From Candidatus Peribacteria bacterium (GTDB taxonomy: Bacteria; Patescibacteriota; Gracilibacteria; Peribacterales; Peribacteraceae), in the NCBI GenBank assembly GCA_943354555.1, contig CALRCM010000008.1:1-33565 (forward strand): a stretch of 33,565 nt of DNA. Direction: 5' to 3'. The number at the start of each line of letters is the position of its first letter. Within the stretch, counting starts at the first letter, position 1. The notes under the pieces were generated by a model. It worked only from the letters and a program-made list of their open reading frames with translations. It was not told the origin of the DNA and did no database searches. Both the position numbers and the translations under genes were made by a program. Below are positions 1 through 33,565 of this stretch, one piece after another.

Positions 1-1367
1 CTCTCGAGAATCTCCGTAACTGTACGGATGGTGTACGGGAAGCTCTCTGCATCGGGAAGCACGGGATCGAGCGCCTTCTGCGCAAGGTTTCCGTGGCCAA
101 TCTCGCGGTTTCCTACAAAGAGACGGTTACTGGTCTCCCCTACAGAGAACGGCGGGAAGTTGTAGTGATGCATGTAGCGAAGCTCCGATTCCCCTTCCAT
201 TCCTTCGCTGAGCTGTTTGTCGCCCGGTCCTCCGAGCGTACATGTCGTAAGTCCCTGCGTCTCTCCACGCTGGAAGAGCGCACTTCCGTGCACGCGGTTC
301 GGGAGCACGTCGATCATGGAACCGATCGGGCGAATCTCGTCGAACTTACGGCTGCTCATACGGATGCCTTCTTCCAGCACCAACCGGCGCATCTCGTTTT
401 TGACGATCTTGTCGACCATCGCGGATGCATATCCCACAAGCTTCTCTTTTTCCACGTCATCCGCCACTTTCAGTTTTCCGGCTTCCACTTCCGCTTTCAC
501 TTTTTCACCGGCCTCTGCCATTAATGTGGTGAAGATCGCCCTGCGATCAAGTTTGGGAAGCGTGTCCTTGATCGCTTTATTGATGACCGGCAGTGCGGAA
601 GCCTTAAGGAATTCATAGGCTTCCTTGTGTTCGTACGGAGCCTCGAACTCGCGCTTCGGCTTCCCGATTTCCTTCTGAATATCGGCGAAAAACTTCGCGA
701 TTTTCTGAGCCCACTTCTTGCCGAATTCAATGGCCCGGAGGATCTCCTCTTCGGATACCTGATTGGCTCCTGCTTCGATCATCACAACACGATCAAGCGA
801 AGCTGTGAGGAAAAGATCCAAATCGGACTTAGTCATCGCTTCGCGGGAAGGGTTCAAGACCAATTCCCCGCCGATCAATCCCACGCGCACGGATGCAATC
901 GGCCCGTCGCAGGGACAGTCAGAAATGGCTGCAGCAAGGCTGGCAGCATTTGCACCGGCAACGTCGTACTCATTCTCAAAGTCGTAGGAAAGTACCGTAC
1001 AGAAGACCTGAATGTCGTTTCTGATGTGCTTGAGGATCATCGGGCGGAGACCACGGTCAACGACGCGGGCCATAAGAACGAAATCATCGGAAGGACGCCC
1101 TTCGCGCTTGCGGAAGCGGGATCCGGCGATTTTGCCTCCTGCATAAAATTTCTCTTGAAAGACAACCTGTAGCGGCAGGAAATCGACTCCCGCTCTGGCC
1201 TTGGCCGAAAGCGTCAGGTTACCCATGACGACCGTATCGCCCATTTGGCAGAGGACCGTAGCATTGGCTTGATTGCCAAGCATGCCGGTACGGACGATCA
1301 GGGGACTATCCCCGAGCATCAAGGTAAACTCTTTATTCGGCGCAATGGCCGACGATGGTGTGGACAT
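1..1367 (-). CDS. pnp: Polyribonucleotide nucleotidyltransferase (PNPase), N-terminal part; runs off the left edge
   Basis: PNPase is a phosphorolytic 3'-5' exoribonuclease of RNA turnover, working as a trimer. About 455 codons are present. The first RNase PH-like domain is clear: an early GDTVVMGNLTLS segment, then FLPLQVVFQEKFYAGGKIAG and FRKREGRPSDDFV, both typical PNPase core stretches. The all-helical linker and the start of the second RNase PH domain follow, with FQRGETQGLTTCTLG near the left edge. KH and S1 domains lie outside the window. The ATG at 1367 was chosen because the conserved region begins within about 15 residues of it. No Shine-Dalgarno sequence precedes it, only a pyrimidine-rich stretch. 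rpsO, its usual neighbour, lies about 5.5 kb upstream on the same strand. The family call is near certain and the start is likely. Confidence 0.96.
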   Translation of the reverse strand, partial: MSTPSSAIAPNKEFTLMLGDSPLIVRTGMLGNQANATVLCQMGDTVVMGNLTLSAKARAGVDFLPLQVVFQEKFYAGGKIAGSRFRKREGRPSDDFVLMARVVDRGLRPMILKHIRNDIQVFCTVLSYDFENEYDVAGANAASLAAAISDCPCDGPIASVRVGLIGGELVLNPSREAMTKSDLDLFLTASLDRVVMIEAGANQVSEEEILRAIEFGKKWAQKIAKFFADIQKEIGKPKREFEAPYEHKEAYEFLKASALPVINKAIKDTLPKLDRRAIFTTLMAEAGEKVKAEVEAGKLKVADDVEKEKLVGYASAMVDKIVKNEMRRLVLEEGIRMSSRKFDEIRPIGSMIDVLPNRVHGSALFQRGETQGLTTCTLGGPGDKQLSEGMEGESELRYMHHYNFPPFSVGETSNRLFVGNREIGHGNLAQKALDPVLPDAESFPYTIRTVTEILE

Positions 1368-1448
1368 AAAAGAAAGAGGAAGGAAATACCCTTCCACTCA
1401 AGCGTGCTCCTCATTCCGCGGATGGATTCACATCTTAACCTCCGTAAG

Positions 1449-1483
1449 CATTGTCATACTGAGCTTGTCGAAGTACGACAATG
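1449..1483. repeat. Hairpin repeat, TGAGCnTGTCGAA family
   Basis: An 11-base inverted repeat (CATTGTCATAC / GTACGACAATG, one mismatch at the fourth pair from the loop) encloses the 13-base loop TGAGCTTGTCGAA. The same loop and the same mismatch position recur at 32578-32610 with a different stem sequence. It lies in the 1368-1595 gap, where I see no gene. No T-run follows, so it looks like a dispersed repeat and not a terminator. Confidence 0.75.
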
Positions 1484-1595
1484 CATTGGAAACTAAGACG
1501 TAAACCCAAAGGTGGGACTGAAGAGATCGGTAGAGGGAAAGAACTGCGATTATTATACCCGTACAGGAATGCTAACGGAAGGAAATACAAGGATG

Positions 1596-1627
1596 AAAAA
1601 GCTCCCTCCGCACAAGGCGGAGGGAGC
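1596..1627 (-). terminator. Rho-independent terminator of the cupin gene cluster
   Basis: A perfect 11-bp stem (GCTCCCTCCGC / GCGGAGGGAGC) with a 5-nt loop is followed on the minus strand by five T residues. It lies about 30 bp after the cupin stop codon and separates the cluster from pnp. Confidence 0.88.
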
Positions 1628-1656
1628 AGCTGCAAAACATATCACGAACAACGTAG

Positions 1657-2217
1657 TTAGAGGGCATCAACAACGGCCTTCAAAGCATCGAAGCTGAAGG
1701 ATGGCGCACCAAAGCGCATAATGTCGAAGCTACCGTCATCATGCCGGATGCGCGGTGCAACAAACGCAATGGCGGAAAATCGATCTCCCGAACCTGGTGT
1801 GAAGAAATGCAACACACCCGGATCGATGATAAAAGGCTTCCCAGGAACCGCAGGTTCAAACGTGAGTTCAAACCTTTGTTCACCCGGATTGTACGGACCG
1901 GTATAGGTGCCGCCCACGCAGCGCTCGAATCCCTCATCGGAGCCAAGGGGAAGAAAGATGCTCCTCCCTGCAAAATGCACATGCGGCTCCGTACACCGCT
2001 CCGCCTGCATTAAAACCACCTCACATATCGCCGGATCCAGACCGTGCTTTGCGCACAGAGATGCAAGAATCCGCGGACTCATAAAGCCGATCTGAAATCC
2101 ATCCAGAGTTTGGACGTTAGAGGAAAACAATGGATTACTGCCTAGTGCCTTCCGGTGACTGGGCAATTTGGACGTTCTACGCTGAACATCCTGAAGAAAT
2201 GAAAGGTTCGATAGCAT
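1657..2217 (-). CDS. Cupin-fold protein, function unknown
   Basis: A soluble protein of about 186 residues. The centre and C-terminal half have cupin features: the metal-site-like HVHFAGRS segment about halfway along, a Gly/Pro-rich turn region, then IDPGVLHFFTPGSGDRF, which carries the second cupin motif with a His. The substrate cannot be told from sequence. The ATG at 2217 has a good Shine-Dalgarno (AAGGAG, 6-7 nt upstream); a GTG one codon earlier (2220) is less well spaced. It is the last gene of a minus-strand series of TrpR-like regulator, two related small proteins and this gene, and is closed by the terminator at 1596-1627. Co-regulation by the repressor is inferred from position only. 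Confidence 0.72.
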   Translation of the reverse strand: MLSNLSFLQDVQRRTSKLPSHRKALGSNPLFSSNVQTLDGFQIGFMSPRILASLCAKHGLDPAICEVVLMQAERCTEPHVHFAGRSIFLPLGSDEGFERCVGGTYTGPYNPGEQRFELTFEPAVPGKPFIIDPGVLHFFTPGSGDRFSAIAFVAPRIRHDDGSFDIMRFGAPSFSFDALKAVVDAL

Positions 2218-2279
2218 CACTCTCTCCTTTTAGAAATTGGATAACTGCTGATCTCCACCCGACATGGGAGGAGAAACAA

Positions 2280-2573
2280 TCAACAGGTCCAATACGGAAA
2301 AACTTCTCTGCCACTCCATGGATCGTAGACCCAATGTTGCGGGTAAACGTCGTTTCTTTTGTAGAGATCGCGCTCATCACCGATGCAGGCGTAACGGGGA
2401 GTCACCCGTTCGCTGTCCAAGGACCACCCACCAGCCTGAAAACTAACAGGCGAACAGAAGCACTGCAAAGCTCTGTTATAGTGCAAATCTTTCAAAAGCA
2501 GTCCACAAACAGGATGAAAGCGCATCCCCTCTCCGCGATTCAGTTGATCCCGTGTATATAGTCGTTCGAACAT
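2280..2573 (-). CDS. Small protein of unknown family, shorter relative of the 2813-3259 protein
   Basis: 97 residues, not recognised. It aligns over most of its length with the C-terminal half of the neighbour at 2813-3259. Both carry GMR(F/W)HPV.G, then a central GGWS, then HW.(Y/F)DP..G near the end. This looks like a tandem duplication followed by divergence. It lacks the roughly 55-residue N-terminal part of its relative. The start is well supported: AAGGAGG lies 4-5 nt before the ATG. Cys and aromatic residues are frequent, with no signal peptide or membrane segment. The cupin gene follows 62 bp downstream. Confidence 0.75.
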   Translation of the reverse strand: MFERLYTRDQLNRGEGMRFHPVCGLLLKDLHYNRALQCFCSPVSFQAGGWSLDSERVTPRYACIGDERDLYKRNDVYPQHWVYDPWSGREVFPYWTC

Positions 2574-2670
2574 ATGCCCTCCTTACCGTTGTTGTAAAAG
2601 ATCTGCAGCCAAGACTCGCAATAGCGAATCAGCCCTACTCACAAGAGCAGAGCGCGCTACAGACAGCTTT

Positions 2671-2751
2671 TCATATACATACAATCTCCAGAGCGCTCCA
2701 CTCGTGTAGGGAGAGCCACCAAGCGCCGACGGGGGAATGGGTAAACAGCAT
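2671..2751 (-). CDS. Possible 26-codon Trp-rich leader peptide
   Basis: An ATG at 2751 directly follows the operator-like palindrome at 2753-2772. It opens a 26-codon frame containing a WW pair (codons 11-12) and a third Trp at codon 18, ending in TGA. It lies 98 bp before the small gene starting at 2573. A 7-bp hairpin with a 4-nt loop (GATTCGC / GCGAGTC, one G-T pair) lies further down the leader, but no strong T-run follows it. Tandem Trp codons beside a TrpR-like repressor recall attenuation leaders. No ribosome site is visible and another frame is also open here, so this is tentative. Confidence 0.3.
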   Translation of the reverse strand: MLFTHSPVGAWWLSLHEWSALEIVCI

Positions 2752-2752
2752 A

Positions 2753-2772
2753 TGTAATGATGTACCGTTACA
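2753..2772. promoter_or_regulatory. Operator-like palindrome, site 1
   Basis: TGTAATGATGTACCGTTACA, a 20-bp imperfect palindrome with perfect TGTAA/TTACA ends. Sixteen of its bases (2757-2772) recur exactly at 3258-3273, and 15 of 20 match the palindrome at 3630-3649 when read in reverse complement. All three lie upstream of genes of one cluster that includes a TrpR-like repressor. Binding by that repressor is inferred. Confidence 0.6.
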
Positions 2773-2812
2773 AAAGTACATTAGGTAATAGGTCGATGTC
2801 AAATGCCCATGC

Positions 2813-3259
2813 TTACTTTTTTAAAGGAATTCCTGTCTGTGGATCGAAGTTCCAGTGCACAAGCGGAAAATCCGCCACTGTGTGGGGCTTACCGTCACCA
2901 ATGCGTGGAAGCTCTTTCTTCTCTGCTGATGAAGGACTCCACCCTCCACTGCTGCTCGTTGCCAATATCAATGTGCGATTGATCGGCTCAAATACTGTCT
3001 GAGCACCCTCCATCCAAGTACCACTCACTGGATGCCACCTCATGCCAAAGGTTCCCTGATCAATATCATCGGAAGAATATTCAGGCGGAGAAGCCTCTGG
3101 ATCCGGATTGGTCACCACAACTGCGGATATGTCCTGCCTCACCACATCCAAAGCAGGAATCACGACATCGTTGCGCAAGGGCATGTCGTCAGAAGACATG
3201 GACAATGCACACGTACGGTATGCATCGCCGCCAAAATCGGTGTGATCGAGAAGTGACAT
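2813..3259 (-). CDS. Protein of unknown family, longer relative of the 2280-2573 protein
   Basis: 148 residues, acidic, no signal peptide or membrane segment, not recognised. The C-terminal half (from about residue 70) shares the GMR(W/F)HPV.G, GGWS and HW.(F/Y)DP..G blocks with the next gene downstream. The N-terminal 70 residues have no counterpart there. The ATG at 3259 overlaps the operator-like sequence and has no Shine-Dalgarno. A TGTAAT -10-like hexamer lies 16 nt upstream (3276-3281), so the message would have a very short leader. It sits 59 bp after the stop of the TrpR-like gene, which suggests both read-through from that gene and a promoter of its own. Confidence 0.72.
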   Translation of the reverse strand: MSLLDHTDFGGDAYRTCALSMSSDDMPLRNDVVIPALDVVRQDISAVVVTNPDPEASPPEYSSDDIDQGTFGMRWHPVSGTWMEGAQTVFEPINRTLILATSSSGGWSPSSAEKKELPRIGDGKPHTVADFPLVHWNFDPQTGIPLKK

Positions 3260-3281
3260 GATGTACCGTTACATCATTACA
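3254..3281. promoter_or_regulatory. Operator-like palindromes, site 2 (two overlapping)
   Basis: Two overlapping copies of the 20-bp site: 3254-3273, with an identical 16-base core to site 1, and 3262-3281 (TGTACCGTTACATCATTACA). Together they cover the start codon of the gene at 2813-3259 and its candidate -10 (TGTAAT on the minus strand, 3276-3281). A bound repressor would block transcription there. Confidence 0.6.
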
Positions 3282-3318
3282 TTTTCCGAAAGGAAAATCA
3301 AGAAAACCGATGACCGTT

Positions 3319-3612
3319 TTATCGCTTCTGTTTGCGGAGCTTCTTGAGGAAATACAGAAATCCCCCGCTGCCGAACTGGAGCATCCGTGACCCCCGCGTG
3401 ATCTTGCTGATGCTCACTCCGAGCTGATCGGCGATCTCGCGCTGCGCAACGCCTTCATCGAGCATGCGGATCAGCTGCCAGCGCTCGGCAAGGCTCCCGA
3501 GCTCCTGCGGCGTCAGCATGTCCTGCAGCAGCATTTCGGCCTCACGCGGGCTTTGGGCCGCGGCAAAGAGGCGATACAGACTCTTGAGATCGGGATCAAT
3601 CGTACGGGGCAT
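3319..3612 (-). CDS. TrpR/YerC-like DNA-binding repressor
   Basis: 97 residues, the usual length for the Trp-repressor superfamily (TrpR, YerC/YecD). The helical core has LLQDMLTPQELGSLAERWQL, then a helix-turn-helix at about residues 54-80 (AQREIADQLGVSISKITRGS), with the ITRGS recognition-helix pattern of TrpR. Whether it binds tryptophan cannot be judged; YerC-type relatives often have no assigned ligand. A TATAGT -10 (3620-3625) lies 7 nt before the ATG, so translation is probably leaderless. An operator-like palindrome (3630-3649) covers the -35/spacer zone, implying autorepression. Two more such sites precede the downstream genes. Confidence 0.88.
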   Translation of the reverse strand: MPRTIDPDLKSLYRLFAAAQSPREAEMLLQDMLTPQELGSLAERWQLIRMLDEGVAQREIADQLGVSISKITRGSRMLQFGSGGFLYFLKKLRKQKR

Positions 3613-3619
3613 GCAAAGG

Positions 3620-3649
3620 ACTATACCACTGTGACGGTACGGCGGTACA
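3620..3649 (-). promoter_or_regulatory. Promoter and operator-like site 3 of the TrpR-like gene
   Basis: The -10 is TATAGT (3620-3625 on the minus strand), 7 nt before the start codon. The palindrome TGTGACGGTACGGCGGTACA (3630-3649) occupies the spacer and -35 area and shares the ACGGTAC core and TGT/ACA ends with sites 1 and 2. The arrangement is typical of an autorepressed gene. Confidence 0.6.
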
Positions 3650-3659
3650 GGTTTTTCTT

Positions 3660-5864
3660 TTACTCTGTCTCAAGAGGCCGATAGAAGAGTCTCCGGACAC
3701 CCGAGACCATGCGGTCAAACAGACTCGGACGCTCTGCATCGGGAGGACTTTCGCAGTCGGTTCCCACATATGAGAAATCTTCAGCAGAACCATCCGTTTC
3801 TGGTCGCAGTCTCCAGCGATTGAGAATGCACTCCGTGTGGCAACCGGTGGTATAAGGGCAGATTGTGGGTACAGGAGCGCTAGTCGTAACGTCCCTTCTG
3901 CGAAGTCCGGCGGTCGGGACACCAGTAAGTCCTGCGGGGCCCGGTAGTGCGGCAGAGGTGGAAGCCGACTCCCCCGGAGTCGTGCATGTGCTCGGCTGTC
4001 CGGTAAAGCTATTGGGGAGATAGCTGCATACACCGACACTGAGTCCCAGATGACAACCGGCAGGAGAGCTGCAGAACGAAAAAACCGCTGCGGGAGTGGG
4101 TGATGCAGGCCATACAGGACTCGTCGCAGGGCCTGCGGGTACGAATGGAGCTACGGGCGTAGGACCGGAAGGAGGCACAAATGATGGCGACGCCGGAGAG
4201 GTGGTAGGCGCAAGAGACGTGGCTGGTACAGGGACAACAGGCGCTGTGGGAATAGTAGGAAGGACGGGAATAACTGGAGCTATAGGAGCAATAGGAGGGA
4301 CAAGAGATGATGGAGGAGGAGCATTACAAGTACGGGATCCTATGGGTCCTGTGCAATTTAATCCCCCACAACAATACGATGGAATCATGCAGCTGTCTCC
4401 GGGATTCCCGCAGCAGGAAGCGGATCCTGTGCAGTTACTATCAGCGCAATCTGCAGCACCGTCGCAGTCGTCGTCCTGACCGTTACCACACTCGCTTGTG
4501 GGACCTACTCCAAGCGCGGACTCGTATGCGGCACAGCATACAGTCGCATTGCAGGATCCGAGAACGCCCGATGTACGTCGACACATCGTGCCATCCGCAC
4601 AATCTGTTACATCTAGACAATCCGCATATCCGTCAGAATCATTATCGACCAAATCGCTGCACCTTGTTTGTTCATTGCCTAGGGGGCAGATAGGATTCCC
4701 TGTGCAATTCGAATCCATGCAATCAGTAGTGCCATCGCAGTCATTGTCCAGTGAGTCGTTGCAAAGACCGACTTCTGAACCTGCCCCCAAACACACGCAT
4801 GCACCACCGTTACACACCTTACCATGAAGGGCACAAGACTGCCCTGAGCAATCAAGCGTATCCGCACAATCAGCAAGTGTATCATTATCTTCCGAATCAT
4901 CACCATTCCCATCCCAACAATTTGTTTCGAAGCCGTCACAAACACCTGACATACACGACTGACTGGCAACCGTACATGCGCAATCAATACAGTTACTGCA
5001 ATTTTCCGTTCCTGCGCATATGCCATTGCCACAGAGTAAAGGGGGCGGGGTGCAGATACCCGCTATGCACAAACCTCCACCCGGGCAACCGCAGTCCGCA
5101 CAAATGCATGTCTCTGGAGCCAGACACACAGTGTCATTTGTGCAGAATGGTGGAGGAAACGGGATGCACGATCCCACATTACACACGTTACCTCCGGTAC
5201 ACACAACGTCCGCAGGGCACGTCATGCAATTCTCGCCTGCCTCGATTGAACCATTGCCGCACGTGCCAGCCTGACACGTCCCGAGGTTGCAGCTATTGGC
5301 CGCTGGATTGCAACAGGGCTTTGGCATGGGTGTCAGCACTCCCCCCATGCAGCACCCGACACTCTGATTACACCCTGTACCATTAACGGCTACGCAGGCA
5401 GGTGGACATGCAGGAGTTCCCGCGGGGCAACCGCCACCGCCTCCGGGAACGCCGCCACCGCCCGCGGGAGGACCCCCGCATGGAACGCCTCCCATGCAAA
5501 CACCAGCTGATCCATTACATGTTGAACCACACATGCCTGGTAAAGGACAAGCTGCTCCCGCATTCTTATAGCAATACTTCACTCCTACGCTACAACTGAC
5601 AAAAAGAAGACCACCTTGAGCAGCACAATCCATGGAAGAGGCAACCGGTCCGAATATACAACCATTGCCAGCCCCTGCGGGAGGACAACTACCGCCTCCA
5701 CCAAAGAGACCACCAATGAACGATGCTTGCAGTGATGGAGGACTCTGACGTAAATATAAATATGCTGGCAGTGCGGAAAGAGCGGCTAAAACAAGCGCCA
5801 AAGCAAACGCCGATCTTGAGCACTTGAGATACCCAATAGTTCTGGACCTCCGCTTCAGCGCCAT
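3660..5864 (-). CDS. Large secreted or anchored Cys-rich surface protein with calcium-site-like repeats
   Basis: About 734 residues. A basic start is followed by one hydrophobic segment (about residues 17-40), a signal anchor or signal peptide. A Gly/Cys-rich region has CGNG..E.GENC..C modules. Four repeats of about 30 residues follow with the core D.D.DG..DC.D..C (for example DNDCDGTTDCMDSNC), resembling MopE-type or other Asp-rich metal-binding repeats. A Pro/Ala/Thr-rich stalk of about 80 residues comes next. The last 65 residues match the end of the protein at 9173-11161: CPY, GCH.EC, WR.R, then RPSLF and SG..RLFYRP. I chose the ATG at 5864 because the charged residues then precede the membrane segment; an in-frame ATG at 5891 is possible. 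Role in surface structure or adhesion is inferred. Confidence 0.82.
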   Translation of the reverse strand: MALKRRSRTIGYLKCSRSAFALALVLAALSALPAYLYLRQSPPSLQASFIGGLFGGGGSCPPAGAGNGCIFGPVASSMDCAAQGGLLFVSCSVGVKYCYKNAGAACPLPGMCGSTCNGSAGVCMGGVPCGGPPAGGGGVPGGGGGCPAGTPACPPACVAVNGTGCNQSVGCCMGGVLTPMPKPCCNPAANSCNLGTCQAGTCGNGSIEAGENCMTCPADVVCTGGNVCNVGSCIPFPPPFCTNDTVCLAPETCICADCGCPGGGLCIAGICTPPPLLCGNGICAGTENCSNCIDCACTVASQSCMSGVCDGFETNCWDGNGDDSEDNDTLADCADTLDCSGQSCALHGKVCNGGACVCLGAGSEVGLCNDSLDNDCDGTTDCMDSNCTGNPICPLGNEQTRCSDLVDNDSDGYADCLDVTDCADGTMCRRTSGVLGSCNATVCCAAYESALGVGPTSECGNGQDDDCDGAADCADSNCTGSASCCGNPGDSCMIPSYCCGGLNCTGPIGSRTCNAPPPSSLVPPIAPIAPVIPVLPTIPTAPVVPVPATSLAPTTSPASPSFVPPSGPTPVAPFVPAGPATSPVWPASPTPAAVFSFCSSPAGCHLGLSVGVCSYLPNSFTGQPSTCTTPGESASTSAALPGPAGLTGVPTAGLRRRDVTTSAPVPTICPYTTGCHTECILNRWRLRPETDGSAEDFSYVGTDCESPPDAERPSLFDRMVSGVRRLFYRPLETE

Positions 5865-5939
5865 AATTGAAACAATGTATACCAATCCCACGATGGACTA
5901 TGTATTGCGCTTACGCGGAAACGATTCGGCGTAATAGCT

Positions 5940-6815
5940 TTATTGTTCTTCACTCGCCGCCCGCATCCACCCCTTGCCATCACGGATCACTGGCTTCCCT
6001 TCATCATCAAACTGCGCAAATGGACAATTTTTCAGGAACACAAAACGCTCCTGCGCAAGGCGCTGCACAAGAAGGTGAATACGCTCGGGATGTTTGAATT
6101 CTTTTTTCAGCAGCCGATCATCATCATCGAGGTGCTGGTTAGTCTCCGCAGCAAATGCGGTAGCATCGCTTGGAGTCAGGCGTGCAACCGGCCTCTCAAA
6201 GAATTTCTCGATGTCCCTCACCATTACCTTGGATCCGTACACAAAATGATGACACTGCTCGATAAACCCGCGTGCATTGCTATTGTTACACCTTAGTGGA
6301 GCTGAGCCCCGCATCGCTTCGAGCAATGCTTCATTGATACCGAGAGAATCATCGTCAAGCGTATGATGGGCAATGAGGCCAAGTGCAGCGTCTGGACCGT
6401 GGCGCTTAAGGACGGGAAGTATTTCATGTGGGAATTGTCCATCGGCAATAGCCTGTAGGTCAGACTGAGGTAAAGAACCGAAATACGTTGCACGCATCTG
6501 TATCTCGCTCATATTCACATCATATTGTCCGGCTTCCCGAGAAAGATACTGTGCAAGATCCGAAGAACTATAGGGTCTTCGCTCAACGTGCTTCAGAGCC
6601 CCTTCGGCAACGACTACATGTTCCATGTGTTGTATGAGCTTGTCTCTCTTCAAGCCTCCATCAACGAGATTTTGAATAGCAAGACGAAATGTGCTCGGCT
6701 CCGAGAGAAGCGTCTGGAGCGGAATATTGCAATATGGCACCGGAAGCTCTGCATACCGACCCTTCACCTCAGAGGAAGCGGCAATCTCGGCTGCGCTGTT
6801 ACATTTTTGAAACAT
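5940..6815 (-). CDS. Protein of unknown function, 291 residues
   Basis: Not recognised. It is soluble and predicted mostly helical, with several Asp/His-rich stretches (HHTLDDDSLG, HLDDDDRLLKKEF) and no signal peptide. The C-terminal part has a KNCPFAQFDDEGKPVIRDGKGW segment that may form a beta-hairpin. It stands alone between the Cys-rich surface protein and rpsO, on the same strand as both. The ATG at 6815 follows a convincing promoter with almost no leader (see 6824-6852), so I trust this start. Confidence 0.7.
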   Translation of the reverse strand: MFQKCNSAAEIAASSEVKGRYAELPVPYCNIPLQTLLSEPSTFRLAIQNLVDGGLKRDKLIQHMEHVVVAEGALKHVERRPYSSSDLAQYLSREAGQYDVNMSEIQMRATYFGSLPQSDLQAIADGQFPHEILPVLKRHGPDAALGLIAHHTLDDDSLGINEALLEAMRGSAPLRCNNSNARGFIEQCHHFVYGSKVMVRDIEKFFERPVARLTPSDATAFAAETNQHLDDDDRLLKKEFKHPERIHLLVQRLAQERFVFLKNCPFAQFDDEGKPVIRDGKGWMRAASEEQ

Positions 6816-6818
6816 AGC

Positions 6819-6852
6819 GTACTAAAGTACTGATGCGTCAACCTAGGGTCAA
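6819..6852 (-). promoter_or_regulatory. Leaderless-type promoter of the 5940-6815 gene with overlapping palindrome
   Basis: On the minus strand a TTGACC -35 (6847-6852), a 17-bp spacer and a TACTTT -10 (6824-6829) lie 8 nt before the ATG. The -10 is inside the palindrome GTACTAAAGTAC (6819-6830), a possible operator. Confidence 0.55.
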
Positions 6853-6929
6853 TGTACTTACCCCTGAAAACTTCGGAATGAACCCAAGAAACCCCATACA
6901 CCCAATGAACCCAACAAACCCACATCCCC

Positions 6930-7199
6930 CTACTTCTTGAGCTTATTCTTCTCCAGTACTACCTGATAATCATCGGGCTTATTCATGCGGAGGTAGTTTA
7001 AAAGCGTACGGCGCTTGGCGACTTTACCCAAAAGCCCACGGCGTGCGGAGTGATCTTTCTTGTGCTCCTGCAAATGATCTGTCAGGAAACTAATTTCGGT
7101 TGTAAGGATGCCCACCTGCACCTGTGGTGATCCCGTGTCCTTTTCGTGTGTGCGGTGCTTGGTAATGAGACGCTTTTTCTGGGGACGCTTGAGCGACAT
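6930..7199 (-). CDS. rpsO: Ribosomal protein uS15
   Basis: 89 residues, the normal S15 length. The family core is plain: HEKDTGSPQVQVGILT, FLTDHLQEHKKDHSARRGLL and KRRTLLNYL near the end. S15 binds the central domain of 16S rRNA during small-subunit assembly. The ATG at 7199 is supported because the conserved N-terminus starts right after it. No Shine-Dalgarno is visible. In many bacteria rpsO is followed directly by pnp; here pnp is 5.5 kb downstream with unrelated genes between. An 85-nt GC-rich leader precedes it and may be autoregulatory. Confidence 0.97.
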   Translation of the reverse strand: MSLKRPQKKRLITKHRTHEKDTGSPQVQVGILTTEISFLTDHLQEHKKDHSARRGLLGKVAKRRTLLNYLRMNKPDDYQVVLEKNKLKK

Positions 7200-7319
7200 A
7201 AGAGAAGGGGGTACAGGCAAAGAAACAGGTGGAGAGATTTCCACGCAGTGCCACCCGAGGCGAAGTCCGCACCCAGGAGCACCACGGGAACATTCTAGTG
7301 AGAATGGAGGATTTGGCAA
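7200..7319 (-). promoter_or_regulatory. rpsO promoter and structured leader
   Basis: A -35 TTGCCA (7314-7319), 16-bp spacer and -10 TAGAAT (7292-7297) on the minus strand give a start near 7285. The resulting leader of about 85 nt is GC-rich and can form hairpins (for example GTGGA...TCCAC close to the gene, and GTGC...GCAC). S15 often represses its own translation through such leaders, but structures differ between lineages, so the regulatory role is only a suggestion. Confidence 0.5.
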
Positions 7320-7385
7320 GACCTATAGGAAACAAATTAAAATTTCAACAAGTGGAGAGTGTACAATCGTCCACCCTCTGATACT

Positions 7386-8507
7386 ATGGCCGACATGCAT
7401 CCCCTCTCTCTCACAATCGGCATTCTCATTGGACTTGGCATAGGCATTGCCGTCAGTAAATTCCTTTTCGGGAAATCGATGCAGGATGCAGAGGCCATCG
7501 CCGAGAACCTCTCTTCGAAAATTGTTTCAAAGCAAACCGAGAAGATCCTACAGCTTGCGGAAAGTAAGCTCTCGGGAAAGAAAGAACTGATCGACGGAAC
7601 GCTACGGCACATGAAAGATGATTTGAATAAAGTGGAGAGACTGATCCAGGATCTCGGTGACAAGAATACGAAGGTCGATGCGCGGCTCGAAAGTGCTGCC
7701 AAAGTGATCCGTGAGCTCACCGACACGACGGGGAATCTCAAAAATGCCCTCAGTAGCAACAGTAGCCGCGGTCAGTGGGGCGAACGCATGGCGGAAGATG
7801 TGCTGCGGCTCTCGGGCCTCATCGAAGGCGTGAACTACGTGAAGCAGACGAAGCTCGCCGCAGGCTCCCGCCCCGACTTCACCTTCATGCTTCCGAAAAA
7901 TCTGAAGCTCAACATGGACGTGAAGTTCCCGTTCAACAATTACCAAGTCTTTGTGGAGGCAACCACCGAGGCAGAGCGCGACAAAGCGAAGAAGGAATTC
8001 CTCGCGGACGTGAAGCGGCGCATAAAGGAGGTGCAGACCCGCGATTACATCAATCCGGAGGATCAGACGATGGACTATGTGCTCCTCTTCGTCCCCAACG
8101 AGCAGATCTACACATTCATCAATGAGATCGACCCCGAGCTTCTGGACCACGCCATGCGCGGCAAGACCATCCTCTGCTCCCCGATGACGCTCTACGCCAT
8201 CCTCGCCGTCATCCGGCAGTCCATCGACAGCTTCTCCGTGGAGATCAAGTCCAAGGAAATGCTTTCGCTCTTCGGCGCCTTCAAGCAGCAATGGGAGAAA
8301 TTCAAGGATCAGATGGTTACGGTCCAGACGCGCTTCGATCAGGTCCACAAAGGATACGAGGAGCTGACGGGTACGCGGACGAACATGCTCGACCGCAAGC
8401 TCACGAAGATCGAGGAACTGCGCACCGAGCAGAATCTGCCGATTGCAGGTGCAGAGGAAATATTTGAAAAAGTGAGTAGCAAGAAGCTGGTGGAGGTTTC
8501 GTCGTGA
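7386..8507 (+). CDS. rmuC: DNA recombination protein RmuC
   Basis: About 373 residues. An N-terminal membrane anchor (residues 7-26) is followed by a long coiled-coil region, then the RmuC core: SSRGQWGERMAEDVLRLSGL, ending in a stretch with SRPDFTFMLPKNLKLNMDVKF, and later DYVLLFVPNEQIYTF. RmuC proteins limit inversions at short inverted repeats and are predicted nuclease-fold proteins. That is notable here because the window is rich in inverted repeats. I chose the ATG at 7386; a GTG at 7359 is open but badly spaced from GGAG. No Shine-Dalgarno precedes the ATG. It is divergent from rpsO and convergent with the toxin gene. Confidence 0.93.
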   Translation: MADMHPLSLTIGILIGLGIGIAVSKFLFGKSMQDAEAIAENLSSKIVSKQTEKILQLAESKLSGKKELIDGTLRHMKDDLNKVERLIQDLGDKNTKVDARLESAAKVIRELTDTTGNLKNALSSNSSRGQWGERMAEDVLRLSGLIEGVNYVKQTKLAAGSRPDFTFMLPKNLKLNMDVKFPFNNYQVFVEATTEAERDKAKKEFLADVKRRIKEVQTRDYINPEDQTMDYVLLFVPNEQIYTFINEIDPELLDHAMRGKTILCSPMTLYAILAVIRQSIDSFSVEIKSKEMLSLFGAFKQQWEKFKDQMVTVQTRFDQVHKGYEELTGTRTNMLDRKLTKIEELRTEQNLPIAGAEEIFEKVSSKKLVEVSS

Positions 8508-8533
8508 TCAGGTCTGCTGCCTCTGTCACATCA

Positions 8534-8806
8534 CTACCGGTACGACTTCGACCGGTGCAGGACACGAAACAGCATGATCGTTTTTGTTTCCTCATCTTTA
8601 TCAAAAAGCACACGGTAATCGCCGATGCGAAGCCGGAAGTCGGCAAGAGGATATTCCTTGAGTTGCTGGACTTGGATGTTCGGTGCCCACGGATCCTCTG
8701 CGAGGCCACGTATTTTTCGGAGAATATGGAGCAGTCGGTCGTGAGGGATTGCTCTGCAGTCCTTTTTCCATATATGAGGATCTTCAATAACGACCTTATA
8801 CGCCAT
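8534..8806 (-). CDS. Type II toxin, ParE/RelE superfamily
   Basis: 90 residues from the ATG at 8806, which has AAAGGA just upstream. The family pattern is clear: a helical N-terminal half, the LKEYPLADFRLRIGDYRVLFD stretch with its central RxRxGDYR, and a final beta-strand LFRVLHRSKSYR. RelE members cleave ribosome-bound mRNA and ParE members act on gyrase; the sequence alone does not separate them. It overlaps the antitoxin gene by 11 nt, the usual coupled arrangement. It converges with rmuC, 26 bp away. Confidence 0.9.
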   Translation of the reverse strand: MAYKVVIEDPHIWKKDCRAIPHDRLLHILRKIRGLAEDPWAPNIQVQQLKEYPLADFRLRIGDYRVLFDKDEETKTIMLFRVLHRSKSYR

Positions 8807-9080
8807 ATTCCTTTGCAAACGTATCAAAGGGGATGGGTTTCGTTTCTCCCTTGCGGCTGCGGATTACTACATCGCGCGTTTCTTTATCATGCAGTTCCCA
8901 CAGCTCTTCCTGTATCTGGTCTAAAGCCCCGGACTTCAATAGCAATTCCGCTGCCTCCTGTGAAAACACAATGCCACTCACTGCATTGTGACTGAGCACA
9001 ACGCGCATGGGAGTCTTAGAATAGAACACTTTTTTCAGTTGCCGCTGCAGATGCGTGATCGATATGAATTCGGAGAGCAT
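8796..9080 (-). CDS. Antitoxin, Phd/YefM-like
   Basis: 94 residues. The N-terminal half fits the Phd/YefM DNA-binding fold: ISITHLQRQLKKVF, then MRVVLSHNAVSGIVFSQEAAELL, as in the prevent-host-death family. The C-terminal half is charged and probably wraps the toxin. It is the first gene of the pair, with a strong -10 and an inverted repeat over the promoter, consistent with autorepression. No good Shine-Dalgarno is present. Confidence 0.85.
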   Translation of the reverse strand: MLSEFISITHLQRQLKKVFYSKTPMRVVLSHNAVSGIVFSQEAAELLLKSGALDQIQEELWELHDKETRDVVIRSRKGETKPIPFDTFAKEYGV

Positions 9081-9094
9081 GGCAGAAGGGAAAG

Positions 9095-9132
9095 TACATG
9101 CAGATTATACATGTAATTATCATGGAAAACAA
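9095..9132 (-). promoter_or_regulatory. Promoter and operator of the toxin-antitoxin pair
   Basis: A -10 TATAAT (9104-9109) and -35 TTGTTT (9127-9132) with 17-bp spacing on the minus strand. A perfect inverted repeat TACATG-N9-CATGTA (9095-9115) spans the -10, the expected place for antitoxin binding. Confidence 0.65.
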
Positions 9133-9172
9133 GTATTGGTACACAAAAAAAACCTCTAACCCATGCGAGTGA

Positions 9173-11161
9173 TTACTCTGCCTGTGGCCTATAGAACAAC
9201 CGCATCATCCCCGAGAAAAACTTGCTGAAGAGACTGGGTCGCGCTTCTGTATCCGGAGAGTCGCAGGTGTCACCAGGCATAACTCCATCAGGATCTTCCC
9301 CTGAATTCGCTCTCACACGCCATTCATCGCCGATGCACTCCAGATGACAGCCTACTTCAACATCATAAGGACAACGATATGCCGGCGATTCCGGTGACAC
9401 TGCAGATGGAACGATGGACGGAGCTTCCGGAGCTTCAATCGCAGGTGCAAGAGAAGGAGAGGGCGTCGGAGATCCGCACGTTACTGGGCAAATCTGCGAA
9501 CCCGGTCCGAGTAACCACCCGGGTCTTCCGCCAGTGCAAACACAATGACACTGTGTTGGAGTACGACAATACGAAGGAAGAGCAGGCGCTGATGTCTCCG
9601 TTGCATCAGGAGCGAGGCCTGTGGGAACTGCCTGCGCGGCTGGGCTCTGGCACGTATACATCCTTGCTGTCCCTGGTACGAGTCTGCACTCCATAGGAGC
9701 ACAACACGGGTAATACCCTACAACATACGGTCCACCACATGAGGCACCGCCCCTGAGACATATATTCGTGTCAGACATTCCTGGGGCAGCTCCAGTGGTT
9801 CCTCCGGTAGGCGCAGGGGCCAGAGCGGGTTCAGTTAGAGATGCAGCAGAAGGCTGACATGTATTGTCCACTGAGCAATATCCGCTACAGCACTGTTCAG
9901 GCTTACTTGAATTACAAACGGCATTTTTCGGTTTACACTTACAAAAGCCATCATTCCCACAGTATTGAGTGCAACACCATGCAGCATTTCCCCCAGGACA
10001 AACTAACCCGCTTGCCCTACATCCACAAAAGCCATTGAAGCATTTATTACTGCAACATTCGGATGGATTATTACAGGCTCCTCCATCATTTCTACAGGAA
10101 GGGTTTGAAGAGGAAGCAGGGGCTGCGGAAGAAGAACCTACAGCCGTACAACTGTTTCCTAAACAAAGGCCACTGCAACACTCAATATTTAGCGTACAAG
10201 TTGAGGCGTTTGCTTTGCAACTCACACAGCTGCCACTGAAACAAATATTACTACAACACTCACTGTTTAGCGTACAAGTTGAGGTGTTTCCTCTACAGCT
10301 TTGACAAATGCCTGCAAAACAATTGCCGCTGCAGCACGCTGTGCTGTTCGTACAAGATTGTCCATCTGATCTACAGGAGGGAGGAGCGGAAGAGGATGAG
10401 CTGTGAGAACTGGAAGAAACAGGGGGAGGAGAGGAAGTGGGGGCAGCGGATGATGAAGCGGCAGCCACACAGCTGCCACTTGAACAAAGGTTACTACAAC
10501 ACTCACTGTTTAGCGTGCAAGTTGAGGTGTTTGCTCTGCAGGTATAGCTACAGGAGCCTCCAGAACAATTGCCGCTGCAGCACTCCGTGCTGTTCGTACA
10601 AGCTAAGCCTTCTGCTTTGCAATCACAGTAATTACCAAAATAATTGCTCTTGCAGTACTTGGTGCAACAATCATTCGGATTTGCAGGACAGAGTGTCCCA
10701 ATGGGTACGCACGCACAAGCGCTATTAGCGCATTGGTTAGTACAACATTGATTTGTACTGGTACAAAATTGTCCAATACTCCTACAAAGAGCAGATGAAG
10801 ACTGTGCAGAGGAGGAAGTAGAGGCAGAGGAGGGAGCAGTCGTACAGCTGCCTCCTATGCAATAGTTGCTGCAACACTGTGCGTTGGCAGCACAGGCTTG
10901 TCCATTTGCTCTACAAAAAGTACGGTTCACATCCGAAGGAGCAGCCTCACATCTCCAGCTCGTCGAGCAATATTCACTACGACATTCGAATGCGCCAGTA
11001 CAGAGCTCCCCGTTTGCTACGCGTGCAAAGTCCCCACCCAGCTGCGCCACAGGAGCCCTGGAAGATTGCGTAACAACAAGAACCAACATCAGAAGAACTG
11101 CACTCAGCGATGTGACGATGATCGACCGTGTATGCCGTGCGACAAAGGAAGTGAAGGACAT
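9173..11161 (-). CDS. Secreted or anchored surface protein with about twelve knottin-like Cys repeats
   Basis: 662 residues. One hydrophobic segment (about 13-31) serves as signal peptide or anchor. About twelve modules of 25-30 residues follow, each with the order C-C-CC-C-C (best examples: C-x6-C-x5-CC-x3-C-x4-C), the spacing of an inhibitor cystine knot. Ser/Ala-rich linkers (SSSSAAP types) separate groups of modules. A longer Cys-rich region and Pro/Ala linkers lead to a C-terminal domain shared with the protein at 3660-5864 (CPY, GCH.EC, WR.R, ARPSLF, SG..RLFYRP). Nearly identical DNA stretches within the repeats point to recent duplication. Target or function is unknown; adhesion, attack or protection at the surface are possibilities. 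Confidence 0.85.
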   Translation of the reverse strand: MSFTSFVARHTRSIIVTSLSAVLLMLVLVVTQSSRAPVAQLGGDFARVANGELCTGAFECRSEYCSTSWRCEAAPSDVNRTFCRANGQACAANAQCCSNYCIGGSCTTAPSSASTSSSAQSSSALCRSIGQFCTSTNQCCTNQCANSACACVPIGTLCPANPNDCCTKYCKSNYFGNYCDCKAEGLACTNSTECCSGNCSGGSCSYTCRANTSTCTLNSECCSNLCSSGSCVAAASSSAAPTSSPPPVSSSSHSSSSSAPPSCRSDGQSCTNSTACCSGNCFAGICQSCRGNTSTCTLNSECCSNICFSGSCVSCKANASTCTLNIECCSGLCLGNSCTAVGSSSAAPASSSNPSCRNDGGACNNPSECCSNKCFNGFCGCRASGLVCPGGNAAWCCTQYCGNDGFCKCKPKNAVCNSSKPEQCCSGYCSVDNTCQPSAASLTEPALAPAPTGGTTGAAPGMSDTNICLRGGASCGGPYVVGYYPCCAPMECRLVPGTARMYTCQSPAAQAVPTGLAPDATETSAPALPSYCRTPTQCHCVCTGGRPGWLLGPGSQICPVTCGSPTPSPSLAPAIEAPEAPSIVPSAVSPESPAYRCPYDVEVGCHLECIGDEWRVRANSGEDPDGVMPGDTCDSPDTEARPSLFSKFFSGMMRLFYRPQAE

Positions 11162-11175
11162 CTTTCTTACCGAGA

Positions 11176-11203
11176 AGTATAAATGCCATCTTCAAAAAGA
11201 CAA
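11176..11203 (-). promoter_or_regulatory. Promoter of the knottin-repeat protein
   Basis: Minus-strand -35 TTGTCT (11198-11203), 16-bp spacer and -10 TATACT (11176-11181), 14 nt before the ATG. The transcript would have a leader of under 10 nt. Confidence 0.5.
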
Positions 11204-11259
11204 TAGATACAAATGAACACAAATACATCGAAACGCAGAAGATACGTTAGAGTAGGGGC

Positions 11260-13566
11260 GTGCAGACCGACCCCATCCTCTCCCCTCTAAACGACTCGCA
11301 GCGCGAAGCTGTGCTGAAAACGGAGGGACCGTCGTTTATCCTTGCGGGAGCGGGAAGCGGAAAAACACGCGCACTCACGCACCGCATCGCATATCTGATA
11401 CAGAAAGGAGTGGAGCCTTGGCAGATTCTTGCGGTAACGTTTACGAACAAGGCTGCAAATGAGATGAAGGAAAGAGTGAAAAATCTCCTCAAAATCACGG
11501 AATCTGATGAGATCAGACCCTTCGACCCTTCGATAGAGCTCAGGGCAGGCTCTGCTCAGGGTGACAGGCAGCCGCGGCTGCCTGTCATGGGTACCTTCCA
11601 CAGCGTCTGCGCGAGAATACTGCGCAGAGACATCGAACATCTCGGGCGCGACAGGAGCTTTGTCATCTACGACGGGGACGATCAGGAAAAGCTGGTGAAA
11701 GAGTTGCTCAAGGAGATGAAGATCGATGAAACAGAACTCAAGGCCCGCGCAGCACTCAGCTATGTCAGCCGCTTCAAGAGTGAAGCCGTGAGCCCCAAAG
11801 AAGCGCAGCTGCAGGCGACAAGCGCACGCATGCAGCACGTGATCAATCTTTATGGACGCTATGAAAAAGCGCTGCGAACCAATAACGCCCTCGACTTCGA
11901 TGATCTGCTCCTCGAAACCGTCCGCCTGTTTCACGAGATGCCGAAGGTACTGGAGCGCTACCAGCGCACATGGAAGTATCTGCACGTCGACGAGTATCAG
12001 GATACAAACCATGCGCAGTACCTGATGGTCACGCTGCTTGCATCCGCGCACAGAAATCTCTGCGTCATCGGCGATCCGGACCAGTCCATCTACTCCTTCC
12101 GCGGGGCGGACATCCGCAATATTCTGGAATTCAAAAAAGATTATCCAGATGCAGCAGAGCATGTGCTCGACCGCAACTACCGCTCGACGCAGATCATTCT
12201 TTCCGCTGCCGATGCCGTGATTGCTCAAAACCCCAGCCGTCCCGAAAAGAAAATGTGGACGGACAGAGCAGAGGGACCGAAAGTGATTGTGAATGAAGTG
12301 CGCGACGAGAGAGCGGAGGCCGAAGATGCGCTGAAGACTGTCGTCCTGCGTAGAGGCGAAGGCATAAAGCTCAATGAGCAGGTGATCCTGTACCGGACCA
12401 ACGCGCAGTCGCGCATGTTTGAAGAAACATGCATGCGATTCTCCATCCCCTACCGCATCATCGGCGGCACAAAGTTCTATCTTCGCAGAGAAATCAAAGA
12501 CGTCCTCGCGTACCTCCATGTCATCCTCAATCCCCGCGATGCACTGTCACTTCTGCGTATCGTCAACATCCCCAGCCGCAAGATCGGGCAGACAACGATG
12601 GAGAAGTTGCAGGCCTTCTGCGCACTGCAATCGATCGGACTGTGGGATGCACTCCAGCGTACAGAGGAAATAACGGATCTCGGAGAGGCAACTGCCCTGC
12701 GGCTGCAGAAATTTGCGGAGCTGATCACCACTGCACAGGCAAAGGCCGATGTCCTGCCTGTGACCGATCTCACGCGATGGCTGCTTGGCGCAATCGACAT
12801 GGAGAAGTGGTTGAAGGATGGAACCAGCGAAGGAGACGACCGATGGAGCAACGTGGAAGAACTCCTCTCGGTCATGCGCAAGTACGATCAATTGGATGCA
12901 AAGACATCCCTCTTAAGCTTCCTCGAGGAAGCGAGCCTTGTTTCCGAAGTGGACAAGCTCAACGACACGAAAGACGATGCGCTGACGCTGATGACGCTGC
13001 ATCTCTGCAAAGGACTGGAGTACGAAGCTGTAACGATCGCAGGATGCGAAGAAGGGATTTTCCCGCATAGTTCTTCGTCGTATGACCCGGAGCAGCTCGA
13101 GGAGGAACGCCGCATCATGTATGTGGGGATGACACGGGCGAAGACACATTTGAAGCTTCTGCATACGAGAAGCCGCATGCTCTGGGGGGAAACACGAGCC
13201 AATGCCCCTAGTCGCTTCCTCGATGATCTTCCGGATACAATCACGGAACGCAGGAGCGACGATATATTGAGTGCTTTCGCGTGGGCTTCGAAACCTGCAG
13301 AAACCTCTGTAAACCTTGGTTATAAACCCCGCACGCCTCTTAAGGCATTCAATCAACTTTCAGACACACTGGAGTTCAATCAGGATCTTTCGTCGGGAGC
13401 GGAATCGGAAAATCAGGATGCTCTTGAAGTTGGGCATCGCGTGTCACATCCGAAATTTGGTGCCGGCACTGTCCGTGCAGTCCGCGGGGATATAGCGACT
13501 ATTCGCTTTGATGGAGGCATGGAAAAGACGCTGGCGTTGAGCATTGCGCCGCTGCAGAGACTCTGA
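11260..13566 (+). CDS. pcrA: UvrD/PcrA-type superfamily 1 DNA helicase with an in-frame repeat insertion
   Basis: 768 residues, a 3'-5' helicase of repair and replication restart. Motifs in order: LNDSQREAV (Q motif), AGAGSGKT Walker A (29-36), GTFHS (111-115), DEYQDTN Walker B, GDPDQSIYSFRGA, LDRNYRST, TLHLCKGLEYEAV and YVGMTRAKTHL. The C-terminus has a PcrA-like VSHPKFGAGTV...IRFDGG domain. The GTG at 11260 is preceded by AGGGG. Between motifs Ia and Ib, about 26 residues (84-109) are encoded by a dispersed repeat and have no place in the family. TLHLCKG replaces the usual TLHSAKG. The symbol could equally be uvrD. Confidence 0.93.
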   Translation: MQTDPILSPLNDSQREAVLKTEGPSFILAGAGSGKTRALTHRIAYLIQKGVEPWQILAVTFTNKAANEMKERVKNLLKITESDEIRPFDPSIELRAGSAQGDRQPRLPVMGTFHSVCARILRRDIEHLGRDRSFVIYDGDDQEKLVKELLKEMKIDETELKARAALSYVSRFKSEAVSPKEAQLQATSARMQHVINLYGRYEKALRTNNALDFDDLLLETVRLFHEMPKVLERYQRTWKYLHVDEYQDTNHAQYLMVTLLASAHRNLCVIGDPDQSIYSFRGADIRNILEFKKDYPDAAEHVLDRNYRSTQIILSAADAVIAQNPSRPEKKMWTDRAEGPKVIVNEVRDERAEAEDALKTVVLRRGEGIKLNEQVILYRTNAQSRMFEETCMRFSIPYRIIGGTKFYLRREIKDVLAYLHVILNPRDALSLLRIVNIPSRKIGQTTMEKLQAFCALQSIGLWDALQRTEEITDLGEATALRLQKFAELITTAQAKADVLPVTDLTRWLLGAIDMEKWLKDGTSEGDDRWSNVEELLSVMRKYDQLDAKTSLLSFLEEASLVSEVDKLNDTKDDALTLMTLHLCKGLEYEAVTIAGCEEGIFPHSSSSYDPEQLEEERRIMYVGMTRAKTHLKLLHTRSRMLWGETRANAPSRFLDDLPDTITERRSDDILSAFAWASKPAETSVNLGYKPRTPLKAFNQLSDTLEFNQDLSSGAESENQDALEVGHRVSHPKFGAGTVRAVRGDIATIRFDGGMEKTLALSIAPLQRL
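11509..11586. repeat. Dispersed palindromic repeat inserted in frame inside the helicase gene
   Basis: Reverse-complement GTCACCCTGAGC and TCGAAGGGTCGAAGGG (11515-11565) match the repeat family seen at 32578-32610. A perfect 24-bp palindrome, GACAGGCAGCCG / CGGCTGCCTGTC, follows at 11563-11586. The whole insert keeps the reading frame. Confidence 0.75.
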
Positions 13567-13570
13567 CGTT

Positions 13571-13710
13571 CCTCCACCCCTAACCCCTCCTCCACAGAGA
13601 GGAGGGGGATGTGTGTGTTTTGTATGCATGCAACAAGAAATATCCTGCTCTTGTACTCGTAAAACAGAGCTCCCCTTCCTCCAACGGAGGAAGGGGCCGG
13701 GGGATGGAGG
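13571..13710. repeat. Dispersed element, copy A (140 bp, inverted ends)
   Basis: Starts CCTCCACCCCTAACCCCTCC and ends with an imperfect inverted copy. The internal block ACAGAGCTCCCCTTCC is shared with copies B (28171-28293) and C (29429-29566). Copy C is similar over the full length. It fills the gap between the convergent helicase and secreted-protein genes and has no coding capacity. It may also act as a bidirectional terminator. Confidence 0.8.
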
Positions 13711-13722
13711 AAGTTCGGAGAC

Positions 13723-14877
13723 TTAATAGCTGTAATACGTTCCCCTCGCTACCGGCGACTCCAACCCCACCCAATTGTACGTCTCTGTTCCATCCGTCCA
13801 ACTGATAGCCCCTGCGGTCGAAGGATCACCGGACTGATTGAGACTGAGCTGCAGTGCCGCACGCGATGCACCGGAAGGAACTGTGACATCCGCCAGAAGC
13901 GTGAGTATCCGGTCACTACTCGTGAGTGAACCAAATGCTGCAGGCAGCGTGCAGGTGATCGTGGAGGAACTCTGTGTGCAATCGCTGCGCTCACTGCTTC
14001 CATCAGCAGTGATCTGCACGGAACCAAGAGTGATGCCACCGACCTGGGAAATCGTGAAGGTCAGCTGCGTGAGACGGACATCCGCTCCACCGTCGCTGCG
14101 CAGCCCGCTGAAACGGAATCTGCCGATTTCCCGATCGCTGCCGCCGATGATTCCCTCTTCGATCATGCCGGCATTGCTCACCGCAGTGATTATGGAGCGT
14201 GCCGTTTCATGGGCGGAGAATGTACCCGTCGCAGTCTGTGTATAGCTTCTGTTGCTCCATGCACCGTCACCTTCTACGGTTGCCGAGGTGATTTGCAGTG
14301 TCTCTCCGGCAAGACCTCCCTGATCCTTCGTCTTCAGTTTCGCACGAACGTAGAATCCATAATCCTCCCTACGGTCAATCTGCAGATCGCGCGTTCGGAG
14401 ATTGAGCACGTACGTCGCATTGCCGCTGACAGACGCATCCAGACGTGCGGCGCCGATGACGCGACCATCATGATCAAAGAGTTGCAGATGATCGACGGAC
14501 ATCACTGCAGAAGTCAGAACAACCGTGAATCGAGTGGCGATGAGCGGTTCTGCATTGCTGAAAACATTGAGCGCTCCAAGCACGGACGATACTGTCCCAA
14601 GCATGACGATGCGTCCGCGCAAGACGGCATCGGAGTCGGGATCGCGACCGGAGAGCGCAGAAGATGAGGAAGACGAAAGGGGCAAAGAGGAAATATTTCT
14701 TGCTGAACTGGACCGCAGCGAAGGACGCGAGCGGCCACGCTGGGAAACAACGGGTTTAGGCTTCCCTGTGGATGTGCGGTACACCGGTCTGGACATTCTC
14801 CACGCAGACGCAGAAGGCACGACGCTGCCAAACGTAATGAGGAGAATGCCCATGGAGGAAATGGCACGACAGATCAT
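13723..14877 (-). CDS. Secreted Ser-rich protein, beta-sandwich-like, function unknown
   Basis: 384 residues. A signal peptide ends near residue 25 (PSASA). A basic, Ser/Arg-rich spacer of about 60 residues follows, then a long Thr/Ser-rich region of alternating beta-strand pattern with SNAEPLIATRFTVVLTS, TFTISQVGGITLGSVQI and LTLLADVTVP. This style, a repeated strand with 'LxxDVTVP', is common in surface or pilus-associated proteins of candidate phyla, but I cannot name the family. Two Cys near residues 285-295 could pair. A -10-like TACAAT lies 6 nt before the ATG, so it is probably leaderless. It converges with the helicase gene. Confidence 0.75.
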   Translation of the reverse strand: MICRAISSMGILLITFGSVVPSASAWRMSRPVYRTSTGKPKPVVSQRGRSRPSLRSSSARNISSLPLSSSSSSALSGRDPDSDAVLRGRIVMLGTVSSVLGALNVFSNAEPLIATRFTVVLTSAVMSVDHLQLFDHDGRVIGAARLDASVSGNATYVLNLRTRDLQIDRREDYGFYVRAKLKTKDQGGLAGETLQITSATVEGDGAWSNRSYTQTATGTFSAHETARSIITAVSNAGMIEEGIIGGSDREIGRFRFSGLRSDGGADVRLTQLTFTISQVGGITLGSVQITADGSSERSDCTQSSSTITCTLPAAFGSLTSSDRILTLLADVTVPSGASRAALQLSLNQSGDPSTAGAISWTDGTETYNWVGLESPVARGTYYSY

Positions 14878-14883
14878 GGAGGG

Positions 14884-14889
14884 ATTGTA
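14884..14889 (-). promoter_or_regulatory. -10 element, leaderless type
   Basis: TACAAT on the minus strand, six bases before the ATG at 14877. No clear -35 was found. Confidence 0.4.
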
Positions 14890-14932
14890 CCCGTTTCAGA
14901 GTTGAAGACGATCGGGAATGTGTACTCTTACA

Positions 14933-14962
14933 GTTAGCCGGCGGTTTAAACCGCCGGCTAAC
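14933..14962. repeat. Perfect 30-bp palindrome
   Basis: GTTAGCCGGCGGTTT followed by its exact reverse complement, in the gap after proB. No T-run follows on either strand, so it is more likely a dispersed palindromic repeat than a terminator. Confidence 0.8.
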
Positions 14963-14974
14963 GTTACGAAAAGA

Positions 14975-14990
14975 CCGGAATTCATTCCGG
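14975..14990 (-). terminator. Weak terminator overlapping the proB stop codon
   Basis: CCGGAA-TGAA-TTCCGG hairpin that includes the stop codon, followed by TCTTTTC on the minus strand. The stem is short. Confidence 0.4.
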
Positions 14991-15773
14991 CTTGCGATGA
15001 CTGATCGGCAAGAAAGTTGTTCCAATGCACTCACCATGAATGAGAATGCGCTGCGCAACATTTTGTATACGTGCGCTGGCAATCACGACTTCGATATTCT
15101 CCGACGCAAGATCAGCAGCTGATTTGCACTTATTTCTCATGCCACCTTTTCCGTTGCCGGAGGTACTCTCCCCCACCCAGTTCTTCCAACGTTCATCACC
15201 ATGCTCAACGACAGCAATGCGCGAGCGAGGATCATCCAGCTGGCGCCTGACGCCATTGGTTCTCGATAGAAACAGAACTTTTTGCGCCTCCATAAGCTGA
15301 GCAAGGTCCGCAGTGAGATGATCATTGTCTGTAAAACGAGTGAATTCGTCATCGGCAGTAAAATCATTTTCATTCAGAATCGGAATAGTGGGCTTTGTGG
15401 AACGAAAACTCCTCTGCAGCACACCATGTAATTGCCTGCGTCTCTTCAGGCTATCAAAATCATCCCATGTGACGAGTCCCTGAGCGATGGAAATACCATA
15501 TTTTGTAAACTCTTTGATGTAGGCGGCAATGAGAAGTGGCTGTCCAACGGAAGCAAAAAATTTCTTGTCGGCTACGGTTTCTCCGGGTTCTTTTTTGACT
15601 CCCTGATCTATGCGACCATATTGCACGGCACCGGATGAAACGAGCACCAAACCTCTTACCTTTTCATGTATATACGCCATTTGCCGCGCAAGATCGGCAA
15701 TGACTTTTGGCGTTATGGAGTCTGTCCCAATCTTGATGACGGCGCGCTCGGGGGGTGTGTAGAGGGTTTTCAT
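14982..15773 (-). CDS. proB: Glutamate 5-kinase, kinase domain only
   Basis: 263 residues. ProB phosphorylates glutamate at the gamma carboxyl, the first step of proline synthesis. The amino-acid-kinase fold is clear: AVIKIGTDSIT, LVLVSSGAVQYG, IPILNENDFTADDE, FTDNDHLTADLAQLMEAQKVLFLSRTNGV and the late GKGGMRNKCKSAADLA. The PUA domain found in many ProB proteins is absent, which is a known shorter form. No proA is seen nearby, so a complete proline pathway is not shown. Upstream, 193 bp away on the same strand, is a prephenate dehydratase-like gene. No Shine-Dalgarno precedes the start. Confidence 0.88.
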   Translation of the reverse strand: MKTLYTPPERAVIKIGTDSITPKVIADLARQMAYIHEKVRGLVLVSSGAVQYGRIDQGVKKEPGETVADKKFFASVGQPLLIAAYIKEFTKYGISIAQGLVTWDDFDSLKRRRQLHGVLQRSFRSTKPTIPILNENDFTADDEFTRFTDNDHLTADLAQLMEAQKVLFLSRTNGVRRQLDDPRSRIAVVEHGDERWKNWVGESTSGNGKGGMRNKCKSAADLASENIEVVIASARIQNVAQRILIHGECIGTTFLPISHRKPE

Positions 15774-15966
15774 GGTTGAATGGAAGAGAGATACAAAAAA
15801 GGAATCCTTCAGCTGGGGAAGGAGTACCTGCCGTATCGATCACTCGGATCTTCAGGCAGCCACACACCTTCCCGCTCTCGGCGGGGTGAAGGGTGCCGGC
15901 TGAAGTGTCTGAAGAATCATTACAGTTACTGTATCAGGAAAATGAGGAAATGCAAGGTCAGGATTG

Positions 15967-16926
15967 TCATGTTTTACGCAATCGAAGGGGAAGACCAGAA
16001 CTGTGTTGGACTTCGAAATCGCTCAGTGTGACTTCTGGTACAAACTGCCGCCCCCAGCTCCCGAGCCAGCGGATACGCTCCCGTCCGACCAGACCATTCA
16101 GAGCTAAAACCATGTTATTAAAATGCTTCGCAGGATCATCTACATCATCGCGCCTGCGCATTTGCAGAAAGAATTCATATCGGTTATGACCAACAGGATG
16201 GTCGTGCAAAGAGGAAAGATCAGCAGCGTCTCCAACAACACTAAGCACATCACAAAGGGACTTACGATAATTCAGCGGCTCCACAACGACCGCATGATGA
16301 GGAAACATTCCATCGGGGATCTCCGAGTGCCCATTGTCCCGTACAACAAACATACGGGTAATATTTTCACTTGCGGGTGAGTCCGCGATGTCCTCTGCGC
16401 ATAATTGTAATCCGTTGTCCTCTATTGCGCTGCGAGTCCCGAGAGCGACTCCAAGAATTTCTGGATGTGCGGCGACATATTTCGCGGCATCGACGGTACT
16501 CGAAAAATTCGGATTCTGCGTAATGTGATGCGCGTCGATCCACTTGGACGACTGTTCAATAGCCTTGGGATGGGAACAGACCATACTTGTACGCTCCAGT
16601 GCAACATCAGGGTGTGTGCCTGCGCACATATTCACAGGATGATGAATTTCACCGACAATCCTCCATTTTCCGGTACTCAGCTCATGCAGGTGTGGCCACA
16701 CGACACCGGCATTCGCATTTGCAAAGGGGATGATTCCTGCAGATCCTGCAGCAATCGCTTTCCAGACATCACCGATCGCTCGGACATTTTTGATCCGTGC
16801 ATCTGCTACATACTGTGCAATGCGCCTTGCAGCTTCATCAGAGAATGATCCCTGCTCCAGTGCTGCAATGACCGTGCCTTGCGGCATGACGTTGTCCCAG
16901 GAGTTTGGCAGTAAGAGGTGTGACAT
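15967..16926 (-). CDS. Prephenate dehydratase-like protein
   Basis: 319 residues. Prephenate dehydratase converts prephenate to phenylpyruvate for phenylalanine synthesis. Family blocks appear in order: LEQGSFSDEAARRIA (23-37), a DVWKAIAAGSAGIIPFANA block like the family's DVFxAVExGxxDxGVVPxENS, CSHPKAIEQSSKWID, and VALGTRSAIEDNGLQLCAEDI. The catalytic TRF motif is present as T190-R191-M192, so Thr and Arg remain but Phe is replaced. The C-terminal 100 residues fit a degenerate ACT-like domain (RYEFFLQM). No other shikimate-pathway gene is near. Activity on prephenate is therefore likely but unproven. The 15774-15966 gap after it holds only a weak hairpin near 15870. Confidence 0.78.
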   Translation of the reverse strand: MSHLLLPNSWDNVMPQGTVIAALEQGSFSDEAARRIAQYVADARIKNVRAIGDVWKAIAAGSAGIIPFANANAGVVWPHLHELSTGKWRIVGEIHHPVNMCAGTHPDVALERTSMVCSHPKAIEQSSKWIDAHHITQNPNFSSTVDAAKYVAAHPEILGVALGTRSAIEDNGLQLCAEDIADSPASENITRMFVVRDNGHSEIPDGMFPHHAVVVEPLNYRKSLCDVLSVVGDAADLSSLHDHPVGHNRYEFFLQMRRRDDVDDPAKHFNNMVLALNGLVGRERIRWLGSWGRQFVPEVTLSDFEVQHSSGLPLRLRKT

Positions 16927-17104
16927 TGTTTAAGGGGAAATACTAAAAAAATACCTTCCGGCTGGGAAGGCGCTTGGTGACGATTTTTTGTCTCTCAGTC
17001 ACACAGCCGCGCGCCTTCCGCCGTAAAGCTGAACGGGAAAGCGCTGAGAAGTGACTGGGAAACCATGTACTCTTAAATGTACTGCAAATTCCTCCAAAGT
17101 CAAG

Positions 17105-17110
17105 CATACT
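17105..17110 (+). promoter_or_regulatory. -10 element of rsmA, leaderless type
   Basis: CATACT ends six bases before the ATG at 17117. A weak -35-like CTGCAA lies 17 bp upstream. No Shine-Dalgarno is present. Confidence 0.35.
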
Positions 17111-17116
17111 ACACTC

Positions 17117-17965
17117 ATGTCCAAAGTCTCCGACTTTCTCCATACCTACGGCATCCGGCTGAATACTGACCTCGGCCAGCACTTCCTGACCGACGAGGAT
17201 GTCTTACAAAGTATCATCAATGCCGCAGAGATCGACCCGACCGATCACATTGTCGAGATCGGCCCCGGCATTGGGGTACTTACAGCAGAACTATTGAAGC
17301 ACGCAGCAAAGGTCACGGCTATCGAACTCGATGACCGCATGATTCCCCTGCTCAAGGAATTTGTCAGAAGCCAGCAACCAACTACCTGCAACCATCTTTC
17401 CATCATTCAAGGCAACGCACTCCACGTTCCCCTTCCCGCCACGCCCTACCGCATCGTCGCCAATATCCCCTATCACATTACGTCACCACTCCTGCGGCAT
17501 GCATTTTTGGAAGGTACGGCAGGTATGACGAGTAAGGAAGGTAAGGAAAATTTTTGGATAGCACCGAAGAGTATGACGCTTCTTATACAACGGGAAGTTG
17601 CAGAGAATATATGTGACAAGGAAGATCGCGGATTGCTGACAATCCTCGTCGGACTCTTTGGATCAGCAAAATTGATCCGCAAAGTTCCGCCAGAATGTTT
17701 TCTGCCGCGACCTGCAGTGGACTCTGCGGTACTGCATATCCGGTGCTTTGAAAAACCCCTGGCTGATCCTGCAACTATCGAAGAGCTTTTCCGTCTGGTG
17801 AAAATTGCTTTCAGCAAAAAACGGAAGATGCTGAGTAACACCCTCGGTGTGTTCCCTGAGATCGCAGAACGTCTTTCTCGGCTCCAGATAGACCAAAAGC
17901 GCCGTCCGCAGACATTGTCCGTAGAAGAATGGATCGCGCTGGCGAAGCTCAAAGCAAATACTTGA
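17117..17965 (+). CDS. rsmA: 16S rRNA dimethyladenosine transferase RsmA/KsgA
   Basis: 282 residues. It dimethylates two adjacent adenosines in the last helix of 16S rRNA during 30S maturation. Seen: LGQHFLTDEDVL at the N-terminus, SAM motif I IVEIGPGIGVLT (45-56), acidic motif IELDD, and the catalytic NIPYH (116-120). The C-terminal helical domain has FLPRPAVDSAVL and AFSKKRKMLSNTL, both typical. I chose the ATG at 17117, since the open frame upstream of it has no family similarity. comEC follows on the same strand. Confidence 0.96.
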   Translation: MSKVSDFLHTYGIRLNTDLGQHFLTDEDVLQSIINAAEIDPTDHIVEIGPGIGVLTAELLKHAAKVTAIELDDRMIPLLKEFVRSQQPTTCNHLSIIQGNALHVPLPATPYRIVANIPYHITSPLLRHAFLEGTAGMTSKEGKENFWIAPKSMTLLIQREVAENICDKEDRGLLTILVGLFGSAKLIRKVPPECFLPRPAVDSAVLHIRCFEKPLADPATIEELFRLVKIAFSKKRKMLSNTLGVFPEIAERLSRLQIDQKRRPQTLSVEEWIALAKLKANT

Positions 17966-18024
17966 AGTGTCCTCATTAGGATGAGCAGCGAACTGCACTG
18001 TTATTTTTCGACAGTGGAATAACA

Positions 18025-19464
18025 GTGCATTCGCGTGCTGATGTTCTCTGTTCCATATTTCGCGTGCGACCTTCTCACATCAGCTACTGCTTCACAGGCA
18101 CGTTCCTTCTCACAACATTTTTTCTGCAATGGTTGCAGCGTACGTCGTATCCAATATGGATTTGGATAATGCTTGGAATAACATTCCTTGTTGGGTTGGT
18201 TCCGCGTGTCACGTACATCTGCATTTTTTGCATAGCATCATCATTGGCCCTCCTCTCCGTTTCCCACTCGACCCACACGTTCACTTCCCAAACCATTCCT
18301 GCATTCGCCAATGGCACACGCGTCACCATCGAAGGAATCATCACCGCAGAGCCCAGCGGAAAACCTCCGTCAAATCACTACCCGCTAGAAGTCGCTTCAC
18401 TTACATCCTCTGGCACCACCACCGCAGTGACAGGAACCATTCTCGTCGAAGACTTCGGCGGATGGCCGCAGTACCGTATAGGCGACCGCATCACAGCACA
18501 GGGAATACTCGAGCGACCGAAGAAGATCGAGGATTTCGATTACCCGCACTACCTGAGACTTCAGGGAATCACGGTGATTCTTAGGAGGGCAAAGCTCGAA
18601 ACAACCTTTGTAGGGGCACAGCGCGCTGTGCCCCTACCTCTCCATCTGCGCGCGATGCTCCAATCCACCAAACTCTGGCTTCTCTCCCACATCCAGAGCC
18701 TCTTCCCAGAACCAGAAGCCTCCCTCATCGCAGGCCTTCTCACCGGAGAGCGCCGTGGATTTTCTGGTCATCTACTCACTGCTTTCAGAGTCACCGGACT
18801 TACGCACCTGATCGCCATTTCCGGCACCAACATCACGATCATTATTTCCATCCTCGGCAGTCTCCTCTTCTGGCTTCCTCTTAAATGGCGATTCATGCCG
18901 CAAGTGATCATCGTGATTCTCTTTACCTTGCTCGTCGGGGCATCTGCGTCCGTCATCCGTGCGGCGATCATGGGAATCCTCGGGCTGACGGCACTGCAAC
19001 TCGGACGCATCGCCGATACGCGGCTTGCCATAGCATGGACCGCAATGCTGATGACTGCATGGAAACCCGAGCAGCTCTGGTGGGATGCAGGGTTTCAGCT
19101 TTCCTTTGCAGCAATCATCGGTGTTACGGAAATCGGTCCGCGATTCAAAAAGGCATTCACAAAGATTCCCGAGACACTCGGTCTCAGAGACAGTCTCGCC
19201 GCAACACTTGCTGCACAAATAACGACGCTCCCGATCAGCGTCTTCACCTTCGGGCAGATCTCCCTCGTTGCACCTCTCAGTAACATCCTCGCAGCCCCAA
19301 TGGTGCCGATCGCGATGCTTCTGGGGTTTTGCGGAACCATGATCAGCATCGTCTACTTTCCTCTGGGACAGCTCGTAGGATTTGGTGGATATGGAGCTGC
19401 ACAATGGATCGTAGGAGTCGCGAAAATACTGGCTCAAGTGCCATATGCAGCGATTGGGTTGTAA
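18025..19464 (+). CDS. comEC: ComEC/Rec2 DNA-uptake channel, without the beta-lactamase-like domain
   Basis: 479 residues. ComEC forms the inner-membrane channel for single-stranded DNA in transformation. Two or three N-terminal membrane segments are followed by an OB-like soluble region (ITAEPSG... GDRITAQGIL), then the Competence domain: SLIAGLLTGERRGFS, VTGLTHLIAISGTNITII, many membrane helices and WDAGFQLSFAAIIG. The C-terminal metallo-beta-lactamase-like domain of longer ComEC proteins is absent. A 28-bp perfect palindrome lies in frame at about residues 196-205. The GTG start at 18025 is the best available; the leader before it has GTGGA. It meets the next gene tail to tail, with stops 1 bp apart. 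Confidence 0.92.
   Translation: MHSRADVLCSIFRVRPSHISYCFTGTFLLTTFFLQWLQRTSYPIWIWIMLGITFLVGLVPRVTYICIFCIASSLALLSVSHSTHTFTSQTIPAFANGTRVTIEGIITAEPSGKPPSNHYPLEVASLTSSGTTTAVTGTILVEDFGGWPQYRIGDRITAQGILERPKKIEDFDYPHYLRLQGITVILRRAKLETTFVGAQRAVPLPLHLRAMLQSTKLWLLSHIQSLFPEPEASLIAGLLTGERRGFSGHLLTAFRVTGLTHLIAISGTNITIIISILGSLLFWLPLKWRFMPQVIIVILFTLLVGASASVIRAAIMGILGLTALQLGRIADTRLAIAWTAMLMTAWKPEQLWWDAGFQLSFAAIIGVTEIGPRFKKAFTKIPETLGLRDSLAATLAAQITTLPISVFTFGQISLVAPLSNILAAPMVPIAMLLGFCGTMISIVYFPLGQLVGFGGYGAAQWIVGVAKILAQVPYAAIGL
18610..18637. repeat. Perfect 28-bp palindrome inside comEC
   Basis: GTAGGGGCACAGCG followed by its exact reverse complement. It encodes about nine residues (VGAQRAVPL) between the OB-like region and the Competence domain, with the frame kept. 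Confidence 0.8.
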
Positions 19465-19465
19465 A

Positions 19466-19999
19466 TCACCACCGATACACCCGTACCTTCCTCTCTCTCC
19501 CCATCCACTGCACGGTTTCCGTACGCTCGGGCTCACGTCCTGCAAGAGGAAAGACCGAGGAGATCACACGCGTTCCGGATTTCAGTTGGGCATCGAATAC
19601 TGGAAGTAATTGTTCCAGCACACCGGGAAGCAAGTAGAGAAAAATACAATCTGCATCGTGAAAATCCGCCGTACGGACGTCACGCATGTGCCAAAGAATA
19701 CTTGTGCGTGAAAAAAGAATACGCAGTCTTCCGAGGAGCCACACTGTCGGCACGAGCTCGTAGCCAATAGCAGTGATCTCCGGCGTCTGCTTCTTCGCTG
19801 TAATAAGTAACCGCGCATCCCCCGCCCCTAGATCGTAGACGACTTCTCCGGATTGCAGATCAGCCAACGCCACCATGCGCCTGACGATATGCATGGGAGT
19901 CGGAACGTACGGTGCTCCAAGCCACAGGTGCATAGCAACCGTGAGCACGACTAAAAGAAGGAACCCTAAGATGACTATAAGAAAAATATTGATGAACAC
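19466..19999 (-). CDS. Membrane-anchored class I methyltransferase-like protein
   Basis: 177 residues. An N-terminal membrane helix (3-25) precedes a Rossmann-type SAM-binding domain: GEVVYDLGAGDARLLI (51-66) is motif I, then an acidic strand end at IGYELVP, and later DADCIFLYLLPGVLEQLLP in the motif IV region. The substrate is unknown. It starts with GTG at 19999, 9 nt after the stop of the DksA-like gene, with AGGTAG about 9 nt upstream, so the two are probably one operon. Confidence 0.82.
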   Translation of the reverse strand: MFINIFLIVILGFLLLVVLTVAMHLWLGAPYVPTPMHIVRRMVALADLQSGEVVYDLGAGDARLLITAKKQTPEITAIGYELVPTVWLLGRLRILFSRTSILWHMRDVRTADFHDADCIFLYLLPGVLEQLLPVFDAQLKSGTRVISSVFPLAGREPERTETVQWMGRERKVRVYRW

Positions 20000-20008
20000 A
20001 GAGTCAGT

Positions 20009-20479
20009 CTACCTGTGTTTGCGATCACCTCCTGCACAATCCCTGCACACCGTGGTTCCGGGGACATAGGCTAGGCGCGCCATGGGAATTTTCTTCTTGC
20101 AATCACCATTCGTGCATAGCCCCCTCCACAGACTTTCCGCAATCAACATGCGCTCTTCTTCGATACGATGCAACTCGGCAGTCATAGTGCTGATTTCCCT
20201 GCAATGCACGTCCAGTGCACTCATCACCGCTGCTCGATCAGCTATGTCTCCACCGGCTCCCCTTTCCGTCTGACCGCTTTTGGAAAGAATACGTTCACGA
20301 ATTCTCGATGCATAATCTGCAAGAAAGGCATCAAGAGCACGTATGGACGCGGCATTGGTCTCCAGGTCCGATAGTTGTTCCTGACGCAGTTCGAACTGCT
20401 GTTCAGGAGAAAGAGGTACTTCGACCTCGTCCACAGAAACATCATCCAAAACTGCCGTTGCTATACCTTTTTTAGCCAT
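20009..20479 (-). CDS. DksA/TraR-type zinc-finger protein
   Basis: 156 residues from the ATG at 20479; the frame is open further upstream but without plausible sequence. The N-terminal two thirds are a predicted coiled coil (LSPEQQFELRQEQLSDLE onward and MSALDVHCREISTMTAELHRIEEE). The C-terminal zinc finger is C-x4-C-x17-C-x2-C (CTNGDC ... CRDC), as in DksA/TraR proteins that enter the RNA polymerase secondary channel. The two acidic residues at the DksA coiled-coil tip cannot be placed with confidence. Pairs with the methyltransferase gene downstream. Confidence 0.82.
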   Translation of the reverse strand: MAKKGIATAVLDDVSVDEVEVPLSPEQQFELRQEQLSDLETNAASIRALDAFLADYASRIRERILSKSGQTERGAGGDIADRAAVMSALDVHCREISTMTAELHRIEEERMLIAESLWRGLCTNGDCKKKIPMARLAYVPGTTVCRDCAGGDRKHR

Positions 20480-20572
20480 GGCGGCCAAGATACGCGAAGG
20501 CAGAAACCTGTCAATTATCCCGAGAACATATTTGTGCGCTGGAGGAAAGTAGACTAGGCTTATAAAGCCCTT

Positions 20573-20830
20573 TTGGCAGCATTTCCCACACCTACCATTC
20601 AAAAAAATCGCAACGTTTGTCCCATGAAGGGATGTGGCAAGGCATCACACGGAAAGCCGTACTGCCTCAAGCACATGACTGCAGCTCAGCGCAGGGCACT
20701 TCCTGCGGATGTGCAGTCACGCATCCTGTCCGGCTGCTGCGAAGCGCACTGCGTTATAGGTGCCGTACACGAAAGCGGAGAACAATACTGCAAAGCATGT
20801 AAAGAGCCATGTCATTGGAAGGCTGCTTAA
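20573..20830 (+). CDS. Small Cys/His-rich, probably zinc-binding protein
   Basis: 85 residues if started at the TTG at 20573. Two metal-site-like halves: CPMKGC...YCLKH (C-x4-C, then C-x2-H) and CCEAHC...YCKACKEPCH. The family is not recognised. The start is uncertain: a TATAAA hexamer lies 6 nt before the TTG, matching the leaderless spacing of other genes here, while an in-frame ATG at 20624 would remove the first Cys. It is divergent from the DksA-like gene. The density and spacing of Cys favour a real gene. Confidence 0.6.
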   Translation: MAAFPTPTIQKNRNVCPMKGCGKASHGKPYCLKHMTAAQRRALPADVQSRILSGCCEAHCVIGAVHESGEQYCKACKEPCHWKAA

Positions 20831-20902
20831 AAGAATAGGCTTCAGCACGGATACTGCCGGCTTTTTCCTGTGCCTCAGACCCCGCACAATCCTCTGCATA
20901 AC

Positions 20903-20932
20903 AAAAACCCGTCAGCCTAGGCGGACGGGTTC
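20903..20932 (-). terminator. Terminator of csp
   Basis: On the minus strand GAACCCGTC and GACGGGTT pair around an inner GC-rich loop and are followed by TTTTTG. It lies 25 bp after the csp stop codon. Confidence 0.85.
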
Positions 20933-20956
20933 TCATATTTCACTGTTCCGTGGCAA

Positions 20957-21163
20957 TTATGCAGCCATTGCTGATGCACGAACATTGGAGGCCTTTGGGC
21001 CCTTTTCACCCTGTTCGATGTCGAACTCGACGGCCTGGCCGATCGTGAAGTTCTCATACTGGCCATCGCAGGCACTGTGGTGAAAGAACACGTCGTCCGA
21101 TCCCTCAACCGTGATAAATCCGAAACCCTTTTCTGTCTTCGTCTTGATAGTTCCTGTAGCCAT
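20957..21163 (-). CDS. Cold-shock domain protein
   Basis: 68 residues, the normal Csp length. RNP1 is KGFGFI and RNP2 is VFFHHS, the nucleic-acid-binding strands of the OB fold; [16 protein letters not shown] follows as in CspA/CspB. It probably acts as an RNA chaperone. No Shine-Dalgarno; a leader of about 38 nt contains a small hairpin (TGTCT-TTT-AGACA) followed by a T-rich stretch. The region 21217-21508 upstream holds no gene I can support. Confidence 0.96.
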
Positions 21164-21207
21164 GTCTGGTAGGAGTAGAAAAAATAAAAGTGTCTAAAAG
21201 ACAGGTG

Positions 21208-21216
21208 ATTGTAGCA
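21208..21216 (-). promoter_or_regulatory. Extended -10 promoter of csp
   Basis: TGCTACAAT on the minus strand, an extended -10 with no clear -35. It gives a start near 21201. Confidence 0.5.
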
Positions 21217-21508
21217 TGTATACAGATAGTAAAGATACCCTGCGCCACACAGATTCTCGGGATAATTTTTGTAGAGGCTGCCCTGGGCTTGGAAGGAGTT
21301 CTCACCCTAGTAGCACATCAAGGTATGTGTCTGAAAGAACTACAATTCCAGACAAGGGAGACGGCAGAACTTGCATTGAGCACCTTGCAAGAACAATGCA
21401 CACAATAAAAAAGCCATGCAGTCTGCATTGCTGCAAGAGTGGCTGCCCGTAAGCTCACGGTAATAAAATCTATGATCGAGACAATGATAGGCTGGTATGA
21501 GATTTTGC

Positions 21509-21849
21509 CTATCCAAAGGCTGTATCAAAAAGATGATCCGTAGAAAAACTAATATCAGGATCAATAGTGATGTTCGCGAAACCCGATGCTCGTAGGTATC
21601 TTGCACGCATTTCCAGACATATCTCCTTCATGCCGCCACCGAGGATGATCGGAGTATCGAAAGACACATCCGGGAGATCTCCTTGTACGCTAGGAGCGCT
21701 ATAGACATGCACATTAAGTGCAGGAAGCATATCAAGAATACGTGCTGCAATTTCTCCTAGAATGCCCTTTCCTTCTACGATGGAATGTAAAAGAGGTACA
21801 TCACATGAATGATTTCGATATATGCCTTGTCCTGCTCATGGGCGACCAT
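21509..21849 (-). pseudogene. Gene of unknown function broken by a frameshift
   Basis: An ATG at 21849 opens MVAHEQDKAYIEII..., which stops at TAG (21775-21777). Another frame, open from 21835 to the stop at 21509, continues with HSCDVPLLHSIVEGKG, then ILGEIAARILDMLPALNV and on to a natural-looking C-terminus. One insertion or deletion between about 21780 and 21835 would join them into about 113 residues. The second frame has no start codon before an internal ATG at 21730. A good promoter stands before the ATG at 21849. The family is not recognised. A sequencing error or a programmed shift are alternatives; I see no slippery run. Confidence 0.6.
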
Positions 21850-21939
21850 ATTATTATATTAATTCTTTTTTGATTTCTATCAATGTCAGCCTCGGCCAAG
21901 GAATATTGCATTATTATGATAAAATGTTATTATATTCAT
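21850..21939. promoter_or_regulatory. AT-rich divergent promoter region, both sides leaderless type
   Basis: Minus strand: TTGATA (21878-21883), 16-bp spacer, TAATAT (21856-21861), then six bases to the ATG at 21849. Plus strand: TTGCAT (21906-21911), 16-bp spacer, TATTAT (21928-21933), then six bases to the ATG at 21940. The symmetry of spacing supports both starts. Confidence 0.6.
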
Positions 21940-22947
21940 ATGTCTGAAACACCTTCCTCAGGAGACGACTCCTATCTCGATCTGATTCGCTATACATTCG
22001 ACCCAGAGAAAAATGCGCGTGAGATGCTGAGGAATTTGAAATCAGCTCCGGATGACATTCACTGGACATGGGCGAAATATTTTCTTTGCATTCACGGCAC
22101 GACTCCGGAATTGCTTCGAAGCATCGTCGAGGACGACACTGTCTTTTCGTACGCGGAACTTGAAAAAATACATCCGGAAGTTACTCAGAATCGTAAAGAG
22201 CGGGCAACGGACAGCCTCGATATCGAGCTCGGTCTGCATCGATACAGTTTTTGGAATGTCGGCAGAGTGCACCCGGCCGATGTTCAGGATCTGTATTTAT
22301 GCGCACCCAATTCGCTGATCCAATCGGAAGGAGCATTGGTCGCGCCGAGAGAAATCACGCACTTCGGGGCACTCGTGTCTCCCGAGTCGATTGCAGTCCG
22401 CAGAGAGAGTCAGCCGAATCTTGACGTGATGAAAAGAAATCAGTCGGCAGTGCAGCAATTTTTCAAGACCGTAGTGAAAGGCAAGGATTTCAGAAACATT
22501 TTCGGTCGCTTTCTCCAACACCATTACCCGAGAGAATATGCTCATTACTTGAGCGCGATGTTCTACCCCGGCGAAAAACCGAAGATCGAGCGTATTGCTG
22601 GGAAACAAGCCATCATGAACGCATGGGAAGGACCGCAGCTCAAAATCCCCGGTGCGGTTCCGCTTTCAAAAGTTCAATCCGTTCTTGTGACGTCTCTTGA
22701 TCCTGCGGTGATGGAACGTGTTCAGCGGTCTGGCTTTCCTCCCGAGCGCATTTTTTCCATGAAAGATGCGTTGTCGGCTTATGCCAAATTTTACGGTAAC
22801 ACACTCGGCGATTACAACGATCCGACGCGAAAGCACGGATACATTCATCTAGCGTTACGTGATTTGGCGCTGATCGCCTCGCACAACGAAGATCATACAA
22901 GCTATCCGGAAAGCATGGTTGCGTTCAAAGATCGAATTTCCAAGTAA
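21940..22947 (+). CDS. Protein of unknown function, 335 residues
   Basis: Not recognised. It is soluble, with no signal peptide. The most distinctive stretch is FWNVGRVHPADVQDLYLCAPNSLI (about residues 90-115), followed by REITHFGALVSPESI; these look like conserved strands and turns of an enzyme core, but I cannot assign one. The middle part is helical (DFRNIFGRFLQHHYPREYAHYL) and basic. The ATG at 21940 is preferred over an upstream frame opening at 21883 because a -10 hexamer lies exactly 6 nt before it. It is divergent from the frameshifted gene, with tRNA-Glu downstream on the opposite strand. Confidence 0.75.
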   Translation: MSETPSSGDDSYLDLIRYTFDPEKNAREMLRNLKSAPDDIHWTWAKYFLCIHGTTPELLRSIVEDDTVFSYAELEKIHPEVTQNRKERATDSLDIELGLHRYSFWNVGRVHPADVQDLYLCAPNSLIQSEGALVAPREITHFGALVSPESIAVRRESQPNLDVMKRNQSAVQQFFKTVVKGKDFRNIFGRFLQHHYPREYAHYLSAMFYPGEKPKIERIAGKQAIMNAWEGPQLKIPGAVPLSKVQSVLVTSLDPAVMERVQRSGFPPERIFSMKDALSAYAKFYGNTLGDYNDPTRKHGYIHLALRDLALIASHNEDHTSYPESMVAFKDRISK

Positions 22948-22980
22948 GTGATTCAGCAAATGTCGCAGTGCCGAGTCGAG

Positions 22981-23055
22981 TGGCAGCCCCACAGGGAGTC
23001 GAACCCTGGTTAGCGGATTGAAAACCCGCTGTCCTAACCGTTAGACGATGGGGCC
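22981..23055 (-). tRNA. tRNA-Glu (anticodon UUC)
   Basis: 75 nt including an encoded CCA. The acceptor stem GGCCCCA pairs with TGGGGCT (one G-U), the anticodon loop is TTTTCAA giving UUC, the T-loop carries GTTCGA, and the discriminator base is G, as expected for tRNA-Glu. An extended -10 lies upstream. No terminator is visible after it. Confidence 0.96.
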
Positions 23056-23081
23056 ATCGTTATGGAAATGAACTGCACGGC

Positions 23082-23090
23082 AGTATAGCA
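23082..23090 (-). promoter_or_regulatory. Extended -10 promoter of tRNA-Glu
   Basis: TGCTATACT on the minus strand, 27 nt before the mature tRNA 5' end. Confidence 0.5.
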
Positions 23091-23137
23091 ATACTCGGAA
23101 GAAAGGAATCATACTGTTTCGTATTTTTGAGGCACCG

Positions 23138-23163
23138 CAAAAGCGGAGGGCACTGCCCTCCGC
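23138..23163 (-). terminator. Terminator of the 23185-23736 gene
   Basis: GCGGAGGGCA and TGCCCTCCGC form a near-perfect stem followed by TTTTGC on the minus strand, 22 bp after the stop codon. It closes the sigma-factor cluster. Confidence 0.85.
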
Positions 23164-23184
23164 CTGCGTCTTCCCTAAACTCCA

Positions 23185-23736
23185 CTACTTCTTCATTGCT
23201 TCGATAGCTGCCGTGACTTTTGCCTGGAGCTTCACTCTGGGAGCTGCAATGCAGGTATCGCGCTCGTCGCCCGTCTTGTCTGTACAGGTGTCCAGGGCAA
23301 TCTTCGCTTCGCTGTGCAGTGCCATGCGCAGTTGCTCCATAAATCCGGCAATAAACGCGCGGGTGCGGGAAGGCGCATTACTCCCTTCCTCGCGCACATC
23401 GCTGCGTGCATCCTTGATACGGTGACGCAACGCGCTCATGAGCTTACCGTGAGAACGGTCCTTGTGTTCACCACGTGCAGTCGTCTGCAGCTTCACCAGT
23501 TCCAGACACCGTGTACGGTCATCGCCGGCGAGCTTTTCGCAGCGATGCTCCGCCTTGATCTCCACTTCGGCATCATCATCTTCCTCGACGGAAGAGCCGC
23601 TCTGGGAGAGAGCAGCAGCCGATGCATGATGGGCGCGAACGCCGAATCCAAAACCCATGGCCAACGAAGGAGCGGGAACAGCAACCATCATAAGACTCGC
23701 AGTGAGGCTACTCAGGAAACGAATGAAACGATCCAT
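23185..23736 (-). CDS. Secreted small protein of unknown function
   Basis: 183 residues. The signal peptide is plain: MDRFIRFLSS, a hydrophobic core, and a cleavage site near PSLA (about residue 26). The mature part is charged and helical with two Cys pairs of similar context, C-x8-RC (CEKLAGDDRTRC) and C-x9-C (CTDKTGDERDTC), suggesting two related disulfide motifs. It lies 94 bp after the DUF5667-like gene, on the same strand as the sigma factor, and has its own terminator. It may be the periplasmic or external end of that signalling set. A near-palindrome AGAGACCAGTCTCT (23772-23785) precedes it. Confidence 0.78.
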   Translation of the reverse strand: MDRFIRFLSSLTASLMMVAVPAPSLAMGFGFGVRAHHASAAALSQSGSSVEEDDDAEVEIKAEHRCEKLAGDDRTRCLELVKLQTTARGEHKDRSHGKLMSALRHRIKDARSDVREEGSNAPSRTRAFIAGFMEQLRMALHSEAKIALDTCTDKTGDERDTCIAAPRVKLQAKVTAAIEAMKK

Positions 23737-23830
23737 AGAGAGGGGGGAAAGAAATACAAATGATCTCTGAAAGAGACCAGTCTCTATGCAGCAGAAGACG
23801 AATGGTGGCGCACACTCTTACAACGATGAA

Positions 23831-24997
23831 TTATCTTGCTTGCAGTTCGCCTTTTGTACGCAGTCCGCGAAGCTCTTTCTCGATGTGTTCACGCTTTTCC
23901 TTCAAGCGCTCCATGCCATCTTCATGACCCTGCTTTCGCACGTCACTGCGATCCTGAGGTGCAATGTCCTGCAATGGCTCCGACTCAGGAGAGGGCTGCA
24001 GCCTCTCCTCACTCTCTCTGCGTCCATTTTCTCTATCGTTCCTTACAGATTCCTCCACGCCTTCCTCCCGTCTATTTTCGTTCTCCCGCTGATTATCCTC
24101 CTCGGAAGGAACATCTTTTACCCGCATCATCTTAACCGGAGCTGCTATCGCTGTATCCGCAGGAACATCGGCAGCTGGCACTGCCATTAGTGCAGGCACA
24201 GGGGAACTTTGTATCAACTTTGGAACAACAACACTTGCTGATGCCGCATCGTCATCTATGCCGTATGCGGTCTTCATTCTCTCGCGTACCGAACGATGCA
24301 CATCTGACTGACGCTCCCGAACGAAAGACTTCCACTGGCGCCACTCGGGATGCGCAGTGGCCTTATCATCATCTCCTGAGGCGACAGCCTCCATGGTTTC
24401 CTCCAGCACTTGCTGAGAAGCAATGATCATCTCTTCGCCATCCCAGCGCGCAGAGTCCTGTAACTCCCGCACCTCACGTGTAATGGATTGTTCGATAACA
24501 TCACGGTGGGATTCTGTCAGTCTGTCCCTCTCCTGAAGCGACTGTGCTTCCATAAGACGCCGTTCGACCTTACGAACTTTCCATGCCACGCGCTTCTCGG
24601 GATTTTGAATGATACGCTCACGTAAAGGCTCGAGAAAATCTACTTTCACGCCATAGAGTGCATCACCGGGGAGTGCTCCCTCGGCTGCACTGGCAACGAC
24701 TGCGCCACTGCCGATAACGACAATGAGAGCACTGAACGCGAGTGCCGGCACTCGGGAAAAGAAGAAAGAATGCAGCAGTTCAAATACTGTAAAACGGGCT
24801 GAATCGTTTACAGGATGCGCACGCATGTAGGTGACGAGTGCGTCTTTCCCTTCCGCGAGTTCATCGGCAGTGAGATGGACGTCGCCAAGAGCTATGTGTG
24901 CCTCGAGCTCTCTGCGCATGGCTGCTTTTTCGCTGTTTGTGAGCCGCAACGAAGATGCTTCTTCAAAAAACCGGCGAAGAGCAGGATCAAGCTTCAT
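23831..24997 (-). CDS. Membrane partner of the ECF sigma factor, DUF5667-like
   Basis: 388 residues from the ATG at 24997; the longer open frame upstream is only the reverse reading of the sigma gene. The N-terminal 85 residues are cytosolic and helical, a probable sigma-binding region. One membrane helix follows (about 90-110), then ASAAEGALPGDALYGVKVDFLEPLRE, the start pattern of DUF5667 (family name from memory), and helical outer regions. The C-terminal 100 residues are very rich in Glu, Arg and Lys. The start overlaps the sigma stop by 11 nt, so translation is coupled. It most likely acts as an anti-sigma factor that senses an outside signal, by inference from position and topology. Confidence 0.8.
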   Translation of the reverse strand: MKLDPALRRFFEEASSLRLTNSEKAAMRRELEAHIALGDVHLTADELAEGKDALVTYMRAHPVNDSARFTVFELLHSFFFSRVPALAFSALIVVIGSGAVVASAAEGALPGDALYGVKVDFLEPLRERIIQNPEKRVAWKVRKVERRLMEAQSLQERDRLTESHRDVIEQSITREVRELQDSARWDGEEMIIASQQVLEETMEAVASGDDDKATAHPEWRQWKSFVRERQSDVHRSVRERMKTAYGIDDDAASASVVVPKLIQSSPVPALMAVPAADVPADTAIAAPVKMMRVKDVPSEEDNQRENENRREEGVEESVRNDRENGRRESEERLQPSPESEPLQDIAPQDRSDVRKQGHEDGMERLKEKREHIEKELRGLRTKGELQAR

Positions 24998-25502
24998 GAG
25001 GCAAACGGGAACGGAGTGCTTCCATGCCACGGTGAATGCGCACGGAAACCACATTGGCAGAAATACCCAAAAGTTTGGCAATCTCTTTCGGAGGAAACCC
25101 GTCGACATAGCGCATGACGAGAACGTCTCGCAGTGGCTCATCGATGGATTGCAGTATCGGCATCACACGCTCGGCATCAATATGGGTGATCGCGCTGGTA
25201 TCCTCCTCTGCAGGAGGATCGAATCCATGATCTTCATGCATCTGCTCCAGAGACTCCACGGTACGCAACTTCCTGCGACGTGCAGTATCCACGATGAGAT
25301 TATTTGCCGTGCGGTAGAGAAACGCCCGAAGGTTTTCTACGGTCTTGCCGCCGCTGAGGTACTGCCAGACTTTCATATAGGTGTCTTGCATGAGTTCGCG
25401 CGCTTGCTCCCGGTCACCGAGACGCAGGGCAATGTGCCGGAAGATGGCATCGGCATAGTCGTCATAGGCCTTGAGGAAGGATTGCTCGGTAGCGGTCTTC
25501 AT
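24987..25502 (-). CDS. ECF-type RNA polymerase sigma factor
   Basis: 171 residues, typical ECF length. Region 2: YDDYADAIFRHIALRLGDREQARELMQDTYMKVWQYL, then NLRAFLYRTANNLIVDTARRRK. Region 4: LRDVLVMRYVDGFPPKEIAKLLGISANVVSVRIHRGMEALR with its helix-turn-helix. No region 3 is present. TACACT ends 7 nt before the ATG, so leaderless translation is likely. It overlaps its membrane partner gene. The divergent neighbour starts 102 bp away. Confidence 0.95.
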   Translation of the reverse strand: MKTATEQSFLKAYDDYADAIFRHIALRLGDREQARELMQDTYMKVWQYLSGGKTVENLRAFLYRTANNLIVDTARRRKLRTVESLEQMHEDHGFDPPAEEDTSAITHIDAERVMPILQSIDEPLRDVLVMRYVDGFPPKEIAKLLGISANVVSVRIHRGMEALRSRLPHEA

Positions 25503-25509
25503 ACCCGAC

Positions 25510-25515
25510 AGTGTA
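25510..25515 (-). promoter_or_regulatory. -10 element of the sigma gene, leaderless type
   Basis: TACACT on the minus strand, seven bases before the ATG at 25502. No clear -35. Confidence 0.35.
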
Positions 25516-25592
25516 GAGGACGAGCGGCCGGGGAGAATCTTTCTGTATTGCCTCTAAAACGGACTTGATGGTTTCTTAATATTGTTATATAA

Positions 25593-25598
25593 TATAAT
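25593..25598 (+). promoter_or_regulatory. -10 element, leaderless type
   Basis: A perfect TATAAT exactly six bases before the ATG at 25605, in a very AT-rich stretch. No Shine-Dalgarno. Confidence 0.55.
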
Positions 25599-25604
25599 AG
25601 TAAT

Positions 25605-26045
25605 ATGTCAAATACACACATCCTTGATCATCACAGCACTCTGCAAATCCTCATCGCAGGGTCGATCCTGATGGGCCTTACACTTCTCGGACTCGGTGGT
25701 CTTGGTCACCTTGCGGGAAATCTTACGGGTCAGGGAGGTATCGTACAGTACGCAATCACGCAGGAAACAGGAATGCTTGCAGTGCCTGCAGCAACCATTT
25801 CTGCAGCTCATAGTGCTGCACCGATCATCACGGGGACGAGCAATATGGCGGGTTTAACGATCATCCTCGGGATGATACTCATCCTTACAGGACTACTGCT
25901 TCATGCACTACTTCTTCTACGTGCGGGCTTGGATCGCAAAGTTCCGGTACATGGCGTGGAGCGTGACCGCAAAACCGTAGAACGTGGGGCCAGAAACCAG
26001 AGGGCAATTGAAGTGTATTGGGTGGAGCAGACGATACGATTATAA
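25605..26045 (+). CDS. Small membrane protein of unknown function
   Basis: 146 residues with two clear membrane segments (about 14-40 and 81-105), separated by a Gly/Ala/Ser-rich outside loop, and a basic cytosolic tail of about 40 residues. The family is not recognised. Translation start is fixed by TATAAT six bases upstream. It is divergent from the sigma-factor gene, so it is a candidate member of the same response, by position only. Confidence 0.75.
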   Translation: MSNTHILDHHSTLQILIAGSILMGLTLLGLGGLGHLAGNLTGQGGIVQYAITQETGMLAVPAATISAAHSAAPIITGTSNMAGLTIILGMILILTGLLLHALLLLRAGLDRKVPVHGVERDRKTVERGARNQRAIEVYWVEQTIRL

Positions 26046-26069
26046 AAAAACAACCGGCATTACTGCCGG
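26044..26069 (-). terminator. Terminator after the small Gly/Cys-rich ORF
   Basis: CCGGCA-GTAA-TGCCGG hairpin followed on the minus strand by TTG and seven T residues. It lies 25 bp after the small ORF's stop. Confidence 0.75.
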
Positions 26070-26094
26070 CCGTTTCGGGGATGTATCGCGGGGA

Positions 26095-26172
26095 TTAACG
26101 ACCGCAACCACATCCGCCGTCATTGAGACTGCAGGAACCCCCGCAGCCGCCATCAAACTTGAACATAAACAT
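26095..26172 (-). CDS. 25-residue Gly/Cys-rich peptide
   Basis: A 25-codon frame starts at the ATG at 26172 with MFMFKFDGG and then reads GGCGGSCSLNDGGCGCGR. It has four Cys and ten Gly. It has its own promoter (-35 TAGACA, 17 bp, -10 TACACT at 26197-26225) and its own terminator, which leaves this ORF as the evident product. No Shine-Dalgarno is present; the leader is about 18 nt. It resembles short metal-binding or modified-peptide precursors, but no family is recognised and no modification enzyme is in the window. The transcript could instead be a small RNA. Confidence 0.5.
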   Translation of the reverse strand: MFMFKFDGGCGGSCSLNDGGCGCGR

Positions 26173-26196
26173 GGCGGAAAGAAATAGAACGACCTC

Positions 26197-26225
26197 AGTG
26201 TAATGGATGTACGAATGTTTGTCTA
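26197..26225 (-). promoter_or_regulatory. Promoter of the small Gly/Cys-rich ORF
   Basis: Minus-strand TAGACA (26220-26225, five of six matches to consensus), 17-bp spacer, TACACT (26197-26202). One of the better promoters in the window. Confidence 0.6.
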
Positions 26226-26226
26226 G

Positions 26227-26245
26227 CACTCTCATGACGAGAGTG
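26227..26245 (-). terminator. Hairpin after pyrK
   Basis: CACTCTC and GAGAGTG form a 7-bp stem with a 5-nt loop just after the pyrK stop. No T-run follows, so it is a weak terminator or 3' stabiliser. The next promoter begins 1-2 bp further on. Confidence 0.35.
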
Positions 26246-26252
26246 ATAATTC

Positions 26253-27110
26253 CTAGAATTCATGCTTCTTCCCCAATGCATCTCTGTGATACTTCCCGAA
26301 CTCCTCAATCTTGATGCACGCATCATTCTTCACCACCGGACCCTCCGTACATAACCGAATGCCAAGAGGATCCACGACGCAGTTGCCGCAGAGCCCGTAC
26401 CCGCATTTCATGTACCGCTCAAGAGAGAGCTGCGAAGGAATTTTGTACTTTGCCGTGAGCTCCGAGACCGCCTTCAGCATCATCTCAGGCCCGCAGGCAA
26501 AGACCTGATCTATGGGATCGATGTCTGCCTTCACCTTCTTCCCCTTCCCTCCTTTCTGACAGACTTCGAGCATCTTTTCTAATTGCTGGACATTGAATCC
26601 TTTAAAACCCATCGACCCGTCGTTGGTTGAAACATGGAGAGAGACATGCGGAAGGGATTCGAGTTCCTCGAGATAGAGTAAATGTTCTTTGCTTCTGGCA
26701 CCAACGAAGACCTCAAGCGTACAACCATGATGCACCGTCTCCGCAGCAACGAAATACATCGGCGCAGCTCCGTAGCCTCCTGCCACGAGCGCGATATGTT
26801 GCCCAGGTTTCCATTCGTAACTGGTCCCAAAGGGCCCGCGCAGTCCTACGAGATCACCGACAGAGCACTGTGCGAGAGCCTCGGACATGGGACCGACCGC
26901 GAAGAACGTAACCTTGGTCTCGGCACCATCATCGAAGGCAACCGAAAAGGGCTTTTCATCGATACCCGGTAGCCAGAGCATCAGAAACTGACCGGGGCGG
27001 GCACCGAGTGACCCGTCGAACGTGAACGTGCGCACCATCTCCGTCTCTTGCTTGACGTCTTTAATGCGGTAGGTCTTCGGAAGCCGGCTCTGGAGAGGAA
27101 TGGAGGACAT
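26253..27110 (-). CDS. pyrK: Dihydroorotate dehydrogenase electron-transfer subunit PyrK
   Basis: 285 residues. PyrK passes electrons from dihydroorotate, via FMN/FAD and a 2Fe-2S cluster, to NAD+ in class 1B enzymes. Seen: an FAD-binding ferredoxin-reductase-like barrel (PGQFLMLWLPGIDEKPFSV), the VAGGYGAAPMYFVA nucleotide-binding segment, ACGPEMM, and the cluster motif C-x4-C-x2-C-x9-C in YMKCGYGLCGNC...LC. A Lys/Gly-rich insert (KGGKGKKVKADID) is unusual. It starts 35 bp after the pyrD stop, so the two are one operon. Confidence 0.94.
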   Translation of the reverse strand: MSSIPLQSRLPKTYRIKDVKQETEMVRTFTFDGSLGARPGQFLMLWLPGIDEKPFSVAFDDGAETKVTFFAVGPMSEALAQCSVGDLVGLRGPFGTSYEWKPGQHIALVAGGYGAAPMYFVAAETVHHGCTLEVFVGARSKEHLLYLEELESLPHVSLHVSTNDGSMGFKGFNVQQLEKMLEVCQKGGKGKKVKADIDPIDQVFACGPEMMLKAVSELTAKYKIPSQLSLERYMKCGYGLCGNCVVDPLGIRLCTEGPVVKNDACIKIEEFGKYHRDALGKKHEF

Positions 27111-27118
27111 GTACGAAT

Positions 27119-27145
27119 GAAAAATTGAAAATAGAAAATGGAAAA
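27119..27145. repeat. Short A-rich tandem repeat between pyrD and pyrK
   Basis: GAAAAATT, GAAAATA, GAAAATG and GAAAATTA in tandem, filling the pyrD-pyrK gap. Probably slippage-derived; it may act as an unstructured ribosome entry zone for pyrK. Confidence 0.55.
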
Positions 27146-28123
27146 TTACAAGATGGGAATTGTCCGATTCTTTTTCTGCGGACCACTACGGGAAGCGAGC
27201 TCTCTATGCATACCTCCGACGAGTGAAGAAATTTCATCGACACCTTCGTTCGTACACCACAGCTGCATCTCTTCGCAGATTTTGGAAAATACTTCCATGC
27301 CGCGATCACCCACCGCCGTGCCAATGCCGACGAGTGATGCACCCGCAAGCATGATTTCCAATGCATCTTCTCCTGTATAGATACCACCCGTACCGATGAT
27401 GGGAAGTTTCCCTTTTGTAACACCGTACACATCCGCAACACACTTCACGGCGATCGGTTTGATGCCGGGGCCTGAAAGTCCGCCTACTTTGTTCGCAAGG
27501 ATGGGCATGCGGCTACGGAGATCGATAGCCATACCGGGGCCAACGGTATTGATAACAGTAAATCCATCCGCACCGGCGCTTGCACAGGCATCAGCGATGG
27601 CGGCGATGCTGTCGACGTTCGGCGAAAGCTTGATGAAGACCGGTATCTTGCCACTGACCTTCTTTACGGCTTTTGTAACGGCAGCGGCGGCGGGTGCCGA
27701 GCAGGCAAAAGGCTTGCCGAATTCATCTTCGACATTGGGGCAGCTGATATTCACTTCGAGAAAATCGGGCTTCAAGGGAAGGATTGCTTCTGCGGTTGCG
27801 GCAAAGTTGTCTACGGAGTCCGCGATGATATTGGCAATGAGGGGAACGGGATGGCTCTTCAGGAAATCCCCCACTTCTTCGCGGGCTTTTTCTGGGCCTG
27901 CATCGGGAACGCCGACCGCATTGAGCGTCCAGTGCTCCGTGGAGATGATCGTCGGGTTTTTATGACCTTTGTGCTCCTTGAGCCAGAGAGATTTCGTCGT
28001 GATACCTCCGGCACCATGCTTTGCCATGAGTTTCCAGCTCGCGGATGTAATGCCCATGATGCCCGAAGCGAGGACGGTGGGGTTACCGAAGTTCACTCCG
28101 AGGATGGCTTGAGAAAGGTTCAT
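27146..28123 (-). CDS. pyrD: Dihydroorotate dehydrogenase catalytic subunit, class 1B
   Basis: 325 residues. It oxidises dihydroorotate to orotate in pyrimidine synthesis with FMN. The family core is clear: LASGIMGITS, TTKSLWLKEHKGHKNPT, FLEVNISCPNVEDEFG with the catalytic Cys128, IPVFIKLSPNV, GLSGPGIKPIAVKCV and IIGTGGIYTGEDALEIMLAGASLVGIGTA. Cys as the active base and the pyrK partner mark class 1B. TATAGT (28131-28136) lies seven bases before the ATG, so it is probably leaderless. The last 25 residues are basic and untypical. Confidence 0.95.
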   Translation of the reverse strand: MNLSQAILGVNFGNPTVLASGIMGITSASWKLMAKHGAGGITTKSLWLKEHKGHKNPTIISTEHWTLNAVGVPDAGPEKAREEVGDFLKSHPVPLIANIIADSVDNFAATAEAILPLKPDFLEVNISCPNVEDEFGKPFACSAPAAAAVTKAVKKVSGKIPVFIKLSPNVDSIAAIADACASAGADGFTVINTVGPGMAIDLRSRMPILANKVGGLSGPGIKPIAVKCVADVYGVTKGKLPIIGTGGIYTGEDALEIMLAGASLVGIGTAVGDRGMEVFSKICEEMQLWCTNEGVDEISSLVGGMHRELASRSGPQKKNRTIPIL

Positions 28124-28130
28124 CGAATGT

Positions 28131-28136
28131 ACTATA
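28131..28136 (-). promoter_or_regulatory. -10 element of pyrD, leaderless type
   Basis: TATAGT on the minus strand, seven bases before the ATG at 28123. No convincing -35. Confidence 0.4.
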
Positions 28137-28170
28137 CAACAGAATCGTGCTTCATCTCATCCTTCGAATT

Positions 28171-28293
28171 CCCCCACCCCCTTGCCCCCTCCTCTCAAAG
28201 GAGTAGGAGGAACACTTTTTATGGAGAAGTGACGCAAGATCTCTTGAACAGAGCTCCCCTTCCCCCGTGGGGGAAGGGGTCGGGGGATGGGGG
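28171..28293. repeat. Dispersed element, copy B (123 bp)
   Basis: Shares the CCCCCACCCCC...CCCCTCCT left end, the inner ACAGAGCTCCCCTTCC and the inverted right end GGGGTCGGGGGATGGGGG with copies A and C; the middle is shorter and diverged. It sits between pyrD and the terminator of the next gene. Confidence 0.72.
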
Positions 28294-28299
28294 CACGAG

Positions 28300-28325
28300 A
28301 AAAGCCCCCAGGAAACCTGAGGGCT
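28300..28325 (-). terminator. Terminator of the 28357-29280 gene
   Basis: AGCCCTCAGG and CCTGGGGGCT pair (one mismatch-like G-T) around TTT and are followed by TTTC on the minus strand, about 30 bp after the stop. Confidence 0.75.
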
Positions 28326-28356
28326 CTTCCGTTACTCGCTTTCCACCGAGAAACGA

Positions 28357-29280
28357 TCATGTTGTTGGTGGCGGATCTGCCTTGGGTAGCTCTGTGCCTG
28401 GTAGCAAATCGCCGTTTGGAGCTGACTGCGCATCCACAACCAAAAAGGGTACCGGAGGCGGTGTTTCGGATGGTGACACCGGCTCAGGAGCAGACTCAAC
28501 GAACGCAAAGTTGCGTTCTCCCGCCTTGTACATGGCAAGCAGAAGGTTGCCTGCACAATCAGCAGAATTTTCGAGCATATCGGGAAGTGCTTCTCTCGCA
28601 AGTTCCCAATCCTTGAGACGCACGACGACAGCAACAAAATCTTCGTAGAAGTACTTTCCACGTTCCCTGTAGCTATCGCGGCACATCTCGATGTAACACT
28701 GGGGAACCTTCGCGTTGCCTCCGAAGATACTGGAGAGCACGACGAGTGCTCCTTCGGAAGCAAGCCGACGCAAAAACTCTTCGCGATCACTGGGGTCCTT
28801 GGGGATATGATCCCGATAGTGCCCGGTCTGACTCGGACGACGCTTGTCTTTCGCCAAGAGGTAGGTGTCCCGAAGCACGCTCAATGGAATCTGAACGCTC
28901 ACGTAGCACATCTTTGCGATTTCTGCGTGTGTGTATTCGTCCTGCGTCCATGCAAGAGCCTGTTCCAAAAGAGCAACTGCCTTCTCGGACGAGAGCACGC
29001 CGATTTCTTCTGCGAAGGGAATGCAGTCAAACCGCTGGTCGCAATTTTCTGCATCCATACCTTCGCAGTAGGCAAAGACCGCTTGTCGCAAACGATTGTG
29101 GGTCCGGGCGGAGCTCGTTTTCCAAGTTTCCCGAAGGCTGTCGATGTCATTATTCTCCAGCAACGCCAGAGCATCACCCAATTCCTCGTCGGACTTTCGC
29201 TGCCGTTCCTCGCACCAACACAGTGCTACCCATCCCACCACATACCGTGGCCAACACCAAAATTTCCACAATTTCCACAT
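28357..29280 (-). CDS. Protein of unknown function with N-terminal hydrophobic segment
   Basis: 307 residues from the ATG at 29280, chosen because GGGGAG lies six bases before it; upstream in-frame ATGs at 29286, 29316 and 29376 are less well placed. A Trp-rich hydrophobic start (residues 1-22) may be a membrane anchor. The body is helical and acidic, with repeated helix pairs (LENNDIDSLRETW, SSEKAVALLEQALAW, WELAREALPDML) suggesting a TPR- or armadillo-like scaffold. Several Cys are scattered. The tail is Pro-rich. Not recognised. It lies between two copies of the dispersed element and has its own terminator. Confidence 0.75.
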   Translation of the reverse strand: MWKLWKFWCWPRYVVGWVALCWCEERQRKSDEELGDALALLENNDIDSLRETWKTSSARTHNRLRQAVFAYCEGMDAENCDQRFDCIPFAEEIGVLSSEKAVALLEQALAWTQDEYTHAEIAKMCYVSVQIPLSVLRDTYLLAKDKRRPSQTGHYRDHIPKDPSDREEFLRRLASEGALVVLSSIFGGNAKVPQCYIEMCRDSYRERGKYFYEDFVAVVVRLKDWELAREALPDMLENSADCAGNLLLAMYKAGERNFAFVESAPEPVSPSETPPPVPFLVVDAQSAPNGDLLPGTELPKADPPPTT

Positions 29281-29428
29281 GATCATCTCCCCGTGATGTG
29301 AAGTAACGGATGTCATGGCGCGAAGTTGCGTCCATGCAAAAGTATTGAATAGATATGTATGAGACGGGTCAATCAAAACTCACACAAAGTCACCTCCTGC
29401 TCCCCCGCCCCATTGCTTTATGGCTTTT

Positions 29429-29566
29429 CCTCCACCCCTAACCCCTCCTCCACAGGAGGAGGGGGATGTGTATTTTGTGTGCATGCCACAGGGAATCATC
29501 CCCCCTGTTCACTTGTGAAACAGAGCTCCCCTTCCTCCTCCGGAGGAAGGGGTTGGGGGAAGGAGG
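29429..29566. repeat. Dispersed element, copy C (138 bp, inverted ends)
   Basis: Begins CCTCCACCCCTAACCCCTCC exactly as copy A, shares most of the middle and the ACAGAGCTCCCCTTCCTCC block, and ends with the inverted GGAGG. It abuts the stop codon of livM. Confidence 0.8.
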
Positions 29567-30421
29567 TCACACAGTCCTTTGTTTCGGAAATAACAAATCC
29601 CTCCTGCAATACACAGCAATATAGAGAATGAGTCCAAAGAGGATCAGCCTCAAAGGCCCAAGAATATCCGGAGCCATAGGAATAAACCGTAATCCTTCGC
29701 GAAGAAACGACAGGAGGATAAGAGAGAGGAGACACCCGCGGACACTGCCGGGTCCGCCGGCAACAACAACCGTGACGAAGAAGACAAATCCAGGAAAACC
29801 GTAGTCGCTCGGGTGGAGGAGGTAAAGGTATTGGGGATAGAGCACATTCGAGAGGAGCGCCCCAATGCCGGCAAGAAGGAAAGCAATCAGATGCACCTGT
29901 GGTCTATCGATCCCCAGCGACTTCGCATGCCACTCATGCTCGGAAAGTGCGATGAGTTTTCTGCCAAATGGTCCTTTATCAATCTTCCAGAGAATGTACG
30001 ACCACACGGCGGCAACGACCGTACTGAACAGTGCAAAATCCAGAGTGGAATCCAGAAATACGAAGCGCGGGATGCGCGGGATGCCAAGCGCCCCCCGCGT
30101 CAGACTGGACCAATTCAGCACAACCGCGAGAAGCCCCAGGTGCACGGCGATAGACATGACACCGAAGCCATCAGCATCGAGGCGCAAGCTCAGCCACGCA
30201 AAAAAAGCAGACGCAAGAGACACGACAAGAAGGCCGGCAGCGATGCCGAGCGTAAAGCTGTCCGTCGCTATGGTGACAAGAAATATGCCATAGGCAGCGA
30301 CAATGGAAACTCCGAGCGGACCAAAGTGAAAGATCTTCCCGCGACCAAACAGGAGGTTAAAGCCAAGAACGTTCGGGACGGTCGTGGCAATCATCACAAT
30401 GATGTGAAGGAAGAAGTTCAT
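29567..30421 (-). CDS. livM: Branched-chain amino acid type ABC transporter permease, LivM-like
   Basis: 284 residues with about eight membrane helices. The LivM signature is present: GPFGRKLIALSEHEWHAKSLGIDRPQVHLIAFLLAGIGA, the cytosolic coupling loop that meets the ATPase, then GFPGFVFFVTVVVAGGPGSVRG. The family imports branched-chain amino acids, but related systems carry urea or other solutes, so the substrate is open. It starts 12 bp after livH, in one operon. Its stop touches repeat copy C. Confidence 0.92.
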   Translation of the reverse strand: MNFFLHIIVMIATTVPNVLGFNLLFGRGKIFHFGPLGVSIVAAYGIFLVTIATDSFTLGIAAGLLVVSLASAFFAWLSLRLDADGFGVMSIAVHLGLLAVVLNWSSLTRGALGIPRIPRFVFLDSTLDFALFSTVVAAVWSYILWKIDKGPFGRKLIALSEHEWHAKSLGIDRPQVHLIAFLLAGIGALLSNVLYPQYLYLLHPSDYGFPGFVFFVTVVVAGGPGSVRGCLLSLILLSFLREGLRFIPMAPDILGPLRLILFGLILYIAVYCRRDLLFPKQRTV

Positions 30422-30433
30422 AAAGAAGCATTG

Positions 30434-31312
30434 CTATGCGGTACGACTGACAGAACGAAATAACCCGGAGGGCTTGAGAAGGAGAATACCGATGATGAAG
30501 AGGAGCGCGACAGTCTGCTGGTACCCTGCTGGAACATAAAAAGCTCCAAACCAGTGGATGCCGACCAAGAGCTGCTCGAGGAGCGCAATGGCGTACGCGC
30601 AGATAATCGCTCCCCAGATATTTCCTTTCCCTCCGGCGATGATGGCCGCATACGCTTTGATCGTCAGAGAGAATGCGAGGGTAGGCGAAAGATTCTGGTC
30701 AATGCCGATGAAGATTCCCCCTGCGGCAGCAAAGACTCCGCTCACGATGAAGATGACGCGATGCAGAACGGCAGAGTTAATGCCGAGACTGCGCGCAGCA
30801 GACTCATGCTGGACGACAGCACGCAGTTTTCTTCCAAATGGCGTGCAGTGAAAGACCCATGCGAAAAGGAGGAGTGAAGCAATGGTAAGAATGATCATGA
30901 TGCACTGCTCTTTGCTGATAAGAGCAGAACCAATGGGAATCATGGATTTTCCTCCGGAGAGAATGCTTCTAGGACGTTCTTCAAAGACGAGAAGGATAAG
31001 TCCATCGAGAATCATACTCCACGCAATCGTGGTCACGAGCGGCAGAAAGCGATGATGCTTATAGAAGGGACGGACAAAGACTTCAAATGTCAGCCATGTC
31101 ATGAGTGCTCCGGAAATCAATCCACCGATAACACTCACGAATAATGATAGGTGCGCAACTTGATGCAGCCACCACGCGATGTAGCCGCCAGTAAGTGCAA
31201 GCTGCCCCAGTGCCATGTTAAACACTCCAAGAACGCCATAGACCAAAGCAAGTCCGCCTGCGATGAGGGCAGCGAGGGAGCCTGCGATGAGGGCATTGGC
31301 GAGGAGTTGCAT
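30434..31312 (-). CDS. livH: Branched-chain amino acid type ABC transporter permease, LivH-like
   Basis: 292 residues, about eight membrane helices. LivH blocks: ALVYGVLGVFNMALGQLALTGGYIAWW near the start, then PFGRKLRAVVQHESAARSLGINSAVLHRVIFIVSGVFAAAGG in the coupling loop and GGKGNIWGAIICAYAIALLEQL. It pairs with LivM to form the channel. I chose the ATG at 31312; a GTG six codons earlier (31330) is also open. No Shine-Dalgarno is visible. A strong hairpin separates it from livK. Confidence 0.92.
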   Translation of the reverse strand: MQLLANALIAGSLAALIAGGLALVYGVLGVFNMALGQLALTGGYIAWWLHQVAHLSLFVSVIGGLISGALMTWLTFEVFVRPFYKHHRFLPLVTTIAWSMILDGLILLVFEERPRSILSGGKSMIPIGSALISKEQCIMIILTIASLLLFAWVFHCTPFGRKLRAVVQHESAARSLGINSAVLHRVIFIVSGVFAAAGGIFIGIDQNLSPTLAFSLTIKAYAAIIAGGKGNIWGAIICAYAIALLEQLLVGIHWFGAFYVPAGYQQTVALLFIIGILLLKPSGLFRSVSRTA

Positions 31313-31336
31313 TAGGCAAAAGCGTATCACAAACAG

Positions 31337-31359
31337 AGCGATAGACGATGTCCATCGCT
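31337..31359 (-). promoter_or_regulatory. Hairpin between livK and livH
   Basis: On the minus strand AGCGATGGAC and GTCTATCGCT form a 10-bp stem (one G-U) with the 3-nt loop ATC, 21 bp after the livK stop. No T-run follows. Such hairpins often protect the 3' end of the binding-protein message so that it is made in excess over the permeases. Confidence 0.5.
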
Positions 31360-31379
31360 CCGTTCGATAGAGAGAATGA

Positions 31380-32492
31380 TTACTCCAAAGGTAATGGCTT
31401 CACCGTGACAACCTTTCCATCGTCAAATTTCTTCAGAACGTACGAAAGTCCCACAGGATCTCCATTCCCATCGAAATGGAAGCTGCCGATAACACCGGTA
31501 TACGGCTGCATGCTGTAGAGATAATCCTTCACGGCCATTCCGTCGGTACCAACAGCTTTGAACGCTTGAGCAAGAACTTTGACTGCGTCATAGGAATACG
31601 CAGCCCAGGCAATGCTGGACTTTGGATCACCATTCTTCGCTGTAAAGTCTGCTTCAAAAGATGTGCCTTCGCCTGCAGTCGGAACGTTTACGAGCATGAC
31701 ACCGTCTGCCTCTTCTCCGGCAATTTGCGCTATCACAACCGAATCCATGGTATCCGTGCCAACGATCTGACCGGGAAGCTCCAACTCACGGAACTGTTGA
31801 ACGATGACAGCATTGACACCATCAGAGTTCGGATTGGAAACCAAGGCATCGTATTCAGCGTCCTTCAAACGACCAAGCAATGACCGAAAATCCTTTGTCC
31901 CCGGATCGAAGTTCTCATCAAATACAACCGCGCCCTCGGGCAAATCTTTCTTCAGGGAGGCGCGCAATGCCTGGGAATAGTCTGTGTTCTCGCTAAGAAT
32001 CGCGATGCGTGAGTATTTTTCGTCAGCGAAGTACTTTGCAATTGCCTTTGTCTTTCCTGCATCGGAAGGGTAATCGCGGAAAATAAAGTCGCCAGCCTTT
32101 GTAATATCCGGGCTGCTTGCACTGGGAGAAAGCATGATAACTTTTGCCGCTTCTGCAATCGGCGCTGCTGCAAGGGTCTCTCCACTGCAGAGACCTCCAA
32201 CAATCGCGACAACTTTGTCGACATTCACGAGTTTCTGCGCAGCAGTTGCACCATCGGCACCCGCACACTTGCCGTCTTCGGCAATCAGCTCGATTTGCCT
32301 GCCATTCACTCCACCAGCTGCATTAATTTCGGCAATAGCCATTTGTACGCCGGAAAGTTGATCTGCACCGATTGCTGCAGCATCACCTGTGAGAGCACTA
32401 ATCATGCCAAGTTTAATGGGACCATTGTCCCCTGCGCCACACGCAGTGAGGCTGAGTGCGAGAAGAGACGAGAGAGTGAAAAATTTACGCAT
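31380..32492 (-). CDS. livK: ABC transporter substrate-binding lipoprotein, LivK/Leu-Ile-Val-binding type
   Basis: 370 residues. A lipoprotein signal peptide ends in LTAC with the modified Cys at 18. The mature part is a type I periplasmic-binding fold: IKLGMISALTGDAAAIGADQLSGVQMAIAEINAAGGVNGRQIELI, then AIVGGLCSGETLAAAPIAEAAKVIMLSPSASSP with the ligand-binding Ser-Ala-Ser region, and DTMDS later. A Cys pair (about residues 76 and 102) is typical of this family. The lipid anchor suits a cell that holds the binder on its outer membrane face. livG lies upstream, livH downstream. Confidence 0.94.
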   Translation of the reverse strand: MRKFFTLSSLLALSLTACGAGDNGPIKLGMISALTGDAAAIGADQLSGVQMAIAEINAAGGVNGRQIELIAEDGKCAGADGATAAQKLVNVDKVVAIVGGLCSGETLAAAPIAEAAKVIMLSPSASSPDITKAGDFIFRDYPSDAGKTKAIAKYFADEKYSRIAILSENTDYSQALRASLKKDLPEGAVVFDENFDPGTKDFRSLLGRLKDAEYDALVSNPNSDGVNAVIVQQFRELELPGQIVGTDTMDSVVIAQIAGEEADGVMLVNVPTAGEGTSFEADFTAKNGDPKSSIAWAAYSYDAVKVLAQAFKAVGTDGMAVKDYLYSMQPYTGVIGSFHFDGNGDPVGLSYVLKKFDDGKVVTVKPLPLE

Positions 32493-32577
32493 AGATAGTT
32501 ATGAGGAAAATGATAACGGGGACTCAGTGTAGTCTTGAAGAAACACTGTGAAAAGTATATTTGTGGTATAGAAAAAA

Positions 32578-32646
32578 GGTGTCACCCTGAGCCTGTCGAA
32601 GGGCGACACCGCGTGTCTATGGTTCGACAGGCTCACCATGACACGC
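32578..32646. repeat. Two opposed hairpin repeats, TGAGCnTGTCGAA family
   Basis: First unit 32578-32610: stem GGTGTCACCC / GGGCGACACC, loop TGAGCCTGTCGAA. Second unit 32611-32646: stem GCGTGTC...GACACGC in opposite orientation with the reverse-complement loop. They occupy the livG-livK gap (32493-32672), which otherwise holds no gene. Confidence 0.8.
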
Positions 32647-32672
32647 TTGCTAAAGCGAAGACGGTTATAAAA

Positions 32673-33401
32673 TTATGTCGTCGGATCCGCCCCAAAATAC
32701 AATTCCCGCAGCTCCTTGCTCTTTTTGACTTCATCCGGCTTTCCGGTCAGCGCCACTCTTCCGACGTCCATAACAATCACCCTGTCGCAGACGTGACTGA
32801 TGAACGGAAGATCATGCTCGACAACGAGAATGGTTTTGCCCTGCTTCTTCAGCTGCAGAATGAGATCCGCAACCTGCTGCGTTAGCTTGGGAGAAACGCC
32901 AGCGGTCGGCTCATCGAGGAGGAATACTTCTTTGCCAGACATCAATGTGCGAGCGATCTCAAGGAGGCGCATCTGGCCTCCACTTAGACTTCCAGCTTTT
33001 TGCTTCGCATGTGACTGCAGTCCAACCATCTCCAGTGTTTCCCCGGCAATCTTCCGCAAATTCCCTCTCTGCGTACGATCGGCTTTGGGCAATGCCTCAA
33101 GGGCAACAAGAACATTTTCCTCGAGAGTCATTTCTCGGAAGATACCGAAGTTCTGAAACACACGACCAATGCCCATCTGTGCTCTGCGCGAAGAAGAGCT
33201 GCACGTGATATCGAGTCCCCGCAAATGGACAGTTCCATGCGTGGGAGCGAGAAATCCGGAAATCACATTGAAGAGCGTCGTCTTGCCCGAACCATTCGGA
33301 CCGATGAGACCGACGATCTCTCCTTTGTCTACGCTGCACGAAACATCGGAGAGTATGCGATGTTCACCAATGGTCAGGGAAATGTGTGAAAGAGAAAGCA
33401 T
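32673..33401 (-). CDS. livG: ABC transporter ATPase, LivG-like
   Basis: 242 residues. Walker A GPNGSGKT (34-41), Q-loop in RVFQNFGIFREMTLEENV, signature LSGGQMRLLEIARTL, Walker B VFLLDEPTAGVSP and the switch His in VVEHDLPFI. The RVFQNFGIF and DEPTAGVSP forms fit the branched-chain amino acid group. A partner livF ATPase is not in the window; either it is elsewhere or LivG works as a homodimer. The start is 15 bp after the pyrG stop, so they may be co-transcribed. No Shine-Dalgarno. Confidence 0.93.
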   Translation of the reverse strand: MLSLSHISLTIGEHRILSDVSCSVDKGEIVGLIGPNGSGKTTLFNVISGFLAPTHGTVHLRGLDITCSSSSRRAQMGIGRVFQNFGIFREMTLEENVLVALEALPKADRTQRGNLRKIAGETLEMVGLQSHAKQKAGSLSGGQMRLLEIARTLMSGKEVFLLDEPTAGVSPKLTQQVADLILQLKKQGKTILVVEHDLPFISHVCDRVIVMDVGRVALTGKPDEVKKSKELRELYFGADPTT

Positions 33402-33416
33402 GGCAAGGAAAGGTAA

Positions 33417-33565
33417 TTACTTCCCGATCACTGCCTTCATAAATCCTGCAAAGAGCGGATGCGGGCGGTGCGGGCGGCTTTTGAACTCCGGATGGAACTG
33501 CGAGCCGACCATGAACGGATGATCCTTCACTTCGACGATTTCCATAAGTCCTGTTTCCTCCCACT
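33417..33565 (-). CDS. pyrG: CTP synthase, C-terminal end; runs off the right edge
   Basis: About 49 codons. The end of the class I glutamine amidotransferase domain is clear: [21 protein letters not shown] continuing to [17 protein letters not shown]. The HPE triplet supplies the His and Glu of the Cys-His-Glu triad. The enzyme turns UTP into CTP with glutamine-derived ammonia. Confidence 0.93.

Follow-up and report, generated by a model that had tools for sequence, protein, structure and literature searches.

Organisation of the locus

The window, the whole 33,565-nucleotide stretch that was analysed, lies within a 1.16-Mb draft genome of Candidatus Peribacteria (70 contigs, 93% complete). 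Its minus strand carries, in order, rpsO, two more genes, trpR, genes for two small proteins (2, then 1), a cupin-like gene, a terminator-like hairpin and pnp. In relatives across Candidatus Peribacteria, trpR is commonly found between rpsO and pnp, and the trpR-pnp interval can therefore be regarded as a variable slot. The genes of the locus are as follows:

6930-7319, minus strand: rpsO, read from sequence
3319-3612, minus strand: trpR, encoding a TrpR-type repressor of 97 aa
2813-3259, minus strand: small protein 2, 148 aa, with a Trp-conserving domain from about residue 60 on (family alignment and profile)
2578-2584, minus strand: ribosome-binding site of small protein 1 (sequence)
2280-2573, minus strand: small protein 1, 97 aa, of the same family as small protein 2 (family comparison), ending ...PYWTC-stop
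1657-2220, minus strand: cupin-like protein, with an ATG at 2217 (homologue search, 96 genomes)
1601-1627, minus strand: strong intrinsic-terminator-like hairpin, 3' of the cupin-like gene
Extending past the window end, minus strand: pnp, read from sequence

A sequence-only reading of this DNA had proposed that a TrpR-superfamily protein controls two related small proteins and a cupin through three matching palindromes, as a self-contained regulon closed by a terminator. The trpR product matches the Pfam family Trp_repressor (PF01371) with 81.7 bits against a cut-off of 27, the two small proteins fall into one common family, and a strong terminator-like hairpin follows the last gene of the cluster, all in agreement with that reading. 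Orthologues of trpR are present in most genomes of the family, and the named carriers of the closest ones are Candidatus Peribacteria/Peregrinibacteria metagenome-assembled genomes.

A profile search of 353 genomes returned 15 members of the small-protein family in 10 genomes, 14 of them in trpR-pnp slots and the remaining one on a short contig beside the RNA element described below. H20, P21, G24 and W81 (small protein 1 numbering) are invariant. The small proteins have no match in PHROGs and no sequence match in the PDB, and the AlphaFold model of small protein 1, which is good (pLDDT 86), has no PDB fold match with E below 2. On sequence comparison, this family is new and confined to the trpR-pnp locus. 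Expression of such Trp-conserving proteins under Trp starvation would be counter-intuitive. The identification of the third target as a cupin was not confirmed: it was read from HxH and PG..H motifs, the protein has no match in Pfam or NCBIfam, and its AlphaFold model, built from only two sequences, is poor (pLDDT 45) and unusable for fold assignment. Its single other homologue among 96 genomes likewise lies between trpR and pnp, with HVH and PG-x-x-HFF motifs kept in both.

Operators overlap the promoters

The candidate operator, TGTACCGTTGTAACGGTACA, is palindromic over 18-20 bp and shares its geometry with the trp operator of E. coli; its consensus in relatives is GTACCGTT-GT-AACGGTAC, and several genera have perfect copies of GTACCGTTGTAACGGTAC after trpR. 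Operators with 0-2 mismatches occur 12 times in the 16.5 kb flanking trpR orthologues, and once in the remaining 508 kb of these loci. Of the 67 trpR loci left after removal of redundancy, 37 lack an operator just downstream of the trpR stop codon and 30 have one. In 27 of these 30, the TTG of a -35 box is found at -22 or -21 relative to the operator, and in 20 an ATG follows the operator by 0-3 nt. This indicates that the -10 region of the conserved promoter, whose pattern is TTGATT, 16-18 nt, TA[AC][CT]G[AT], is covered by the operator. Many operator-controlled transcripts would thus be expected to have almost no 5' leader. In the window, sites with 2-4 mismatches to the consensus were located:

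2761-2780 (18-mer 2762-2779), minus strand: operator site 1, TGTACTTTTGTAACGGTACA, 2 mismatches, at the same place in congeners G002 and G003
2797-2802, minus strand: -35 box TTGACA of the site-1 promoter, found in the corresponding position in G002 and G003
3262-3281 (18-mer 3263-3280), minus strand: operator site 2, TGTAATGATGTAACGGTACA, 3 mismatches, overlapping the -10 region
3296-3301, minus strand: -35 box TTGATT of the small protein 2 promoter, with the -35 TTG conserved in 27 of 30 loci
3623-3648, minus strand: putative autoregulatory operator before trpR, with registers 3623-3640 and 3631-3648 in 8-bp tandem, 4 mismatches

The ATG of small protein 2 comes 3 nt after the 18-mer of site 2, a site that is unchanged in G004 and has 3 mismatches to the consensus in G002, with the same gene downstream. 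A similar operator-like site precedes trpR in the congener G003 (G003/L148), and the TrpR-type repressor is probably autoregulated. The repeats seen in the earlier reading are real: over 26 nt, 2757-2782 shows 88% identity to 3258-3283, and over 20 nt, 2753-2772 shows 75% complementarity to 3630-3649. Its registers, however, were partly shifted by 8 bp from the consensus of relatives. Its first site (2753-2772) is displaced in this way from the operator register at 2762-2779, and its third site (3630-3649) corresponds to the outer of the two tandem registers. Both intervals were rejected as primary operators because the registers common to relatives are 8 bp away. When conservation upstream of the same genes was checked, the sites proved to be kept in G002, G003 and G004, in support of a TrpR-type repressor with operators before the next two transcription units. 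The regulon is not self-contained: genome-wide pattern searches found one further good operator (one mismatch) on another contig of the same genome (C1:68508-68525, G000). An additional 3-mismatch match at window position 23444 is probably due to chance.

A Trp leader peptide precedes a bistable RNA

Downstream of operator site 1, the following features were identified:

2671-2751, minus strand: leader peptide ORF MLFTHSPVGAWWLSLHEWSALEIVCI, 26 codons with Trp at codons 11, 12 and 19, kept at site 1 in congeners
2716-2730, minus strand: RNA segment 1, spanning the tandem Trp codons (sequence)
2594-2703, minus strand: bistable RNA element (covariance models R1 and R2; covariation of both folds)
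2693-2703, minus strand: RNA segment 2, part of the bistable RNA
2645-2655, minus strand: RNA segment 3, part of the bistable RNA
2632-2640, minus strand: RNA segment 4, part of the bistable RNA
2613-2630, minus strand: P3 hairpin, part of the bistable RNA
2601-2610, minus strand: P1 3' arm, part of the bistable RNA

The leader ORF begins ten nucleotides after the operator, and congeners encode leader peptides at the same place (MTCTLSPVGAWWLSTSEWSALAIELF in G002 and MIYALSPVGAWRRSTHEWSALEIVSN in G003). Trp leaders that start at the operator are also found in other genera (MNTSLTIKGQNWWSANN, MITTLSEPAVSNTLLASMGSSWWN, MNTIFTSHRQDWWLADC and 70-aa ORFs ending GTGWWGCGG), several of which are followed by a hairpin and a T-run before the next gene. 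In G049, sequence and folds indicate that GCTGCACAGTC and GACTTTGCAGC can pair as an antiterminator in competition with a Trp-codon hairpin and an ATCCCC...GGGGAT-T7 hairpin. No Trp leader of the site-1 kind accompanies small protein 2, whose gene lies behind operator site 2.

RNAalifold, applied to four leaders, predicted that segments 2 and 3 pair in a helix of 18 base pairs. Covariance model searches identified homologues of the RNA in 18 of 353 genomes of the class, and the 13 best sense-strand matches all belong to the family; the ten of these 13 that share a contig with trpR all lie within 2.2 kb of it. Homologues are known from about ten genera. In an alignment of 12 elements, pairing reaches 94.4% in helix 2:3, with 6 doubly changed pairs, and 91.0% in helices 3:4 and P1, where 7 pairs are doubly changed; slid controls fall to 30-59% and 32-47%, respectively. 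No shuffle reached the covariation score of either fold, a control that ignores relatedness (three of the 12 sequences are mutual congeners) and does not represent a probability. A model rebuilt from the 12 elements recovered the held-out G016 element, directly after a leader ending GWWGCGG-stop and before trpG-trpE. Rfam gave no match at the gathering threshold for the leader or the conserved RNA on contig C1, only sub-threshold noise.

The RNA is also associated with Trp codons at the ends of upstream genes. Considering open frames of at least 20 codons, 8 of the 13 elements have an ORF that stops within 3 nt of their 5' end with Trp among its last six codons, compared with 0.96% of control positions; some of these eight proteins are interrelated, so the eight are not all independent. 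Such ORFs typically end Trp-x(3-4)-stop, and include an amino-acid racemase ending SWRLCS, a TrpE-like enzyme ending NWNSSE and small proteins ending WRRSA, WRAQR, WRPPA or WAATA. A count of C-terminal Trp over all trpR-pnp ORFs (15 of 67) was diluted by spurious ORFs and was replaced by this RNA-anchored test. Taken together, the leader peptide and the bistable RNA constitute a predicted trp-type attenuation system.

Tryptophan biosynthesis genes in relatives

Many trpR orthologues in Candidatus Peribacteria genomes adjoin anthranilate-synthase-type genes: in many genomes, the gene beside or after trpR encodes a chorismate-binding enzyme (a TrpG-TrpE fusion or TrpE) or is trpB-trpA, as named from sequence and PF00425/PF00290 matches. 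A TrpE-type gene of G029 starts 14 nt downstream of an operator that has a single mismatch, and in G037 a member of the small-protein family comes after a TrpE-like gene and the RNA. No PF00425 or PF00290 protein was detected in the genome under study or in four congeners, while controls matched in 14 of 14 reference genomes. The genome is therefore likely to lack both a chorismate-binding enzyme and trpA, a true absence being only likely because the draft is 93% complete. The presence of both TrpR-type and Trp-codon control in such a genome points to tryptophan being sensed by these cells for a purpose other than its synthesis.

A model for dual control by tryptophan

We consider it probable that this is a Trp-responsive control locus of Candidatus Peribacteria, which combines TrpR-type repression with leader-peptide attenuation. 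The repressor and operators of the sequence-only reading are retained here, but that reading had neither the Trp-rich leader and bistable RNA nor the promoter architecture and the connection with tryptophan, features that jointly mark tryptophan as the likely signal. The TrpR-type repressor, presumably loaded with Trp, would bind the 18-20-bp palindromes over the -10 region, nearly touching the next start codon, such that plentiful Trp would shut off transcription, probably including that of trpR itself. Downstream of site 1, a ribosome would translate the 26-codon leader, and whether or not it stalls at the tandem Trp codons would determine the choice between the mutually exclusive folds 2:3 and 3:4, and thereby the expression of small protein 1 and probably also of the cupin-like gene. 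In relatives, the same RNA would act between genes, beside Trp codons located right at the 3' end of the preceding gene, whereas in the genome under study dual control may have been retained for small Trp-conserving proteins in place of a trp operon. The operators, promoter layout, leader peptide, two covarying alternative helices and trp-gene association in relatives can all be read from the compared genomes; stalling at the Trp codons and induction under Trp starvation are steps that we infer. More tentatively, intercistronic attenuators that read Trp-x(3-4)-stop at gene ends might have been kept in apparent Trp auxotrophs, where they would tie Trp-conserving small proteins, perhaps anti-TRAP-like regulators, to the Trp supply.

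The RNA could also operate in the opposite sense, with plentiful Trp favouring the 3:4 fold and switching the downstream gene on, so that Trp-conserving proteins would be made only when Trp is available. We regard this as rather unlikely. It would suit targets that conserve Trp residues, and the window RNA is followed by only a short U-run, UCUUUUAC, rather than a clear terminator. In trp-type loci of several relatives, however, the hairpin corresponding to 3:4 is followed by T-runs, which fits starvation-induced transcription, and the upstream TrpR operators give the same sense of induction. Masking of the ribosome-binding site as the output of the RNA was computed for 12 elements and rejected, as there was no consistent difference between states; in 8 of 12 elements the 3:4 state leaves this site slightly more accessible, in line with the opposite sense, but the differences are small and inconsistent, and at the window RNA the two states give similar accessibility.

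It is improbable that the repressor is instead a HisR/YerC-type protein or another TrpR homologue with a signal other than tryptophan. Superfamily membership would allow this, and the best PDB sequence matches are YerC-like proteins. The repressor scores higher to the NCBIfam TrpR equivalog model (TIGR01321, 56.9 bits, cut-off 67.25) than to yecD_yerC (TIGR02531, 37.2 bits, cut-off 42.2), although neither threshold is reached; as the TIGR01321 cut-off is missed, it was filed as TrpR-type and not as a strict equivalog. In comparison with E. coli TrpR, the equivalents of Trp-contact residues T44, R54, R84 and G85 are kept, whereas T81 and S88 are replaced. The TRGS signature is present, and trp-gene neighbours and Trp leader peptides are found behind the operators. 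The operator TGTACCGTTGTAACGGTACA does not match the published HisR (YerC) motif cacTTTAnnnnnnTAAAgtg, which is bound with histidine, while its ends, spacing and geometry fit the TrpR motif TGTAcTnGTnnACnAgTACA (PMC9413887). Given the operators, the family scores, the TRGS signature and the trp-gene context, the YerC half of the earlier label "TrpR/YerC-like" was rejected and the TrpR half kept: the product of 3319-3612 is a predicted Trp_repressor family protein closer to TrpR than to YerC/HisR, with tryptophan as its presumed co-repressor.

It is very improbable that the palindromes, leader ORF and RNA are decaying, functionless relics of a lost trp operon: trp genes were not detected in this genome and the window operators are imperfect, but conservation across species or genera, with compensatory changes, extends to the leader peptide, the operator, the -35 box and the two competing helices, and the small-protein family has invariant residues across genera.

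Comparison with known systems

Both TrpR repression and ribosome-mediated attenuation are textbook examples of how tryptophan synthesis is controlled. The predicted dual control is a variant of this known mechanism, and is well supported by comparison. As in the E. coli trp operon, which combines TrpR with TrpL attenuation, there is a repressor of the same Pfam family, an 18-20-bp palindrome with GTAC ends, a leader peptide with tandem Trp codons and exclusive 2:3 versus 3:4 RNA pairing. In contrast to E. coli, no trp biosynthetic targets were found at the Peribacteria locus, the operator core is CCGTT rather than of the CTAGT type, the operator nearly touches the start codon, the RNA in relatives is also intergenic, after the Trp codons of an upstream structural gene, and the terminator of the window RNA is unclear, with its short U-run.

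Our literature search found no report of TrpR repression or ribosome-mediated attenuation in Candidate Phyla Radiation bacteria. What is unusual is dual control in a genome without detectable Trp synthesis genes, acting on uncharacterised targets, and an RNA switch placed between genes, beside Trp codons near the 3' end of the preceding gene; both controls occur in a lineage where the trp genes searched for are missing from many members. If the model is correct, it opens a route to studying how uncultured, amino-acid-dependent bacteria respond once tryptophan runs out, gives several uncharacterised protein families a physiological context, and supplies a promoter and an RNA suited to reporter tests in E. 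coli.

The anti-TRAP operon of Bacillus subtilis reportedly also has a Trp-codon leader peptide. Anti-TRAP (AT, rtpA) itself is, like the targets described here, a small protein of unfamiliar sequence and is induced by a lack of charged tRNA-Trp, but it is under T-box control (PMC11255114). It is not known to be related in sequence to the Peribacteria small proteins. HisR/YerC regulons share the Pfam family, a 20-bp palindrome and frequent autoregulation with the Peribacteria locus, and differ in their consensus, histidine co-repressor and his-gene targets (PMC9413887). Chlamydia trachomatis, with trpRBA and YtgR WWW attenuation, is likewise a host-dependent lineage with reduced Trp synthesis that combines TrpR with Trp-codon-dependent control, although its targets are trpBA and the WWW motif acts via a second repressor in trans (PMC7755916).

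Further candidate targets and TrpR-like proteins

A palindromic operator-like site on contig C1 of the window's own genome (G000) may be another TrpR target:

Contig C1, 68508-68525 (6509-6526 of extracted locus L062): operator with one mismatch to the consensus from relatives, at a position common to congeners

The operator is kept at the equivalent position in all four congeners checked (G000 itself, G002, G003 and G004), and directly after it lie a TTGACA promoter and a conserved, leader-like ORF of 23 codons, MNLHPFLLPVRFIRCKKQTEGIA. This ORF is followed by a conserved, apparently noncoding stretch, for which an Rfam search returned no match.

In genome G018 (contigs C7, C11 and C35), both trpR and its operator, GTACTGATGTACCGGTAC, have diverged; the diverged operator recurs at several sites there, including an 8-bp tandem pair at one site. 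Besides its trpR, G000 encodes on contig C2 (37313-37561) a further TrpR-like protein that is only distantly related (29% identity); many of the family's genomes have a counterpart of it.

Gene neighbourhoods and distant bistable RNAs

Between rpsO and trpR, the window carries an inserted gene whose product is probably secreted:

3660-5891, minus strand: 743-aa Cys-rich protein with acidic double-disulfide repeats (NF033662, score below cut-off)

The sole other copy of the window's cupin-like gene lies in a cluster in locus L157 (genome G049), where the bistable RNA, the proposed Trp-codon attenuator, sits between the racemase and 215-aa genes:

178-3092 nt downstream of trpR: Trp leader peptide, then 293-aa uncharacterised protein, Asp/Glu-type racemase, 215-aa uncharacterised protein, cupin-like gene

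Weak matches to the bistable RNA that are not near trpR were found in three members of one genus (G041 C14:160724, G223 C58:78282 and G056 C33:20964), the G223 match being followed by a small uncharacterised ORF.

In other genera, a TIGR04076 protein adjoins trpR (loci L079, L095 and L110), followed in L095 and L110 by a ~375-aa protein of an uncharacterised family, whose sequence may be faintly reminiscent of the indoleamine dioxygenase superfamily.
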